From contig DASXEJ010000393.1 in NCBI GenBank assembly GCA_036490175.1, positions 1 to 64,000 of the forward strand: a stretch of 64,000 nt of DNA, read 5' to 3'. Made by a program: the position numbers and the translations under genes. Shown here in pieces: positions 1 through 64,000 of the stretch; positions within the stretch are counted from its first letter, which is position 1, and every line of letters starts with the position of its first letter. This stretch comes from Pirellulales bacterium. Its GTDB lineage: Bacteria; Planctomycetota; Planctomycetia; Pirellulales; JACPPG01. The notes under the pieces are model-generated. The model worked only from the letters and a program-made list of their open reading frames with translations, did not search any database and had not been told where the DNA came from.

Positions 1-31
1 TTCATCATTCATCATTTCGCATTCATCATTT
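1..31. repeat. Partial copy of the ATGATGA/CACGGAG repeat family at the window edge
   Basis: Bases 1-30 match bases 29342-29371 with one mismatch. That second site is the inner part of the right arm of the inverted repeat between the two transsulfuration genes. The copy here is cut by the window edge, so its CACGGAG part, if present, lies to the left. The TGA stop of the outer-membrane factor gene (26-28, minus strand) lies inside it. Confidence 0.75.
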
Positions 32-1660
32 CTTCTTTTCGTCCGCGTCGGCCGCGGGGGCTGGTACGATTTCGGCCGGAGCGGCGGGCTGCGTGGGGTC
101 TTGTCCTTGCACCTGCGGCATCTCGCCCCCCATGAAATAGCGCCAGCCGCCACCCAGCGACCGATAAACATCGATCAGCCGCAGAGCAATATCCCCCTGC
201 GCCTGGGCCAACTGATCTTGCTGTTGGACCAGGGTCGTTTGCGCATTGAACACGCGATTGAAATCGGTCACGCCCCCTTCGAATTGCAGCAGCACCAGCT
301 CGACGGCGCGCTGCGCTTCGACCACGCTCTGCCCATAGCTGACCGCGGCCAGTTGGGCCTGCAGGAAACCGATCAGCGCGTCTTCGACCTCGCGTCCGGC
401 GCGCAGCGCGGCCTGTTGATATTCGAGCGCTTCGCGCTGCAGTCGTGCGTCTTGCGTGGTGATGTTGTTCACGATCCGCCCGTAGTTCAACACATTCCAT
501 TGCAACGACGGAATAATGAACGACGTGAAGCTGTCGGCGCGGAACATGTCTCGGAAGTTGTCCGCCGCATAACCCAAGAATCCGTTCAGCGCCAGACGCG
601 GGTAAAGATCCGCCTGGGCGACGCCGATTTGCGCGCTCTGCGCGGCGACCTCGCGTTCGGCCCGCCGCACATCGGGGCGGCGGCGCAGCAGATCGGCCGG
701 AATGCCGATGGCGACTTCCGCCGGCGCACGGGGGATCGGAGCCGGGGTCAGCCCTTCGGCCAGATCCGTGACCGGCATGCCCATCAATATGCAAAGTTGA
801 TTGGCGGCCTGCCGCCGGCCGGCCACGAGCGAAGGAATGAGGGCTTCGGTCTGTGCCAAGTTCGAGCGCGCCTGGCGGACATCCAATTCGGTGGCGGCGC
901 CGTTAGTGAAACGCTGCTCGGCCAGCTGCGTCGAACCGCGCTGGATATCGACGTTCCTGCGGGCGTATGCCAACCGCTGCTCGAAGGTGCGCATCTGCAC
1001 GTAGGCCGTGGCGACGTCCGACAGCATCATCACCAACGTCTCGCCGTAGCCTTCGATGGCGGCATCTACGTCGGCCGTCGAGCCTTCGATGATGCGCCGG
1101 TAGCGGCCCCACACGTCGAGCTCCCAAGAAGCGTTGAAGCCGCTCGTGTAGAAGCTAAAGTTCTGCGGAAACGGCAGCTGCAGATTCTTCGAGATCTGGC
1201 CATGGGTATACGAGCCCAACGCGGTTTGCTTCTGGGGGAACAAATTGCCGACGGCGATGCCGCGCTGCGCCCGGGCTTCCAGGATGCGCGTCCCCGCGGC
1301 GCGCAGGTCGAGATTCTGCGCGCGGGCCGCATCGACCAGACCATTCAGCACCGGATCGTTGAAGACGGTCCACCAGGCGCAGTCGGCGGCCGGCTCGCTG
1401 ATCACGCGCGGGTTGGCACTATCGACCCAAGTAGGCGCGACCGGGGCCGCCGGGCGCACATAGTTCGGCCCGACTTTCCAACCATTGCGGCACCATTGGC
1501 GCAGACTCGTGCAACCGCACGCCACACAAAGGCACAGCAACAGCAGGCTCAACCCCGGCGCACGTCGCCGCGCGCGCCGCGTCCGCCGAGGCGGGGTCCG
1601 TGTCTGGACCAGGCGGCTCGGGCGGCGCGCCGTCGGGCCGTGCGTGGTGGCGGAGAACAT
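26..1660 (-). CDS. RND/MFS-type efflux outer-membrane lipoprotein, NodT/OprM family
   Basis: This is a trimeric outer-membrane exit duct of the TolC superfamily, with the two repeated OEP halves expected of the family. The chosen ATG at 1658-1660 puts a basic stretch and a Leu/Cys hydrophobic segment ahead of a lipobox-like CVACGC (residues 45-50), followed by the NodT-typical GPNYVRP (about 64-70). From this start it has about 544 residues, slightly long for the family because of the arginine-rich N-terminus. The frame stays open further upstream, so the start is uncertain and no good ribosome binding site is visible. The C-terminus ends in a DADEKKK tail whose stop codon lies in a repeat. 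It probably serves the EmrAB-like and YbhGFSR-like exporters encoded on the same strand to the right. Confidence 0.88.
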   Translation of the reverse strand: MFSATTHGPTARRPSRLVQTRTPPRRTRRARRRAPGLSLLLLCLCVACGCTSLRQWCRNGWKVGPNYVRPAAPVAPTWVDSANPRVISEPAADCAWWTVFNDPVLNGLVDAARAQNLDLRAAGTRILEARAQRGIAVGNLFPQKQTALGSYTHGQISKNLQLPFPQNFSFYTSGFNASWELDVWGRYRRIIEGSTADVDAAIEGYGETLVMMLSDVATAYVQMRTFEQRLAYARRNVDIQRGSTQLAEQRFTNGAATELDVRQARSNLAQTEALIPSLVAGRRQAANQLCILMGMPVTDLAEGLTPAPIPRAPAEVAIGIPADLLRRRPDVRRAEREVAAQSAQIGVAQADLYPRLALNGFLGYAADNFRDMFRADSFTSFIIPSLQWNVLNYGRIVNNITTQDARLQREALEYQQAALRAGREVEDALIGFLQAQLAAVSYGQSVVEAQRAVELVLLQFEGGVTDFNRVFNAQTTLVQQQDQLAQAQGDIALRLIDVYRSLGGGWRYFMGGEMPQVQGQDPTQPAAPAEIVPAPAADADEKKK

Positions 1661-2028
1661 GGTGGAGGCTACCGAAGGCGGGCAAGGTGGCGGTCGTCTG
1701 AGGCAACAGAGGGGCGGTCGCCTCAGCAGCGGACGCGGTGAGACCGTGTCCGGATTGCCCCTAAACCCGGTACACGCGCATCTGTCAGCAATATTCGGCA
1801 ACGCGGCAAAGGCTGCATGAAGTAACTGCCCCGCCTCGCCAGGACCGCCAAACTGGCCCTACCTTAACGATTGCTGCGGTTGTGCTAGCAACACGACGGC
1901 GCGGAAGCTGCGCAGAGATTGACGAATAGTGCGGGCCGGCAGGCCCTCAACGTATGCGGGCGAAATTCCGTGGGCAATTGTTTACGCACAAGAATGCCAA
2001 TGCGACAACCGACCGTCATGCCGAGCAC
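1661..2028. other. Intergenic region upstream of the outer-membrane factor
   Basis: There is no convincing gene here. A short GGGCC/GGCCC hairpin (1933-1946) lacks a T tract, so it is not called a terminator. A promoter for the outer-membrane factor gene would be expected in the left part but no clear -35/-10 pair stands out. Confidence 0.5.
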
Positions 2029-2532
2029 TCATGGGGCGGCTGCCGGCGGCGCTTGAAATATATATACGTCCTCAGACCCACTTTGTTTTAGCAACGGCGG
2101 TAGCGGCGGCGCGTAGTCGGTCTTGTCCGAGGGCTTCTGTTCGTTTCCAGTCGGAAGGCCATCAGTCGTCGTTTGATCGGGAAAGGATAAGTAGGAGCCC
2201 GTTCCCGACATCACCGGCGTCGCACTCCATGTCACTGCCTCTGGAAACAACTTCTGTACATGGTTGCGTTCTTCGGCTGGTGTTTCTACGCCAACTAATA
2301 TCGATGGGACCGCCTCATCGCCTAGTAGCCCGCGCCACCAAGGGATGCTGGCCTCCGGCACAGTCCGAGGCCCTGCCACCAACCAACTCTCGTGATCGCG
2401 AATCCAGACTTGTCGCTGGCGAATAAAGCTCAACTCCCATGCAAGCCACATCGCGACGAGAGTCATCAGGACAAACGTCGACCCCAAGGAAAATTGAAAA
2501 CGGCGGCGGGTGGTGCGCGGGATGGTAGACAT
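2029..2532 (-). CDS. Small single-TM protein with planctomycete RFQFSL head
   Basis: A hypothetical protein of 167 residues from the internal ATG at 2530-2532. A basic start (TTRRRFQFSLGSTF, about residues 6-19) runs into one hydrophobic segment rich in Leu, Val and Trp (about 19-35), then a soluble Pro/Ser-rich tail. Many planctomycete genomes carry families of small proteins with this R-x-F-Q-F-S-L head and one membrane span; their function is unknown. It lies just downstream of the zinc-ribbon-like gene on the same strand (gap about 100 bases) and may be cotranscribed with it. The C-terminal domain is not recognised. Confidence 0.65.
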   Translation of the reverse strand: MSTIPRTTRRRFQFSLGSTFVLMTLVAMWLAWELSFIRQRQVWIRDHESWLVAGPRTVPEASIPWWRGLLGDEAVPSILVGVETPAEERNHVQKLFPEAVTWSATPVMSGTGSYLSFPDQTTTDGLPTGNEQKPSDKTDYAPPLPPLLKQSGSEDVYIFQAPPAAAP

Positions 2533-2636
2533 TGGAAATATAATACCTGGCTGGCGAGGCGGGTTCGACAAGCGAGTTGCTACAGCGACTGAGAGCGGCC
2601 CTAGAAAGTGATTCAATTCGCGTCGACCGAGGGCGC

Positions 2637-2867
2637 TCATCTCGGAACAATGACGCCGATCAGAATAATTCCCGCAATAATGGCGAAAACAAGAAGCCAG
2701 AACGCCGTTCTAGTGCCGCGGCGGCGAGCAGCACACTTGGGGCAAAGCCACACTGCTCGAGTCTTTGTGTATGCTCCCATCACCGATGTCGTGCCGATTT
2801 GTTCGCTCGTCGTGTCGTACGAGGGGCTTTCGCCATGAAGGTCGCAGTCACATTGATCACATCGCAT
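2637..2867 (-). CDS. Small zinc-ribbon-like membrane protein
   Basis: This is 76 residues if started at the internal ATG at 2865-2867. The N-terminus carries MRCDQCDCDLHGE and a second CPKC knuckle follows about 40 residues later, so four to five cysteines could hold one zinc. A basic stretch (AARRRGTRTA) then leads into a single C-terminal membrane span (about 55-74). No catalytic motif is present. The function is unknown; small ribbon-plus-TM proteins are common in planctomycetes. A longer upstream extension is possible but its composition looks non-coding. Confidence 0.6.
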   Translation of the reverse strand: MRCDQCDCDLHGESPSYDTTSEQIGTTSVMGAYTKTRAVWLCPKCAARRRGTRTAFWLLVFAIIAGIILIGVIVPR

Positions 2868-3094
2868 TTTGAGAACACCGTATCGGCAAGCGAAACCTCT
2901 ACTCGGCGCGAGTCGGCAGGCTTTATTGTATGCCAGCGGGAGATCGACATCACGGCGCTGCGAGTCCATTGCCACAGGACGCTTATACCAAGCAAATCGG
3001 ACGAATCACCCGCCATCGACAACGTCATTTTGTGCGACCCTGGCATGCCGTATGCATGGCCTTCGTTAGCGTCGCCTTCGCCTGGAAGTCTGCC

Positions 3095-3511
3095 ATGAGA
3101 ATCCTGCTTATCGTCGCGGTGCTTGCCGCGTTTCCCGCCGTTTCGTGGGCGGAGGAGTACGTGTATCACGGACCTTGGAAAACGACGAATCGCAAGCTCG
3201 ACGGCGAAATGACCTGTATCGTGACTCCGCTTTTGAACAACGCCTGGCGCGGCCGTTTTTACGGCGTTTGGCAAGGTGTGCCGATGGACTACACCGTGAC
3301 CTTCACGGGGCCAGTGAATGCTTTGCACGGCACGGCGAACATCGACGGTGCCGAGTACGAGTGGAAGGGTTGGATTACCAAACAAGAGTTCCGCGCCAAT
3401 TTCGGCGGCGATCGTTACTCGGGCTGGTTTGATTTGAAAAGGCTGCCTGCCAAGCCGAGCGTCACTCGGCGGCCAGATGCGCACCCTTTTCAGCCACCGA
3501 GCGCTTCATGA
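3095..3511 (+). CDS. Small secreted protein of unknown function
   Basis: A 138-residue protein with a clear signal peptide (MRILLIVAVLAAFPAVSWA, cleavage after Ala19). The mature part is rich in Trp, Tyr and Gly (for example WKTTNRKLDGEMTC, YGVWQGVPMDYTVTF), suggesting a small beta-sandwich. The start was chosen because the signal peptide begins exactly there; the upstream frame has no coding character. Its last 50 bases overlap the end of the convergent MFS gene, so the Pro/Arg-rich tail after about residue 120 may be a recent extension. No named family is recognised. Confidence 0.7.
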   Translation: MRILLIVAVLAAFPAVSWAEEYVYHGPWKTTNRKLDGEMTCIVTPLLNNAWRGRFYGVWQGVPMDYTVTFTGPVNALHGTANIDGAEYEWKGWITKQEFRANFGGDRYSGWFDLKRLPAKPSVTRRPDAHPFQPPSAS

Positions 3512-5072
3512 GCGCGACCAGCAGCATCAGCACCACGGCCAGTACGGCGGCCACCCAGAAGACGTCGAAGTAGGCGAGCGAAGACGACTGCTGCTCGCGC
3601 AGACCCGAGAGCGACTCGAGCGCCATGTCCTGCGCCGTCGCGGCGTCCCCGGTTAGGCCGTAGAAGAATCCCTGCATCTGCTCTAAGTAAGAATTCACGT
3701 TCGGGTTCAGGGGATCGATCGATTCACCCAGCCGTAGCGTGTGAAACTGGTCGCGGCGTTCGTGAATCGTTTGCGCCAGCGAGGTGCCGACGCTCCCCCC
3801 TTCGTTGCGCAGCAGGCTGGCCAGGCCGACGGCCGCCCCGCGCAACTCCTTGGGCGTATACATGTAGGCCGCCACATTGAGCGGCGCGAAGATCATCGAC
3901 AATCCGGCCACCGTTACCACGCGCGGCCAGACCACTTGCAACGGGCTGATGCCCAAATTCATCTGCGCCATCCAATAACAGCCGACTCCCATCACGAACA
4001 GCCCCACCACGATCATCCACCGCGCATCGACTCCGCGCCCCAGCAAAATGCCCACGATGGGGAGCAGCGTCACCGAGGCCACACCCGACGGAGACATCAC
4101 CAGGCCCGAGCTAGTGGCGTCGTAGCCGAACAGCGATTGCAACAATCCGGGCAGCGACGTGCTGACGGCATACAGCACGCCAAAGGCGCAGAACAGAATA
4201 ATGCACGAGACGGCAAAATTGCGCTCGCCCAGCGGTCGCAGATTAACGACCGGATTCGGGATGCGCAATTCCCAAAAGATCAGCCCGGCTAGCGCAAGGA
4301 CGAAGAGCGTGGTCAAGGTTTGCACGCGTCCAAAGGGATCGCCCAGCCAGTCCCATTGCTGCCCCTTGCTGAGCCCGATTTCCCAAGACACCATCACCAC
4401 GACCAGCAGCATCAGTCCAATGACGTCGAAATTGAGCGGCCGCGCGCGCAATTCGATCCGCTCGCGCTTGAGATACTCGGGATCTTCTAGCAGGAAATAC
4501 GAGGCCACAAACGCCACTGCCCCCATCGGCACGTTGATGTAAAAGATCCATCGCCACGAGTAATGGTCGGTGATCCAGCCGCCGAGCGACGGCCCCAGGA
4601 TCGGCGCGACTAGCCCCGCGATGGCGAATACGGTCATGGCCGCGCCCTGCTTCTCGGCCGGGAATGTATCGAGCAGAACCCCCTGCGTGCAGGGCTGCAA
4701 GCCGCCGCCGGCCAAACCCTGGATCACGCGAAACAGGATCAATTGTTCCAGGCTGGTGGCCATGCCGCACAAGCCCGAGGCAATCGTAAAGACCGCGATC
4801 GACAGCAAAAAGTAATTGCGACGTCCGAAATGAGCGGCCAGCCATCCCGAGATCGGCAGGATGATCGCGTTGGCCGCCAGGTAGCTGGTGATCACCCACT
4901 CGCTATCGATCACCGCCGCCGACAGGCCGCCGGCGATATATCGCAGCGCCACATTGGCGATCGTCGTGTCCAGCACCTCCATGAACGTGGGCACGACCAC
5001 CGCCGCGGCCACAACCCAAGGATTGATCGCGGGGCGCCCGGCCATGCTCGTGGCGGCGACAGTGGTGCTCAT
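3462..5072 (-). CDS. DHA2-family MFS multidrug exporter, EmrB-like
   Basis: A 536-residue, 14-TM major facilitator of the drug:H+ antiporter-2 family. It shows the hallmark sequence FMEVLDTTIANVALRYIAG in TM1 (residues about 31-49), motif A-like LAAHFGRRNYFL, and motif C-like GLVAPILGPSLGGWI in TM5. It would pump hydrophobic drugs or metabolites across the inner membrane using the proton gradient. The HlyD/EmrA-type partner ends 15 bases upstream on the same strand, so this is a standard emrAB-like pair. Its 3' end overlaps the opposite-strand secreted protein gene by 50 bases. Confidence 0.93.
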   Translation of the reverse strand: MSTTVAATSMAGRPAINPWVVAAAVVVPTFMEVLDTTIANVALRYIAGGLSAAVIDSEWVITSYLAANAIILPISGWLAAHFGRRNYFLLSIAVFTIASGLCGMATSLEQLILFRVIQGLAGGGLQPCTQGVLLDTFPAEKQGAAMTVFAIAGLVAPILGPSLGGWITDHYSWRWIFYINVPMGAVAFVASYFLLEDPEYLKRERIELRARPLNFDVIGLMLLVVVMVSWEIGLSKGQQWDWLGDPFGRVQTLTTLFVLALAGLIFWELRIPNPVVNLRPLGERNFAVSCIILFCAFGVLYAVSTSLPGLLQSLFGYDATSSGLVMSPSGVASVTLLPIVGILLGRGVDARWMIVVGLFVMGVGCYWMAQMNLGISPLQVVWPRVVTVAGLSMIFAPLNVAAYMYTPKELRGAAVGLASLLRNEGGSVGTSLAQTIHERRDQFHTLRLGESIDPLNPNVNSYLEQMQGFFYGLTGDAATAQDMALESLSGLREQQSSSLAYFDVFWVAAVLAVVLMLLVALMKRSVAEKGAHLAAE

Positions 5073-5087
5073 GTCCGGCTTCCGGGG

Positions 5088-6593
5088 TCAAGAACTCTTT
5101 TCGGTGGGCAAGACTTCTTGCAACCGTTTGCCGGCATTGGGGCCCTCGGCCGGTTTCTTGTAATACACGTAGGGGATGACCGACAGACCCACGAACAGGG
5201 TTTGATTCTCTGCGTCGTAATCCTCCAGATCGATGCGCACCGGCAATCGCTGCACGACTTTGACAAAGTTGCCCGTCGCATTCTGCGGTGGCAACAGAGC
5301 CAGGGTCGATCCGGTTCCCATCGTGAAGCCAGTGATCCGCCCGCGGAAATGGTGGCGGCTGCCATACATGTCCACTTCGACGTCGACCGGCTGGCCGATG
5401 CGCAGCTCGGCCAGTTGCGTCTCTTTGAAATTGGCGTCGATCCAGATATCTGTCAGCGAGCGAATGGCCATCAACGCCTGGCCGGCCTGCACCTGGTTGC
5501 CCGGGTTCACGTTGCGGCGGGTGATGACGCCGTCGATTTCGGCAAAGACGTCGCAATAACGCAGATTCAGCTCGGCTTGCGAGAGGGCCGCCTGGGCCTC
5601 GTGAACCTTGGACTGCGCTTGCTTGATCGGGGCCGCCTCTTCCACGAGCTTGGCAAAAATTCGATCCACATTGCCCTCGGGATCGCGCTTGTAGAACTCG
5701 TCGATGACTTCCTTGGGGGACGCACTGTACGTGGTGGGCGTAATGCCCAAGGGCGCTGCGCTCACCAGCAAGTCGGCCAGCGCCTGGCGCACGGTAGAAA
5801 AGGTCTGATCCAGATTCGGCGGGGCGTCCAGGGGATTCTCGCGATTGATCGGCAGGCCCAGGCTGGCGCGTGTCTGTTGAATGGTTTGCTCGGCGCTTTG
5901 CACGCGGCTGCTGGCCACGTCGCGCGCGGCTTTGTATTGGTCGAACTGTTGCCGGCTGATGGCGCCCTTGCCGACCAAGGCCTCGCCGCGGCCGTAGTCT
6001 TGCTCAGCCAAGACGAGACTGGCTTTTTCGGCTTCGAGCTGCGCGACGTTGCTCTTCAGTAGCGCCAATTGGTTCCTCACGTCCTCCATAGCGTGTTCGA
6101 GCTTGAACCGGTTGCTGCGCGCTTGCGCCGCGATGCCCCGCAAACGATCCTGCGTGGCTACCAGGTCGGTCTGCGCGCTTTCCAAGGCAGTTTTCTTGAT
6201 CGCCAGCTGAACTTCGTACGGCTCCTTATCGAGCTGCACGAGAATGTCTCCCTTGCGCACTCGGTTGTTGTCGTCGACTTTTACCACCAGGACCTGGCCC
6301 GGCACACGGGCAGCAACCGTGGTGACGTGGCCGTTCACGTAGGCATCGTCCGTCGAGACGGTGTTGAAGGCGCGGACGACCAGCGGCGCAAATCGGTAAC
6401 CTCCCAGCAACAGCACGACGCCGGCGATCGCCAGATACAGCGGACGCCGCGACTTGCCGTGCGGAGCCGCCGCGGGGGCCGCATGGTCGACCGCCGCCGG
6501 CGGCATGACCACGGCCGCAGGCGCGTGCGCCCCTTCATGCGAAGCGCCCGCGGGTGCATGCGGATCGGTACTTTCGCGCTGCTGCGAACTCAT
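5088..6593 (-). CDS. EmrA/HlyD-type membrane fusion protein
   Basis: A 501-residue periplasmic adaptor. A Pro/Ala-rich cytoplasmic head is followed by one TM (about residues 54-72), the lipoyl half motif VSTDDAYVNGHVTTVAARV (about 79-97), a long alpha-helical hairpin, and the second lipoyl half (FAEIDGVITRRNVNPGNQV). The central hairpin has an unusual extra stretch of about 90 residues (near QTFSTVRQALADLLVSAAPLG), making the protein longer than the roughly 390 residues of classical EmrA. The start at 6591-6593 has an AAGGAG site about 9 bases upstream. It links the MFS pump to an outer-membrane duct, probably the NodT-type protein at 26-1660. Confidence 0.92.
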   Translation of the reverse strand: MSSQQRESTDPHAPAGASHEGAHAPAAVVMPPAAVDHAAPAAAPHGKSRRPLYLAIAGVVLLLGGYRFAPLVVRAFNTVSTDDAYVNGHVTTVAARVPGQVLVVKVDDNNRVRKGDILVQLDKEPYEVQLAIKKTALESAQTDLVATQDRLRGIAAQARSNRFKLEHAMEDVRNQLALLKSNVAQLEAEKASLVLAEQDYGRGEALVGKGAISRQQFDQYKAARDVASSRVQSAEQTIQQTRASLGLPINRENPLDAPPNLDQTFSTVRQALADLLVSAAPLGITPTTYSASPKEVIDEFYKRDPEGNVDRIFAKLVEEAAPIKQAQSKVHEAQAALSQAELNLRYCDVFAEIDGVITRRNVNPGNQVQAGQALMAIRSLTDIWIDANFKETQLAELRIGQPVDVEVDMYGSRHHFRGRITGFTMGTGSTLALLPPQNATGNFVKVVQRLPVRIDLEDYDAENQTLFVGLSVIPYVYYKKPAEGPNAGKRLQEVLPTEKSS

Positions 6594-6726
6594 GGCGGTG
6601 GCTCCTTGGCTTCTGCACAGAACGCCTGGCGGCGCCGTATCGCCGCGCTCTACCCAACCCTCGGCGTAGAGTCGTGCGGCGACCAGTGCCGGCCGATGCG
6701 CAGAGCATTGTATACAGGACCGGCGA

Positions 6727-7839
6727 TCATTCCATGCGATGACGAAATAACCAGCCCGCGCTAGACAATGTGACCATGCCAATCAGGGCCATCGGCCAGA
6801 TGTTGGCGAAGACCACCGAGGCCGGCAGGTCTTTGAGGAATATTCCCTTGACGATTAGCACGTAATAGCGGATCGGGTTGCACAGCGTCGCGTATTGCAG
6901 CCAGTCGGGCATGTTTTCGACCGGGCTGGCGAAGCCCGATAGCGACATGGCCGGTACCATGAAAACAAACGCTCCCAGGATGGCCTGCTGCTGGGTCTTG
7001 GCCACCGACGAAACGAACAACCCCACCCCAATCACGGCGAACAGATAGACCACCATGCTGCCGTAGAGTAGCAACAGCGATCCCTCGAACGGGACGCGAA
7101 ATACTACCACGCCGGCCAGAATCATCACGCTGGCTTGGGCCATACCCAAGAACAGGGCCGGCACCGTCTTGCCGATGATGATCTCTAGCGGCCCCAGCGG
7201 CGAGACCAGCAATTGTTCGAACGTGCCGAGCTCGCGCTCGCGGGCGACCGATAGCGCGGTCACCAGCAGCCCCATCACGGTGGTCAGTATCGCGACCAGG
7301 CTGGGGACCGTGTTCCAGGTGACGGTCTGATTCGGATTGAACCACAAGCGGCTGGCGATCACCGTCATCGGCGGTACCGCCCCACGGCGGGCCGCTAGCA
7401 GTTCTTCGTTGAAGCGGGTAATGATCACGGTCGCATAGCCTTCCACAATCTGCGCGGCGTTCGAGCGCCGGCCGTCGAGCAATAGCTGCACGTCTGTCGG
7501 GCGGCCCGCGGCCAGCTCGCGCGAGAAGTCCGACTGAATCGACAGCACCATCAGCGCAAAGCGCGAGTCGATGGCGCCGGCAATCTGACTTTCGTCATCC
7601 AAAAACTGGATCGAAGAGAAGTTTGGCGAGCCTTCGAACAGCGCCACCAGGTCGCGGGCGCTGGTGCCGAGATCGCGATTCAGGATCGCGATCCGCACGT
7701 CTTTCACTTCTTGCGTCGCCGCAAAGGAGAATACCAACAGCTCGATGAGCGGCGGCACGATCAGGATCGCGCGGCTTTTCGGATCTCGCCAAACGGCGAG
7801 AAATTCTTTCACGATCAGCGTGCTGATGCGATGCCACAT
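6727..7839 (-). CDS. ABC-2 type permease, YbhR-like (second permease)
   Basis: A 370-residue permease with the ABC-2/YhhJ layout. An N-terminal amphipathic stretch and one TM (VPPLIELLVFSFAATQEV) lead to a large periplasmic domain, followed by five C-terminal TMs. Family motifs visible include ARERELGTFEQLLVSPLG and the late FASPVENMPDWLQ. The start at 7837-7839 gives the canonical MWHRISTLIVKEFLAVWRDP. It starts 5 bases after the stop of the first permease, so the two are translationally linked and probably form a heterodimer. Confidence 0.9.
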   Translation of the reverse strand: MWHRISTLIVKEFLAVWRDPKSRAILIVPPLIELLVFSFAATQEVKDVRIAILNRDLGTSARDLVALFEGSPNFSSIQFLDDESQIAGAIDSRFALMVLSIQSDFSRELAAGRPTDVQLLLDGRRSNAAQIVEGYATVIITRFNEELLAARRGAVPPMTVIASRLWFNPNQTVTWNTVPSLVAILTTVMGLLVTALSVARERELGTFEQLLVSPLGPLEIIIGKTVPALFLGMAQASVMILAGVVVFRVPFEGSLLLLYGSMVVYLFAVIGVGLFVSSVAKTQQQAILGAFVFMVPAMSLSGFASPVENMPDWLQYATLCNPIRYYVLIVKGIFLKDLPASVVFANIWPMALIGMVTLSSAGWLFRHRME

Positions 7840-7844
7840 AGCGG

Positions 7845-9002
7845 CTATTCCAATCTCATACGAGTAATGCGCACCAACAGCGCGAGCAATACAGTGCTCA
7901 TCAGCACGAGCGCCAACGTGCCTGGCACCAGCACCGACATCACGTCGCCGGCCAGAAATAATGTCTGCAAGCTGGCCACGAAGTAGCGCGGCGGCAGCAG
8001 GTAGGTGAACCAACGGATCGGCCAGGGCATGGCGTCGATCTCAAAAATAAACCCAGACAGCTCAAAGGCCGGCAAAAAGCCCATCACCAGCGCGGCCTGG
8101 CTGGCGGCAAACTGATTTTTGGTAAGCGTCGAGATCAACAGGCCCAGCGGCAGCATCGCGGATAAAAACGCGGTCGAGACGATCAAGAGCGCGCCGATCG
8201 AGCCGCGGAATGGCACGCCAAAGATATACACCGCCGCCGTCACCGACAGCACCATGGCCCCCATGCCCAGCAAGAAATAGGGCAACAACTTGCCGATCAG
8301 AAATTCGGATCGTCCGACGGGTGTGGCCATCAGCGCCTCGATCGTGCCGCGTTCCCACTCGCGGGCCACGACCAGCGCCGTAAGCAGCGTGCCGATCAGC
8401 GTCATGATGATCGCGATCGATCCCGGGATCAGAAAGTTCTGACTTCGTATGTCGGGATTGAACCAATAACGCGCCTCGATCCCGACGATGGCGGGCATTC
8501 TGCGCGGCGACGTCATGGCCGAGCCGGCGATGGCCTCTTGGCCGATCCAGTTGGCCCACACGCCTTCGACGTAGTTCAGCACCAGACCGGCCGTGTTGGG
8601 ATCGGCCCCATCGACGATGACTTGGATCGGCGCCGATTCGCCGCGCCCCAGCCGGTCGCTGAAATCGGCCGCCAGCACGATTACACCCTTGATCCGGCCA
8701 GCCACCAGGTCGTCTTCGACCTCGGCCCGATGATGCGCGCGGATCACGGTGAAGTAGGGAGAGTTGTGGAACGAGGCCAACAGGCTGTCAACCTCGGGCG
8801 TTGATTGCTCGATCACCACGGCCACCGGCACGCGCCGCAGATCGAGCGTCACGCCGTAGCCGAATACGAACAGCAAGAGCAGCGGCAGCAGCCCGGCGAT
8901 CAGATAACTGCTCCAATCCCGTCGGATCTGCAGCGACTCCTTGCGCACCAGTCCCGATACACGTCGCAACCAGGCCGCGGGGCCCGTGACGGCGTTCTTC
9001 AT
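7845..9002 (-). CDS. ABC-2 type permease, YbhS-like (first permease)
   Basis: A 385-residue permease with one N-terminal TM (SSYLIAGLLPLLLLFVFGYG), a large periplasmic domain and five C-terminal TMs with the motif AREWERGTIEALMATPVGRS. The start at 9000-9002 was chosen because its ATGA overlaps the stop of the ATPase gene, a typical translational-coupling arrangement. It is a paralogue of the downstream permease. Together they would form the membrane channel of the YbhGFSR-like exporter. Confidence 0.9.
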   Translation of the reverse strand: MKNAVTGPAAWLRRVSGLVRKESLQIRRDWSSYLIAGLLPLLLLFVFGYGVTLDLRRVPVAVVIEQSTPEVDSLLASFHNSPYFTVIRAHHRAEVEDDLVAGRIKGVIVLAADFSDRLGRGESAPIQVIVDGADPNTAGLVLNYVEGVWANWIGQEAIAGSAMTSPRRMPAIVGIEARYWFNPDIRSQNFLIPGSIAIIMTLIGTLLTALVVAREWERGTIEALMATPVGRSEFLIGKLLPYFLLGMGAMVLSVTAAVYIFGVPFRGSIGALLIVSTAFLSAMLPLGLLISTLTKNQFAASQAALVMGFLPAFELSGFIFEIDAMPWPIRWFTYLLPPRYFVASLQTLFLAGDVMSVLVPGTLALVLMSTVLLALLVRITRMRLE

Positions 9003-10735
9003 GAGGCCTCCCGCCGCTGGTCGTACTGCTCGACGAGCAAGATGAACGCATCTTCGAGCGTGGGCTCCTCGCCGTCGGGGCGATGAACCGATTCTTTCAA
9101 CGCGTCGGGCGAACCTTCGGCGATGATGTGCCCCTGGTACACCAGGCCGATGCGATCGCAGTATTCGGCCTCGTCCAGAAAGTGAGTCGTCACCATCACG
9201 GTCACGCCATGCTCGACCATGGCGTTGATGTGCCCCCAAAACTCGCGCCGCGTCAACGGATCGACCCCGGACGTCGGTTCATCGAGAAACAACACGGCCG
9301 GATCGTGCATCAGGGCACAGGCCAGCGCCAGGCGTTGTTTGAAGCCCAGCGGAATGGCGCCTGCGTTTTGTTCCAGGTAAGGGGCCAGGCCGAAAGAGTG
9401 AATCACCCGATCCGTGGCGGCGGTTCTGTCTCGCCCGGCAAGTCCGTAGACACCGGCAAAAAAGTGCAGGTTCTGCCGCACGCTCAGGTCGCCGTACAAC
9501 GAGAACTTTTGCGCCATGTAGCCCAATCGCCGGCGCGCCAGTCCGCCAGCCCGATAAAGATCGAAGCCAGCCACGCGGGCAATTCCAGCAGTGGGGCGCA
9601 GCAAGCCGCACATCATTTTGAACGTGGTCGATTTGCCGGCCCCGTTCGGCCCCAGCAGTCCGAAGATCTCGCCGCGCTCGATGCGAAACGAGATTTGGTC
9701 TGCGGCCGTGAAGTCGCCAAATCGCTTAGTGAGCGACTGCGCCTCGACAACGATCGGAGTCGACGAACCGTGATTCGTTTTCGAAACGACCACCGGCTCG
9801 GGCTCTCCCTTGGGCCCGCCCCCCAACAGATCGACAAAGGCGTCTTCGAAGCGCGGCGGCGTGGCCACGACTTTAGCCGAGGCGACTCCCAGCGCGGCCA
9901 CGTCAGGCAGCTCGCCATCGTGGGCCATCACCACGCGTACACTGCTCCCTTGGATCACGCCGTCGACGACATCGGACTGCTTGATGACTTGCGCTAGCGC
10001 CTTGCGTCTCTGCGTGCCGAGATCCTGCACAAGAAACGTGCGCCCGGTGACGCTGGTGGTCAGTTCCTTGGGAGGTCCCTGGTAGACGGCCCTCCCTTCG
10101 TTCATCAGTAGCACTTCGGCGCAGCGTTCGGCTTCGTCCAGATAGGCCGTGCTCCACACGACGCCGATGCCTTGGTCCACCAGGTCGTACACCATCTGCC
10201 AAAGCTCGCGCCGCGAGATCGGATCGACCCCCACGCTAGGCTCGTCGAGCAAAAGCAACTGCGGCGCCTGAATCAGGCAGCAAGCCAGCCCCAGCTTTTG
10301 CTTCATGCCGCCGGAAAGCTTGCCCGCCAGGCGTTTGGTGAATGGACCCAGGGCGGTGAACGAGAGCAATCGCTCGTAGGACTGGCGGCGGTCGGCGCCG
10401 GTCACGCCCCGCAAGTCGGCGTACAGGTCGAGGTTTTCCTGAACCGTCAAATCCTCGTACAGCCCGAAACGTTGCGGCATGTAACTGAGCGATTGCCGGA
10501 TGGGGGCCAGGTTCTTGGCCGTGTCGTAGCCGCGCACCAGGACGCGCCCCTTGGTCGGCAACAACAATCCGGCCAGCAATCGCAACAGCGTGGTCTTGCC
10601 GGCCCCATCGGGGCCGATCAGGCCGGTGACCTGGCCAGGTTCGATGCGCAACGTAAGATCGGCGATCGCCGGCGGTGCGCCGCCGCTAAATTGCTTACAG
10701 ACACCGTCGACCAGAGCCAATGGTTCGTCGGCCAT
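8999..10735 (-). CDS. Double ATP-binding ABC protein, YbhF-like
   Basis: A 578-residue protein with two complete ABC ATPase domains in tandem, the architecture of the YbhF/RbbA group. Domain 1 has Walker A GPDGAGKTT (about 37-45), signature LSGGMKQ and Walker B LLLLDEPSVGVDP, but the switch histidine after Walker B is replaced (STAYLDEAE). Domain 2 has Walker A GPNGAGKST, a degenerate signature (PLGFKQR), Walker B LFLDEPTSGVDP and an intact TTHFLDEAE. The two ATP sites are therefore predicted to be unequal. It begins 3 bases after the membrane fusion protein gene and overlaps the first permease by 4 bases. Confidence 0.93.
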   Translation of the reverse strand: MADEPLALVDGVCKQFSGGAPPAIADLTLRIEPGQVTGLIGPDGAGKTTLLRLLAGLLLPTKGRVLVRGYDTAKNLAPIRQSLSYMPQRFGLYEDLTVQENLDLYADLRGVTGADRRQSYERLLSFTALGPFTKRLAGKLSGGMKQKLGLACCLIQAPQLLLLDEPSVGVDPISRRELWQMVYDLVDQGIGVVWSTAYLDEAERCAEVLLMNEGRAVYQGPPKELTTSVTGRTFLVQDLGTQRRKALAQVIKQSDVVDGVIQGSSVRVVMAHDGELPDVAALGVASAKVVATPPRFEDAFVDLLGGGPKGEPEPVVVSKTNHGSSTPIVVEAQSLTKRFGDFTAADQISFRIERGEIFGLLGPNGAGKSTTFKMMCGLLRPTAGIARVAGFDLYRAGGLARRRLGYMAQKFSLYGDLSVRQNLHFFAGVYGLAGRDRTAATDRVIHSFGLAPYLEQNAGAIPLGFKQRLALACALMHDPAVLFLDEPTSGVDPLTRREFWGHINAMVEHGVTVMVTTHFLDEAEYCDRIGLVYQGHIIAEGSPDALKESVHRPDGEEPTLEDAFILLVEQYDQRREAS

Positions 10736-10738
10736 GGC

Positions 10739-11917
10739 TCATTCCCGCCCGTCGAGATTCAATGTCACGCTGACCGGCATTCCCTGCCGCAGGCCGCTGT
10801 TGGGATTATCGACGACCACCCGCAAGCGATAGACCAGATTCGTCCGCAGCTCGCGCGTCTCGACTGTCTTGGGAGTGAACTCGGCCGTGGGCGAGATGAA
10901 TCCGATCCGACCCTGATAGGGCTTGTCTGGCGCCGTGTCGGTGCGCACTTCGGCCAGCATGCCAGGCCGAATGCGTCCGAGGTCACGCTCGTTGACATAC
11001 GTGCGCACCCAAACCGGCGAGGCGAGCGTCAGCGTGAACACCGTCTCGCCTGCCGCCACGATGGCCCCTTTTTCGCGGGCTCGGGTCAGGATGATTCCGT
11101 CGCTGGGTGCGAACAGCTCGCTGTCCGACAGCCGGCGCTCGGATTGGACGACGGCCGCTTCGGCATCGGCCAATTGCGCTTTGCCTGCATCGATGTCTTC
11201 TTGCCGCGGGCCGATCACGGCCATGCGTTCGGTTTCTTCGGCGTACTTCAGCCGGGCTTGCGCCTCGGCCAAGGCGGACTTTGTCTGGTCGAATGTCTCG
11301 CGGCTCACCGCGCCCGAATTCACCAGCCGCTCGGCGCGATCGAAATCCTGTTGGGCGCGGGCGACCGTGGCGTGTTGTTCGGCCACTTGGGCTTTGGCCG
11401 ACGAGATCTCCTCCGGACGCGAGCCGTTTTCCAAGCGGGCCAGTGCGGCCGCGGCGCTAGCGCGGCGTGCTTGAACACGCTGCAAGTCATCCTCGAAATA
11501 CTTCTTGTCGAGTGTCGCAATCACTTGTTCCGCGGTGACGGTGTCGCCCTCGTCGACGGCCAGCGAAGCGATCCGCCCGTCCACCTTGAAGGCCAGGTTC
11601 ACTTGCCGTACGTCGATGTTCCCCTGAATGACCAGGTGCGAACTGTCGCCGACGGAGTACTCGAAGCGATACCACGCGTAGCCACCGCCGGCCGCCGCGG
11701 CGATCAAGAGCGCTGGCAGCACAAAACGAATCGGCGAGCGATGCTCGACAACGGGCGGTGCGGCCGCAGTGCTGGCGCCCGCAGGCGCGTCACGCGTTGC
11801 GCCAGTCGGCGCCGTGGGCGCAGGCGTGCTGGCCGTGTCTTGCCCGGGCTTCGATGTTGATGTGCCTTTGCCAGACTTTGCGGTAGGGTCTCCGGCGTCC
11901 CGCTTTGCGGTGGACAT
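10739..11917 (-). CDS. HlyD-family membrane fusion protein of the ABC exporter, YbhG-like
   Basis: A 392-residue adaptor from the ATG at 11915-11917. A Ser/Thr/Pro/Ala-rich cytoplasmic head (residues 1-60) is followed by one TM (about 63-83, LPALLIAAAAGGGYAWYRF) and a barrel-sandwich domain starting GNIDVRQVNLAFKVDGRI. A coiled-coil hairpin precedes the second lipoyl half (LFAPSDGIILTRAREKG), and a beta-barrel domain ends in LRQGMPVSVTLNLDGRE. It is the first gene of a four-gene operon with the double ATPase and two permeases, spacing 3, -4 and 5 bases. Substrates are unknown. Confidence 0.92.
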   Translation of the reverse strand: MSTAKRDAGDPTAKSGKGTSTSKPGQDTASTPAPTAPTGATRDAPAGASTAAAPPVVEHRSPIRFVLPALLIAAAAGGGYAWYRFEYSVGDSSHLVIQGNIDVRQVNLAFKVDGRIASLAVDEGDTVTAEQVIATLDKKYFEDDLQRVQARRASAAAALARLENGSRPEEISSAKAQVAEQHATVARAQQDFDRAERLVNSGAVSRETFDQTKSALAEAQARLKYAEETERMAVIGPRQEDIDAGKAQLADAEAAVVQSERRLSDSELFAPSDGIILTRAREKGAIVAAGETVFTLTLASPVWVRTYVNERDLGRIRPGMLAEVRTDTAPDKPYQGRIGFISPTAEFTPKTVETRELRTNLVYRLRVVVDNPNSGLRQGMPVSVTLNLDGRE

Positions 11918-12218
11918 GTATGCTGGTACCTGAAGTATCGACACGCTCGCCGGCCACGGGGCAGCAGCAGAACGTCGGTAGATAAGAGTCTCGCAGTGAT
12001 AACGTCTGACAGTTGTTATACTCCGGCAGCCGAAATCGCTGAACATCATCCCGCCACAGGTCGTCACGGTCACACGTGGCCTGGAATCGTTCCAACGAGC
12101 GCGCCCGGGATGAACCGCGGGCGAAAACCAGGGCCAAAGCCGTTGTGTGGCATCAACCGATGGCTGCTTGGCGAGAAACCCATCAGAAAGCGCTGTCGAA
12201 AGCCAGGGAGGAACCGGC
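11918..12218. other. Divergent intergenic region
   Basis: This separates the ABC exporter operon (minus) from the DUF202 gene (plus) and must hold both promoters. A TTGTTATACT stretch near 12012 is a possible -10 region, but no matching -35 is convincing. No RNA gene or repeat was recognised. Confidence 0.4.
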
Positions 12219-12638
12219 ATGAGCAAGAGGTCTGGCCATTTGGGCGCTGCTACAGGGGAAGATCCCAATCGCGTCGATTCCCGTTTGCGAATGGGAATGG
12301 AAACGACGCTTTTGATCTGGATCCGCACCGGACTGGCGCTAATGGGTTTCGGATTTGTGCTGGCGCGATTCGGCTTGTTCTTGGAAGAACTGGCCGCGCG
12401 ACATGCCACTCCTCCCCCCGTGCATATCTCGCTGTGGTTCGGCATCCTGCTGATTTTGCTGGGAGTGGTCGTTAATCTACTGTCCGCCTGGTTGCACTTG
12501 CCGTTTCTGCGCCGGGCACGTTCGGGCGAGACCGATTTGCCCGGCACCTGGAAGCTGGCCCTGGCGCTGGCAGTCCTCTCGGCCGCGGCAGGCGCCGCGA
12601 TGGCCTTGCTGCTGCTCATGATGGAGTCCCGCGCCTAA
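12219..12638 (+). CDS. DUF202/YidH-like small membrane protein
   Basis: A 139-residue protein with three TMs and the DUF202 signature RLRMGMETTLLIWIRTGLAL (about 25-44), where the conserved acidic residue and the W-x-R-T motif sit just before and in TM1. The start at 12219 follows a strong AGGGAGGA site. The family is widespread and uncharacterised; some members sit near transporters. It stands between the exporter operon and the YhhN-MprF pair without tight spacing to either. Confidence 0.82.
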   Translation: MSKRSGHLGAATGEDPNRVDSRLRMGMETTLLIWIRTGLALMGFGFVLARFGLFLEELAARHATPPPVHISLWFGILLILLGVVVNLLSAWLHLPFLRRARSGETDLPGTWKLALALAVLSAAAGAAMALLLLMMESRA

Positions 12639-12834
12639 CGATCTCTGCCCGCGCGCAACACATCCGGCAGGCGGTCCCCCGCCTTACGGTCAGCGGGCGC
12701 TTGCACGAGCGGAATGCGGGCATTTTTGCCTGACCACCGCAGCGATCGGCGCGACCGGCCAAAGCCGGGCGGGGGTGTGATAAGCGACGCTCATCGAGTA
12801 CAAACACAGGCATCCTTCTGGAGAGTTTTTCATT

Positions 12835-13701
12835 GTGACCAACCCCGTAGCTCGCCCGCGGTCCGCGGCCGAGGCGCCCGGCGCTTCGGCAGGCCGGGCG
12901 GATGCGCTCGACCGCACACCGTTGCCACGCCTGGCACGCGGGTTGTGGTTGGCGTGGGCCGTGTGTTTGGCGCTTGCCATGCTGTGGGGGAATCTCGGCG
13001 GAGGGCACGCCACGCTCCCAGCGACCTGGGGACGCATGGGCGCATCGTTGGCGCTGGTGGCCGCGGCCTGGGTCGGTTTTTCTTGGTGGCGCGGTTCCGA
13101 TGCCGGCAGATTCAGTGCACTTATCGCGCTGGGTATGACGCTTGGCACGTGGGGCGATTTTTACAACGCCGAGTTGCTGAATTTTATGGCGCCCTTAGGA
13201 GACCCCGTGCTGGGCGGCATGATCTGTTTCGGCCTGGGCCACGTGGCCTATATCGTGGCTTGCGTGAATGCCGCAACGCATGCCAAGTTAAACAATCGCG
13301 CGGTGAAGTACGGTTGCCTCGCGGCGTGGCTGGTGGTTGCCACGCTGGGTTGGTATGGGATCGTCTACGTCGGGGCCAGCGAGAAAACCCGCGATCTGGT
13401 CTGGCCCGCGCTGCCGTACTCGCTATTACTGGCGTCGACCGCAGGGCTGGCCACCGGATTGGCAGCGCAGAATCGTCAATTTCGCCCCTTGGCCGTCGGG
13501 ACTGCACTATTCTTTGTTAGTGATATGCTGCTCGCCGTGGGGCTGTTCCGCGGTAATCTGCCCTACTCGACAGAGCTTGTGTGGCTGACCTATTCACCCG
13601 GCCAGATGCTGATAGTGTTCGGAGCGCTGGCGGTCTGCCCGCTGCTGATCCGCAACGTAGCGACGGACGCCGCGCCGCATCGCGCGGGAGCGGGGGGATG
13701 A
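12835..13701 (+). CDS. YhhN-family membrane protein (possible lysoplasmalogenase)
   Basis: A 288-residue protein with about eight TMs. The conserved pair of the YhhN/TMEM86 family is visible: an early aspartate motif (TLGTWGDFYNAELL, about residues 102-115) and the hallmark ALFFVSDMLLAVGLF (about 224-238). Animal TMEM86 members hydrolyse the vinyl-ether bond of lysoplasmalogens; bacterial members are less well defined. The start is a GTG preceded by a CTGGAGAG site about 9 bases away. Its stop overlaps the ATG of the MprF-like gene by 4 bases, so the two products are probably made together and both act on membrane lipids. Confidence 0.75.
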   Translation: MTNPVARPRSAAEAPGASAGRADALDRTPLPRLARGLWLAWAVCLALAMLWGNLGGGHATLPATWGRMGASLALVAAAWVGFSWWRGSDAGRFSALIALGMTLGTWGDFYNAELLNFMAPLGDPVLGGMICFGLGHVAYIVACVNAATHAKLNNRAVKYGCLAAWLVVATLGWYGIVYVGASEKTRDLVWPALPYSLLLASTAGLATGLAAQNRQFRPLAVGTALFFVSDMLLAVGLFRGNLPYSTELVWLTYSPGQMLIVFGALAVCPLLIRNVATDAAPHRAGAGG

Positions 13702-16280
13702 AGTCCAATTTACGTTCGGCTCCGCACGCGTCCTCTTCGTGGCGGCAGCGCGCATTGGGCGCGGCGGGATCGTTGGCCGTGCTGTGCGTATTCGTGGCGG
13801 CCGTCTACGTGCTGCATCGCGAGCTGCGCGATTATCGTTTACGCGATATCGAGCAAAGCTTGTCGTTGCTCTCTTGGAGTCAGCTGTTTGCCGCGCTCGC
13901 GCTAACGGCTACTAGTTACACGTTGTTGACCGGTTACGACTGGCTGGCTGTGCATTACATCGATCGCTCGTTGCCGTACGCGCGGATTGCGCTGGCCTCG
14001 TTCGTCAGTTACGTCTCCAGCTACAACTTTGGCGCGATTCTCGGCGGTACCACCATGCGGTATCGGCTGTATTCGGCCTTCGGGTTGTCGGCGATCGAGA
14101 TTGTCAAGATCATCGGCATCTGCACGCTGACCTTTGTGTTGGGATTCTGCACGCTCGGCGGCGCGGTCTTCGTGTTCGATCCGTTGCCTCTGCCCGAGAT
14201 GGTGAAGCTGCCGTTTCCCACGGTTTTTCCGATCGGCGTCGGCTTGCTGGCCTTCGTCGGGCTTTATTTGGCGACGAGCGCGCTGTGGCGCCGGCCGATC
14301 GCGGTGCGCGGTTGGGATCTGGTTCTGCCGCCCCCCGGTTTCACGTTGATGCAAATGTTCGTGGCCTCGGCCGACCTTGTTGCGGCCTCGGGCGTGCTGT
14401 ACATGCTACTGCCCGCGGGACTGGCCACGAGCTTTCCGCAGTTCCTGGGAATCTTTCTCACGGCGCAGGTGGCGGGCATCGCCAGCCATGTGCCCGGCGG
14501 GTTGGGCGTTGTCGAGGCCGTCTTGATGATCACCCTGGGACCGGAAAACCGCGCGGCCCTGATGGGTTCGATGGTCGTGTATCGCGCCGTTTATTACTTC
14601 TTGCCGCTGGGACTGGCGGCCGGACTATTGGCCGGTCACGAGGGATTCCAGCGCTGGCAATCGGTAACCCGTTTTGCTGCGTTGTTCGGGCGCTGGGGGC
14701 CGGCCATCGTGCCGCGCGTGCTGGCCTGCACGACGTTTGCCGGCGGCACCGTGATGCTCGTCTACGGCGCGCTGCCGCGCAGCGTTTCCCGCTGGCACTG
14801 GGTTGCGGATTTCGTTCCGCTGCCGGTTATGGAATTTTCGCACTTTGTCGGCAGCATCGCCGGCATGGGCCTGCTGCTCTTGGCGCGTGGGCTGCTGGAG
14901 AGGCTCGATGCGGCCTACCATCTGGCCGTGGCGCTGTTGACCGCGGGCATCGTCGTATCGCTGGTGCGAGGATTCAATGTCGAAGAGGCGGTGATCCTCA
15001 CCCTCGTGCTGGTGGCGCTCGTGCCGTCGCGGAAATACTTCGATCGCCGTGCCTCGCTCTTGCACGAGACATTTACGCCCGGCTGGCTCACTTCGATCGT
15101 GCTGGTGCTGTTGGGCACCGCCTGGCTGGCGATCTTTTCGCACAAGCACGTCGAGTACTCACATTCGCTGTGGTGGCAATTCGCATTGGAACACGATGCG
15201 CCGGGCGCCCTGCGCGCTACGGTGGGTGCGGCGGCGGTGCTGTTGGCGGCGGGCGTGGCTCGGCTGTTGCGTCCAGCCGATCCGCAGACGCACTTGCCGG
15301 ACGAGGACGAACTGACCGCGGCGGCGCGCATCGCCGAGGCTTCGCCGCGCACTACGGCCTACTTGTCGTTGCTGGGGGACAAGTCGCTACTGTTCAACAA
15401 CGAGCGGTCGGCCCTGCTGATGTACTCGGTCGAGGGAGCCAGTTGGGTATCGCTGGGAGATCCCGTCGGTCCGCTGGCCGAGGCCAATGAGTTGGCTTGG
15501 CGGTTCAATGAGCTCTGCGATCGGCACGCCGGTTGGCCCGTCTTCTATCAGGTTTCGGCCGGCTACTTGCCCATGTATCTGGACCTTGGCCTGTCGCTGT
15601 TGAAGCTAGGGGAAGAGGCACGCGTGCCGCTGGCAACCTTCGGCGTCGAGGGGAGTCAGCACCGCTGGCTGCGGCAAGCGCTGCACAAGGCCGAGAACGC
15701 CGGCTGCACGTTCGAGGTCGTGCCGCCGGGCGCGTCCGACGGGATCATGCAGGAGCTGGCCGAGATTTCCCACGAGTGGCTGTCGACGCGGCATGCGCAT
15801 GAGAAAGGGTTCTCGCTGGGATTCTTTCAACCGGAATATCTGCGGCGCTTTCCGTTGGCGATCGTGCGGCACGAGCAGCGGATCGTCGGCTTTGCCAACG
15901 CCTTGCCCGGCGCTGAAAAACATGAACTGTCGGCCGACCTGATGCGCCATCGGCCGACTGCTCCGGCTGGCGTGATGGATTATTTATTCATCGAGTTGAT
16001 GCTGTGGGGTCGGTCGGCCGGCTACGAATGGTTCAATCTGGGAATGGCGCCGTTGTCGGGCCTGGACGTGGGGCCGCTGGCTCCGCTATGGAATCGCGTC
16101 GGGACTCTCGTGTTTCGCCATGGCGAGCACTTCTACAACTTCCAGGGACTTCGGCAATACAAGGAAAAGTTTGGCCCGCAGTGGGAACCGAAGTACCTGG
16201 CCTCGCCCGGCGGCCTGCGTCTGCCGCGCATTCTGGCCAATGTGGCCGCACTGATTTCCGGCGGCGCAGAACGGACCTAA
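13698..16280 (+). CDS. mprF: MprF-like phosphatidylglycerol aminoacyltransferase/flippase
   Basis: An 860-residue protein, close to the usual size of MprF. The N-terminal half is a flippase domain of many TMs that begins with an SYVSSYNFGAILGGTTMRYR motif (about 112-131) and includes HVPGGLGVVEAVLM. The C-terminal half (about 540-850) is the cytosolic DUF2156 transferase with double-GNAT fold: NNERSALLMYSVEGASWVSL, TFGVEGSQHRWLRQALHKAE, and a final YEWFNLGMAPLSGL. It uses aminoacyl-tRNA to add Lys or Ala to phosphatidylglycerol and flips the product, lowering surface charge. It overlaps the YhhN-like gene by ATGA. Specificity (Lys or Ala) cannot be read from the sequence. Confidence 0.92.
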   Translation: MKSNLRSAPHASSSWRQRALGAAGSLAVLCVFVAAVYVLHRELRDYRLRDIEQSLSLLSWSQLFAALALTATSYTLLTGYDWLAVHYIDRSLPYARIALASFVSYVSSYNFGAILGGTTMRYRLYSAFGLSAIEIVKIIGICTLTFVLGFCTLGGAVFVFDPLPLPEMVKLPFPTVFPIGVGLLAFVGLYLATSALWRRPIAVRGWDLVLPPPGFTLMQMFVASADLVAASGVLYMLLPAGLATSFPQFLGIFLTAQVAGIASHVPGGLGVVEAVLMITLGPENRAALMGSMVVYRAVYYFLPLGLAAGLLAGHEGFQRWQSVTRFAALFGRWGPAIVPRVLACTTFAGGTVMLVYGALPRSVSRWHWVADFVPLPVMEFSHFVGSIAGMGLLLLARGLLERLDAAYHLAVALLTAGIVVSLVRGFNVEEAVILTLVLVALVPSRKYFDRRASLLHETFTPGWLTSIVLVLLGTAWLAIFSHKHVEYSHSLWWQFALEHDAPGALRATVGAAAVLLAAGVARLLRPADPQTHLPDEDELTAAARIAEASPRTTAYLSLLGDKSLLFNNERSALLMYSVEGASWVSLGDPVGPLAEANELAWRFNELCDRHAGWPVFYQVSAGYLPMYLDLGLSLLKLGEEARVPLATFGVEGSQHRWLRQALHKAENAGCTFEVVPPGASDGIMQELAEISHEWLSTRHAHEKGFSLGFFQPEYLRRFPLAIVRHEQRIVGFANALPGAEKHELSADLMRHRPTAPAGVMDYLFIELMLWGRSAGYEWFNLGMAPLSGLDVGPLAPLWNRVGTLVFRHGEHFYNFQGLRQYKEKFGPQWEPKYLASPGGLRLPRILANVAALISGGAERT

Positions 16281-16398
16281 GGCCCGCATTGCTGTGCGGC
16301 GTGCCGATTCTGCCGACAGTTCCGGCGCCCGAGACGGATTCGCGCTTGTAGACTTGTAGGCCTCGGCCAAGCCGTCCCAGTCACCCTCTGAACGATCG

Positions 16399-17670
16399 AT
16401 GAAAAAACGGCGACCTATCGACGTGCCGAGCCTCTACGATTCGGCGATCGCCGAAGCGTTCTCACCCGATGCCAAGCTGAACGAGGTAACGCAGATCGTG
16501 GTGGCGCTCGGTCGCGCGCTGCATCAGGTGGGGCAACCGGCACATAAGGTCGAGCGAACTCTGGTGCGCGTCGCGGAACGATTCCACGTCCCGCTGGAAG
16601 TGTTCGTCGTGCCGACGGGGCAGTTCCTGTCGTTTCATCGTGAGCAAGGGCCTGTCACGTTCGTGCTGCGAATCAACCCCGGGCCCGTGGCGCTCGATCG
16701 GTTGTCGCGTCTGATGTCGGTGGCCGATCGTTTGGTGGATGGATCGCTCGCGCCGTTGGCCGCCAAGGCGCACCTCGACCAGATCGCGCAGGAAGAGAAG
16801 CCGCGCAGCAGTCTGACAACGGCCTCGTACTATGTCTTGAGCGCTGCGCCGTTTTCCATTTTCTTTGGCGGGGGTTGGACTGAACTGATCGTTTCGACGT
16901 GCGTCGGGCTGACCGTCGGACTTATCGCGGCCATCATGGCTCGGTTCGGGCGCAGCGGGCGCCCCTTCGAGCTGGTGGCCGCTGCGGCCGCGGCCTTTAT
17001 CGCCGGATCGGCCGATGAAATTTTAGGCGCCTATGGCGGCTGGATTCCCTTGGCCGCCGGATTGATCGTGTTGCTGCCGGGCATCGCTTTGGTGGACTCG
17101 CTCGAAGAGCTGGCCAACGGCCAACTCACTGCCGGCGCCAGCCGCCTGGCGGGCGTGGGAGTGGTCTTCCTGGCGCTGACATTCGGATCGATTGTCGGCT
17201 ACTCGGCCGCCGAGATGTGGCCGAAAGTCCACAGCGTCGAGGCAGTACACCTGCAGGAATGGTTCATTCTGCCGGCGCTATTGGTCGTGGCGGTCGGTTC
17301 GACGTTGCGATTCCGCGCGCGGTTCAGCGATGTGTGGCTGATTCTCGGTGCTTCGACATTGGCGTTGGTGGGGACGCGGTTGGGGACGGCCTACATCGGC
17401 CACCTGGCCGGCCCATTCCTGGCGGCCGCCATGCTCGGCGTGGTCGGTAATCTTTATGCGCGTTACAGCCGCCGGGCTGCGGAGCTGCTGATCGTTCCGG
17501 GCATTGCTCTGCTAGTGCCTGGCTCGGTGGGAGCGCGCAGCCTGGAATGTCTGTTGAGCCAGGACACGGCAATGTTGGGAGTAGCCGACGCCTTCGATAT
17601 GTTCCTGCTAGGAATCGCGCTGGTGGCAGGATTGCTCTTCAGCAACTCGCTCGTGGGCGAGCGCCGTTAA
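16399..17670 (+). CDS. ThrE-family threonine/serine exporter
   Basis: A 423-residue protein fusing the two halves of the ThrE family. The first (DUF1212-like, about 20-260) carries the soluble head GRALHQVGQPAHKVERTLVRVAE and several TMs, including LPGIALVDSLEELANGQL. The second (DUF3815-like, about 280-420) carries LLIVPGIALLVPGSVGARS. Such proteins export threonine or serine by proton motive force; two-gene versions also exist, so this is the fused, Corynebacterium-like form. It stands alone 118 bases after the MprF-like gene and ends 32 bases from the convergent RND gene. Confidence 0.85.
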   Translation: MKKRRPIDVPSLYDSAIAEAFSPDAKLNEVTQIVVALGRALHQVGQPAHKVERTLVRVAERFHVPLEVFVVPTGQFLSFHREQGPVTFVLRINPGPVALDRLSRLMSVADRLVDGSLAPLAAKAHLDQIAQEEKPRSSLTTASYYVLSAAPFSIFFGGGWTELIVSTCVGLTVGLIAAIMARFGRSGRPFELVAAAAAAFIAGSADEILGAYGGWIPLAAGLIVLLPGIALVDSLEELANGQLTAGASRLAGVGVVFLALTFGSIVGYSAAEMWPKVHSVEAVHLQEWFILPALLVVAVGSTLRFRARFSDVWLILGASTLALVGTRLGTAYIGHLAGPFLAAAMLGVVGNLYARYSRRAAELLIVPGIALLVPGSVGARSLECLLSQDTAMLGVADAFDMFLLGIALVAGLLFSNSLVGERR

Positions 17671-17702
17671 TCGCGCGACCGCTGCACGCTGGCTATCCGC
17701 GT

Positions 17703-20700
17703 TTACTCGGCCAGGTGGTCGGCCCCTTCGACGGGCTCGCGGCTGCCGTAGAAGCTGTAGAGTACCGGAATCAAATTGAACATCAGCAGCGTCGTGACCA
17801 TGCCACCTACGACCACGATGGCAAGGGGACGTTGTGATTGCGCCCCAATCTTCGTCGACACGGCTGCCGGCAACAGGCCCAGGATGGCCGTCAGAGCAGT
17901 CATCGTCAAAGGACGAATGCGATTTTCCGAGCCGGTCCGTATTGCAGCGTGCAGTGGAACACCACTGGCGCGCAGCGCGTTGAACGAGGACACGAGGAGC
18001 AATCCATTCATCACCGCCACGCCCAGGATGGAGACGAACCCGACAGCGGCCGAGACGTTGAAGTTCAAGCCCGTGAGCCACAACGTCCACACGCCGCCCA
18101 TCGACATCACGGCGACGTTCGCCAGCACGACGATCGCGTCGAGCAAGGAGCGAAACGCCAGATAAAGCATGATCATGATCAGCACCATGGCCAAGCCGAC
18201 GATGATCGCCATGCGATGCTCGGCTTCTTGCATCTGTTGAAACTCGCCACTCCATACTGCCCTATAGGGCGGTTTGAGGAGTGTGGCCGTTTTGGCTTGT
18301 GCCTCGGCCACGGTGCTAGCCAGGTCGCGGCCGCGGACGCCAAATTTCACGGCGATCAGGCGGCTGCCTTGCTCGCGGGAAATGATCGCGGCGCCAGGCC
18401 GAACGAAAACACCATGAGGATCCGGCACGCCGTGAATGTCAACCGGGGTTACCAGGTCCTTCAGGCGACGTCGCGGTACGCGGCTCACGCTGCCACCGGT
18501 GGCGCTATAGTTGCTGCCTGTCACGTTCGGTCGTTGCACGCTGGTGCCAGAGGCCGACAATGTTTGCGAACTGGCCGACTCGGCTTCCCCGGGAATGTTG
18601 TTTTTGACAACATCCACGGGAATATCCAGGATCTCCTCTTCGGTTTGCCGCAGGTCCTTGGGCCAGCGCAGCGTGACGTCGAACGAGCGCTCCCCTTCGA
18701 TCATGTTCGTAAAAGGCTTACCGCCCACGGCGGTTTGAATCACGTCTTCAACGTCGGCCACGCTGACGCCCCACATGGCGCACTTTTCGCGGTCCACAGG
18801 AAACGCCAGGTTCGATTGACCACGAATGTGGAAGACTCCGGGGTCGACAACTCCGGGCACGTTTGCCAATACATTGTTGAACTCGCCAGCCAGACGCTCT
18901 AGCTCGTCCAGTTGCGGTCCGATGATCTTGACCGAATTCTCCCCTTTGACCCCCGACAGGGATTCCATGACATTGTCGCGGATCATCTGCGAAAAATCCC
19001 AATTGATGCCGATCAGATTGCGCGACAACTCTTGGTTCATGTCGCGGATCAGCTCTTCTTTCGTGCGGGGTCGCGATTGACCCTCGGGCGCCTTCCATTC
19101 ATCGGGCGGCATTAGCGGCACGAAGCATTCCACGTTGTAATAGCCCGTCGGATCGGTGCCATCGTCGGGGCGGCCGATTTGCGAGGTGGCGAGCCGCACC
19201 TCGGGATATTTGGTCATGATCTGGCGAGCCAGGTGCGCCTTGTCGACGGCTTCGGCCAGCGACACGTTCACCGGGAACGTGCCGCGGACGATCATGTTGC
19301 CCTCTTCCAGTTCGGGCATGAACTCCCGGCCGAGGAATGGCAAGTAACACAGCGTGGCGGCCGTGATGAAACCGAAGAACCCCATCGTCAAAAAGCGATG
19401 CCGCAGCAGCAGATCCATCTCGGCTAGTGTGAATGCCTTTAGCGCACGGACCATGACGTTGTCACGAGCCGGCTTCAATCGCGTGAAGAATATCGAGCAC
19501 AGCACGGGCGATACGGTCAGAGCCAAAATCAACGCCCCGCCCAAGGCAAAGGCATAGGTATCCGCCATTGGGCCAAAGATTTGCCCCTCGGGTCCGGTCA
19601 TCGTGAACAGCGGCAGCATGGCGCAGATCATGATGATCGTGGAAAAGAACAAGCTGCGCTCAACCTCGCGCGAGGCGCGCAAGATGCGATCTTTAAGTGG
19701 CAAGTTCGCATTCTCGCCGGCACTCAGTCGGCGGTAGATATTCTCGACCATGATCACCGACGAATCGACGATGATGCCGAAATCGACCGCGCCGATCGAC
19801 AATAGATTGGCCGACTTCCCGCGCAGGAACAGCACGGCAAACGCAAACAGTAACGCCAGCGGAATATTGATTGCCACAATCACGGCCGCCCGCACGTTAC
19901 TGAGAAACATCAGCAGAATTACCGACACCAGCAGCATGCCGACCAGCAAGTTCTCGCGCACGGTCTCGGTCGTCACGTTGATCAAACGCGAACGATCGTA
20001 GAACGCCTCGATTTGCACGCCCGGCAGCAGCCGCCCGGGCGTATTATTGAATTCGTCGATCTTGGCTTCGACGTCGGCCAGCGCCGGAATGGATTGCTCT
20101 CCCTTGCGCAACAGGATGATTCCTTGCACCTCATCGGCAGAATCGACCCATTGACGCTTTCCCTGCGCGTCGAGTATTTCCTCGCCGTGCTCATCCAAGA
20201 CCGGGGTCGTGATGGCCAGTTGGCCCTGCCGTGTCTGGTGCCCCACGACCACACCACGCTCCCCCATCGCCCCGCCGCTCTTGACGGGCCCCCCCTCGAC
20301 GACGTGCTCAACGCGGATCGGCACATTGTTGGTGGCGGCGATCACGATGCGGCGAATTTCTTGGATGCGACGGTTCTCTTCTTCGCGCAGATAGGCGGCG
20401 GCCTCTTCGGGCGTCGGCATTTGCATGGCTTCCAGCATCGGGTCTTCGCCGCCGCCGATCAGGCCGATGCCGCGCACGACCTGAATCGCATCTCCCTGCA
20501 CAACGTAATCCCCTCCCACGTTGGCATTGCTGTTCGCGACGGCCTCCTGAAGCTGGTCGAGCGTGATGCCGTATTCCTTTAAGCGGTCGGGGTCAGGCCG
20601 GATTTCGTAGCGCTTCACCTCGCCCCCCGAGCTGACCACGCCCGCGATCCGCGGCACGCGACGGAACTCGCGCTGCAGCGTCCAATCCTGCAGTGATTTC

Positions 20701-21173
20701 AGATCGTTGAGGGTATAGATCGGCCGCCCGTGGCTGTCCTTGGGACTGGTAAGCGTATAGCGCACGATTTCGCCAATGGGGGAAGCCGGCGAGATCTGCG
20801 GCGTCACTCCCGTCGGCAGGTCGACCGATTGCAAGCGATTGATGACCTGCTGCCGCGCGTACTCGTAGTCGACGCCGTATTCGAACTGGTTGCGCAGATG
20901 CGACAATCCGAACATGGATTTCGCGCGTGTGTACTTCAGGCCGGGGATACCGGCCAAGGCGACTTCCAGCGGGATCGTTACCTGCCGCTCGACCTCTTCG
21001 CTCGACGCACCGGGATATTGCGCGACGACTTCCACGATCGCGGGGGCCGGGTCAGGATAGGCCTCGACATTGACGTGCGTAAACGCGTACCCGCCGACCC
21101 CGACCAAAGCCGCGGCGAGAAGCAGTACGACGACGGGGCTGTGGAGAGCCCATTGGACGAGTTTCGCGACCAT
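17703..21173 (-). CDS. Heavy-metal RND efflux pump (CusA/CzcA-like)
   Basis: A 1156-residue resistance-nodulation-division transporter with twelve TMs and two large periplasmic domains. The heavy-metal subfamily signature is visible in TM4: VDFGIIVDSSVIMVENIYRR (proton-relay aspartate and glutamate). PYPGASSEEVERQV-like and FMPELEEGNM motifs are also typical. It is about 100 residues longer than classical CusA because of insertions in the periplasmic domains (around residues 240-345 and 840-905). It is the last gene of a CusC-B-A set on the minus strand. The metal ion, if any, cannot be assigned. Confidence 0.9.
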   Translation of the reverse strand: MVAKLVQWALHSPVVVLLLAAALVGVGGYAFTHVNVEAYPDPAPAIVEVVAQYPGASSEEVERQVTIPLEVALAGIPGLKYTRAKSMFGLSHLRNQFEYGVDYEYARQQVINRLQSVDLPTGVTPQISPASPIGEIVRYTLTSPKDSHGRPIYTLNDLKSLQDWTLQREFRRVPRIAGVVSSGGEVKRYEIRPDPDRLKEYGITLDQLQEAVANSNANVGGDYVVQGDAIQVVRGIGLIGGGEDPMLEAMQMPTPEEAAAYLREEENRRIQEIRRIVIAATNNVPIRVEHVVEGGPVKSGGAMGERGVVVGHQTRQGQLAITTPVLDEHGEEILDAQGKRQWVDSADEVQGIILLRKGEQSIPALADVEAKIDEFNNTPGRLLPGVQIEAFYDRSRLINVTTETVRENLLVGMLLVSVILLMFLSNVRAAVIVAINIPLALLFAFAVLFLRGKSANLLSIGAVDFGIIVDSSVIMVENIYRRLSAGENANLPLKDRILRASREVERSLFFSTIIMICAMLPLFTMTGPEGQIFGPMADTYAFALGGALILALTVSPVLCSIFFTRLKPARDNVMVRALKAFTLAEMDLLLRHRFLTMGFFGFITAATLCYLPFLGREFMPELEEGNMIVRGTFPVNVSLAEAVDKAHLARQIMTKYPEVRLATSQIGRPDDGTDPTGYYNVECFVPLMPPDEWKAPEGQSRPRTKEELIRDMNQELSRNLIGINWDFSQMIRDNVMESLSGVKGENSVKIIGPQLDELERLAGEFNNVLANVPGVVDPGVFHIRGQSNLAFPVDREKCAMWGVSVADVEDVIQTAVGGKPFTNMIEGERSFDVTLRWPKDLRQTEEEILDIPVDVVKNNIPGEAESASSQTLSASGTSVQRPNVTGSNYSATGGSVSRVPRRRLKDLVTPVDIHGVPDPHGVFVRPGAAIISREQGSRLIAVKFGVRGRDLASTVAEAQAKTATLLKPPYRAVWSGEFQQMQEAEHRMAIIVGLAMVLIMIMLYLAFRSLLDAIVVLANVAVMSMGGVWTLWLTGLNFNVSAAVGFVSILGVAVMNGLLLVSSFNALRASGVPLHAAIRTGSENRIRPLTMTALTAILGLLPAAVSTKIGAQSQRPLAIVVVGGMVTTLLMFNLIPVLYSFYGSREPVEGADHLAE

Positions 21174-21391
21174 GAATGATTGCTCGGCGCATCGCCCGTG
21201 TTCTACCTTTGTCGAATGCGCGGTCGCGGGAGACTTTTGAGGTCCTGCGACAAACTAGCGGCGGTCGATTTCAGGCATGAATCGATATGGCGACTTTCCC
21301 CCGCATGTTTCTACGCAGCTCGGGCAGACGACGCAGGATCCGTCCTGGTCAGATGGGAAGAATCGAAGGTTTCTTACCAAGGTGTAACGCA

Positions 21392-22858
21392 TTAGTTGGC
21401 CGACGGCACCGTAGTCGCCTCGCCTTCCGCCGCGTTGGCGCGGCGCACGCGCGCCTCGACATGCGGTTGCGCGGCCTTGAGCAGGGCCAGCTCGTTGTTC
21501 AGCTCGATCACACCCGAAGCCAGCACGCGCTCGCCCAATTTGAGGGGCGTGGCGCCGGCCGCCCGTTCGGCCTCGTTGGGCTCGCTACGGATGCATACTT
21601 TGCTGGGCATCCGACTGGTAACAGCCACCAGATGGCGCGTGAACTCGTCAGGGTGAGAGTTGTCTTGCACGAAAATCGCCGCCAAGCTGCCATCTTCGAT
21701 GACGGATTTGGTCGGCACCGCGACCATCGCCGGATCGGCGTCGAGGTCGATGGCCGCCGTCACGAACTGTCCCAGGTTCATGCGGCCGCTACTGTTATCC
21801 AACGTACCCATGATGGTGCCTGTATGATCGGCCGGATCGATGATACCGCCCACGATTTCAAACGCCCCCGACACCGGCTCATCAAACGGATCGGATTTCA
21901 GGTCGATTTTCCAACGACGCTTCTCGGGCGGCACGTGCCGCAAGGTCGGCAGGTCCTCCTCGTAAACCCGTGCCAGGATGCGGATATGGCTGGTATCCGC
22001 GATCTTGAACAAATCGTCGGAGGGATCGACGAGTTGCCCTAAACTGAAGTTTTTCTCCAGGATTCGCCCGTCGATGGGAGAACGTACTTCAGTATTCGCC
22101 CAGCTTTTCTCCACCGCTAAGTCGGCGTTGGTGTCCTTCCCGCCGTCGGTCGCATCCTGGGGCTTGCGGTTCTCCAGCTTCTTGGCCTCGCTATAGACGA
22201 CGTCGATATCTTTTTCTAACAACCCCCACGACAGCAAAGTTCGCCGCGCGTCCTCTACCGCCACCATCGCCTGTTGGTAATCGCGATTGGCGTCGATGAT
22301 GGCGCGTTGGGCAATCGCGCCTTGCTCGGCACTTTCGAGTCGCTTGAGAATGTCTTGGGTCGTGTGCAGTTTCGACAAGGCGTCGACCAGCTCGCTCTTC
22401 TTCGCACCGACCTCGGTGCTCCAGACGACGGCCAGAACCTGATCCTTGTGAACATGATCTCCATAGCGCAGCGCGCGCTTTGGCTGATCAGAAGGGCCGT
22501 CTTCGAATCTGCCAATTTCCACCACGCGGCCGCCGGCGAAACGGGCCTTGATGCGCACCGAGGAGTCGGAATCCAGATCCACGCGCCCCTGTAGCTTTAG
22601 CGGCGGAGGCGGGGGAGCCGGCTCGACTGTGGCCAAACGATAACCCATCTTAGTGAGTGCATTCGGAGCGAACTGCACGGTATCCGTCTGACCGGGGGCC
22701 AGCGTCACAAGCGCGCCTGGATCGTGCTCCGGATCGAATGTTTGCGCGGGGCTTTCCCACTCCTCGAAGCCGCGAAACGCCACCCCCACTGCGCCCAGCA
22801 ATAGAATGCCGACCACGGCCCAGGGGACGATTTTTCGAATCGAAACTCTTGCAGTCAT
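21392..22858 (-). CDS. CusB/CzcB-type membrane fusion protein
   Basis: A 488-residue periplasmic adaptor with one N-terminal TM (about 11-31), a first lipoyl half (KARFAGGRVVEIGRFEDG), a helical hairpin, and the second half VRSPIDGRILEKNFSLGQLV. The C-terminal barrel domain carries the family feature PTKSVIEDGSLAAIFVQ. No Met-rich or His-rich metal-binding tail as in CusB is seen, so metal specificity is open. It lies between the outer-membrane factor and the RND pump with gaps of 258 and 218 bases. Confidence 0.9.
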   Translation of the reverse strand: MTARVSIRKIVPWAVVGILLLGAVGVAFRGFEEWESPAQTFDPEHDPGALVTLAPGQTDTVQFAPNALTKMGYRLATVEPAPPPPPLKLQGRVDLDSDSSVRIKARFAGGRVVEIGRFEDGPSDQPKRALRYGDHVHKDQVLAVVWSTEVGAKKSELVDALSKLHTTQDILKRLESAEQGAIAQRAIIDANRDYQQAMVAVEDARRTLLSWGLLEKDIDVVYSEAKKLENRKPQDATDGGKDTNADLAVEKSWANTEVRSPIDGRILEKNFSLGQLVDPSDDLFKIADTSHIRILARVYEEDLPTLRHVPPEKRRWKIDLKSDPFDEPVSGAFEIVGGIIDPADHTGTIMGTLDNSSGRMNLGQFVTAAIDLDADPAMVAVPTKSVIEDGSLAAIFVQDNSHPDEFTRHLVAVTSRMPSKVCIRSEPNEAERAAGATPLKLGERVLASGVIELNNELALLKAAQPHVEARVRRANAAEGEATTVPSAN

Positions 22859-23116
22859 GCCGCCACGTGCGACGAGAAGGGGAAACTAGATCGAAGTATC
22901 GTTGAATTTTCCGTTGAGTGTCAACCGCGACTTGTCCCACGAAAGCAACTGCCATTCGGCGATGCTTGGGACAGTTTTGTGCGCGTTCCGGGCGCCCTCT
23001 ATTTCCCACATAGCTCACCCCCTGTACTACGTGGAGGGCATTCCCAAGGGTTTGTTCTCATTTCCCAGAATACAGGCAAAGGGACCGATCGAATCGCTCG
23101 TTTCGTTACAATGCCG

Positions 23117-24520
23117 TTAGGGGAAGCTCTCGACTTGCAAAAGCCCAGCCAAGGTAGCGGCACTCATCCAGGCGGTTTCCAGCGTTTCGATGTAGTCCAA
23201 GTTGACCTGGGTGAGGGCCCTCTGGGCTTGCAATACGGGCGCCACGTCCATCTGGCCGACGTCGTAGGCGTTTCGCACTAACCTCTGGGTCCGCTCGGCG
23301 GTCGGCAGAATCTCCTCGCCGATGCGGAGCGAGCGATCGCGGGCTGTGCGATATGTGGCCAGCGTTTCGGCCGCTTGCCGCAGCAGGTCGTTCTGCAAGA
23401 CGCCCACCGAGGCCACCGAATCGCGAATGTTGGCGTTGGCCGCGCGGATGTTGCCCTGGTTGAGATTCCACACCGGGATATTCATCTGCATGTTGATCCA
23501 CAACTGCGCCCCGTTGCCGCCGTTGCTGCCAGAACTGGGGCCAAAAGCGATCGCCGGGCCCACGTAGGGATTCGGGTATGGTTCCACGCGCGCCCGCTGA
23601 TAGAGGAACCGGTTCTGGGCAATTTGCAATTGCGCTTCGACCACCGCAGCATTGCGCGTGGCGATGAACTGCCGCATCGGTTCCTCGTCGAACTTCGGCA
23701 AATTGGCTGTTAAATCTCCCAGGGCGTCTTGAATCGGAAAGGCGGGAATCCCCATCGTGGCAGCCAGCGCCCGCCGGGCACCGGCCAGGATGGTGCGCGA
23801 GTTCTCTAGCGCGATCTGCGCTTGTTGCAACTCGGTGAGGAGCAGCAGCACGTCGGTCTCGGCAACTTGCCCGGCCTTCTCTCGTTGCTGCGCCGCGGAG
23901 TGAGATTTCGAGGCGATCTGCACCAATTGTTCGAGCACCGCGACGCGGCGTTCCTGCGCCAGCATATGATAAAACTGCTGTCGCACCGCGGTTAGTAGCT
24001 CGAACCGTTGCCGGATGTAACCCATCCGCGCTTGTTCGACGTCTTGCATCGCGGCCGCGCGATCTAGACGCAACTTTCCCTTGACCGGCACTTCCTGACA
24101 GAAGCCCGCGTTGTACTGGCTTTGGCCACCGGCAAAGACTTGCGGATTGTTGGTATCATAGCGCGGGTTGGGCGGAATGCCTGCCTGGATGGCGATGCCC
24201 ATCTTGGAATCGATCTGCGCGCGCGCTCTTACCAGGATGGGATTGTTGCGTACGGCGAGCTCGCTGGCCTGATCCAACGTCAGCGAAGCGCCTTCTGGGG
24301 CGGCGATGCTCACTCCCTGGCCCGATTGCACTGGACGCGGCACGACCTCTTCGTATCCGCCGCCGGCTGGTGGGAGACTCTGCATGGCGACGCGCGTCGC
24401 ACGGCTGGAAGTTGCTCGCTGCTGCGATTGCTGTGCTAGCAGAACGTGCTGCGTGCTGGCGACGACGCCAAGAACAACAGCAACCTTTTGCCACAGGCGA
24501 ATCACAAGATGCGCTCCCAA
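23117..24520 (-). CDS. TolC/CusC-type outer-membrane factor
   Basis: A 467-residue outer-membrane efflux protein. It has an N-terminal signal segment (VAVVLGVVASTQHVLLAQ, about 13-30) and two OEP halves with typical stretches: LTLDQASELAVRNNPILVRA (about 80-99) and the C-terminal YDVGQMDVAPVLQAQRALTQ. It lacks a lipobox, unlike the NodT-type protein near the left edge. It is the first gene of the CusCBA-like set. Confidence 0.9.
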   Translation of the reverse strand: MGAHLVIRLWQKVAVVLGVVASTQHVLLAQQSQQRATSSRATRVAMQSLPPAGGGYEEVVPRPVQSGQGVSIAAPEGASLTLDQASELAVRNNPILVRARAQIDSKMGIAIQAGIPPNPRYDTNNPQVFAGGQSQYNAGFCQEVPVKGKLRLDRAAAMQDVEQARMGYIRQRFELLTAVRQQFYHMLAQERRVAVLEQLVQIASKSHSAAQQREKAGQVAETDVLLLLTELQQAQIALENSRTILAGARRALAATMGIPAFPIQDALGDLTANLPKFDEEPMRQFIATRNAAVVEAQLQIAQNRFLYQRARVEPYPNPYVGPAIAFGPSSGSNGGNGAQLWINMQMNIPVWNLNQGNIRAANANIRDSVASVGVLQNDLLRQAAETLATYRTARDRSLRIGEEILPTAERTQRLVRNAYDVGQMDVAPVLQAQRALTQVNLDYIETLETAWMSAATLAGLLQVESFP

Positions 24521-24890
24521 TGAACGTAGTGTCTCTGCACTAATCTCGGTCCCGCAAATTCAGCAATCGAGTCAAAACCGGCCTTTCGGTGCAGGGGTCC
24601 CAGACCTCCAGGCTTCTATGCATTTGCGAAATCTGGCGAACTGCTGAAGATTTGCGGCGATGGCACTCGCGTAAAACCCGGGCGTTTTCGGCCTGGAATC
24701 CGTGTGAGCAGTTGGTTACACTCCGCCACCTTTCCTTACCGGCGACAGTCGTGACGCCGTGAGACACTAATCCCTGTTTCCGTTGCCTAGCGCAGGTTCG
24801 TGCACCGGCCGCGTGCCGCGTGAACGTTTGCGCGCGACGTTCCCAGCGAGGGACCGTGGCGGCGCAAGGCCTGCCCGATTAGGAGACGCT
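24521..24890. other. Divergent intergenic region
   Basis: It separates the CusCBA-like operon (minus) from a secreted-protein gene (plus). Both promoters must lie here but none can be assigned with confidence. No regulator gene, RNA gene or strong hairpin was recognised, although metal-efflux operons are often controlled from such a gap. Confidence 0.4.
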
Positions 24891-26024
24891 ATGCAGAAGC
24901 GACATGCGGTCATCGGCCTGCTGCTGCTGGCTTCAGCCGGTTCGTCCGTGCTGGCCGCGCCGCCGTGGAACAAGCTCGATCTGTTTCACCGGCTGGAGGC
25001 CGATCCGGACAAGTCGTACCCGCTCGCTGAGCGGAACGGACCCTGGATGATCATGGCCATGACGTTCTCGGGCCCGAACGCCGAGGAACAATCGCGGGAG
25101 CTTGTCTACGAGCTGCGCAGCCGCTTTAAGCTGGCGGCCTATACGAAAGAAATGCATTTCGACCACACGACAGATAAAAACGGCAAGCAGACCGGCGCCG
25201 CGGCGCGACGAGTACGCTATCGACTCAACGAGATGACCGAAATTGCCGTCCTCGTTGGCGATTTCCCCTCCATCGACGATAACGCAGCGCAGAAAACTTT
25301 GGACAAGATCAAGCTCATGCAGCCGGACTGCCTCGACTTGGAAAAACGCGCCAAGGAGGGCAAGCCAGACAGCCGCACGTTGGGTCAACTGCGGATGATT
25401 CAGCAGGCCGTGCTGCCGAACAGCAGCGCGCGCAAAGGACGCGGCCCGATGCGGCAGGCATTTATCACGACCAATCCGCTCTTGCCCGACGAGTATTTTG
25501 CTCCCAAGGGGATCGATCGGTTGGTGCTCGATATGAATCAACCGGTGAAATTCAGCCTGCTCGATTGCCCGGGAAAATATACCGTCAAGGTGGCCACCTT
25601 CACGGGGCGCGTCGTGATCGACCAGAAGCAAATCGAGGAGATCGAAAAGAAGGGCAAGCCCTTCGACAGCCAGTTGGCCCTAGCGGCTGAAAAAGCCCAC
25701 AAGTTAACGATGGCGCTACGGCAAAAGAACTATCAGGCGTACGAATTCCACGATCGCTACGCCAGCATCGTCACCATCGGCAGCTTCAACTCGGTAGGCA
25801 CGCCGCGCGCGGACGGTAAGATCGAAATCAATCCCGAGGCGCACGCCATCATGGAAACCTTCGGCGCCGATAAGAAAGTCGTGCCAGGCCAGGTCGCCGC
25901 GCAGCTGGGGAATCCAAAGCTCGAAGCGGGTATCCCGCTCGATATTCAACCGATGCTGGTCGAGGTGCCCAAGCGGTCGATCAGTGCTCAGTACGAGCGC
26001 CCCACATTGACCAGCCGCTTCTGA
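24891..26024 (+). CDS. Secreted hypothetical protein, planctomycete type
   Basis: A 377-residue protein with a clear signal peptide (MQKRHAVIGLLLLASAGSSVLA) and an AGGAG site 5 bases before the ATG. The mature part carries charged helices (KQIEEIEKKGKPFD) and conserved-looking blocks such as ERNGPWMIMAMTFSG and NDRYA-like HDRYASIVTIGSF. It reads like a family of planctomycete secreted proteins containing short SPOR-like or stress-domain pieces, but no named domain is recognised. It lies alone upstream of rdgB (gap 123 bases). Confidence 0.75.
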   Translation: MQKRHAVIGLLLLASAGSSVLAAPPWNKLDLFHRLEADPDKSYPLAERNGPWMIMAMTFSGPNAEEQSRELVYELRSRFKLAAYTKEMHFDHTTDKNGKQTGAAARRVRYRLNEMTEIAVLVGDFPSIDDNAAQKTLDKIKLMQPDCLDLEKRAKEGKPDSRTLGQLRMIQQAVLPNSSARKGRGPMRQAFITTNPLLPDEYFAPKGIDRLVLDMNQPVKFSLLDCPGKYTVKVATFTGRVVIDQKQIEEIEKKGKPFDSQLALAAEKAHKLTMALRQKNYQAYEFHDRYASIVTIGSFNSVGTPRADGKIEINPEAHAIMETFGADKKVVPGQVAAQLGNPKLEAGIPLDIQPMLVEVPKRSISAQYERPTLTSRF

Positions 26025-26147
26025 CGCGACGTGCGACCGGTACAATGCGGGCTGCCGGCGCAGCGTCGCCGCTCCGACACGATACAGCGTGCGCCGTGGC
26101 ACACTGCGACTTCGCGCCGTTGTATAACCTGTCGCTTCGAGAATGCC

Positions 26148-26753
26148 ATGCGCTGGCCCCTTGTGCTAGGAACTCACAACCGAAAAAAAGGGCTCGAGTT
26201 GGCCGAGCTGGTCGCGCCGCTGGGAATCGAAGTGCGCACGCTGGCCGACTTTCCGCAGCCGTTGACCGTCGTTGAAGATGGCGACAGCTTCGCCGCGAAC
26301 GCGCAGAAAAAAGCCACCCAGCAAGCGCGGCATCTGCACGCGTGGGTATTGGGCGAGGATAGCGGTCTAGTCGTCGACGCCTTGGGCGGAGCACCCGGAA
26401 TCTATTCGGCGCGGTTCTCTGGACCCGACGCGACCGACGACAAGAATAACGTGCGCTTATTGGCCGACCTGGCCGATATTCCAGCGGCACGCCGCACGGC
26501 ACACTACATCTGCCACGCAACGCTCGCCAATCCGGCGGGCCAGGTGATCGCCGAAGCCGAAGACACCTGCCAGGGTTTCATTCTGCTTGCGCCGCGTGGA
26601 TCGGCGGGCTTCGGTTACGATCCCTTGTTCGAGATCGTCGAGTATCACCGTACGTTCGCCGAACTTGGTAACGCGGTGAAGGCTTGCCTCAGTCACCGGG
26701 CCAGAGCGTTGCGCAAGCTGCTGCCCAGCCTGCCAGCGCTGCTCGAAGCCTGA
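26148..26753 (+). CDS. rdgB: RdgB/HAM1-type inosine/xanthosine triphosphate pyrophosphatase
   Basis: A 201-residue enzyme that hydrolyses non-canonical purine triphosphates (dITP, XTP) to monophosphate and pyrophosphate, keeping them out of DNA and RNA. Family motifs are in order: LGTHNRKKGLEL (about 7-18, the phosphate-binding loop), GEDSGLVVDALGGAPGIYSARF (catalytic Asp region, about 64-85) and GSAGFGYDPLFE followed by SHRARAL. The start at 26148 was chosen because the phosphate loop must lie near the N-terminus. Length matches the family. Confidence 0.95.
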   Translation: MRWPLVLGTHNRKKGLELAELVAPLGIEVRTLADFPQPLTVVEDGDSFAANAQKKATQQARHLHAWVLGEDSGLVVDALGGAPGIYSARFSGPDATDDKNNVRLLADLADIPAARRTAHYICHATLANPAGQVIAEAEDTCQGFILLAPRGSAGFGYDPLFEIVEYHRTFAELGNAVKACLSHRARALRKLLPSLPALLEA

Positions 26754-26796
26754 GCGGTCGTAGATCGTCAGGCTCCGTGCATTCTTGTGCGGTGGC

Positions 26797-26838
26797 AAAA
26801 AAAAGAGCGGACGATCCAGGCGCTACTGGACCGTCCGC
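26797..26838 (-). terminator. Intrinsic terminator downstream of the Cys/Met-rich gene
   Basis: On the minus strand a 13-bp stem (GCGGACGGTCCAG paired with CTGGATCGTCCGC, one G-T pair) with a 6-base loop is followed by an almost uninterrupted T run (26797-26804 read in reverse). It lies 75 bases beyond the stop of the Cys/Met-rich gene, so that gene is probably monocistronic. Confidence 0.88.
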
Positions 26839-26912
26839 CAATCGAGTTCGCCGCATGTCTGCAGCGAACTCGGCTAGCTCCCTTGAGGGGAGAAGTATTC
26901 TCAAACAGCTGA

Positions 26913-27371
26913 TTAGCAGGTGCAGCAGCAGCAAGGCATGCCGCCGAAGCACACGCAGCACATGCAACCGGCCTTCATGCAGCTGCTTACGCAGTCGCAG
27001 CAGGCTTGCAGCATCTCGCAGCAGGCCTTATCGCCCGAGGTGCAGGTGACGCACACGCCGTCCTTGGTCATTTCGCATTTGCAATTGCACATGGCGAAAT
27101 TGCACTGGCACATGACCATGCCATTCATCATGCAGCTGCAGCTGCACATGCCACTGGAAAGCATGCGGCAAATGTTCTGCAGCGTGCCGCACGACACTTC
27201 GTCATCGGTCGAGCAGGTCATCTTGATGCCGCCGCTGCACTTCTCCATCTTCATTTTGCACTGCGGCACCATCGCCATGCCGGGGGCCATGGCGGGCATT
27301 CCGGACATTGGCAACGAGCCACTCGTCATCCCAGGCATCGACATGGGACGGTCCACCATCATCATGGACAT
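26913..27371 (-). CDS. Extremely Met/Cys-rich small protein, putative metal-binding
   Basis: A 152-residue protein containing 30 cysteines and 27 methionines (about 38 percent of all residues). The N-terminal 34 residues hold 12 Met in M-P-G/M-x-M spacing and no Cys. From residue 38 on, cysteines appear in C-x-C, CC and C-x3-C patterns, for example CCEMLQACCDCVSSCMKAGC (the C-x3-C helix pattern resembles copper-storage Csp/DUF326 helices), and the protein ends in CCCCTC. There is no signal peptide. The start has AAAGGAG 6 bases upstream, and an intrinsic terminator follows. A role in binding copper or another soft metal is an inference from composition; a redox or structural role is also possible. 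Confidence 0.85.
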   Translation of the reverse strand: MSMMMVDRPMSMPGMTSGSLPMSGMPAMAPGMAMVPQCKMKMEKCSGGIKMTCSTDDEVSCGTLQNICRMLSSGMCSCSCMMNGMVMCQCNFAMCNCKCEMTKDGVCVTCTSGDKACCEMLQACCDCVSSCMKAGCMCCVCFGGMPCCCCTC

Positions 27372-27836
27372 TGCAGACTCCTTTCAAAATAGAGGGGCCA
27401 GTCAAACTGCAAGGCGGTAAACCGCCTGCAGCTTGTACCGGCCGGCAACTCGACCGCGCTCCTCTGGATTGCCCAGTCAGATAACGCGACGTTCGTTGAG
27501 TGATACCTCCCGCAAGACGGGTCGGCTTTTCCGGCGATTGCTGTCAGAAATGTAGATAACCGGACAGATATACGCAAGTCTTTTTCCCAACACGGCTTAA
27601 ACTGACAGCACCGGAATCAACTTTGTAAACAACGCCGATGGGGTAACGAGTATGGCCAGGTCAGCGTCGACTTGGGCTTCGCCACGGGGGGAACTCATGT
27701 CACCACGGGACTCTGCTCGATAAAAGACTTGGAACAGTCGTGCCCGAGAAGCGGAATCTGCCGGCCGTTCCGCCCCGCCACAGCACGCGAGTCTGCCGTG
27801 CTGTCCTTTCACGATCTCAAACCCCGCGGACGACCC
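27372..27836. other. Divergent intergenic region with dyads
   Basis: This 465-base gap lies between the Cys/Met-rich gene (minus) and the cystathionine beta-synthase gene (plus). It contains a strong dyad at 27407-27430 and an 8-bp inverted pair GCTGTCAG/CTGACAGC (27540-27547 and 27602-27609). No small gene or riboswitch was recognised. Promoters for both genes should lie here. Confidence 0.5.
27407..27430. promoter_or_regulatory. Candidate operator dyad upstream of the Cys/Met-rich gene
   Basis: A near-perfect dyad (CTGCA-A-GGCGGT, AA, ACCGCC-TGCAG) with one bulged base sits 36-59 bases before the ATG of the Cys/Met-rich gene. Its position fits an operator or a 5' UTR hairpin. No T tract follows in either direction, so it is not a terminator. 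The binding factor is unknown. Confidence 0.4.
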
Positions 27837-29219
27837 ATGACCACGACGCTTGCACCGGTCGACGTCCTGTCATTGATTGGCAATACGCCGCTCGTCGAAT
27901 TGCACTCGTTCGATGTCGGGCCTTGCCAGCTGTTCGTCAAATTGGAAAGCCACAATCCTGGCGGATCGATCAAGGATCGCATCGGCCGGTCGATGATCGA
28001 AGCGGCCGAGCGAGACGGAAAGATCGGCCCCGGGTCGACACTCGTCGAGGCCACGGCCGGCAATACGGGGTTGGGCTTGGCCTTGGTGGCCGCGCGCAAG
28101 GGATACCGCCTGGTGCTGGTGATTCCCGATAAGATGAGCCGCGAGAAGGTCTTTCACCTGCGGGCCCTGGGGGCCGAGGTTGTCATGACTCGCAGCGACG
28201 TGGGCAGGGGCCATCCACAGTATTATCAGGACCTGGCCGAGCGCATTACACGCGAGACGCCGGGCGCCTTCTACATCAACCAATTCAATAATCCCGCCAA
28301 TCCGCTGGCGCACGAAACGACGACGGGTCCCGAAATCTGGGAGCAATGCGGGCACGACCTTGATGCCGTCGTGTGCGGCGTCGGTTCAGGGGGCACGCTG
28401 ACCGGCCTGAGCCGTTACTTTGCCGAACACGCACCCGACGTGGCCATGGTGCTTGCCGATCCGGCCGGCTCGGTGTTGGCCGAATTTCTGCAAACAGGCC
28501 GCATTGGCGAGGCCGGTTCCTGGGTGGTCGAAGGCATTGGCGAAGACTTCATCCCGCCGATCGCGGATCTGTCGCGCGTGCGACAAGCCTTTACGGTCAA
28601 CGACGCGGAAAGCCTGCTGACGGCCCGCGAGCTATTGCGGCGCGAAGGCATCCTGGCCGGATCCTCGTCAGGAACACTGGTGGCCGCGGCATTGCGCTAC
28701 TGCCGCGAGCAAAGTCAGCCGCGCCGCGTGGTGACCTTCGTGTGCGATTCGGGCAACAAGTATCTCTCCAAAATGTTCAACGACTTCTGGTTGGCGGACC
28801 ACGGGTTCTCGAAGGCGCATCCCCTGGGGGACCTGCGCGACGTGATTTCGCGCCGTTTTGCCGACGGCGCCGTGGTCAGCGTCACGCCCGACGAGCCGCT
28901 GGCGATCGCCTATTCGCGCATGCGGATGTACGACATCTCGCAATTGCCCGTGATTGATCACAAGCAAATCGTCGGTCTGCTCGACGAATCCGACCTGCTG
29001 CTGGCCGCGTCAACCGATATCGAAGCATTCCGCCGGCCCTGTCGCGATTGCATGACCACGCGGCTGGAAACGGTCTCGCGGCAGGCGACTTTGCACGAGC
29101 TGCTGCCCATGCTGAACGCAGGCAAAGTCGTAATAGTGGCCGACGACAACGAATTTCACGGCTTGATCACGCGCGTCGACATGTTGAACTATCTGCGGCG
29201 CGAACGCCGCGCCGCGTAA
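27837..29219 (+). CDS. Cystathionine beta-synthase-type PLP enzyme with CBS domain pair
   Basis: A 460-residue enzyme of the cysteine synthase/CBS fold type II. The PLP lysine is Lys46 in NPGGSIKDR; the phosphate-binding and substrate loops are visible as EATAGNTGLGLAL and GVGSGGTLTG. The C-terminal 125 residues form two CBS motifs (VVSVTPDEPLAIAYSRMRMYD and the second ending VIVADDNEFHGLITRVDML), as in human CBS but without a haem domain. It would condense serine with homocysteine. A cystathionine gamma-lyase-type gene follows after 230 bases on the same strand, completing reverse transsulfuration. A cysteine synthase role cannot be excluded. Confidence 0.9.
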   Translation: MTTTLAPVDVLSLIGNTPLVELHSFDVGPCQLFVKLESHNPGGSIKDRIGRSMIEAAERDGKIGPGSTLVEATAGNTGLGLALVAARKGYRLVLVIPDKMSREKVFHLRALGAEVVMTRSDVGRGHPQYYQDLAERITRETPGAFYINQFNNPANPLAHETTTGPEIWEQCGHDLDAVVCGVGSGGTLTGLSRYFAEHAPDVAMVLADPAGSVLAEFLQTGRIGEAGSWVVEGIGEDFIPPIADLSRVRQAFTVNDAESLLTARELLRREGILAGSSSGTLVAAALRYCREQSQPRRVVTFVCDSGNKYLSKMFNDFWLADHGFSKAHPLGDLRDVISRRFADGAVVSVTPDEPLAIAYSRMRMYDISQLPVIDHKQIVGLLDESDLLLAASTDIEAFRRPCRDCMTTRLETVSRQATLHELLPMLNAGKVVIVADDNEFHGLITRVDMLNYLRRERRAA

Positions 29220-29243
29220 ACGCTTCGCACGAACGAAATTGAA

Positions 29244-29401
29244 CCACGGAGACGCGGAGACACGGAGAAATGCAATGCAAAATGATGACTGCGAAATGAT
29301 GAAGAACTGAGACGAACTGAAAGACGGCCGACCCTTGTTCATTCATCATTCATCATTTTGCATTCATCATTGCATTTCTCCGTGTCTCTGTGCCTCCGTG
29401 G
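29244..29401. repeat. Inverted repeat with 34-bp CCACGGAG arms
   Basis: The left arm (29244-29277) and the right arm (29368-29401, read in reverse complement) match at 31 of 34 positions. Both are built from the phased unit CACGGAG ending in AAATGCAATG. The inner parts carry repeated AATGATGA units, and the right inner part matches bases 1-30 of the window. It lies wholly between the two transsulfuration genes. The layout fits a REP/MITE-like non-autonomous element rather than a terminator, because the arms are far apart and no T tract follows. Confidence 0.85.
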
Positions 29402-29449
29402 TGAACCCTTAATCGCCTTAAAGTCAGGCGCATAAACAAGGAAATCGCG

Positions 29450-30703
29450 ATGAGCACTGTGAGCGAGTTTTTCACGTCTGTGGCGTCCTGGCCGTCGTTA
29501 GTGCTACGCCGGGGCGACGCGCCGCATGCCGCGCTTATTGTGGACACCGAAACCTGCCGAGCGGCGTTCAATACACGCGCGATTCATGCCGGCCAGTCCC
29601 CCGATCCCACGACGGGCGCCGTGATGACACCGATCTATGCCACGAGCACCTATGCCCAGCAGTCGCCCGGAGTGCACAAAGGCTTTGACTACGGTCGCAG
29701 CCACAATCCCACACGGTTTGCCTTCGAGCGCTGCGTGGCCGATTTAGAAGATGGGACCCAGGCTTTTGCTTTCGCGTCCGGACTGGCGGCGATGGCCACG
29801 GTGTTGGAACTGCTGGACCACGGCTCGCACGTGCTGGTATGCGATGACATTTATGGCGGCTCGTTCCGGCTGTTCGAGCGCGTGCGACGACGCTCGGCCA
29901 ATCTTGACTTCAGCTTTGTCGACGCGACGAAGCTGGACGATTTCCGCGCCGCGATCCGTCCGAACACCCGCATGATCTGGATCGAAACGCCATCGAATCC
30001 GCTGTTGAAGCTGGCGGATTTGGAAGCGATCGCGGCACTGGCGCGCAAGCATCGTATCCTGAGCGTGGCTGACAATACGTTCGCCACTCCGTATGTGCAG
30101 AGGCCTTTATCGCTGGGTTTCGACATCGTCGTGCATTCGGTGACAAAGTATCTCAACGGCCATTCCGACGTGATCGGCGGCACGGCCATCGTCGGAGAAA
30201 ATCCGTCGCTGGCCGAACGGCTGGGCTTCCTGCAGAACGCCGTGGGAGCGATTGCCAGTCCGTTCGACAGCTTCCTGGCCCTGCGCGGACTGAAGACCTT
30301 GGCCTTGCGCATGGAACGACATTGCCACAACGCGCTAACGATTGCCCAGTGGTTGGCCAATCGGTCGGACGTCGTACGCATTCATTATCCAGGGTTGCCC
30401 AGCCATCCGCAGCATGCGCTGGCCAAGCGCCAGATGCGCGGCTTCGGCGGCATGATATCGGCCGTGCTCGAAGGGGGCGAACCGCGAGCCCGGCGATTCT
30501 TGGAACGCTGTCAGATATTCACGCTGGCCGAAAGCCTGGGAGGCGTGGAGAGCCTGATCGAACATCCGGCGCTGATGACGCACGCCACGATCCCGGCCGA
30601 CAAACGCGCGGCGCTGGGCATCGACGACGGCCTGGTCCGCCTTTCGGTGGGGGTCGAAGACGTCAACGACCTGATCGGCGACCTGGAACAGGCCTTGGCT
30701 TAA
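29450..30703 (+). CDS. Cystathionine gamma-lyase/gamma-synthase-type PLP enzyme
   Basis: A 417-residue Cys/Met-metabolism PLP-dependent enzyme (fold type I). Hallmarks are NTRAIHAGQSPDPTTGAV (about 41-58), YGRSHNPTRFAFERCVADLE, the PLP lysine Lys233 in HSVTKYLNGHSD, and the closing ESLGGVESLIEHPALMTH. The N-terminus is about 38 residues longer than the core family; the ATG has an AAGGAAA site, so the extension may be real. Paired with the CBS-type gene it would cleave cystathionine to cysteine. Lyase and synthase cannot be told apart from the sequence alone; the context favours lyase. Confidence 0.9.
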   Translation: MSTVSEFFTSVASWPSLVLRRGDAPHAALIVDTETCRAAFNTRAIHAGQSPDPTTGAVMTPIYATSTYAQQSPGVHKGFDYGRSHNPTRFAFERCVADLEDGTQAFAFASGLAAMATVLELLDHGSHVLVCDDIYGGSFRLFERVRRRSANLDFSFVDATKLDDFRAAIRPNTRMIWIETPSNPLLKLADLEAIAALARKHRILSVADNTFATPYVQRPLSLGFDIVVHSVTKYLNGHSDVIGGTAIVGENPSLAERLGFLQNAVGAIASPFDSFLALRGLKTLALRMERHCHNALTIAQWLANRSDVVRIHYPGLPSHPQHALAKRQMRGFGGMISAVLEGGEPRARRFLERCQIFTLAESLGGVESLIEHPALMTHATIPADKRAALGIDDGLVRLSVGVEDVNDLIGDLEQALA

Positions 30704-30956
30704 GATGCGGGCGCATGGGCCGCTACTTGCGCTGAGCAGCGCGCTAGCATAGGCCTTCTGCAAACGCGTGGTGTGCTTCTAAAATCCTCGCGGACGTCCT
30801 TCGATCGAGCGACGCGCGACCGCGATGTGCTAGTGTTCTGACGCTGCGTACGCTGCGAGCGACTTTTCCGGACCTAAATGTATTCGACGCGTTTAAGCCA
30901 CACCCCTCGGACGACCGATGTAATCGTACGTCCAACCTGTCAAAGGGTGGACGATT

Positions 30957-31027
30957 GAGGCTGGAGCCAGACGGCCCGGCAACCGGCTGCAACCCGGTCA
31001 AAGTGGGTTCGACTCCCACCGGCCTCT
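30957..31027 (+). tRNA. tRNA-Cys (anticodon GCA)
   Basis: A 71-base cloverleaf was folded by eye. The acceptor stem GAGGCTG/CGGCCTC has one T-G pair. The D arm is GCC/GGC with a 9-base loop. The anticodon arm ACCGG-CTGCAAC-CCGGT gives GCA, and the T arm is GTGGG-TTCGACT-CCCAC. The variable loop is 4 bases and the discriminator is U, the identity base of tRNA-Cys. CCA is not encoded. It lies 253 bases after the cystathionine gamma-lyase-type gene. Confidence 0.93.
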
Positions 31028-31152
31028 TTGAACACGTGCTGAACGATCGATGCTGACTGAACACGGGGGGCAGCGGGCAGGTGCGAACCAAATCGGCACG
31101 CTGAACCTAAGGCGCTTCGCACTCATCGTTCTTTCCTGCTAAATTCCCGGGC

Positions 31153-32130
31153 ATGACCACACCGCTACGATTCGGCATCCTGGGTTGCGCGCGGATCGTC
31201 CGTCGCGCCATCGCCGCCGCTCTGCGGCAGTCGCCGCATGCCCAGCTTCAGGCGATTGCCAGCCGCGACGCCTCTCTGGCCCGAAGCTGGGCGGACGAAT
31301 TTCAGATTCCCACGGTACACGCCACTTACGAGGCGTTGATCGCGGACCCGGCGATCGACGCCGTCTACATTCCGCTGCCCAACGAGTTGCACCGCCCCTG
31401 GGTGCTGGCCGCGGCTGCGGCGGGCAAGCACGTGCTGTGCGAAAAGCCGCTCGCGCTCGACGCGGCCGAGGCGCAAGCGATCGTCGACGGTTGTGCCCGG
31501 CATAAAGTCATCCTGATGGAAGCCTTTATGTGGCGCCATCAGGCCCGCGTGGCGCACGCCCGCACGATGCTGGCCGACGGCCTGCTGGGCGAGTTACGGC
31601 TGGTAAAGATGGACTTCTCGTTCGACATCGATCGGCAGGACTGGCGGCTCGACCCGCGCCGCGGCGGCGGGGCCATGTACGATCTGGGCTGCTACGGCAT
31701 CAACGCGGCCAGGCTGTTCACGGGGGCCGAGCCGGTCGAAGTCGTGGCCCGCTCGCGCCCCTACTCGACGGGCGTCGATATGACCATGTCGATGCTGCTG
31801 CGCTTTCCGCAGGATACGATTGCGCTGTTGGATTGTAGCTTCGAGTGTTCCTCGTATCGCAACCGTATCGAGATCGTGGGGACCAAGGGAGCGCTCGAGT
31901 TCCCCGAAGGGGTCCTGCCCAAGCCGGAGTCGCAACTCATATTCCGACAGGGTGACAAAAGCGAGTTCATCGATTTCCCGACCAACAATCAGTACGTGGG
32001 CCAGCTCGAATGTTTCTGCGCGAGCGTCGCAGCGGGCCGGCTGTTGGATCCCGCCGAAAACGGTCTGGCTAATATGCGAGTTCTCGACGCGGCGCGCCAA
32101 GCTGCTGGCGCCATCCACGCGGCAGGGTAG
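31153..32130 (+). CDS. Gfo/Idh/MocA-family NAD(P)-dependent oxidoreductase
   Basis: A 325-residue enzyme with an N-terminal Rossmann fold (FGILGCARIVRRAIAAAL, about 6-23), the family motif CEKPLALDAAEA (about 96-107), and the second-domain signature RRGGGAMYDLGCYGINAARL. These enzymes act on sugars or inositols (or trans-dihydrodiols) with NAD(P). Planctomycetes carry many copies, most of unknown substrate. Here there is no signal peptide, so it is cytosolic. The CutA gene follows 100 bases later. Confidence 0.9.
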   Translation: MTTPLRFGILGCARIVRRAIAAALRQSPHAQLQAIASRDASLARSWADEFQIPTVHATYEALIADPAIDAVYIPLPNELHRPWVLAAAAAGKHVLCEKPLALDAAEAQAIVDGCARHKVILMEAFMWRHQARVAHARTMLADGLLGELRLVKMDFSFDIDRQDWRLDPRRGGGAMYDLGCYGINAARLFTGAEPVEVVARSRPYSTGVDMTMSMLLRFPQDTIALLDCSFECSSYRNRIEIVGTKGALEFPEGVLPKPESQLIFRQGDKSEFIDFPTNNQYVGQLECFCASVAAGRLLDPAENGLANMRVLDAARQAAGAIHAAG

Positions 32131-32230
32131 AATACCCCAGTCGGCTGCGCCGCTGAATAGGCGCTTTCCCCAGTCGTTCCTCGGCGCTGGACTGAATACG
32201 ACGCAACGCTTTGCAATTTGGGGTGCCCGC

Positions 32231-32569
32231 ATGCACGACTATTTGCAAGTCGCCACCACGACAGAAACCAAAGATGCCGCCGCGCGCATTGCCACGGCGC
32301 TCGTTGAGCGGCGGCTGGCGGCTTGCGTACAGCTAACCGGCCCGATCACCAGCACCTATCGTTGGGAAGGCAAAATCCAATCGGCCGAAGAGTGGCTGTG
32401 CGTCGCCAAGACGCGCCGCGATTTATATGAGCTTGTCGAAGGGACGATCCGCGATCTTCATCCCTATAAGGTGCCCGAGATCGTGGCCACCGCCGTGGTG
32501 GCCGGCAGCCGAGCCTATCTGGACTGGCTCGACGGAGAATTGCTACCACAGGCCAGCGATCACGCGTAG
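32231..32569 (+). CDS. cutA: CutA-like divalent cation tolerance protein
   Basis: A 112-residue protein with the CutA trimer fold signature: an N-terminal strand DYLQVATTTETKDAAARIA, VERRLAACVQLTGPITSTYRWEGK (about 31-54) and the closing HPYKVPEIVATAVVAGSRAYLDWL. CutA proteins are highly stable trimers linked to copper tolerance in E. coli, though the biochemical role is unclear. The start at 32231 gives the standard length. Confidence 0.93.
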   Translation: MHDYLQVATTTETKDAAARIATALVERRLAACVQLTGPITSTYRWEGKIQSAEEWLCVAKTRRDLYELVEGTIRDLHPYKVPEIVATAVVAGSRAYLDWLDGELLPQASDHA

Positions 32570-32596
32570 GTTACCCTGGCGCGCAGACATCACAAG

Positions 32597-33022
32597 ATGT
32601 ACACCTTTCAAATTACGCTGCACGCCCGCCCGGCCGAAGCCCTGCCCGGTGGGTCGATCGAAATCAACGGCCAGCGCTATTCCACTTTGGACGTGCCGGC
32701 GCAAGTGCAGGGTACGGGTTTTTCCGTCAGCTTCGAGGAAACTAGCGTGGCACTCGCTCAGCTGCCGCGGATGTTTATCGAGCCGGATGGTTCGTTTGTG
32801 TGGGTCTCGCCAGCGGGCGAGAGAGCCTGGCAGGTCGACGGTGTGCTTTACGATCGCGACGAGCGGTTGCAGTTCATCGATCTGAAGGGAACCTGTCCGG
32901 CGGCCGCGTTCGATCAAGTACTGTCGGCCGTGGACTGGCCGACAACGGCCGTGATGCTGCAATTGACGCGCGAGGCCGTATTCGTCGACGAAGCGACGTT
33001 TCGTTCGCTGGCCGTCGCATAG
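32597..33022 (+). CDS. Conserved hypothetical protein
   Basis: A 141-residue cytosolic protein following CutA by 27 bases. It has a beta-rich appearance (MYTFQITLHARPAEALPGG; GSFVWVSPAGERAWQVDG) with no cysteine cluster and no membrane segment. No family is recognised. Codon use fits real coding sequence, and the spacing suggests cotranscription with cutA. Confidence 0.7.
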   Translation: MYTFQITLHARPAEALPGGSIEINGQRYSTLDVPAQVQGTGFSVSFEETSVALAQLPRMFIEPDGSFVWVSPAGERAWQVDGVLYDRDERLQFIDLKGTCPAAAFDQVLSAVDWPTTAVMLQLTREAVFVDEATFRSLAVA

Positions 33023-33055
33023 GGTTTGTGATGGTCTTCGCCGCCGGGCGGCCCA

Positions 33056-34366
33056 CTACCACAGCGTCATCGATTCCTCGAACAGCCGCACCAGATCGGC
33101 CTCGCTGGCCGGGCGCGGCGAGAGCTTGGTCACGCGATGTTGCATGATTGCTCCCTTGGCCAGCGCCGGGGCGTCGGCCAATTGAAAGCCAAGCGCACTC
33201 AAACCGTTGGGCAAGTCCAGGTCGCGCATCAGGGCGACCAATCGCGCGGCCAGCACCTCACCCGCGTCGGCAAACGTCGCGCGCGACACATCCACGCCCA
33301 GCACGTGCGCCGCATGCAAATGACGTTCGGGCGAGGCCGGTCCGGTAAAGCGAAATACGGCCGGCGCCGTCAGAACGACCGAAATGCCATGTGGCACGAG
33401 CGGATGATCTTCCGGGTAACCGGGCGGATGGTAGCTGCGCACCATGCCGCTAACGGGATACGACATGCCGTGGCAGAGGTGTACGCCGGCGTTGCCAAAA
33501 CCCATCCCGGCATAACTGCTGGCCAATAGCATGTTCCAGCGGGCATCGTCGTCGTCCGGATGGGCGCATGCCTGCGGCAAGTATCGCGCCGTCAACTCCA
33601 AGGCACGCAGCGACCAGATATCGCTGACCGGGTTGGCGCCCTGATAGGCTGGCCGCAGGTTGGGACGCTGGGGATGCGGCCGCGTATCGAAGGGAATGGC
33701 TGTGTAGCTTTCGAGCGCGTGGCACAATACGTCTAAACCCGATGAGGCCGCCACCAACGGCGGCTGCGTGCGCGTGTTGTCCGGGTCGACAATGCCCAGC
33801 GTGGGCTTCAATCGCCGATCGGCGATGCCGGTTTTAGCGTGCGTCGCCAGCAGATCGAAAATTGCTACGCCGGTCGTCTCGCTGCCGGTGCCGGCCGTCG
33901 TGGGGACCGCGATCAGCGGCTTGAGCGGCCCCGGAATCGGTCGCGCGCGGCCGATCGGCGCATTGACGTACGTGAGCAGTTCTGCCGGGTAAGACGAGTA
34001 AAGGTTAGCCGCCTTGGCCGTATCAATGGTCGAGCCGCCGCCGACGGCGACAAACGCATCGAAGTCTCCGGCCGTGGCGATCGCAATGGCCTCTTGGAAT
34101 GATGCATCGGTCGGTTCGACGCGCACGCGATTGAACAGCTCGTATTGAACGCGCGCGCGCTCCAGAGATTTACAAACCGTATGCACTGGCGGCAGCTTCG
34201 CCATCCGTGCATCGGTCAACAGCAGCACGCGGCGAGCCCCCAAATCGGCCAAATCCATGCCGATCTCGGCCGTGGCTCCTGCGCCAAAACGCAGGTTGCT
34301 GGTGGCCATCTCGAAGACTGAATCATGATCGTGAAAGGTGTCAGCCACGCCGTGAAGGCTCCTCAA
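33056..34366 (-). CDS. Iron-containing alcohol dehydrogenase, HOT (ADHFE1) type
   Basis: A 436-residue enzyme that reads along its whole length like hydroxyacid-oxoacid transhydrogenase, which oxidises 4-hydroxybutyrate while reducing 2-oxoglutarate. Visible motifs: VFEMATSNLRFGAG (about 17-30), GGGSTIDTAKAANL, PTTAGTGSETTGVAIFD, the iron-ligand histidine regions SGLDVLCHALESYT and VHLCHGMSYPVSGMV, and the late PLVPHGISVVLTAPAVFRFT. The start keeps the VFEM segment that is conserved with animal ADHFE1. It lies downstream of the NtrC-type regulator on the same strand (gap 101 bases). Confidence 0.9.
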   Translation of the reverse strand: MRSLHGVADTFHDHDSVFEMATSNLRFGAGATAEIGMDLADLGARRVLLLTDARMAKLPPVHTVCKSLERARVQYELFNRVRVEPTDASFQEAIAIATAGDFDAFVAVGGGSTIDTAKAANLYSSYPAELLTYVNAPIGRARPIPGPLKPLIAVPTTAGTGSETTGVAIFDLLATHAKTGIADRRLKPTLGIVDPDNTRTQPPLVAASSGLDVLCHALESYTAIPFDTRPHPQRPNLRPAYQGANPVSDIWSLRALELTARYLPQACAHPDDDDARWNMLLASSYAGMGFGNAGVHLCHGMSYPVSGMVRSYHPPGYPEDHPLVPHGISVVLTAPAVFRFTGPASPERHLHAAHVLGVDVSRATFADAGEVLAARLVALMRDLDLPNGLSALGFQLADAPALAKGAIMQHRVTKLSPRPASEADLVRLFEESMTLW

Positions 34367-34467
34367 GTAACTTGGAATGCGGTCGATCTCGTTGCGTCAA
34401 GTCGTTCGCGCAATTCAGGCAAATGCGCATGGCCCGCTTCGGGCACGAGCGGATCTGGCGATATCTC

Positions 34468-35862
34468 TTACTCGGGCTGCACGCCAAAGTGCTCAAGCTT
34501 TTTACGCAAGGTGGCCCGGTGCAGGCCTAGGCTACGGGCCGCCGAGACGCGCTGGCCGTGGTGGGTGCGGAGCGCGACTTCCAACAGCGGCGGTTCGACC
34601 AGATCGAGCAGACGCTCGTACAAATCCTCGGCCCCGGACGAATCGCGAAACTGATTCTCGGCCCAGCGGCGCACCAGCCCGGCGATATCGCCCCCTTCGC
34701 TGCGTTCGCCGGCGAACATGACCGGCGCCGGCAAATGCTCGGGCCCGATCGCGCCTCCACGGGCGACAATCACGGCGTGTTCGACGGCATTGCGGAGCTC
34801 GCGGACGTTGCCCGGCCAAGAGCGGCGACACAGCTCGTGCATGGCGGCCGTGGTGAGCCGCGCGGTGGCCCCGACGGGCAGGGCGCCCGCCAGGAAACGC
34901 TCAGCCAATTGCGGAATGTCTTCGACGCGTTCGCGCAGCGGCGGCAACGCAATCTCGAAGACGGCCAGGCGGAAATACAAATCCTCGCGGAACGCGCCGC
35001 TGCGTATCTCATTCCGCAGGTCGCGGTTCGTGGCGGCAATCACGCGAAAGGCACTACTGCGCGGCTGCGTCTCGCCGACGGGCGTCACTTCGTGCTGCTC
35101 GAGCACGCGCAACAGCTTCACCTGCACGCTGGCCGGAATATCGCCGGCTTCGTCGAAGAACACCGTACCTCCGTCGGCCAGTTCCAACAACCCTTGCCGG
35201 GCGGCCGCCGCGCCGGTGAAGGCGCCGCGGGCATGGCCGAACAATTCGCTTTCCACCAGCGAAGGGCTGAGGGCTGCCAGATTGACCGGCACCATCGGCG
35301 TCGCGGTGCGCGTCGAGTGGCGATGGATCGCGCGGGCCACCAATTCCTTGCCGGTGCCACTTTCGCCCGTGATCAGCACCGAGGCATCGGTCGGTGCCAC
35401 CAGCGCGATGCGTTTGAACACTTCTTGCATGGCGGCGCTGCGACCCAAGAGTTCGTCGTCCGCGCCGGGGCCAACCGTCGCGGCGGTACGTGCCATTTCC
35501 GCCGGACGCGATAGAGCGCGGGCCACGACAGTTGCCGCCTGGTCGAGATCGAACGGCTTTACGATATAGTCGAAGGCGCCGTTCGACAGTGCCGCGACGG
35601 CCGTCGTCAGATTGCCGAAGGCTGTCATGATGATGATCGGTGTCTGCGGACTGAGTCGCTGCAAGCGCCCCAGCGCTTCCAGACCGTCCATGCCGGGCAG
35701 GCGAATGTCGAGCATCACGACGTCTGGCAGCTCTTGGGCAACATTTTCAAACGCGTCTTCGGCCGAGGAGGCCACGGTAACGCGATGACCACTTTCGGTC
35801 ATCAGCCGCCGCAGGGCCCAGCAGATGCTTTCTTCGTCGTCGACAATCAGTACATGACTCAT
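34468..35862 (-). CDS. Sigma-54-dependent response regulator, NtrC family
   Basis: A 464-residue activator with three domains. The receiver (1-120) has Asp52 in MLDIRLPGMDG and Lys in YIVKPFD. The AAA+ domain has Walker A GESGTGKE (about 165), the sigma-54 contact loop GAFTGA (about 212), and Walker B-like VFFDEAGDI. The C-terminal Fis-type helix-turn-helix is GQRVSAARSLGLHRATLRKKL. The start at 35860-35862 puts VLIVDDEE at the N-terminus. The sensor kinase gene ends 45 bases upstream. Target promoters are not known and no clear -24/-12 element was found near the HOT gene. Confidence 0.95.
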   Translation of the reverse strand: MSHVLIVDDEESICWALRRLMTESGHRVTVASSAEDAFENVAQELPDVVMLDIRLPGMDGLEALGRLQRLSPQTPIIIMTAFGNLTTAVAALSNGAFDYIVKPFDLDQAATVVARALSRPAEMARTAATVGPGADDELLGRSAAMQEVFKRIALVAPTDASVLITGESGTGKELVARAIHRHSTRTATPMVPVNLAALSPSLVESELFGHARGAFTGAAAARQGLLELADGGTVFFDEAGDIPASVQVKLLRVLEQHEVTPVGETQPRSSAFRVIAATNRDLRNEIRSGAFREDLYFRLAVFEIALPPLRERVEDIPQLAERFLAGALPVGATARLTTAAMHELCRRSWPGNVRELRNAVEHAVIVARGGAIGPEHLPAPVMFAGERSEGGDIAGLVRRWAENQFRDSSGAEDLYERLLDLVEPPLLEVALRTHHGQRVSAARSLGLHRATLRKKLEHFGVQPE

Positions 35863-35907
35863 GGTTTGCACGTCCGCTTGATGACTAGTTGCCAACTTCT
35901 CAATTTG

Positions 35908-37329
35908 CTAGCGCGGCGAAGGAAGGCCAATCGCCGCCTCTTCTGCCACGGCGCTTTCGGTGCCATGAACCTCGTTGCCGGCAGGCAGCAAAAGTTCGAT
36001 GCACGTCCTATCCGCGACACGGCTGTATAGCAGTCGCCCGCCATGCCCCTCGGCTACTTGCCGGGCCACGGCCAGTCCCAGGCCGACCCCTTCGGGCTTG
36101 GTGGTCTGAAACGCTTCGCCCAGGCGCTGGGCAATTTCCGCTTCCAGGCCTGGCCCATTATCCCACACGCGTAGTTGCACATGCGGCCCATCCTTGCCGA
36201 TTTCGACGCGGACTTGTCCCTCCTTGCTCACGGCCTCGAGCGCGTTGAGCATCAAGTTCATCAGTGCCTGGCGTAGTTGATCTCGATCTGCATCGAGCGC
36301 CACTGGCTCCGCCGGCATGTCGGTCGTCAGCTCGACACGGCGATGACGCGCGGTGGGCGCGAGCAAAGACAATAATTCGTCGATCACTTCGCGCACGTCG
36401 AAGCACGTTCGGCGGGGCCGCTCGGGCTGGCCGGCCGCCAGAAATCGCTTCAGATGCTCTTCGATCAAGCTCAATTGCCGCAGCGCGACGTCCAAGCTTT
36501 CTTGATCCGAGGAATGGCAATGCCGACGATGCATCTGCACGGCCATCAGGGCGCCGGTGACGTCGTTACGTAAATGGTGCGCCAGACCGCCGCTGAGCCG
36601 TCCCAGCACCGATAGGCGTTCGGCACGCACAATCGCGCGACGCAGCTCGTCGAGTTGTCTCGCCAGTTCGTTGACGCTGGTGGCGACGTCGCGCACTTCG
36701 TCATTGCGCGCTGGCACCGCCAGCGGTTGAAAATCTCCCTCGGCCAGGCGGCCAAGCTGCGTTCGCACCTTGTCCAGCGGCTGGCTGAGCTTGCGGGCGA
36801 TCCATGTCGCCAGGCCCACGCACAGCACCAGGGCCACCGCTCCGACGGCCAACGGCGGTAGCGACGCCTGACGTCGCGCATCGCGCAGCACGCGCGCCGG
36901 ATAAAGAATGTGCAACAGGCCGGGCTCGTTGCCGGTGCCGCGGCGGTCGGCATGCACAGCGACGTGGAAGAATTGCTCGTCGCCCAACGTTATCACCGGG
37001 CCCAGTCGCAGATCCTGCCACCGTTGGGTTACCAGATCGGTCGTGGGCAGGTTTTCGCCTGTCAGGCCACTGGTTACCAGGGGATGTCCGGCGGCGTCCG
37101 CCAACAAAAAGTCGGCCCCCGACAGCCCGTGCATTTGCTCGAGCACATTTTGCGTCAGCGGAAATGTTGACGTCAACAATGTGCGGGCCACACCACGCAA
37201 TTGCTCCTCGATCTGACGTTGCGAACGGGCGGCTGCCCACCAGGCGTTGAGCAGGCTGACGCTGACCACGGCCGCCAACATCATGCCCGCGAACGGAATC
37301 AGGATTTGATAGCGGATAGGCCAGCGCAT
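35908..37329 (-). CDS. Membrane sensor histidine kinase with HAMP domain
   Basis: A 473-residue kinase from the ATG at 37327-37329; an ATG at 37372-37374 is also possible. It has an N-terminal TM (FAGMMLAAVVSVSLLNAWW), a periplasmic sensor region of about 130 residues, a second TM (LAVGAVALVLCVGLATWIA), HAMP, a HisKA-type H box with an unusual HHLRND core (GGLAHHLRND, about residue 245), and a HATPase with NLMLNALEAV, DNGPGL and GVGLGLAVARQV. The signal is unknown. It partners the sigma-54 regulator just downstream. Confidence 0.92.
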   Translation of the reverse strand: MRWPIRYQILIPFAGMMLAAVVSVSLLNAWWAAARSQRQIEEQLRGVARTLLTSTFPLTQNVLEQMHGLSGADFLLADAAGHPLVTSGLTGENLPTTDLVTQRWQDLRLGPVITLGDEQFFHVAVHADRRGTGNEPGLLHILYPARVLRDARRQASLPPLAVGAVALVLCVGLATWIARKLSQPLDKVRTQLGRLAEGDFQPLAVPARNDEVRDVATSVNELARQLDELRRAIVRAERLSVLGRLSGGLAHHLRNDVTGALMAVQMHRRHCHSSDQESLDVALRQLSLIEEHLKRFLAAGQPERPRRTCFDVREVIDELLSLLAPTARHRRVELTTDMPAEPVALDADRDQLRQALMNLMLNALEAVSKEGQVRVEIGKDGPHVQLRVWDNGPGLEAEIAQRLGEAFQTTKPEGVGLGLAVARQVAEGHGGRLLYSRVADRTCIELLLPAGNEVHGTESAVAEEAAIGLPSPR

Positions 37330-37500
37330 GCCGTGTGCTGTCAGAGAGGGAAAAGCTTGATTCTCTCTGGTCATGATAGGGCTGGGCGCACGGCAATTCA
37401 ATCGAACGATCGCATCCGTGTCCGACGCCCGGCCATGCCTGGCTGGGTTGTTTCCTGCGGTTGCGCCTGGTTATTCTCGAGGCACCCAATGCGTTCTTCG

Positions 37501-38136
37501 CTAGCGCCGCGCCGTGAGCGCCTCGAACCGGTAGCGGAGGCGAGACATCTCGTCGCGCAGCTGGTCGTTTTCCCAGGCCAGGTCGTCGAGCGGCGAATCG
37601 GTGGCGGCAGCCGCTTCGGCCCGGGCCAGCGACAGCTTCTCTAATTCGACCAGCATCCGCAGGCGCGACAGCTCGATATCGCTAATGGCGTTGGCGGCTA
37701 CCTTGACCTGCTGGGCTGTCTTCCAGACTTGTTCGGCAGTGCGGACCGCTTCGCGGGCGCGGACGACGTTCATGGCGCCGCGGCTAGTGTTGCCAGCCTT
37801 GGCCAGGCGCAAATTGTCTTCGGCCGCGCGCACCAATCCTTCCACGCGATCGAGTTGGCTGTTCGAGATCGAGCCGCGCACCCGGCTCTGCAAATCTGTC
37901 ATCTTCTGATAATCGAGTTGCACCACCTTGAGCGACATTTCGGCATAAGCCACAGCCAGTTCGTGAGGATCCGTGGGGATATCGCGCGCAGGCGCCGGGG
38001 CGTCCGCGATGGAAACCGTCGACGGTCTGCCTGCCGGCGCGCGACCGGCCCCCTTGGTCTCGTCGGTTGCCGACCCGACCGTCGCCGCGTAGCCGACCAC
38101 TGCGCCGATACCGAGGGCGCAAGCAATACCTTTCAT
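37501..38136 (-). CDS. Exported coiled-coil hypothetical protein
   Basis: A 211-residue protein from the ATG at 38134-38136, which has a GGAGGGGG site. A signal-like hydrophobic start (MKGIACALGIGAVVGYAATVG) is followed by an Ala/Pro-rich linker and a long helical part (about 65-205) with heptad-like Leu/Ala spacing and many Glu/Arg pairs. No domain family is recognised. It may be a periplasmic structural or adaptor protein. Confidence 0.7.
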   Translation of the reverse strand: MKGIACALGIGAVVGYAATVGSATDETKGAGRAPAGRPSTVSIADAPAPARDIPTDPHELAVAYAEMSLKVVQLDYQKMTDLQSRVRGSISNSQLDRVEGLVRAAEDNLRLAKAGNTSRGAMNVVRAREAVRTAEQVWKTAQQVKVAANAISDIELSRLRMLVELEKLSLARAEAAAATDSPLDDLAWENDQLRDEMSRLRYRFEALTARR

Positions 38137-38429
38137 CACAACCCCCTCCGCTAAAGAATCCCCAGAAGTGAATTGGTGGCGTGTGCGCGCCGCCACATAC
38201 GTGCCCACCGCGCGGTATACCACCGCGTACGTAGAAATGTTCCTAACTGTATCGATTGTGGCGCGCCGTAGCGAAAAAGGGAATCGCGGAGTTGCGAATT
38301 GCGATCCTTTGTCTAAGCCAGCCTGACCGACCTCCTAACTTAGGACCCTAGCGGATGCTAGTGGTTAGGCATCCTCACGGTAAAATGCCCCGTTGCCGAG
38401 CATCCAAATCATTTACGGGAGCCAGTTCC

Positions 38430-39029
38430 ATGCGTACCAAGGCAGCGATCGCGACCTTAATGGTGTCGTTGACTGCTAACATGGCTTTCGCCGAAATGCT
38501 CAATAAGGTTCTCAGTGTGGGTAGTTCCGCGCCGCAGTGGTCGCGAATTGAGGGGACTGACGGTAAGCAGCACAATCTGAGCGACTACAAGGATGCCAAG
38601 GCGATTGTCATCGTCTTTACGTGCAATCATTGTCCCGTCGCGGCGAGCTACGAAGATCGGTTGATCGCGATACAAAAGGAATACCAGGAGCGGGGCGTGC
38701 AGCTTGTCAGCGTCTGCGTCAGTTTGGGACCGGAAGACGACCTCGCGGCAATGAAATCGAGGGCCGAAGGAAAAGTATTCAACTTTCCCTATCTATCGGA
38801 TCCTTCGCAAGCAATGGGCAGGATCTATGGAGCACGGACAACGCCTGAGGTCTTTGTGCTCGACGCGAATCGTAAAGTCGCCTACATGGGGAAAATCGAC
38901 GACAATTGGATGTCCGCTGACGAGGTTAGGAAGCCGTACCTGCGCGATGCCCTCGACGCGGTACTTGGGGGACGTACGCCAGCGATCCCAGAGACAAAGG
39001 CTGTCGGATGCGGCATTGAGTACCAGTAG
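38430..39029 (+). CDS. Secreted thioredoxin-fold redoxin (AhpC/TSA type)
   Basis: A 199-residue protein with a signal peptide (MRTKAAIATLMVSLTANMAFA). It has the redoxin fold with an active-site CNHCP (C-x2-C) in the segment IVFTCNHCPVAASYEDR, followed by YGARTTPEVFVLD carrying the cis-proline before the last strand. This CNHCPVA form is common in planctomycete secreted redoxins and the partner is not known. It resembles the N-terminal redoxin of the large fusion protein at 40369-42429, where the second Cys is lost. There is no operon partner; a minus-strand gene follows. Confidence 0.85.
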   Translation: MRTKAAIATLMVSLTANMAFAEMLNKVLSVGSSAPQWSRIEGTDGKQHNLSDYKDAKAIVIVFTCNHCPVAASYEDRLIAIQKEYQERGVQLVSVCVSLGPEDDLAAMKSRAEGKVFNFPYLSDPSQAMGRIYGARTTPEVFVLDANRKVAYMGKIDDNWMSADEVRKPYLRDALDAVLGGRTPAIPETKAVGCGIEYQ

Positions 39030-39071
39030 CAGCGGCGCCCGCCGTACCTATAGCCTACGGCACCAGCACGA

Positions 39072-40070
39072 CTATTTCTCGGCAAAGGCCGCGTCGAAGG
39101 CAACGCGGCTGGGCGGGAAATCGAGCCGCTTGACGAACTCGGCCGCCTCGCGGGCACCGGCCTCGCGGTCCATGCCCACGTCTTCCCATTCAACCGACAA
39201 GGGCCCGTCGTAGCCGACAACGTTGAGAGCGCGGATGATCTCTTCGAAGTTGACGCCACCGCGCCCCGGCGAGCGAAAATCCCAGCCGCGCCGCGGGTCG
39301 CCAAAGTTCAGGTGGCTGGCCAGGATGCCCGATCGCCCGTTCAGCGTCACTACCGCATCCTTGATGTGGACGTGATAGATGCGATCCGGATAGGCCCTAA
39401 TGAACTCTACCGGATCGACTCCCTGCCAGAGCAGATGGCTGGGATCGAAATTGAAACCGAACTCATCACGCCGCTCGATCGCCTCCAAGGCTCGTTCGGC
39501 CGTATAGAGATCGAAGGCGATCTCGGTCGGATGAACTTCCAGCGCAAAGCGCACGCCGCAATCGGCAAACACGTCGAGGATCGGATTGAAGCGCTCGGCA
39601 AACAGCGCGTAGCCCGCGTCGATCATCTCGGGCGAAACGGGCGGAAAGGAATACAGAAGCGGCCAAATGCTGGAGCCGGTGAAACCATTCACGACGTCAA
39701 CGCCCAGTTTCTGCGCGGCGCGGGCTGTCTGCTTCAGCTCCTCGGCGGCGCGGGCATTGACGCCGGCCGGCTTGCCGTCTCCCCAGACGTGTGGTGGCAG
39801 GATGGCCTTATGCCGCTCGTCGATCACATCCAGCACGGCCTGGCCGACCAGATGGGTGCTGATAGCATGCACGGTCAGGTCGTAGCGTTCCAGCAGGTCG
39901 CGGCGCCCGGCGCAGTACCCCGGATCGGAGAGCGCCTTGTCGACCTCGAAATGGTCTCCCCAGCAGGCTAGTTCGAGCCCCTGGTAGCCGAACTCACTGG
40001 CCTGGCGTGCCAGGTCCTCCAGCGGCAGATCGGCCCACTGTCCGGTGAACAACGTTACTGGTCTGGCCAT
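39072..40070 (-). CDS. Sugar phosphate isomerase/epimerase family TIM-barrel protein
   Basis: A 332-residue xylose-isomerase-like TIM barrel. Metal-ligand type residues can be seen in [26 protein letters not shown] (Glu and His), [13 protein letters not shown] (Asp and His) and the closing [16 protein letters not shown]. The start at 40068-40070 has an AGGAGGT site 7 bases upstream. Such proteins are abundant in planctomycetes next to Gfo/Idh/MocA dehydrogenases and act on sugars or inositol derivatives; the substrate here is unknown. Confidence 0.88.
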
Positions 40071-40368
40071 GCACGTACCTCCTGCGTCGCCTGACATTTC
40101 CTTCCCCCCGAGGCAACCATATTACTTATCGCCGCGGCGGGGTCCTGAATATCGGCCGTTGATTGTCGCAGAATGGGGCAAGATGGCAATCCTGCGTGGA
40201 CGATGAGACGGCCGCGACTGACTTTGACCCACATTGCCCATCCCGTTAGAGTTGAGGACTGGCGGCGCTGGCATGTGGCCGGTGTGAAACCAGGGCGATG
40301 GCGTGCGGGTATATGTGCGCGCACCTGCTGAGGTGTGCCTGTTTCAATAATCGACAAGGGTGATATCC

Positions 40369-42429
40369 ATGAAGCGTCTGGCCGCATGTTTGCTCGTCGT
40401 GGCACTGGCCACTCCGCTGGTTCGGGCCGAAGACCACGCCCCTCTTGGCCGGATGGTCGAGAACTTCAAGTTGCAAGACTATCGCGGCGCCGAGCACGCG
40501 CTGCACGACATCGCGGGCAAGCAAGCCACCGTGATTGCGTTTTTGGGGACCGAATGCCCGCTAGCCAAGTGGTACGGCCCTCGGCTGGCGGAATTGGCCG
40601 ACAAGTACGCGGCACAAGGTGTGACATTCATTGGCATCGATTCCAACCGCCAGGATTCGCTCAGCGAGATCTCGGCCTACGCCCGCACAAGCGGTATCAA
40701 GTTTCCGCTGCTGAAGGACACGGGCAATACCGTGGCCGACGCCATCGGAGCAACGCGCACGCCCGAGGTGTTCCTGATCGACAAGGATCAAGTAGTGCGC
40801 TACTCGGGGCGCATCGACGATCGCTCGGGCATCGGCTTTGTGCGTGACAAGGCCACGCACGACTATTTGGTCGCCGCGCTCGACGCGTTGTTGGCGGGCA
40901 AGGCCATCGCGACGTCGCATGTCGATACCGTGGGTTGCCTCATCGGTCGCCAGCGCGAGGTATCGGGTGACGGCAGCGTCACCTACTCGAACCAGATCGC
41001 GCGGATCTTTCAGGAACATTGCGTCAGCTGCCATCGGCAGGGCGAGATCGGTCCCTTTGCGATGACCGACTACAGCGAGGTTGCCGGCTGGGCCGACATG
41101 ATTGCCGAAGTGGTGCGCGAGCGGCGGATGCCTCCTTGGCACGCCAATCCCGAATTCGGGCACTTCCGCAACGACATCAGCCTGTCGACGGAAGAAAAAG
41201 ACGCCATTCTCAAGTGGGTCGCCGCGGGCGCTCCGGAAGGAAACCCGACCGACTTGCCGAAGCCGCGCCAGTTTGTCGAGGGGTGGACGCTGCCGCAGGC
41301 GCCCGACCTGGTGGTCAACATACAGGATGAAGCCTACAAGGTGCCGGCCGATGGTGTCGTGGAATATCAATACTTTGTCGTCGATCCCGGCTTCACCGAA
41401 GACAAATGGGTAAAGGCCAGCCAGATCCTGCCCGGCAGCGCGCAGGTCGTGCACCACGTGCTGTGCTTCGTACAGGCGCCCGGCAAAGACCGCGGCAATA
41501 TTGACGAGAACGGGCTGGGTTTTTTAGCGGCCTATGTGCCGGGCTACCGCGCGACGCCATTCCCCGCTGGCATGGCGAAGCATGTTCCGGCTGGGTCGAA
41601 ACTGGTGTTTCAAATGCACTACACGCCCGTGGGTAAAGAGCATGCCGATCTATCAAAGATCGGTTTTGTCTTCGCCAAGCCGGAAGAGTTGACGCACATG
41701 GTGCAGACTGTGTCGACCGGCAACCGCGGGATTAACATTCCTCCGCATGCCGAGGATTACAGCCGCGAGGCGTTGATGGCGCCCTACAAACACGATTTGA
41801 CGGTTCTATCGTACTCGCCGCACATGCATGTCCGCGGCAAGGCGTTTTCGTACGAGGCCATCTATCCGGACGGTAAGCGCGAAATGCTGCTGGACATCCC
41901 GCGTTACGATTTCAATTGGCAAACCACCTACGAGTTGACCGAAGCCAAGACTCTGCCCCCAGGCACGCGTGTGCACTGTGTGGCCCATTGGGACAACTCG
42001 GAGAACAACCTGGCAAATCCTGATCCCTCGGCCACGGTGAATTGGGGCGACCAGACGTTCGAGGAAATGATGATCGGATTCTTCGACGTAGCCGTGCCCA
42101 TCGATCGCGAGAAGCTACTGGCCGACGGAACGGTTCCCAGGCTGGAGCCGGCCGCGACCATCGAAGAGCGGGCCAAGGAGCTAATTAGCCAGCTCGACGG
42201 CAACAATGATGGAAAACTAACCAAGGATGAAGTGCCCGAACGCTTCCGGCTGATGTTCGGCTTTCTCGACGGCAATAAAGATGGATTCGTCGACGCTGAC
42301 GAGGCGCTGGTCTTTATCAAGGCCAGTGGCGGACGGCGTTTTGAGGGGGGTGGTGGTCGCGGCGGACGTCGGCAGCGCAACGAAGAGAAGAAGCCCGCGG
42401 CAGAGTCCGAAGCGCCAGCGGGCACGTGA
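40369..42429 (+). CDS. Redoxin / c-type haem / copper type II monooxygenase-like / EF-hand fusion protein
   Basis: A 686-residue secreted protein with four parts. A signal peptide (MKRLAACLLVVALATPLVRA) leads to a redoxin domain (about 22-160) whose active site is GTECPLAKWYG, with a single Cys. A one-haem cytochrome-like region follows with CVSCH (about 218-222). Next is a region like the ascorbate-dependent type II copper monooxygenases (PHM/DBH) with VVHHVLCF (about 360), FQMHYTP and SYSPHMHVRG (about 485), matching the two copper sites. Two EF-hand loops (DGNNDGKLTKDE, DGNKDGFVDADE, about 610-646) and an Arg/Gly-rich tail close the protein. The ATG at 40369 follows AAGGG. This combination is a planctomycete type with no known reaction. 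Confidence 0.87.
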   Translation: MKRLAACLLVVALATPLVRAEDHAPLGRMVENFKLQDYRGAEHALHDIAGKQATVIAFLGTECPLAKWYGPRLAELADKYAAQGVTFIGIDSNRQDSLSEISAYARTSGIKFPLLKDTGNTVADAIGATRTPEVFLIDKDQVVRYSGRIDDRSGIGFVRDKATHDYLVAALDALLAGKAIATSHVDTVGCLIGRQREVSGDGSVTYSNQIARIFQEHCVSCHRQGEIGPFAMTDYSEVAGWADMIAEVVRERRMPPWHANPEFGHFRNDISLSTEEKDAILKWVAAGAPEGNPTDLPKPRQFVEGWTLPQAPDLVVNIQDEAYKVPADGVVEYQYFVVDPGFTEDKWVKASQILPGSAQVVHHVLCFVQAPGKDRGNIDENGLGFLAAYVPGYRATPFPAGMAKHVPAGSKLVFQMHYTPVGKEHADLSKIGFVFAKPEELTHMVQTVSTGNRGINIPPHAEDYSREALMAPYKHDLTVLSYSPHMHVRGKAFSYEAIYPDGKREMLLDIPRYDFNWQTTYELTEAKTLPPGTRVHCVAHWDNSENNLANPDPSATVNWGDQTFEEMMIGFFDVAVPIDREKLLADGTVPRLEPAATIEERAKELISQLDGNNDGKLTKDEVPERFRLMFGFLDGNKDGFVDADEALVFIKASGGRRFEGGGGRGGRRQRNEEKKPAAESEAPAGT

Positions 42430-42506
42430 TAGTACGTCAGGTAGCCACGAGGTAATCGTCCTCTGGCTATTTGACGGCGGCGTTGCGCTGCCAGATAATT
42501 GCCGTT

Positions 42507-43241
42507 ATGGCAGGGCAAAAGGCAGGACAAAAGGTTCTGAGGACGGTGGCTGTTCTCAGTTCCCTGGTGCTGGTGGGCGGCTACGTTTACGAGCGCGCCG
42601 GGGGTGGGTTGTTTTCAAGTGCGCGTGAATCAGGTCGCGATCTGCTGCCAGGTTCGAAAGTCAAGACGCACATTATCCCGCCAACGGCGGTATTTAGTGA
42701 TAGTGAATCCGCGCCCCTTGTGTCCGAGGCGAATGTAGCGGCCGACCAGCCGCACAACCCGTCATCCGGGCCGCGAACACTTCTGCCCGGGTCGAAGTTG
42801 CCGGGTGTCGTGTTCAGTGAAACAAAGGTCGACTTCGCCAGTCCGATTGTGCCGAAAGGGGCGCCACTTGATCCCTTCTCGGAGCCACCGCCTGACGTTA
42901 TTCCGTCAATAGTGCCGGCAGCGCAGCAGACTCGTGCCAAGCGGCCGAGATCGTTGCGCGCGAAATCGCCTCGGAACGCGCCAAAAGACCCGTTTGCGGT
43001 ACATGAGCGCGTCATGCTGCCAGGATCAAAATCAGTACGCTTGATTTTCAAAGAAGAGTTACTCGAACGTAAGGACTCGCCTGTTGAACAGGACAACCCA
43101 GTCGACCCCTTTGGGGATGACGTGGGTACGGCGGCGCCAGAGGCAGTCAGCGGTGATGATCCCTTTAGCGTGGAACCGGACGCAGTTGTGCCCGACACGC
43201 CGCCGAGCGATGATCCCTTTAATCCTTCGGCCCAGCCATGA
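42507..43241 (+). CDS. LPGSK-repeat protein, membrane-anchored
   Basis: A 244-residue protein with one N-terminal TM (VLRTVAVLSSLVLVGGYVY) followed by a disordered Pro/Asp/Ser-rich region. Three copies of an L-P-G-S-K unit followed by a hydrophobic VF/IF pair are present (LLPGSKVKTHIIPPTAVFS, LLPGSKLPGVVFSE and MLPGSKSVRLIF). Five D-P-F units (DPFSE, DPFAV, DPFGD, DPFSV, DPFNP) are spread between and after them. No enzymatic domain is present. Its stop overlaps the ATG of the hydroxylase gene (ATGA), so both are translated together. Function is unknown; short linear motifs suggest a scaffold. Confidence 0.75.
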   Translation: MAGQKAGQKVLRTVAVLSSLVLVGGYVYERAGGGLFSSARESGRDLLPGSKVKTHIIPPTAVFSDSESAPLVSEANVAADQPHNPSSGPRTLLPGSKLPGVVFSETKVDFASPIVPKGAPLDPFSEPPPDVIPSIVPAAQQTRAKRPRSLRAKSPRNAPKDPFAVHERVMLPGSKSVRLIFKEELLERKDSPVEQDNPVDPFGDDVGTAAPEAVSGDDPFSVEPDAVVPDTPPSDDPFNPSAQP

Positions 43242-44149
43242 GCGTGCCGGCGCTGCTCTATTCTTGCGGCCTGAGCTTCTTGTTTCTGTGTCTGATTTTC
43301 CGTCCGCTGGAATGGGCGTTTCCGGCCAGGCCTGCGCAGCGTTTCTTTCGTCCCGCCTGGTTTACCGACCTGTGTTTCTTCCTCGGGCAGTACCTGTTGT
43401 GGGGCGGGCTCGTGTTCTGGCTATTGAGCCGTGCGGGCGATTGGCTCGACGGCGTCGTGCCTGCGCATTTTCGCGACTCGGTTGCGGGGCAGCCCTGGTG
43501 GCTGCAAGCAATCGAAGTGGTTCTGCTCAGCGATCTGTGCGTCTATTGGGGACATCGGTTGCAGCACAACGTCGGCTTTCTGTGGCGCTTTCATTCGATC
43601 CATCATAGTGCCCAGCATCTCGATTGGCTGGCCGCTCATCGCGAGCATCCGGTCGACACGGTCTACACGCTGGGGCTGATCAATCTGCCGGCCTTCGTGT
43701 TGGGCTTTCCGCTCGAGACCTTGGCCGGGCTAATTGCGTTTCGTGGTATTTGGGCGATTTACATTCACTCGAACGTGCGATTGCCGCTGGGGCCTTTGCG
43801 CGTGCTCTTGGGCGCGCCGGAGCTGCACCATTGGCATCACGATCGCGATCGCAATGCCGGCAATTACGCCAACATCTCGCCATTGATGGACGTGATCTTC
43901 GGCACCTACCGCTGTCCCGATCACGAGCCCGAGCGATTCGGCATTCGCGAGGAGATTTCTGGCAGCTATGTCGGTCAGATGTTGCACCCATTCCTGCCGC
44001 GTCGCCGCGCGCGGCAAGTCGTCGATCGATCGCTGGTCGTCGTAGCGGCCAGCGTCGAGGCGCCGTCGAGTCAGGTGCTTAGCGCACCGACAGTCAACAC
44101 GCGAACCACGGCCCCAGAGGCCGATCGAGTGCATGTCCCTGTCGCCTGA
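43238..44149 (+). CDS. Sterol desaturase/fatty acid hydroxylase family membrane protein
   Basis: A 303-residue, multi-TM di-iron enzyme of the fatty acid hydroxylase superfamily. The histidine boxes are in order: HRLQHN (HxxxH, about 107-112), HSIHHS (HxxHH, about 120-125) and HHWHHDRD (about 200-207). The box spacing fits the family, which oxidises lipids such as sterols, carotenoids or fatty acids. The last about 50 residues are a disordered tail. It overlaps the LPGSK-repeat gene by ATGA. Confidence 0.9.
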   Translation: MSVPALLYSCGLSFLFLCLIFRPLEWAFPARPAQRFFRPAWFTDLCFFLGQYLLWGGLVFWLLSRAGDWLDGVVPAHFRDSVAGQPWWLQAIEVVLLSDLCVYWGHRLQHNVGFLWRFHSIHHSAQHLDWLAAHREHPVDTVYTLGLINLPAFVLGFPLETLAGLIAFRGIWAIYIHSNVRLPLGPLRVLLGAPELHHWHHDRDRNAGNYANISPLMDVIFGTYRCPDHEPERFGIREEISGSYVGQMLHPFLPRRRARQVVDRSLVVVAASVEAPSSQVLSAPTVNTRTTAPEADRVHVPVA

Positions 44150-44213
44150 ACGATTTGCTGTGGCGCGCAAGGCGAGGGCGCGCGGTGATGGCGCGGGACG
44201 GCCTCGACGATCC

Positions 44214-44474
44214 TCAGCCCTTAGCCAGGATCTCTTCCAGCAACTTGGCCACCAACGACGGATTGTCCGTCTTGACCAAATGGTCGATGCGCGTCGTCGG
44301 GATCTTCAACTTTTCCAAAGTCGCCACGACCTTGGTCCACTGCTTCTGGCGGGCTTTGCCGTCGGCCAGATACAGCTCGGTGATCTGCTCTCCCAGACGC
44401 TGCGTCAGAATCGCATCCTGATTCTGGTAGAAGTTCTTGATGATGTTCTGCTGATATTTAGTGCGTTCCACCAT
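44214..44474 (-). CDS. Small conserved planctomycete protein
   Basis: An 86-residue helical protein from the ATG at 44472-44474, with GAGGA about 10 bases upstream. It begins MVERTKYQQNIIKNFYQN and has a Trp/Lys-rich middle (KARQKQWTKVVATLEKLK) with the ending LVAKLLEEILAKG. Such short proteins are widespread in planctomycetes without assigned function. A longer start further upstream has non-coding composition. Confidence 0.75.
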   Translation of the reverse strand: MVERTKYQQNIIKNFYQNQDAILTQRLGEQITELYLADGKARQKQWTKVVATLEKLKIPTTRIDHLVKTDNPSLVAKLLEEILAKG

Positions 44475-44802
44475 CGGCTGTTCGTCCTCAAGAACTTCGG
44501 GTTGGGTCGAGGCAGTATTAAAAGGCACTCCCGCACGGGAGCGCCAAGAGACACTGTTAAGCTGTGCGTCTAAGTCGAACTTTACTGAGAAGTCTATCCC
44601 CCGGCTCGCTGGCAAAGCAATCGGCTTTTTCTGGTGGGGGACTTAACCCGGGCTGGGCCGCGCGGTGCAGACTCACAGGCACCGTGAACCGGCGCGGACA
44701 GTTTGGTGTCCCTGCCGGTCGGCGGTTGGTATATTTCATGTTCCTGCCGGCGTGCCGTCCAGGCAAACCCTACCGTTTCCCCGCACAATCGGATCCCAGC
44801 GG
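44475..44802. other. Divergent intergenic region
   Basis: It lies between the small conserved protein (minus) and lysA (plus). A perfect 6-bp dyad with 2-base spacer (CTCCCG/CGGGAG, 44528-44541) is the only structured feature noticed and lacks a T tract. Both promoters must be here. Confidence 0.45.
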
Positions 44803-46107
44803 ATGTCAACTTCCTCGTCTCGCACGTTAACCGCCCCGGCCGACGCTTTTCCCACCCTCCGCAGCGAGATTGCCGGCCTGCCGGTGGGCGATCTGGCGGC
44901 GAAGTTCGGCACGCCGCTGTACGCCTACGACGCCGCCAAGATCTGCGAGCGGATCGAAGACCTGCGCGTCTTCGACACGATCCGCTACGCACAGAAGGCA
45001 AACTCGAATCTCGCCATTCTCGATTTGGTACGTCGTCAAGGCGTGCTAGTCGATGCGGTGAGCGCCGGCGAGGTGCAGCGCGCGCAGGCCGCGGGCTATG
45101 CGACCCACGGCGATCCCCCGCCGATCGTCTACACCGCCGATATCTTCGATCGCGAAGCGCTCGACCTGGTCACGGGCCTCGGGCTGCACGTGAATTGCGG
45201 CTCGCCCGACATGATCGATCAATTGGGCGAGCGTGCGCCGGGCAGCGCGATCACGTTGCGCGTAAATCCGGGGTTCGGCCACGGCCACAGCCGCAAGACA
45301 AACACCGGCGGCGAGCAGTCGAAGCACGGTATCTGGCACGAGCAGCTCGACGATTGTCTGCGCCGCGCCGATCACCACGGTTTGCAAATCACGGGCCTGC
45401 ATTTGCACATTGGCTCGGGCACCGATTTGGAGCATCTATCCCAAGTTTGCGAGGCGATGGAAAAGCTGGCCCTGACGGCCGGACGATCGATCAATTCGAT
45501 CAGCGCCGGTGGCGGCTTGCCGGTGCCGTATCGGTCGGGCGAATCGTACGTCGACGTCGACGTCTATTTTCAATTATGGGACGCGACGCGCAAGCGACTG
45601 GAAACGGCCTTTGGCCATCCAGTGCATCTGGAAATCGAGCCGGGCCGATACCTGGTCGCCGAGAGCGGCTACCTGGTCTCCGAGATTCGCGCCATCAAGC
45701 GGATGGGGGCCAACACGTTCTATTTGCTCGACGCGGGCTTCAACAATCTGGCCCGGCCAATCTTGTACGGGTCGTACCATCCGATGGCGGTGGTGCCGCG
45801 CGGCGAGCATTCCGGCACGCGCCCCACGGTCGAAGTGATCGTCGGTGGTCCGCTGTGCGAGTCGGGGGACATCTTCACGCAGACCGAAGGGGGCTTTGTC
45901 GCCACCCGCAGTTTGCCGGCCGCGCAAGTGGGAGACCTGGTCGTTATCGAGAATGCCGGCGCGTACGGCGCCGTGATGGGCTCGAATTACAACTCGAAGC
46001 CGATCGCCGCCGAAGTCCTTATCCGCTCGGGACAAGCCCACCTAGTCCGCGAGCGTCAATCGTTCGCAGACCTGGTCCGCGGTGAATCGATCCCACCGGC
46101 CGAATAG
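44803..46107 (+). CDS. lysA: Diaminopimelate decarboxylase
   Basis: A 434-residue fold type III PLP decarboxylase that makes L-lysine from meso-diaminopimelate, the last step of the lysine pathway. The PLP lysine is Lys65 in IRYAQKANSN. Other hallmarks are GLHLHIGSGTDLEHL (phosphate loop region), SISAGGGLPVPYRSGE, LEIEPGRYLVAESG and GGPLCESGDIFTQ with the active-site Cys, followed by ENAGAYGAVMGSNYNS. The start at 44803 gives a typical N-terminus; upstream in-frame sequence is non-coding in character. Confidence 0.95.
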   Translation: MSTSSSRTLTAPADAFPTLRSEIAGLPVGDLAAKFGTPLYAYDAAKICERIEDLRVFDTIRYAQKANSNLAILDLVRRQGVLVDAVSAGEVQRAQAAGYATHGDPPPIVYTADIFDREALDLVTGLGLHVNCGSPDMIDQLGERAPGSAITLRVNPGFGHGHSRKTNTGGEQSKHGIWHEQLDDCLRRADHHGLQITGLHLHIGSGTDLEHLSQVCEAMEKLALTAGRSINSISAGGGLPVPYRSGESYVDVDVYFQLWDATRKRLETAFGHPVHLEIEPGRYLVAESGYLVSEIRAIKRMGANTFYLLDAGFNNLARPILYGSYHPMAVVPRGEHSGTRPTVEVIVGGPLCESGDIFTQTEGGFVATRSLPAAQVGDLVVIENAGAYGAVMGSNYNSKPIAAEVLIRSGQAHLVRERQSFADLVRGESIPPAE

Positions 46108-46305
46108 GCGAGACGTCCCCGGGTGCAAATCCCACGGCGCTGGGGGCCCTCTGCCGATAATAGATCTGCCGCGACCAGTGCCGGAAATCTCGCCCTTTGG
46201 GGAGGCCGGATCACCTCGCGTTGACCCATCTTCGCCGGCGACCTAGAATCGAGTGTTCGCTCGTAATTCTTTGATTCGTTTGGATTTAGCGTTACGGAGT
46301 GCGGC

Positions 46306-47376
46306 ATGGCCGCGAGCCCGCCCTTGGCCCGATCGCGCGTGCGCCGGCCTCCGCTGTGGCTGCGGCTCAGTATGCCCTCGTGGCTGGTCTCTCTCCTCCT
46401 TCATGCCACGCTGCTGGTGGTCTTGGCAGTAACGGTGCAGGTGCGCCCGCGTGGCTTGCCTGGCGGCTTCGGGCGCGAGGGGTTGTCACTTTTCGAATCC
46501 AGCGGCGCAGGGGAGGGCTCGGGCGAGTATTTCGACGACGAACCGTCGGGCGGCGGTCCAGGAGCGATGGTTAACGTTTCCTCCGCGGCCGAAGCATCCT
46601 GGGGAAATGGTTCTGACCAAGGTGCCGGCGGCGCACTGTTCGATGACGCGCCCCCAGTCGATGCCCTGGCAGCACTACCCAAGACGGCAGGCGGCGGAGG
46701 AATGGGTTCGGTCGGAGAGGGCATCGCCGGAGCCACGGGCGCCGGCGGCTTTACCTCGGGCTCTGGTTCAGGTTCGGGCTCTGGGGGAAAAGGACGTGGC
46801 GGACCTGCTGGCGGTCGCGCGCGAACGAAGCTCTATGGCATCGAGGCCGATGGCTACAAGTTTATCTACGTCTTCGATCGCTCGGGCAGCATGGGGGGCT
46901 CGGGACAGAACACGCCGCTAAGTTCGGCGAAGGCCAACCTGCTGGCTAGCCTGGAAAGTCTGGGAGACACGCACCAGTTCCAGATTATTTTCTACAACGA
47001 AAAGCCCACCATGTTCGCGCTGGCCGGCCATCCCGACCGATTGGTGTTTGGCAACGAGGCGAATCGGGCGACCGCGCGGCAGTTTGTCCGCAATATCGTG
47101 GCCGATGGCGGCACGCGGCACGAAGAGGCGCTGTGGATGGCGCTCAACATGCAACCGGATGTGATCTTCTTTCTCACCGACGCCGACCAGCCTGAGCTGT
47201 CGCCCTCGCAAATGGAGAGGATCCAACGTGCTAACAATGGACGGTGCTCGATCAACACGATCGAGTTTGGATTGGGCCCGCCGATCCATAGCGATAACTT
47301 CCTGGTGCGATTGGCGCGGGAAAACAACGGCAAGTACACGTACGTCGATGTCTCCAAAAATGCGCTCAATCCGTAG
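46306..47376 (+). CDS. Membrane-anchored VWA domain protein
   Basis: A 356-residue protein with a TonB-like N-terminal TM (LSMPSWLVSLLLHATLLVVL, about 22-41) followed by a Gly/Ser-rich linker of about 130 residues. The C-terminal von Willebrand A domain (about 180-350) has a MIDAS motif FDRSGSMGGSG starting at Asp191 (Ser193 and Ser195 present). The family is typical of planctomycetes, often near ExbB/ExbD-like genes, but none are in this window. The next gene starts inside its last 17 bases, so translation is coupled. Confidence 0.88.
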   Translation: MAASPPLARSRVRRPPLWLRLSMPSWLVSLLLHATLLVVLAVTVQVRPRGLPGGFGREGLSLFESSGAGEGSGEYFDDEPSGGGPGAMVNVSSAAEASWGNGSDQGAGGALFDDAPPVDALAALPKTAGGGGMGSVGEGIAGATGAGGFTSGSGSGSGSGGKGRGGPAGGRARTKLYGIEADGYKFIYVFDRSGSMGGSGQNTPLSSAKANLLASLESLGDTHQFQIIFYNEKPTMFALAGHPDRLVFGNEANRATARQFVRNIVADGGTRHEEALWMALNMQPDVIFFLTDADQPELSPSQMERIQRANNGRCSINTIEFGLGPPIHSDNFLVRLARENNGKYTYVDVSKNALNP

Positions 47377-48484
47377 CACGACTGGTTGCCTCTGGCGCGC
47401 GACCGCTGGCACTCGTAGCCGACTGGCGCCTGGGCATCGCCTGGGGACGGCGCCATTGGGGAAGTGGTTCCTGGCGGCCCTGACGTTTATTGCCTGGTCG
47501 GCCCGCAATGTGGCGGCCGATGACGCGGTGTATCTGGCCGCCGGGGGAAATTCGCAAGCACGGGCGAAAATCCCGGGCCAGATTCTGGATTACAACGGCC
47601 GGGAGCTGGTGTTGAAAACTCCTGGCGGCGAAAAGCGCTATCCCACTGACCAGGTCGTCGATGTCGATACCGAGTGGACCCCCGTGCATCTGGCGGCGGA
47701 CGAGCTGTTCGACAGGCGCGAGTATGCCGCGGCGCTCTCCAAGTACGAAGAGTCCATGCGCGGCGAGTCGCGCCGCTGGGTGCAGCGCCGCATCGTCGCC
47801 CAAATGATTTGGTGCCTGCGGAACGTCGACCAATATCGGCGCGCCGCGGACCTCTTTTTAGCGCTCGCCAAAGATGACCCGGCAATGTTGTACTTCGCCT
47901 GTATTCCGCTGCGCTGGTTGCCGGGCCAGCCGACGGCCGAGCTCGATAAGAAAAGCCGCGAATGGCTGGCGAGCGACCTGCCACCGGCCACGCTGATTGG
48001 TGCCAGCCATTTACTGTCGACGGGCGACCGCGCGGCGATCGTCGCCCGTCTGGAAAAGCTGGCCGACAGCAAGAATGCCCGCGTAGCGGCGCTGGCCCGG
48101 GCCTTGATGTGGAGCGCCACGTTTACTTCGGCCACGTCCAAGCAACTACAACAATGGAGCCGCGACATCGAGAAATTTCCCGATGCCGTGCGGGCGGGCC
48201 CCTACTTTGTATTGGGGCGGGCACTGCTGCAACACCAGCAGCCTGAGGATGCGGCGCTCAACCTGCTGCACGTGCCGCTGCTGTATGCCGACGATCGGAC
48301 GCTGGCCGCGACCGCGCTGTGCGAAGCCGGGCACGCGCTGGAACAGGCAAAGCGGCCAGACGGGGCGGCGCGCTTGTACCGCGAGGTGCTGGGCGATTAT
48401 CCAGACTCACGGCCGGCCGCCGATGCGCAGCAGCGTCTTAAAGATATCGATGCAAAACCGGTCGCGCCGGCTGAAGGCGACTGA
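47360..48484 (+). CDS. Secreted TPR-like repeat protein
   Basis: A 374-residue protein with a signal-type segment (LGKWFLAALTFIAWSARNVAA) after an Arg-rich start. The rest is predicted helical repeats with alternate hydrophobic heptads, consistent with TPR-like units (for example DRREYAAALSKYEESMRG and HALEQAKRPDGAARLYREV). A short N-terminal beta segment (KIPGQILDYNGRELVLKTP) precedes them. The ATG overlaps the VWA gene by 17 bases. The three genes (VWA and two TPR proteins) form one operon. Confidence 0.8.
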   Translation: MRSIRSTTGCLWRATAGTRSRLAPGHRLGTAPLGKWFLAALTFIAWSARNVAADDAVYLAAGGNSQARAKIPGQILDYNGRELVLKTPGGEKRYPTDQVVDVDTEWTPVHLAADELFDRREYAAALSKYEESMRGESRRWVQRRIVAQMIWCLRNVDQYRRAADLFLALAKDDPAMLYFACIPLRWLPGQPTAELDKKSREWLASDLPPATLIGASHLLSTGDRAAIVARLEKLADSKNARVAALARALMWSATFTSATSKQLQQWSRDIEKFPDAVRAGPYFVLGRALLQHQQPEDAALNLLHVPLLYADDRTLAATALCEAGHALEQAKRPDGAARLYREVLGDYPDSRPAADAQQRLKDIDAKPVAPAEGD

Positions 48485-48497
48485 ATTTTCAGGCGAC

Positions 48498-51029
48498 ATG
48501 CGCATTTACCTTTCGAGACAGATCGCACCTTGCATTCGTCCGGCAGCGCTGCTGCTGCCATGGCTGGCGTTATGCATTGTGGGGTCGATTGTCGCGTGGC
48601 CGGTGGCTGCGCAATCGCTCGATGCGCGCTTTCTGGACGGCGTACGTGAGCGGCAGCTATTCTCGCTGGCTGAGAAATTCTGCCGCGACCGGCTGGCCCG
48701 CCAAGACTTACCCGAGGAGCGCCGCGCGGAACTGTCGATTGAACTTTCGCGCTGCCTGACCGAAGAGGCTTTGCAATCCGCGCCCGAGAAGCGCGATGCG
48801 ATTTGGCAGCAGGCCATGAAGGTGGTCGACCAATTCGCCAAGCAGTATCCGCAGAATCCGCGCCTGGTTCAGGTGCGTGTGCAGCGCGGCCTTGTACAAC
48901 TGACCTGGGGCGAGTTGCTCGCGCAGGAGGCGGAACTCGCCGGCGACAAACCCGGCCGCATAGCAAAGGCTCAGGACCATTTACGGGAAGCGATCGAAGA
49001 ACTGCGCAAAGCAGAGACCAAAACCGCCGAGCTATTGCGGCGCCAGCAACCCGGGCGCAAATCTGACGCGGCCGAACTGAGCAGCGTCGAGTTACGTTCG
49101 CTGGAGAAGAACATTCAATATCAACTGGCGCGCGCCTTGCGCAGCCAAGGAGAAAGCTATCCGGCGGATAGCGCCGATCGGATCAACTCGCTGACCCAGG
49201 CCGTCGAGCTGTTTCGCAATCTGGCGCAGGGGGACACGGCTGATCCGCTCACCTGGCCCAGCCGATTGGATGCCGCCGCTTGTTATCGGTTGCTGGGGCA
49301 TCTAGAGGCGGCCGCGCGGCGCTTGGACCTGGCCGAAGAAGATTCACCGCCGGCGCGATATGAAATGCGGGCGCGAGCCGAGCGCATCCGTCTGGAACTG
49401 GCCGAAGATCATCTTGATCAAGCCCTAGGCCTGGCAGAAAAGAATCGTATGTGGAACGGCCAGCCGCTGGCCGACTTGGACTATGCCGTCCTGGAGGCCT
49501 TTTTGGCGGCATGGCGCCGTGCTGCCGACGCCAACGACGCGGCCTCCTCGGCTGCCTGGCAAGCAAAAGCCACGGCAGCGGTTCGCGACCTCGACCAGCG
49601 GCATGGTCCGTATTGGCGGCGGCGTGCCGAGAGTCTCTTTGCCGAGCAGGTGGCCGCCAATCCGGCGACCACGGATGTCGCGGTGTTGACGCGCGCCGCC
49701 GAAGGTTTCTATCGCGCGGGCCAGCCTGACGATGCGCTTACGGCCTACGATCGCGCGATCAAGCAAGCACGCGGGTCGAGTCAGGAGGCGAAGGCGTTCG
49801 AGCTGGGTTATGCCGCCGCGGCAATCGAGCACCAGCGCCAACACTACGCCGCTGCCGCCGACCGGTTTCGCCAGGTGGCGTTGGCAACACCGGCACAGCC
49901 TAAGGCTGCCGAAGCGCATTTGTTGGCCATTTACGATTTAGGAAAAGAGGCTCGCAAGACGCCTAGCGTCATCGAGCGTTATGTGGAAATGCTCGCCGAA
50001 CATCTGGCCACCTGGCCCAAGGCAACGACCGCCGATCGCGCTCACCTGTGGTTGGCGCGCGTACACGAGCGCGATCGCGCGTGGCAACGTGCCCTCGACG
50101 ACTATCAGGCCGTGCGGCCAGGCTCCGAATCGGCGGCCGAGGCCGCGGCAGGACTCGCCCGCTCGTATCAGGCGCTATTGGCCGAACAGCAGTCGGCCGG
50201 CAAATCCACTTCGGCCACGGCCTTGGCGGCCGTGGCCGAAGTGGAAGCAACCAGTGGTATCAAGAAGTCGGCGCCGCCAGGTTGGAACGCCGAGCAGCAA
50301 CAGGCCGTACTGGCGGCGGCAAAGATATTGCTCGAGTACACGGATAACGGATTTGCCAAGGCCGAGCAACTGTTGTCGCTGGCGATCGAGCAGGCCGGCG
50401 AAGCGTCGGACGAATGGAGAGCGTCGGCCGAGGCGTTATTGGTCTTTGCCATCGCCGCACAGGGGCGCACGGCGGATGCGCAGCGTCACGCCGCGGCACT
50501 GGGCCATGCCGATCCCGGTGCGTTGCGATCGCTCGTCGAGGGGCTCGGTCGACTGTGTGAATCGGCCCAACCCGCCTTGCGGACGAAGCTGGCGACCCTG
50601 GAGTTGCAGATCTTGGAAATGATCGGCGAGCAGTCGGCCGACGCGAACGACGAGGATCGTCGATCGCTGGCTCTGGCCCACGCCCACGCGCTGGGTGCGA
50701 GCGGGCGCAAGGAAGAGGGCATCGGTGAATTGAAAAAGCTCGCCGAAGCGAACCCGCGCGAGGGACGCATCCAGGAGTCGCTGGCCCTGGCTCTGTGGGA
50801 TGCTGGCGATCCGCAGGCGCTGGCGGCCTGGCAAAATGTCGAACGCAAATCACGGTCGGGCAACGAGCGCTGGCTGCGCGCGAAACTTTACGAAGCGCTG
50901 ATTTACGAGCGCACTGGCGACCGCCAGCACGCCGCCCAAGCGGTGAATGTCGTAAAAAACCTGTACCCCGAAATGGGCGGAACGGTCCTTAAGCAGCAGT
51001 TTCTCGACGTGTTGAAGCGGTGCGAGTAA
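48498..51029 (+). CDS. Large secreted TPR protein
   Basis: An 843-residue protein beginning with a signal segment (PAALLLPWLALCIVGSIVAW) and followed by about twenty Ala/Leu-rich helical pairs. Clear TPR-like stretches include FYRAGQPDDALTAYDRAIKQ and ARSQG-like ALRSQGESYPADSADRINS. It starts 13 bases after the preceding gene. There is no enzymatic motif. The composition (Ala, Arg, Glu, Leu) is that of a protein-protein scaffold. Its role with the VWA protein is presumably in an envelope complex, which is an inference. Confidence 0.82.
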   Translation: MRIYLSRQIAPCIRPAALLLPWLALCIVGSIVAWPVAAQSLDARFLDGVRERQLFSLAEKFCRDRLARQDLPEERRAELSIELSRCLTEEALQSAPEKRDAIWQQAMKVVDQFAKQYPQNPRLVQVRVQRGLVQLTWGELLAQEAELAGDKPGRIAKAQDHLREAIEELRKAETKTAELLRRQQPGRKSDAAELSSVELRSLEKNIQYQLARALRSQGESYPADSADRINSLTQAVELFRNLAQGDTADPLTWPSRLDAAACYRLLGHLEAAARRLDLAEEDSPPARYEMRARAERIRLELAEDHLDQALGLAEKNRMWNGQPLADLDYAVLEAFLAAWRRAADANDAASSAAWQAKATAAVRDLDQRHGPYWRRRAESLFAEQVAANPATTDVAVLTRAAEGFYRAGQPDDALTAYDRAIKQARGSSQEAKAFELGYAAAAIEHQRQHYAAAADRFRQVALATPAQPKAAEAHLLAIYDLGKEARKTPSVIERYVEMLAEHLATWPKATTADRAHLWLARVHERDRAWQRALDDYQAVRPGSESAAEAAAGLARSYQALLAEQQSAGKSTSATALAAVAEVEATSGIKKSAPPGWNAEQQQAVLAAAKILLEYTDNGFAKAEQLLSLAIEQAGEASDEWRASAEALLVFAIAAQGRTADAQRHAAALGHADPGALRSLVEGLGRLCESAQPALRTKLATLELQILEMIGEQSADANDEDRRSLALAHAHALGASGRKEEGIGELKKLAEANPREGRIQESLALALWDAGDPQALAAWQNVERKSRSGNERWLRAKLYEALIYERTGDRQHAAQAVNVVKNLYPEMGGTVLKQQFLDVLKRCE

Positions 51030-51330
51030 GCGAAGCTGCGACTTTCATTGCCAGGCGCCCACTATTAAGATGACCCCGGCGGATTTACCCTAGTGGTCTG
51101 ACGCTGCTTGGCAACGTTCGGGAGGGTGCCACGCACACACTTGCATGGATGCGTCATCGCTACCAAGGTTGTTTTTGCAGCCCACGCGGTGCGTGGGGAT
51201 GGCACCCGGCAATCTAAGACTCGATTATGATGCGCGATTAGATCACGGCTCTTTGTAACTTTGATGCGCTGTCGCTAGCCATCTCGCAGGCGACAGACCC
51301 ACGATTGGCACTTCCTTTTGAGCGACCACC
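51030..51330. other. Intergenic region with an inverted repeat
   Basis: No coding sequence was recognised here. The middle part holds the GGGTGCCACGCAC inverted repeat described separately. The start of the next gene has no strong ribosome site visible. Confidence 0.45.
51124..51207. repeat. GGGTGCC inverted repeat
   Basis: GGGTGCCACGCAC (51124-51136) faces GTGCGTGGGGATGGCACCC (51189-51207); allowing a 6-base insertion in the right arm, the outer GGGTGCC and inner CGCAC parts pair. The interior contains further GCAT/ATGC pairs. It looks like a small structured element or degenerate repetitive element. It is seen only once in this window. Confidence 0.5.
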
Positions 51331-52992
51331 ATGGATTATGAGCTTCCCACGACGACACGCCCAGCCCGCATCGGTAAGAACCAGGTTCTGCTGGTGGCCA
51401 GTGGCGATCTGCGCCCGGCCGCCAATCGGAACTGCTGGGCTTCGCAACTAGACATGGAGCAGAAACTGGGTCAGGCGCTCGCTGACGCCGGGCACGAATT
51501 GGTGCGCGCGCATCCCTATCGCGAGGACCAAGGGCATGGCTTCATCAGTTCGCAAAAAGAAGGCATGTGCGTCTTTGCCGGCCTTGATTCCAAAGCTCCG
51601 CTGATCGTGGCCGAGGCCGTGTGGCAGTACTCTCATCATGTTCTACACGGGCTGGCATCGCACCGCGGGCCGATCCTCACCGTGGCTAACTGGTCGGGCA
51701 CGTGGCCAGGGCTAGTGGGCATGTTGAACCTGAACGGCTCGCTGACCAAGGCCGACGTCCCCTATTCGACCCTGTGGAGCGAAGATTTTACGGACGAGTT
51801 CTTCACCTCGGGGCTGCGCCGTTGGCTTCGCAAAGGCGAACTTCGGCACAAGACCGAACACGTCGTATCGTGGGATGATGTGAAGCCGCCTCGCGCCGAG
51901 CGGCGACTCGGCAAAGCGCTGGCCGAACAGCTGCTCGCCAACAAAGCCATCATGGGCGTGTTCGACGAAGGTTGCATGGGCATGTTCAACGCCATCGTGC
52001 CAGACCATTTGCTGCAGCCGACCGGGGTCTACAAGGAACGACTCAGTCAATCGGCCCTGTACTACGAATCAACTCAGGTGTCCGACGACGAAGCGACGGC
52101 TGTGCGCCGCTGGATGGAAGATCGCGGCATGAAGTTCGTCACCGGCACCCGCGCCGAAGATGAATTGACCGACGAACAAATCCATCAGCAGTGCAAAATG
52201 TACGTGGCGGCCGTGCGCATCGCCGATGACTTTGGGTGCCATACGATCGGTATTCAATACCAGCAGGGACTGAAAGATCTGCTCCCAGCGAGCGACCTGG
52301 TCGAGGGGACGCTGAACAACGCCGACCGGCCGCCGGTCACCAGCCGCGACGGCTCACGCGTGCTCTACGAGGGTCAGCCGCTGCCACATTTCAATGAAGT
52401 CGACGAGTGCGCAGGCTTGGACGCCCTAATGACGTATCGTATCCATCGAGCGATGGGCCAACCGGTAGAAAACACTCTGCACGACATTCGCTGGGGAGAT
52501 ATCGATCGGTCTGGCACTGTTGCGGACTACGTGTGGGTCTTCCTGATTAGCGGCGCGGCGCCGCCGGCGCATTTCACCGGGGGCTGGAGCGGAGCTTCGA
52601 GCGAACGACAACCGCCGATGTACTTCCGCATGGGGGGTGGCACGTTGAAGGGCGTTTCGCGGCCGGGCGAGATCGTCTGGTCGCGCGTCTACGTCGCGCG
52701 CGATCGCTTGAAGATGGACCTGGGACGGGCGCGAGTCGTCGAATTGCCAGCAGAGGAAACCGAGCGACGCTGGCAGGCCACGACGCCGCAGTGGCCGATC
52801 ATGCACGCCGTCACCTACGGCGTATCGCGCGACCAAATGATGGCCCGGCATAAGAGCAATCACATTCACGTTGTCTATGCCAACAGCGCCGACGAGGCCG
52901 ACCGGGCCCTCTGCGCAAAGGCCGCGATGGCGGATGCGCTCGGATTGGAAGTGTCGCTGTGCGGCACGCGCGCCGACGGTAAAAGTTGGTAG
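51331..52992 (+). CDS. L-fucose/arabinose isomerase-like protein
   Basis: A 553-residue cytosolic protein that reads like the large fucose/arabinose-isomerase-related group found in planctomycetes. Typical stretches include [19 protein letters not shown] (about 18-36), the conserved [18 protein letters not shown] (about 211-228), and [17 protein letters not shown]. Whether it isomerises a sugar is unknown; family members differ in substrate. No signal peptide and no operon partner are seen; the lipoprotein gene follows after 99 bases. Confidence 0.65.
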
Positions 52993-53091
52993 CCGATGGC
53001 AACGTACGACGATGCCTGGCCCGTTGACACGTCGTGCGTGGCTGCCGAGAATCGCAATATCCCCTCGAAAACCAACTTTTGGACGGCTGGC

Positions 53092-53850
53092 ATGTCAACG
53101 AGCGCGCGACAGCGGACTGTTTTGGCCGTCTCTGCGGTATTGGCCACGCTCACGGCCGGATGTGGAACGAGCGAATACGAGAGACGAGTCAAGGAGGGAG
53201 CGGAAATCCTCAAAGTGGGGATGATCTTTTCGGCTATTTCACCGACGCCCTTTGAGATCCCGGGCACGCCCATCCTGTTGCGGCTGCCGACCTTTATCAA
53301 TGCGTCTTCCAAGGCGTTCACAGAGGATTCGGCCGATCCGCGCGGGCAGGGGAAGGTAAGTCCCGATCGCGTGCAGCCCCCGTTTCTGAAATTGCCGGGC
53401 CTGCGGGTTTGTTACGAAATGACCGGCATGGATGAAGCCACTGGGCAGCCGCAGTACTTCTATTGTTACTTGGCGGTTGCTCCGGCGGACCAGCCTGGGG
53501 CTGACGGCAAACCCTTCGAGGAATCCGTGCAGTCGCAGTTGGCGACAAAGTTCTCGGCACAGCCGCAATGGGAAGATATGAAGTGCCCTCTCCAGACCGG
53601 GCAGACGGTCGATTGGAGGCGGATTACGGTTAAGGGACCGCAACCATTCCTAAACGCGTCTGGGGCACCAGGCAGTCCGGAACTGCCAGGGACGTTTGAA
53701 GTCTACAGCAAAGACGTTGACGGCCAGCGCGTCATCATCGCCTGGAGATTTCCGAGCGCGATCAAAGAACCCATCGCCGATACCGCGCGTCTCGTGGCAG
53801 GCAGCATCTCGACGGCTGCGGCCGCTAATCCGCCTGCGGCGGCCAACTAG
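53092..53850 (+). CDS. Putative lipoprotein of unknown function
   Basis: A 252-residue protein with a lipoprotein signal peptide (VLAVSAVLATLTAGC, lipobox LTAGC at about 21-25). The mature part is rich in Pro, Gln and Phe with blocks such as GTPILLRLPTFINASSKAF and YEMTGMDEATGQPQYFYCY, and an Ala/Pro tail. The start at 53092 places the signal peptide at the N-terminus. No family is recognised. Confidence 0.72.
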   Translation: MSTSARQRTVLAVSAVLATLTAGCGTSEYERRVKEGAEILKVGMIFSAISPTPFEIPGTPILLRLPTFINASSKAFTEDSADPRGQGKVSPDRVQPPFLKLPGLRVCYEMTGMDEATGQPQYFYCYLAVAPADQPGADGKPFEESVQSQLATKFSAQPQWEDMKCPLQTGQTVDWRRITVKGPQPFLNASGAPGSPELPGTFEVYSKDVDGQRVIIAWRFPSAIKEPIADTARLVAGSISTAAAANPPAAAN

Positions 53851-53865
53851 CGGGACGCGGCCCGA

Positions 53866-54324
53866 TTATTTCTTTCCCAGGGCGCGCTGGTTGCGAAAGA
53901 ATCCGCTGAGCAACTCGCTCGATTCCTGTGCCAGCACGCCGCCAACCGTTTCGACGCGGTGATTCAGGCGACGATCGCTGACCAGTTGGAAGAGGGTGTG
54001 TACCGCGCCGGCTTTGGGATCGGTCGCGCCGTAAATCAGCCACGGCAGACGGGCCTGCACGATGGCTCCGGCGCACATCGGGCAGGGCTCTAAAGTGACG
54101 TACAGCAGACAGTCGTCCAAGCGCCAACTGCCGCGCGCCGCCGCGGCTTGCGTGATGGCGATCATCTCGGCATGTGCCGTGGGATCTTGCAGCTGCTCGC
54201 GCTGATTGTGGGCCGCGGCGATGACGCGCCCTTCGTGGATAATCACGGCGCCCACGGGAACTTCGTCTTGCTCGAAAGCCCGTCGCGCCTCGGCGAGCGC
54301 CAATTGCATGAACTCTTCGTGCAC
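53866..54324 (-). CDS. tadA: tRNA-specific adenosine deaminase TadA
   Basis: A 152-residue zinc deaminase that converts A34 to inosine in tRNA-Arg(ACG). The zinc site is complete: His51 and the catalytic Glu53 in HAEM, and Cys81 and Cys84 in PCPMC. The substrate-binding block [20 protein letters not shown] precedes it. The length and the start near [10 protein letters not shown] match the family. It starts 2 bases after the stop of the TIGR03790 gene on the same strand, an odd pairing with a secreted protein. Confidence 0.95.
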
Positions 54325-54326
54325 GG

Positions 54327-56489
54327 CTATTTCCCCGCGGCCGGATGCCGGAACTGCTTGCCGTCAAGATTCATGACGCCGGAACCGCCAAAGCGTATCT
54401 CCAGTCCGGCCGGCTGTCCGCCGATGCCTTTCAGCTCGAATAGGTGAAGTCCCTTGCTCAAAACCACGGGAACGTAGTTCCAAACGGGGTCCTTTTGCTT
54501 TTCTTCGTACAGGCTTTTGCCGTCGACAGTGATTCCTAGCGTGGCCAGGTGCTTTACCTCGAACTGATAGACGCCGTCTTTCGGCACTTCAAAGATCGCC
54601 TTCAGCAGGAAGGGTTCGTTGTCCTTGACCTTGGTGTCTTCCAGCCATTTTTTGTCGTCGGTTTGCTGCACCAACTTGACGGGGCCGTTTTCGGCTTTGA
54701 ACTGCAAGCCTTCGGCCAGCTTCGTTCCGTTGCGCAGCGCGCGGGGCGGCAGGGGCGCCGTGGGCGCAATCGACATCTTGATCGGCCTGGCTAGCACGGC
54801 GTCTTTAGGGTCCTCGCTGAATTGCGCTCGCGCGCGAAACACCACGGGCCCCAGGCCCAACTTTTCGGGTGTGACCTCGACCTCGCCATGATCGCTATTG
54901 ATCGTGCCGAGGATGCGCATTCCCTCGTAGATCACGATTTTCGCGGCGCCCGGCGCATTGGCCGTCAGCGTGATCGGGGTCTTCCAGTGGGCAGTGTCTT
55001 GGGCCGAGCATGCGAAGTCGATTTCGCGGCCGTGGTTGTTGAAACGGACGGGGAAGATGACACGCCCCTGCGTCTCGATCGGTCCGGCCTCGATGCCAAC
55101 GACGCGCAATTCGCACCAGCCATCGGGGAATTTCGTCGAGTCAAGCTGCAGATTCCCGTCGGCGGCGCAACGTGTGACCTGGGTGCCTTCGATAAAGACC
55201 TCGTAGCGATCGAGCGGCTTGCCGGCGCTGTTACCTTTCGCTTGGATGGCGACTTTCCCCTTCAGTGTATCTCCCTCCTCGACGCCTTCGACGGTGATCG
55301 TGGGAATGTTCGCCCACGGGCGACACAACGGATCCCCCACGAGGAGCGTTTGGTATGGGCAGGTCAGCGACTGGTAGAAAGCCTCGGCCAAGGTGCAGCC
55401 GCGCGCGTAATGGACTTGCGCGAAGGCGGAGGGAAATTTCTCGACGACCACGGTCGGTTCATAGACGGTGCCGCTGGAGCCAGCCGCACCTGCGCGAAGA
55501 AAATCGGTCAACAGTTGCTGCCCGTCGTTCAAATTGCGACTGAAGATGGCGCCATAACTGGTGAAGTTCTCGCAAAACGCCCCCGGGACAATCGTGCTTT
55601 GCGCCCCGGGCCAGTCGAAGTTGCGTATTCCCGTGAGCAGGCCGGCCACGTCTTTCTTGCCGACGGGGAGCTTGCCGTTAATGATCTCGGCGCGGACGTC
55701 GAGCTTTTTCAGCTCCGCGACCGCCGCCGCAAACAATGGCTCGCGGGAGCCCGAGCGATATTGGTCGCCCGTTTTGCAATAGTAAATGGTCCCTGTTGGC
55801 TTGGTACCGTCGGCGGCCGCGCTGCGGCGCAGATAGTTCACGACTTCGTCGGGGCCCATGCCTTCGTTGCTCGTGACACCCAGCATGGCGCTGAGCAAAT
55901 ACGTGTCGCCGCTCCCCTCGAGCAGATTTCCGTCCTTGTCGAAACCGTACCAACCGCGAAATCCATGCGACGGAACTCCGGCCTTCTGGGGGCGCGTGTA
56001 ATGGTTGCCGTTCCGATTGAGAAAGTGGGCTTCGCCGGTGGCGATATTGCCAGCGAAAAAAGTCAGCGAGGTGAGCGAACCGATGGGAGCCGCCGGTGAC
56101 GGTGGCTTCTTTTCTCCCAACAGTCGCTGGAAATCGATCGACCAGGGAAAGTCGCTCGAATAAACGATGTAGTCGATTTGCGGTGCGATTCCGCGCTGCT
56201 GCAAGATGCTGATGGTTGGCAATAAAAGCTTTTCGCGGAACACATTCACGTCGACGAGATCCGTCGAGTACGGCCAATCGAGATACAGAGTATTGATCGG
56301 CGGAATCTGCCTCAATTCCGCAAAATGATGGGCAATCATCAACGATGCCCAACTGCGTTCGTTGACGACCAGAAAGACGTTTTCAGGGCCGCCCCCCGCC
56401 GAAGCGCGCTGGGAAAGCGCCGAAATTAATGCGATGGCCACCAAGACAGCAAGGTTCAGCCGACACCGAGACGGTGAGCGTGACATCAT
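54327..56489 (-). CDS. TIGR03790-family secreted protein with C-terminal PA14-like region
   Basis: A 720-residue secreted protein. The ATG at 56487-56489 has an AAGGA site and is followed by a signal peptide ([21 protein letters not shown]). The N-terminal half matches the TIGR03790 family found mostly in planctomycetes and deltaproteobacteria ([20 protein letters not shown] and [19 protein letters not shown]). The C-terminal 130 residues look like a PA14/fibronectin-type carbohydrate-binding region ([19 protein letters not shown] to [13 protein letters not shown]). Family function is unknown. Confidence 0.85.
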
Positions 56490-56941
56490 GACGACGGAGA
56501 TTCCTTGAGATGACATGCTGAGGAGACTTGCTGATGCCGCTTGGTGTGGTCCGGGCGGCCCTCACGGAACGCACGGTCGGCCAACCACCCCGACATCGAA
56601 GCACGACACAGTAAGTGACGCGTTCGCGCGGCACGCGATCGACGCTTGCCCGGCGCCGTGCTCGACGGGGTTAAGTCTATCATGCGCGCGACCGGCCCGC
56701 GACCAACCAATAGGCTTGCACCGGCGCTCCACCTAGCACAAGTTCAGCAGCGCGAAATTTGACAGATTCGAGCGCGATGCAGGCGATGGGCGAGTCGCGC
56801 AAATAAAAGCCCTCGCGCGAGGCGAGGGCGTGGTTGTTAGATCTCGCGGTGGTTGCCAGGCGCGGTGGCTGTCAGGTATCGTCCCGACTTGCCAAGTGGT
56901 AGTCCGCGGATCGCTAATGGATTCGACGGATCGTTCGGCGA
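56490..56941. other. Intergenic region between the TIGR03790 gene and the Tyr/Gly-rich gene
   Basis: The right part holds the intrinsic terminator of the Tyr/Gly-rich gene at 56801-56831. The left part should hold the promoter of the TIGR03790 gene. No gene is seen. Confidence 0.5.
56801..56831 (-). terminator. Intrinsic terminator of the Tyr/Gly-rich gene
   Basis: On the minus strand an 8-bp perfect stem (GCCCTCGC paired with GCGAGGGC) with a 5-base loop is followed by TTTTATTT. It lies 113 bases after the stop of the Tyr/Gly-rich gene, a placement typical of a bacterial intrinsic terminator. Confidence 0.9.
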
Positions 56942-57262
56942 TTACCAACCGTTATAGCCGTAGCCGCCACCCGGGTAACCGTAATAGCCCGGATAGCCGT
57001 AGCTATAGGCCGGTGTGCCGCCGTAGTATCCGTATCCGTACCCTGGATAGCCCAGACCCACACCCACGCCGACACCGGGGTAGAACGCGCGATAGCCTGG
57101 GTAACGGTACGCGCCCACATAGGGCCGCGGCGCGTAATAGCTCCGATAATACGGTCGGTAGCCGCCGTATCCGTACCATCCATAGGGACGAGCCGAGGCC
57201 GGCGTGCTCGCGCACAAGCCGACTCCCAGCAAGATCAAAGCAATTGCGGCGAGTCGCTTCAT
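56942..57262 (-). CDS. Secreted Tyr/Gly-rich low-complexity protein
   Basis: A 106-residue protein with a signal peptide (MKRLAAIALILLGVGLCASTPASA) and AAAGGAG 8 bases before the ATG. The mature part is almost only Tyr, Gly, Pro, Ala and Arg with repeated YGY, PGYG and YYRSYY units. Such Tyr/Gly-rich proteins can form aggregates or coat-like layers, but nothing in the sequence proves this. It has its own terminator. Confidence 0.82.
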   Translation of the reverse strand: MKRLAAIALILLGVGLCASTPASARPYGWYGYGGYRPYYRSYYAPRPYVGAYRYPGYRAFYPGVGVGVGLGYPGYGYGYYGGTPAYSYGYPGYYGYPGGGYGYNGW

Positions 57263-57659
57263 GGGAAACTCCTTTATCGTCGACACGACGGACCAGGCAA
57301 AAAGGGATCCAAACCTTACTTTCATTGTGGGACCTTGGCCTCGAAAGGCAAGGGACCGTTCCTTGCGTTGCCGTCAGCCGGAGGCACGCCACTCGGCCAA
57401 CTGGGCCCAGCAATCTGCAGCGGATCGCCGCTGAAATGGCGGCTGCGCCAGAAGAGGGCAGGCCCGAAAATCCGCGTTATACGGCTTTTTTGTGATTTTC
57501 CGCGCGTGCCTTCCGTGGCCGGACGGAAGTCCCCTCGAATTCGCCATTCGACCTGCCCGGCAAGCTAAGAATAGTTGGCGGAATCGTACACAGGCTCCGG
57601 GGGCGTCGTGCGTTTACTGGCGGAACGGACTTTGTTGTGGAACTAGCCGGAGCTTGTGG
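57263..57659. other. Divergent intergenic region
   Basis: It lies between the Tyr/Gly-rich gene (minus) and the RedB-like gene (plus). No RNA gene or clear dyad was noticed. Both promoters are expected here. Confidence 0.4.
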
Positions 57660-58294
57660 ATGGGCGTTCTGTCGTTACGTGCTCCGAACGTCTATCGCCA
57701 CGGTACGCGTGCCGCCGTTGTCGCGCTGTGGGCGCTGGCCTGCGTCGCGGGACTCATGGCTCTAGGGCAATATGAGAATACACCGGGCCGGAGCGCCGAG
57801 GTCACCAACCAGTGGCCTGCTGGCACAGAAATCGTGCGAAACTCTGCCGGCCCGACGCTGGTCATGTTTGCGCACCCGCGTTGTCCGTGTACGCGGGCCA
57901 GCATCGCCGAGCTTGAGCGTGTGGTCGCGCAGTCCGGCGGGACCATTCATCCACAGGTCGTGTTCTTTACACCATCCGGCATGTCACAGGGCTGGGAGCA
58001 GACCGACCTTTGGCAATCTGCCGCGGCCATACCGGGTGTCGAAGTCAGCAATGATCTCGATGGCTCGGAAGCCAAAAGGTTTCACGCAACGACTTCCGGA
58101 CACACCGTTCTCTACGACGCCGACGGCACGCTACTGTTTACCGGCGGAATTACCTCCGCGCGCGGACACCAGGGTGACAATGCCGGCCGCAGCGCGGTAG
58201 TCAGCCTGTTGAGAAGCGGCACGGCCGAGTGCCGTGACGCGCCCGTCTATGGCTGCCCCATCGTTACTAGCCTTGATCCATCGGTAAAGTCTCT

Positions 58295-58304
<10 letters not shown>
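57660..58304 (+). CDS. RedB-like thioredoxin-fold membrane protein
   Basis: A 214-residue protein with one N-terminal TM ([20 protein letters not shown]), then a thioredoxin-like domain. Its active-site-like segment is [16 protein letters not shown] with two cysteines in C-P-C, not C-x2-C. The following blocks [35 protein letters not shown] and [19 protein letters not shown] are the conserved core of planctomycete proteins named RedB. The C-terminus contains CPIVTS. The gene overlaps the start of the kinase gene by 10 bases. A redox sensing or co-sensor role for the kinase is an inference. Confidence 0.8.
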
Positions 58305-61059
<2,755 letters not shown>

Positions 61060-61063
<4 letters not shown>

Positions 61064-62001
61064 AAGTTCTCATAGCGGAAGACGAAATGGTGTCGCGACG
61101 TCTGCTCGAAGCGACGCTGCGACGTTGGGACTATGAAGTGATCGTCGCCCATGACGGGCATCAGGCACTGGATATCGTGCAGCGCCCTGATGGCCCGAAA
61201 CTGGTGGTGTTTGACTGGCTGATGCCAGGACTCGATGGCCTCGAGCTATGCCGCAGAGTTCGTGCCCAGCACCAAGAGCCCTACACATACATCCTGCTAT
61301 TGACGGGCAAGCGCGATCCGGCGGATGTCGTCGAGGGACTATCGGCCGGCGCCGACGATTACATCACCAAGCCGTTCGATCCGGCGGAATTGAAGGTGCG
61401 GCTGCGAGCCGGCAAGCGCATTCTTTGCCTGCAAGAGCAGCTCATCTCGGCGCGCGAGGCGTTGCGCGAGCTGGCGCTGCACGATTCACTGACCAAGCTT
61501 TGGAATCGCGCCGCGATTCACGACATGTTGGCAGTCGAAGTCAGCCGCAGTCGTCGCGAGGGGGCCTCGCTGGCGGCCATCGTGGCCGACTTGGATCACT
61601 TCAAACTCATCAATGATACGCATGGCCATCTCGTCGGCGACGCAGTCCTATCAGCGACCGCGAAGGCGCTGACGCAGTCGACGCGCCCCTACGATCCCAT
61701 CGGTCGGATTGGTGGCGAGGAGTTTTTGATTCTCCTGCCGGGTTGCAATCAGGTCAACGCCGTGAGCCATGCCGAGCGTTTGCGGGCGGCTGTTGAGCGG
61801 TTGAGCGTAGAGACCGCCAGTGGTCTGATCAATGTCACGGCCAGCATTGGCGTCGCGGTCTTGGACCGGGGATCCGAGGCGGAAGCGTTTGAGCTGATCC
61901 GTTCCGCCGACGAAGCCCTGTATCGCGCCAAGCGCAACGGGCGCAATCGCGTCGAGTGTAACCGAGTCTCCGGCCCGCTGCCGGAACTGACCACGGTGTA
62001 A
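61060..62001 (+). CDS. Receiver-GGDEF diguanylate cyclase (GGEEF type)
   Basis: A 313-residue response regulator. The receiver (1-120) has Asp52 in [10 protein letters not shown] and Lys104 in ITKPFD. The GGDEF domain (about 140-300) has an intact GGEEF (218-222) active site and a product-inhibition RxxD site (RPYD, 209-212) five residues before it. It would make cyclic-di-GMP when phosphorylated. It starts inside the stop of the hybrid kinase gene (ATGA), so it is the likely final output of that phosphorelay. Confidence 0.95.
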
Positions 62002-62052
62002 GAGCGGGGCGCGTGTGCCGGCGAAAGCGGTAACCGACAGCCGACGCTACGT

Positions 62053-62814
62053 TTACCGCTTGAGTTGGCGAACCTTGTAGTTGCCGCGGCTTTCGTCGTA
62101 CTCCAGTTCGATCAGCCCCTTGGCCTTGATGTCTTCGAGCAAGTCCGAAAAGCTGCCGTAGCCGTAGTAAGACTCGCTAAAGCCGGGATAGACGCGCCGT
62201 ATTGTTTGCTTCAGCAGCGAGCCCCACAACGGATCGTAATCTTGCTCGACCGACTGCAACACCTCCAGCACGCGCTCGGCCGCCTCTTGTTTCTTGTCTT
62301 CCTCGGGCTTGCCTTTTTTGGGGGAGGGAGCGCGCGTCTTTTTGGCCGCCCGGATCAGGTCGTCGTAGTAGATAAACTCGTCGCAGTTCGCGATCAGCAG
62401 GTCCGAGGTCGAGCTCTTTACGCCGCAGCCGAGGACCCGCTTGTTGTTTTCCTTGAGCTTGGAGACCAGGGGCGAAAAATCGCTATCGCCCGAGATCAGG
62501 GCGAAGACGTCGATATGGTCTTTCGAGTAGCACAGGTCGATGGCGTCGACGACCATGCGAATGTCGGCGCTGTTCTTGCCGCTCATCCGCCGCTGAGGAA
62601 TGTCGATCAGTTCGACGCCTTGCCCATGAAACTCCTGCACGGCGTCCTTGTAGTGACTCCAATCACAGTACGCGCGCTTGTAGACGATCCGTCCCTTCTC
62701 CAGCAATCTTTTCAGGACAAATTGAATCTGAAAACCGCCGACTCCCATCTCGCGGACGCCGATGGCCAGGTTCTCGAAATCGACGAAGACGGCAATCAGT
62801 GGTTCGACAGACAT
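62053..62814 (-). CDS. NYN-domain protein with C-terminal LOTUS-like region (LabA-like)
   Basis: A 253-residue protein. The NYN/PIN-like fold is visible: IAVFVDFENLAIGVREMG (about 7-24, first acidic residues), the middle KNSADIRMVVDAIDL, and ALISGDSDFSPLVSKL with the GDSDF motif. These acidic residues form the metal site of predicted ribonucleases. A charged linker follows, and the last about 75 residues (WGSLLKQTIRRVYPGFSESY) look like a winged-helix OST-HTH/LOTUS domain, often RNA-binding. The start at 62812-62814 fits the domain boundary. The RNA substrate is unknown. Confidence 0.88.
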   Translation of the reverse strand: MSVEPLIAVFVDFENLAIGVREMGVGGFQIQFVLKRLLEKGRIVYKRAYCDWSHYKDAVQEFHGQGVELIDIPQRRMSGKNSADIRMVVDAIDLCYSKDHIDVFALISGDSDFSPLVSKLKENNKRVLGCGVKSSTSDLLIANCDEFIYYDDLIRAAKKTRAPSPKKGKPEEDKKQEAAERVLEVLQSVEQDYDPLWGSLLKQTIRRVYPGFSESYYGYGSFSDLLEDIKAKGLIELEYDESRGNYKVRQLKR

Positions 62815-63108
62815 GCGGGGCGCGACCTCGTGTCGTGGGGTTCCAATAATCTGAGTTTCCGATGCGGCGTGCTCGCCTGTGAGGTCGCACAAATGGTCCG
62901 AGAACGAGACCGCCCAAGAGCGGCCGCGCGCACCCCAATGGCAGGCGACAAGATTGTCCACGCTTGAGATTCGAAACACAACCTCAAGGCGCTACGGCTG
63001 GCAAAGATTCCTACCGTCGAAATGCGTCACTGAGCGCGGGAACGACGGCCACAGCAACACCCCGCCATGCCCAACAGTCGCCGGCCGTACGCTGACGAAG
63101 GTCTTCGC

Positions 63109-64000
63109 TCACCTGCTCTTCGCACGTCTCGCGGCAGCCGTTCTTGGCGCGGCCGCGGGATTTTCAACATCGACCGCATTGATGGATCGCGTTGCGCGAC
63201 GGTGGGGCAACGACGCGCCTTGCAATCGAGTTCGTGGCGAAGGTGCATCTTCGGCCAATCCGCGGGGTACCGGTGCATCGCGCACCACGGCCTTGGCGGG
63301 CAGGTCCTCGCGGAGGCCTTGAAATGAGGGATGCCGCAACACATGAGCTCGCGTCCAGTTCGTGAATTCGACCTGGCACACCAACCGCGGGTCGACCCAA
63401 TGTACGCCGCGACCGGCCTCGCGAAGCGTCAAGTTGGCAAAGGGAGAGTCTTGCCGCGCCAGCCGCTTCAGCTTGTTTCGCAAGGATACGAGCATGCTGG
63501 CAGAAAACCCTGTTCCTACGCGCCCCGCGTAGAGCAAATGGCCGGGACGATCGAAATATCCGACTAGAATTGCGCCGAGACCCAGCCGCGACGAGGCGGG
63601 CTCTGTGAAGCCGCCAATGACGAACTCTTCTCGTTGGACGCACTTGGTCTTCAGCCAGTCGCGACCGCGCCCCTCGCGGTACGGTCGATCGATCCGTTTG
63701 GAAACGATCCCTTCTAAACCGCGCCGGCAACATTGGTGAAAGAACTCGGGCCCATTTCCCAGCAGATGCTCACTGTGGCGCAACGGACTTGCAGGTCCCT
63801 GGCCGGCGAGTACCTGCGCGAGAAGCTCCTTTCGCTCGATGAGGGGTCGTTCGCGCAAGTCGTAACCTTCGAGATAGAGCAGATCGAAGAGGTAATAAAC
63901 GAATCGCTTTGTGGCGCCGTTACTGAGCGCCGTTTGCAGGTCCTGGAAGCTGCTGACGCCGGCAGGGTCGAGCACTACTACTTCGCCGTCGAAGATCGCG
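63109..64000 (-). CDS. ATP-dependent DNA ligase, LigD-type ligase part (5' end outside window)
   Basis: About 296 codons of the C-terminal part are present, running off the right edge. The visible start AIFDGEVVVLDPAGVSSFQ is the conserved region just after the nucleotidyl-transfer lysine motif. Motif-IV/V-like EGIVSKRIDRPYREGRGRDW and WLKTKC follow, then the OB-fold part (GRVGTGFSASMLVSLRNKL to RHPSFQGLREDLPA) and a basic Arg/Ala tail. This part is typical of LigD-type ligases of bacterial non-homologous end joining. Whether polymerase or phosphoesterase domains are present on the missing side is unknown. Confidence 0.9.
   Translation of the reverse strand, partial: AIFDGEVVVLDPAGVSSFQDLQTALSNGATKRFVYYLFDLLYLEGYDLRERPLIERKELLAQVLAGQGPASPLRHSEHLLGNGPEFFHQCCRRGLEGIVSKRIDRPYREGRGRDWLKTKCVQREEFVIGGFTEPASSRLGLGAILVGYFDRPGHLLYAGRVGTGFSASMLVSLRNKLKRLARQDSPFANLTLREAGRGVHWVDPRLVCQVEFTNWTRAHVLRHPSFQGLREDLPAKAVVRDAPVPRGLAEDAPSPRTRLQGASLPHRRATRSINAVDVENPAAAPRTAAARRAKSR

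Follow-up and report, generated by a model that had tools for sequence, protein, structure and literature searches.

A cysteine- and methionine-rich protein family of Planctomycetota near sulfur-linked genes and behind a candidate regulatory RNA

Proteins with very high contents of sulfur amino acids are known from several settings. The sulfur-rich seed storage proteins, such as 2S albumins and Met-rich zeins, combine a very high Cys/Met content with a possible function as sulfur reserve; they are plant, secretory and disulfide-bonded proteins, and the family described here resembles them in composition. Metallothioneins likewise display a very high Cys content together with CxC and CC motifs. 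Among bacterial proteins, the cytosolic copper storage protein Csp3 holds 18–19 Cys residues (PMC5171941), and the walls of Planctomycetes contain Cys-rich YTV-domain proteins (PMC8567305). On the regulatory side, the Rrf2 protein CymR acts as the cysteine master regulator in Firmicutes, where it pairs with CysK, and its loss in S. aureus affects copper stress too (PMC2869319). Sulfur starvation induces the SrpI encapsulin (PMC8346489).

Here, we analyzed a gene for a Cys/Met-rich protein within a 64,000-nucleotide stretch of Pirellulales DNA, termed the window (Table 1). Our data add an unnamed, widespread planctomycete family with a predicted fold unlike that of the copper-storage proteins, and uncover an undescribed, strongly covarying leader RNA common to sulfur-linked genes.

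Table 1 Features of the window around the Cys/Met-rich protein gene.
Feature	Position	Strand	Basis or remark
Cys/Met-rich protein gene (152 aa, 30 Cys, 27 Met)	26913..27371	(-)	dN/dS; 70-member alignment A3
Met-rich head codons, residues about 1–31, predicted disordered, lineage-specific	27279..27371	(-)	pLDDT <50
First predicted ββ-α-ββ repeat, residues 33–94	27090..27275	(-)	AF2 and half-versus-half hhalign
Second predicted ββ-α-ββ repeat, residues 94–152	26916..27092	(-)	AF2 and half-versus-half hhalign
Shine-Dalgarno region GAAAGGAG	27378..27385	(-)	AAGGA(G) likewise 5' of most close homologues
Terminator-like hairpin and T-run	26806..26839	(-)	1 found versus 1.3 expected by chance
Long leader hairpin, between conserved RNA element and ribosome-binding site	27396..27443	(-)	recurs in similar form only among homologues within the genus
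Conserved two-hairpin RNA leader element (GCYGA-stem-AGG, twice)	27455..27528	(-)	models R1/R2; 67.7 bits
Divergent neighbour, cystathionine beta-synthase type (PALP and CBS domains)	27837..29219	(+)	Pfam; start at the Met of MTTTLAPVDV
Cystathionine gamma-lyase (CGL) type, Cys_Met_Meta_PP	29450..30703	(+)	Pfam
CzcA/CusA-like RND pump, membrane-fusion protein and TolC cluster	17703-24520	(-)	

Composition and conservation of the family

The open reading frame starts with ATG, every one of its Cys codons is TGC, and the encoded protein ends with the residues CCCCTC; recounting confirmed both this carboxy-terminus and the numbers of Cys and Met given in a preliminary description of the locus. 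His, Trp and Tyr are absent from the protein. Cys and Met together make up 37.5% of the residues, more than one third, with the runner-up among the 124 window ORFs of at least 100 aa reaching 14%. Comparison of the gene with homologues of the same genus yielded dN/dS values of 0.16, 0.16 and 0.07, so that the reading frame represents a protein under purifying selection, in line with the proposal of a real gene. The good ribosome site proposed earlier was likewise found, whereas the proposed intrinsic terminator exists as a hairpin with T-run but lends weak support to the gene, because a single such site is close to the number expected by chance.

Homologues were identified in 13 of 58 near relatives and, across the class, in 63 of 398 genomes, and a wider phylum sample of 294 genomes had them in three, the window genome being one of these; many of the surveyed genomes are metagenome-assembled. 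A first scan of GTDB contigs returned seven family loci, all of them planctomycete, and the family is confined to Planctomycetota among the genomes searched. Plasmids and viral contigs yielded no relatives, on which ground a mobile origin was rejected. Searches of Pfam, NCBIfam, PHROG and PDB sequences gave no matches, which bears out the earlier statement that no family is recognised, and our literature search retrieved no paper on the protein family or on its leader RNA.

The alignment of 70 members (A3) shows that the Cys pattern is conserved in relatives, with 15 columns of at least 90% Cys and 28 columns of at least 50% Cys; the earlier proposal, which would have been refuted by a lack of such homologues, thus stands on this point. 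The fraction of Cys plus Met lies between 0.19 and 0.45 across all 70 homologues, which to our knowledge places the family among those with the highest sulfur content, and the Cys:Met ratio ranges from 38:3 to 18:72. Where Met is replaced in the core, the substitutes are Leu, Phe, Ile and Val, enriched 6.5-, 9.9-, 2.8- and 1.6-fold, respectively, whereas Cys gives way to Met, Ala and Val. It follows that constraint rests on the Cys residues and that core Met serves mostly as a hydrophobic residue. Very distant homologues (L054 and L055, in genomes G451 and G493) contain 64 and 72 Met and 18–19 Cys, many Cys positions having been taken over by Met.

The division into a Met-rich head and a Cys-dense body, as initially described, holds for the window protein, where residues 1–37 comprise at least 12 Met and no Cys, but such a head is not a trait of the family. 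The window genome also encodes a paralogue (G000:C8, 55% identity) that is poor in Met and richer in Cys; both types are likewise present in two further genomes (G004 and G054), and the tree splits them. The Cys-type paralogues, including G000:C8, exhibit a Met-poor, Ala/Pro/Ser-rich amino-terminal head, and the Met-rich head is restricted to subgroups. Conserved metal ligation by Met was therefore rejected, as core Met swaps to hydrophobic residues and the head is unconserved.

Predicted fold and comparison with known proteins

AlphaFold2 modelling with the 70-row alignment predicted a core with a pLDDT of about 95 over residues 40–150. The first predicted repeat consists of strands 35–45 and 48–54, a helix (58–71) and strands 76–82 and 85–91, the second of strands 96–101 and 105–111, a helix (115–133) and strands 137–142 and 145–151, adding up to eight strands and two helices in a mostly β architecture. 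A separate alignment of 14 Cys-type members gave the identical order of elements at lower confidence. Aligning the two halves with hhalign resulted in an E-value of 3.9e-10 and a score of 48, whereas none of 60 column shuffles scored above 17; by this sequence comparison the two halves are homologous and arose by internal duplication. The core is thus predicted to comprise two tandem β-β-α-β-β repeats, and from the alternation along the predicted strands we infer that most of the conserved Cys face inward. Foldseek searches of solved and viral structure libraries gave weak best matches (E-values 0.33 and 0.10), as did VIA (Z 4.0, 1s12); these matches are unrelated and a known fold was not adopted, which does not by itself prove a new one. 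No hydrophobic signal sequence was detected, the maximum 19-residue hydropathy in the amino-terminal region being 0.76, and the protein is therefore probably cytosolic with its thiols presumably reduced.

In being small, carrying many Cys in a folded core and not needing disulfides, the predicted protein resembles the Csps, to which it had been likened on account of C-x3-C helices. Csps are four-helix bundles with C-x3-C helices, whereas the family is predicted to be mostly β with a duplicated ββ-α-ββ unit; two helices are indeed predicted but form a minor part of the fold. The family also differs in having more Cys, many Met, and sulfur instead of copper neighbours. The PF03860 (DUF326) profile matched none of the 70 members at E-values up to 1, the same profile detecting Csps in eight of the 58 related genomes and none in the window genome, and hhalign comparison of the family with planctomycete Csps gave a probability of 0.1%. 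Kinship to Csp/DUF326 was thus rejected by profile, predicted β/α fold and gene context, and the analogy may hold for the mode of working where membership fails.

The suggested comparison with metallothionein families was equally without match in Pfam and NCBIfam. The window protein has CxC and CC motifs in common with metallothioneins but is larger, contains many Met and has a predicted fold with a hydrophobic core. A weak HMMER hint came from DUF2218 (PF09981), with matches in four of 70 members and a best E-value of 0.083, but the profile–profile alignment, covering a hairpin-Asp-helix stretch, was not significant (hhalign probability 0.24%, E-value 0.25); DUF2218 moreover lacks a Cys array and is virtually absent from the phylum, and was not retained as a relative.

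Sulfur-linked neighbours and a structured leader

We surveyed the flanks of 60 family loci, using ORFs called by a simple GC-frame score. The nearest CysK/CBS homologue is less than 2 kb away at 15 of the 60 loci and 2–8 kb away at none; for Rrf2 the corresponding numbers are 21 and one, and CGL occurs within 4 kb at eight loci. A sulfur-linked gene of any kind was present within 5 kb at 38 of the 60 loci and absent at 22, counts that are not independent because the loci are related by descent. The neighbours are divergent in the window's genus and in f2, f14 and f21; where they share the strand of the family gene, they follow it in f22/f23 and precede it in one case. This variety argues against simple descent from a single arrangement. 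Pfam confirmed the Rrf2, PALP plus CBS and Cys_Met_Meta_PP neighbours, and at four other loci (L061, L066, L069, L072) also identified nearby sulfate-type ABC transporter genes (CysA_C_terminal, permease, binding protein) and/or DUF2292.

The Rrf2 neighbours are of two kinds, one with a single Cys and no Fe-S triad, and one with C92/C101/C107, the latter located beside CysK. In f21 genomes (L083, L087, L102, L106) the palindrome CATCAAAGTTCTTTGATG is positioned 5' of the family gene and beside the Rrf2 gene. Allowing two mismatches, it recurs at the family gene in six of eight whole f21 genomes and almost nowhere else, and is probably a dedicated operator.

Other neighbours were more restricted. 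The RND membrane-fusion protein and TolC occur 2–5 kb from the gene in the window and two further genomes of its genus, and owing to this limitation the RND/TolC operon was dismissed as a functional partner. No copper exporter, CsoR or CueR was recognised among the recurrent neighbours of the family. Many f21/f23 loci contain small unnamed ORFs of 74–95 aa divergent from the family gene (L078:7550-7837(-), L087:7486-7710(-), L095:8740-8976(+)) with a common YRLAYEQA-like stretch; Pfam returned no match for the two that were scanned. In addition, a DDE_5 transposase-like gene lies 0.6–1.8 kb upstream on the same strand (L078:6690-7394(+)), with equivalents in 11 f23 loci.

The RNA upstream of the window gene (27369-27510(-)) is predicted to fold with −61.4 kcal/mol (z −4.2). 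Comparison of upstream regions delineated a conserved element of two tandem hairpins, each following the pattern C-Y-[GA]-stem-loop-stem-[A]-R-G with a 2×1 GA/A internal loop, the second being enclosed by an outer stem and situated 85–136 nt 5' of the start codon. Covariation scored 0.175 in an alignment of 11 sequences, compared to 0.104 in shuffles. The 44 structure-fitted copies, an alignment that leans to the model, reached 0.352 compared to 0.167 in shuffles (0/500); both partners had changed in 14 of 17 pairs, and the covariation collapsed when partners were slid. At the gathering threshold, Rfam 15 matched neither the window leader nor those of 15 loci, and the two sub-threshold matches within 26700-28000 do not overlap the leader. 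As a structured 5' leader near sulfur genes the element resembles SAM/SAH riboswitches and other Rfam leaders, yet has no match among them, and on this sequence comparison it represents a candidate for an undescribed class of cis-regulatory RNA of Planctomycetes.

In whole-genome searches, 14 of the order's 16 family genes had the element directly 5' of them. It was detected in 12 of 13 family-positive relatives compared to six of 45 family-negative ones (p 2e-7, kinship ignored), and class-wide in 60 matches in 30 of 298 genomes, for which the covariance-model E-values are rough. Up to seven copies occur per genome. Of 67 classified ORFs behind the element, at least 36 are DUF1559/N-methylation pilin-like, mostly starting 17–24 nt after it; five are PSCyt1-type, and porins, BON and lipoproteins are also present. 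Because most RNA-model matches precede DUF1559 genes, we do not claim a purely sulfur riboswitch. Four of the 67 entries are SrpI-like encapsulins, two of them representing one locus. An RNA-led encapsulin locus in G053 (L248 587-7378, G053:C479) comprises two SrpI-like shell genes, one with a Pfam-confirmed cNMP domain (L235), and continues, by sequence reading, with a SufS-like cysteine desulfurase with long amino-terminal extension, a cysteine synthase and a sulfatase.

Candidate roles of the protein

Taken together, the neighbourhood and the leader RNA suggest above all a link to sulfur/cysteine metabolism, and with cysteine-making neighbours and an RNA common to sulfur genes the protein is therefore probably a store of sulfur or thiols and not a known copper-storage protein. 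We tentatively favour, as a call slightly short of even, a Planctomycete-specific cytosolic reservoir or buffer of reduced sulfur with two repeats of ββ-α-ββ type and synthesis under sulfur control. Besides the neighbours and the common leader, this reading is favoured by the high Cys plus Met fraction that persists despite the swings of the Cys:Met ratio, by the f21 palindrome beside Rrf2, and by the precedents of CymR and the SrpI encapsulin. The protein core would be lined by Cys (and Met), and its synthesis would be set by the sulfur status of the cell, to which the leader and the putative Rrf2 operator would respond. A surplus of Cys and Met would be stored in this soluble, folded protein with its many thiols and released again by proteolysis, or the thiols might act directly as a buffer. 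Several points speak against such a reservoir: the strictly conserved Cys columns exceed the need of a pure amino-acid store and fit a ligand function or a defined structure; the element may respond to another signal, the DUF1559 majority having no established sulfur link; starvation, if it were the inducer, would make so sulfur-rich a protein an ill-suited product; and 22 of the 60 loci lack a sulfur neighbour, in a set of related loci.

The serious rival to the sulfur reservoir is a store or buffer of soft metals (Cu(I)/Ag(I), possibly Zn/Cd/Hg), in which a cytosolic metal cluster would form on the core thiolates and the Met tail would provide low-affinity entry ligands, the protein working like Csp3 with a different fold. 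Strict Cys conservation equally allows such a metal store when co-regulated, and the Cys supply would then be co-ordinated with synthesis of the protein because it consumes so much Cys. The lack of His, the CxC and CC motifs, the internal two-fold repeat and the nearby RND/TolC genes fit this role as well, as does the altered copper stress upon loss of CymR in S. aureus (PMC2869319). However, the RND/TolC adjacency is confined to the genus, recognised copper-specific genes are missing from the recurrent neighbours, and the core Met behave as hydrophobics and not as ligands. We consider metal storage possible, if doubtful.

A persulfide/sulfane-sulfur carrier or thiol-redox buffer, whose Cys array would be loaded with sulfur by cysteine desulfurase or CGL and pass it on, or guard against thiol stress, would agree with the CBS, CGL, CysK and Rrf2 neighbours and with the identical leader before the encapsulated cysteine-desulfurase operon; it is improbable, as no rhodanese, DsrE or TusA-like domain was found and the Cys count lies above the need of a carrier. 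Highly improbable is a disulfide-cross-linked structural protein of cell wall or stalk like the YTV proteins, which are likewise Planctomycete-specific and Cys-rich but are wall proteins, whereas the family is small and compact, has no signal sequence or Pfam domain match, and no domain in common was found.

A bolder version of the sulfur reservoir, a dedicated Cys/Met store whose synthesis would be set by a new metabolite-sensing RNA also governing an encapsulin/cysteine-desulfurase compartment and cell-surface genes, is rather unlikely. The protein family and the RNA make planctomycete sulfur storage and sensing, as well as a bacterial Cys/Met protein reserve, testable questions.
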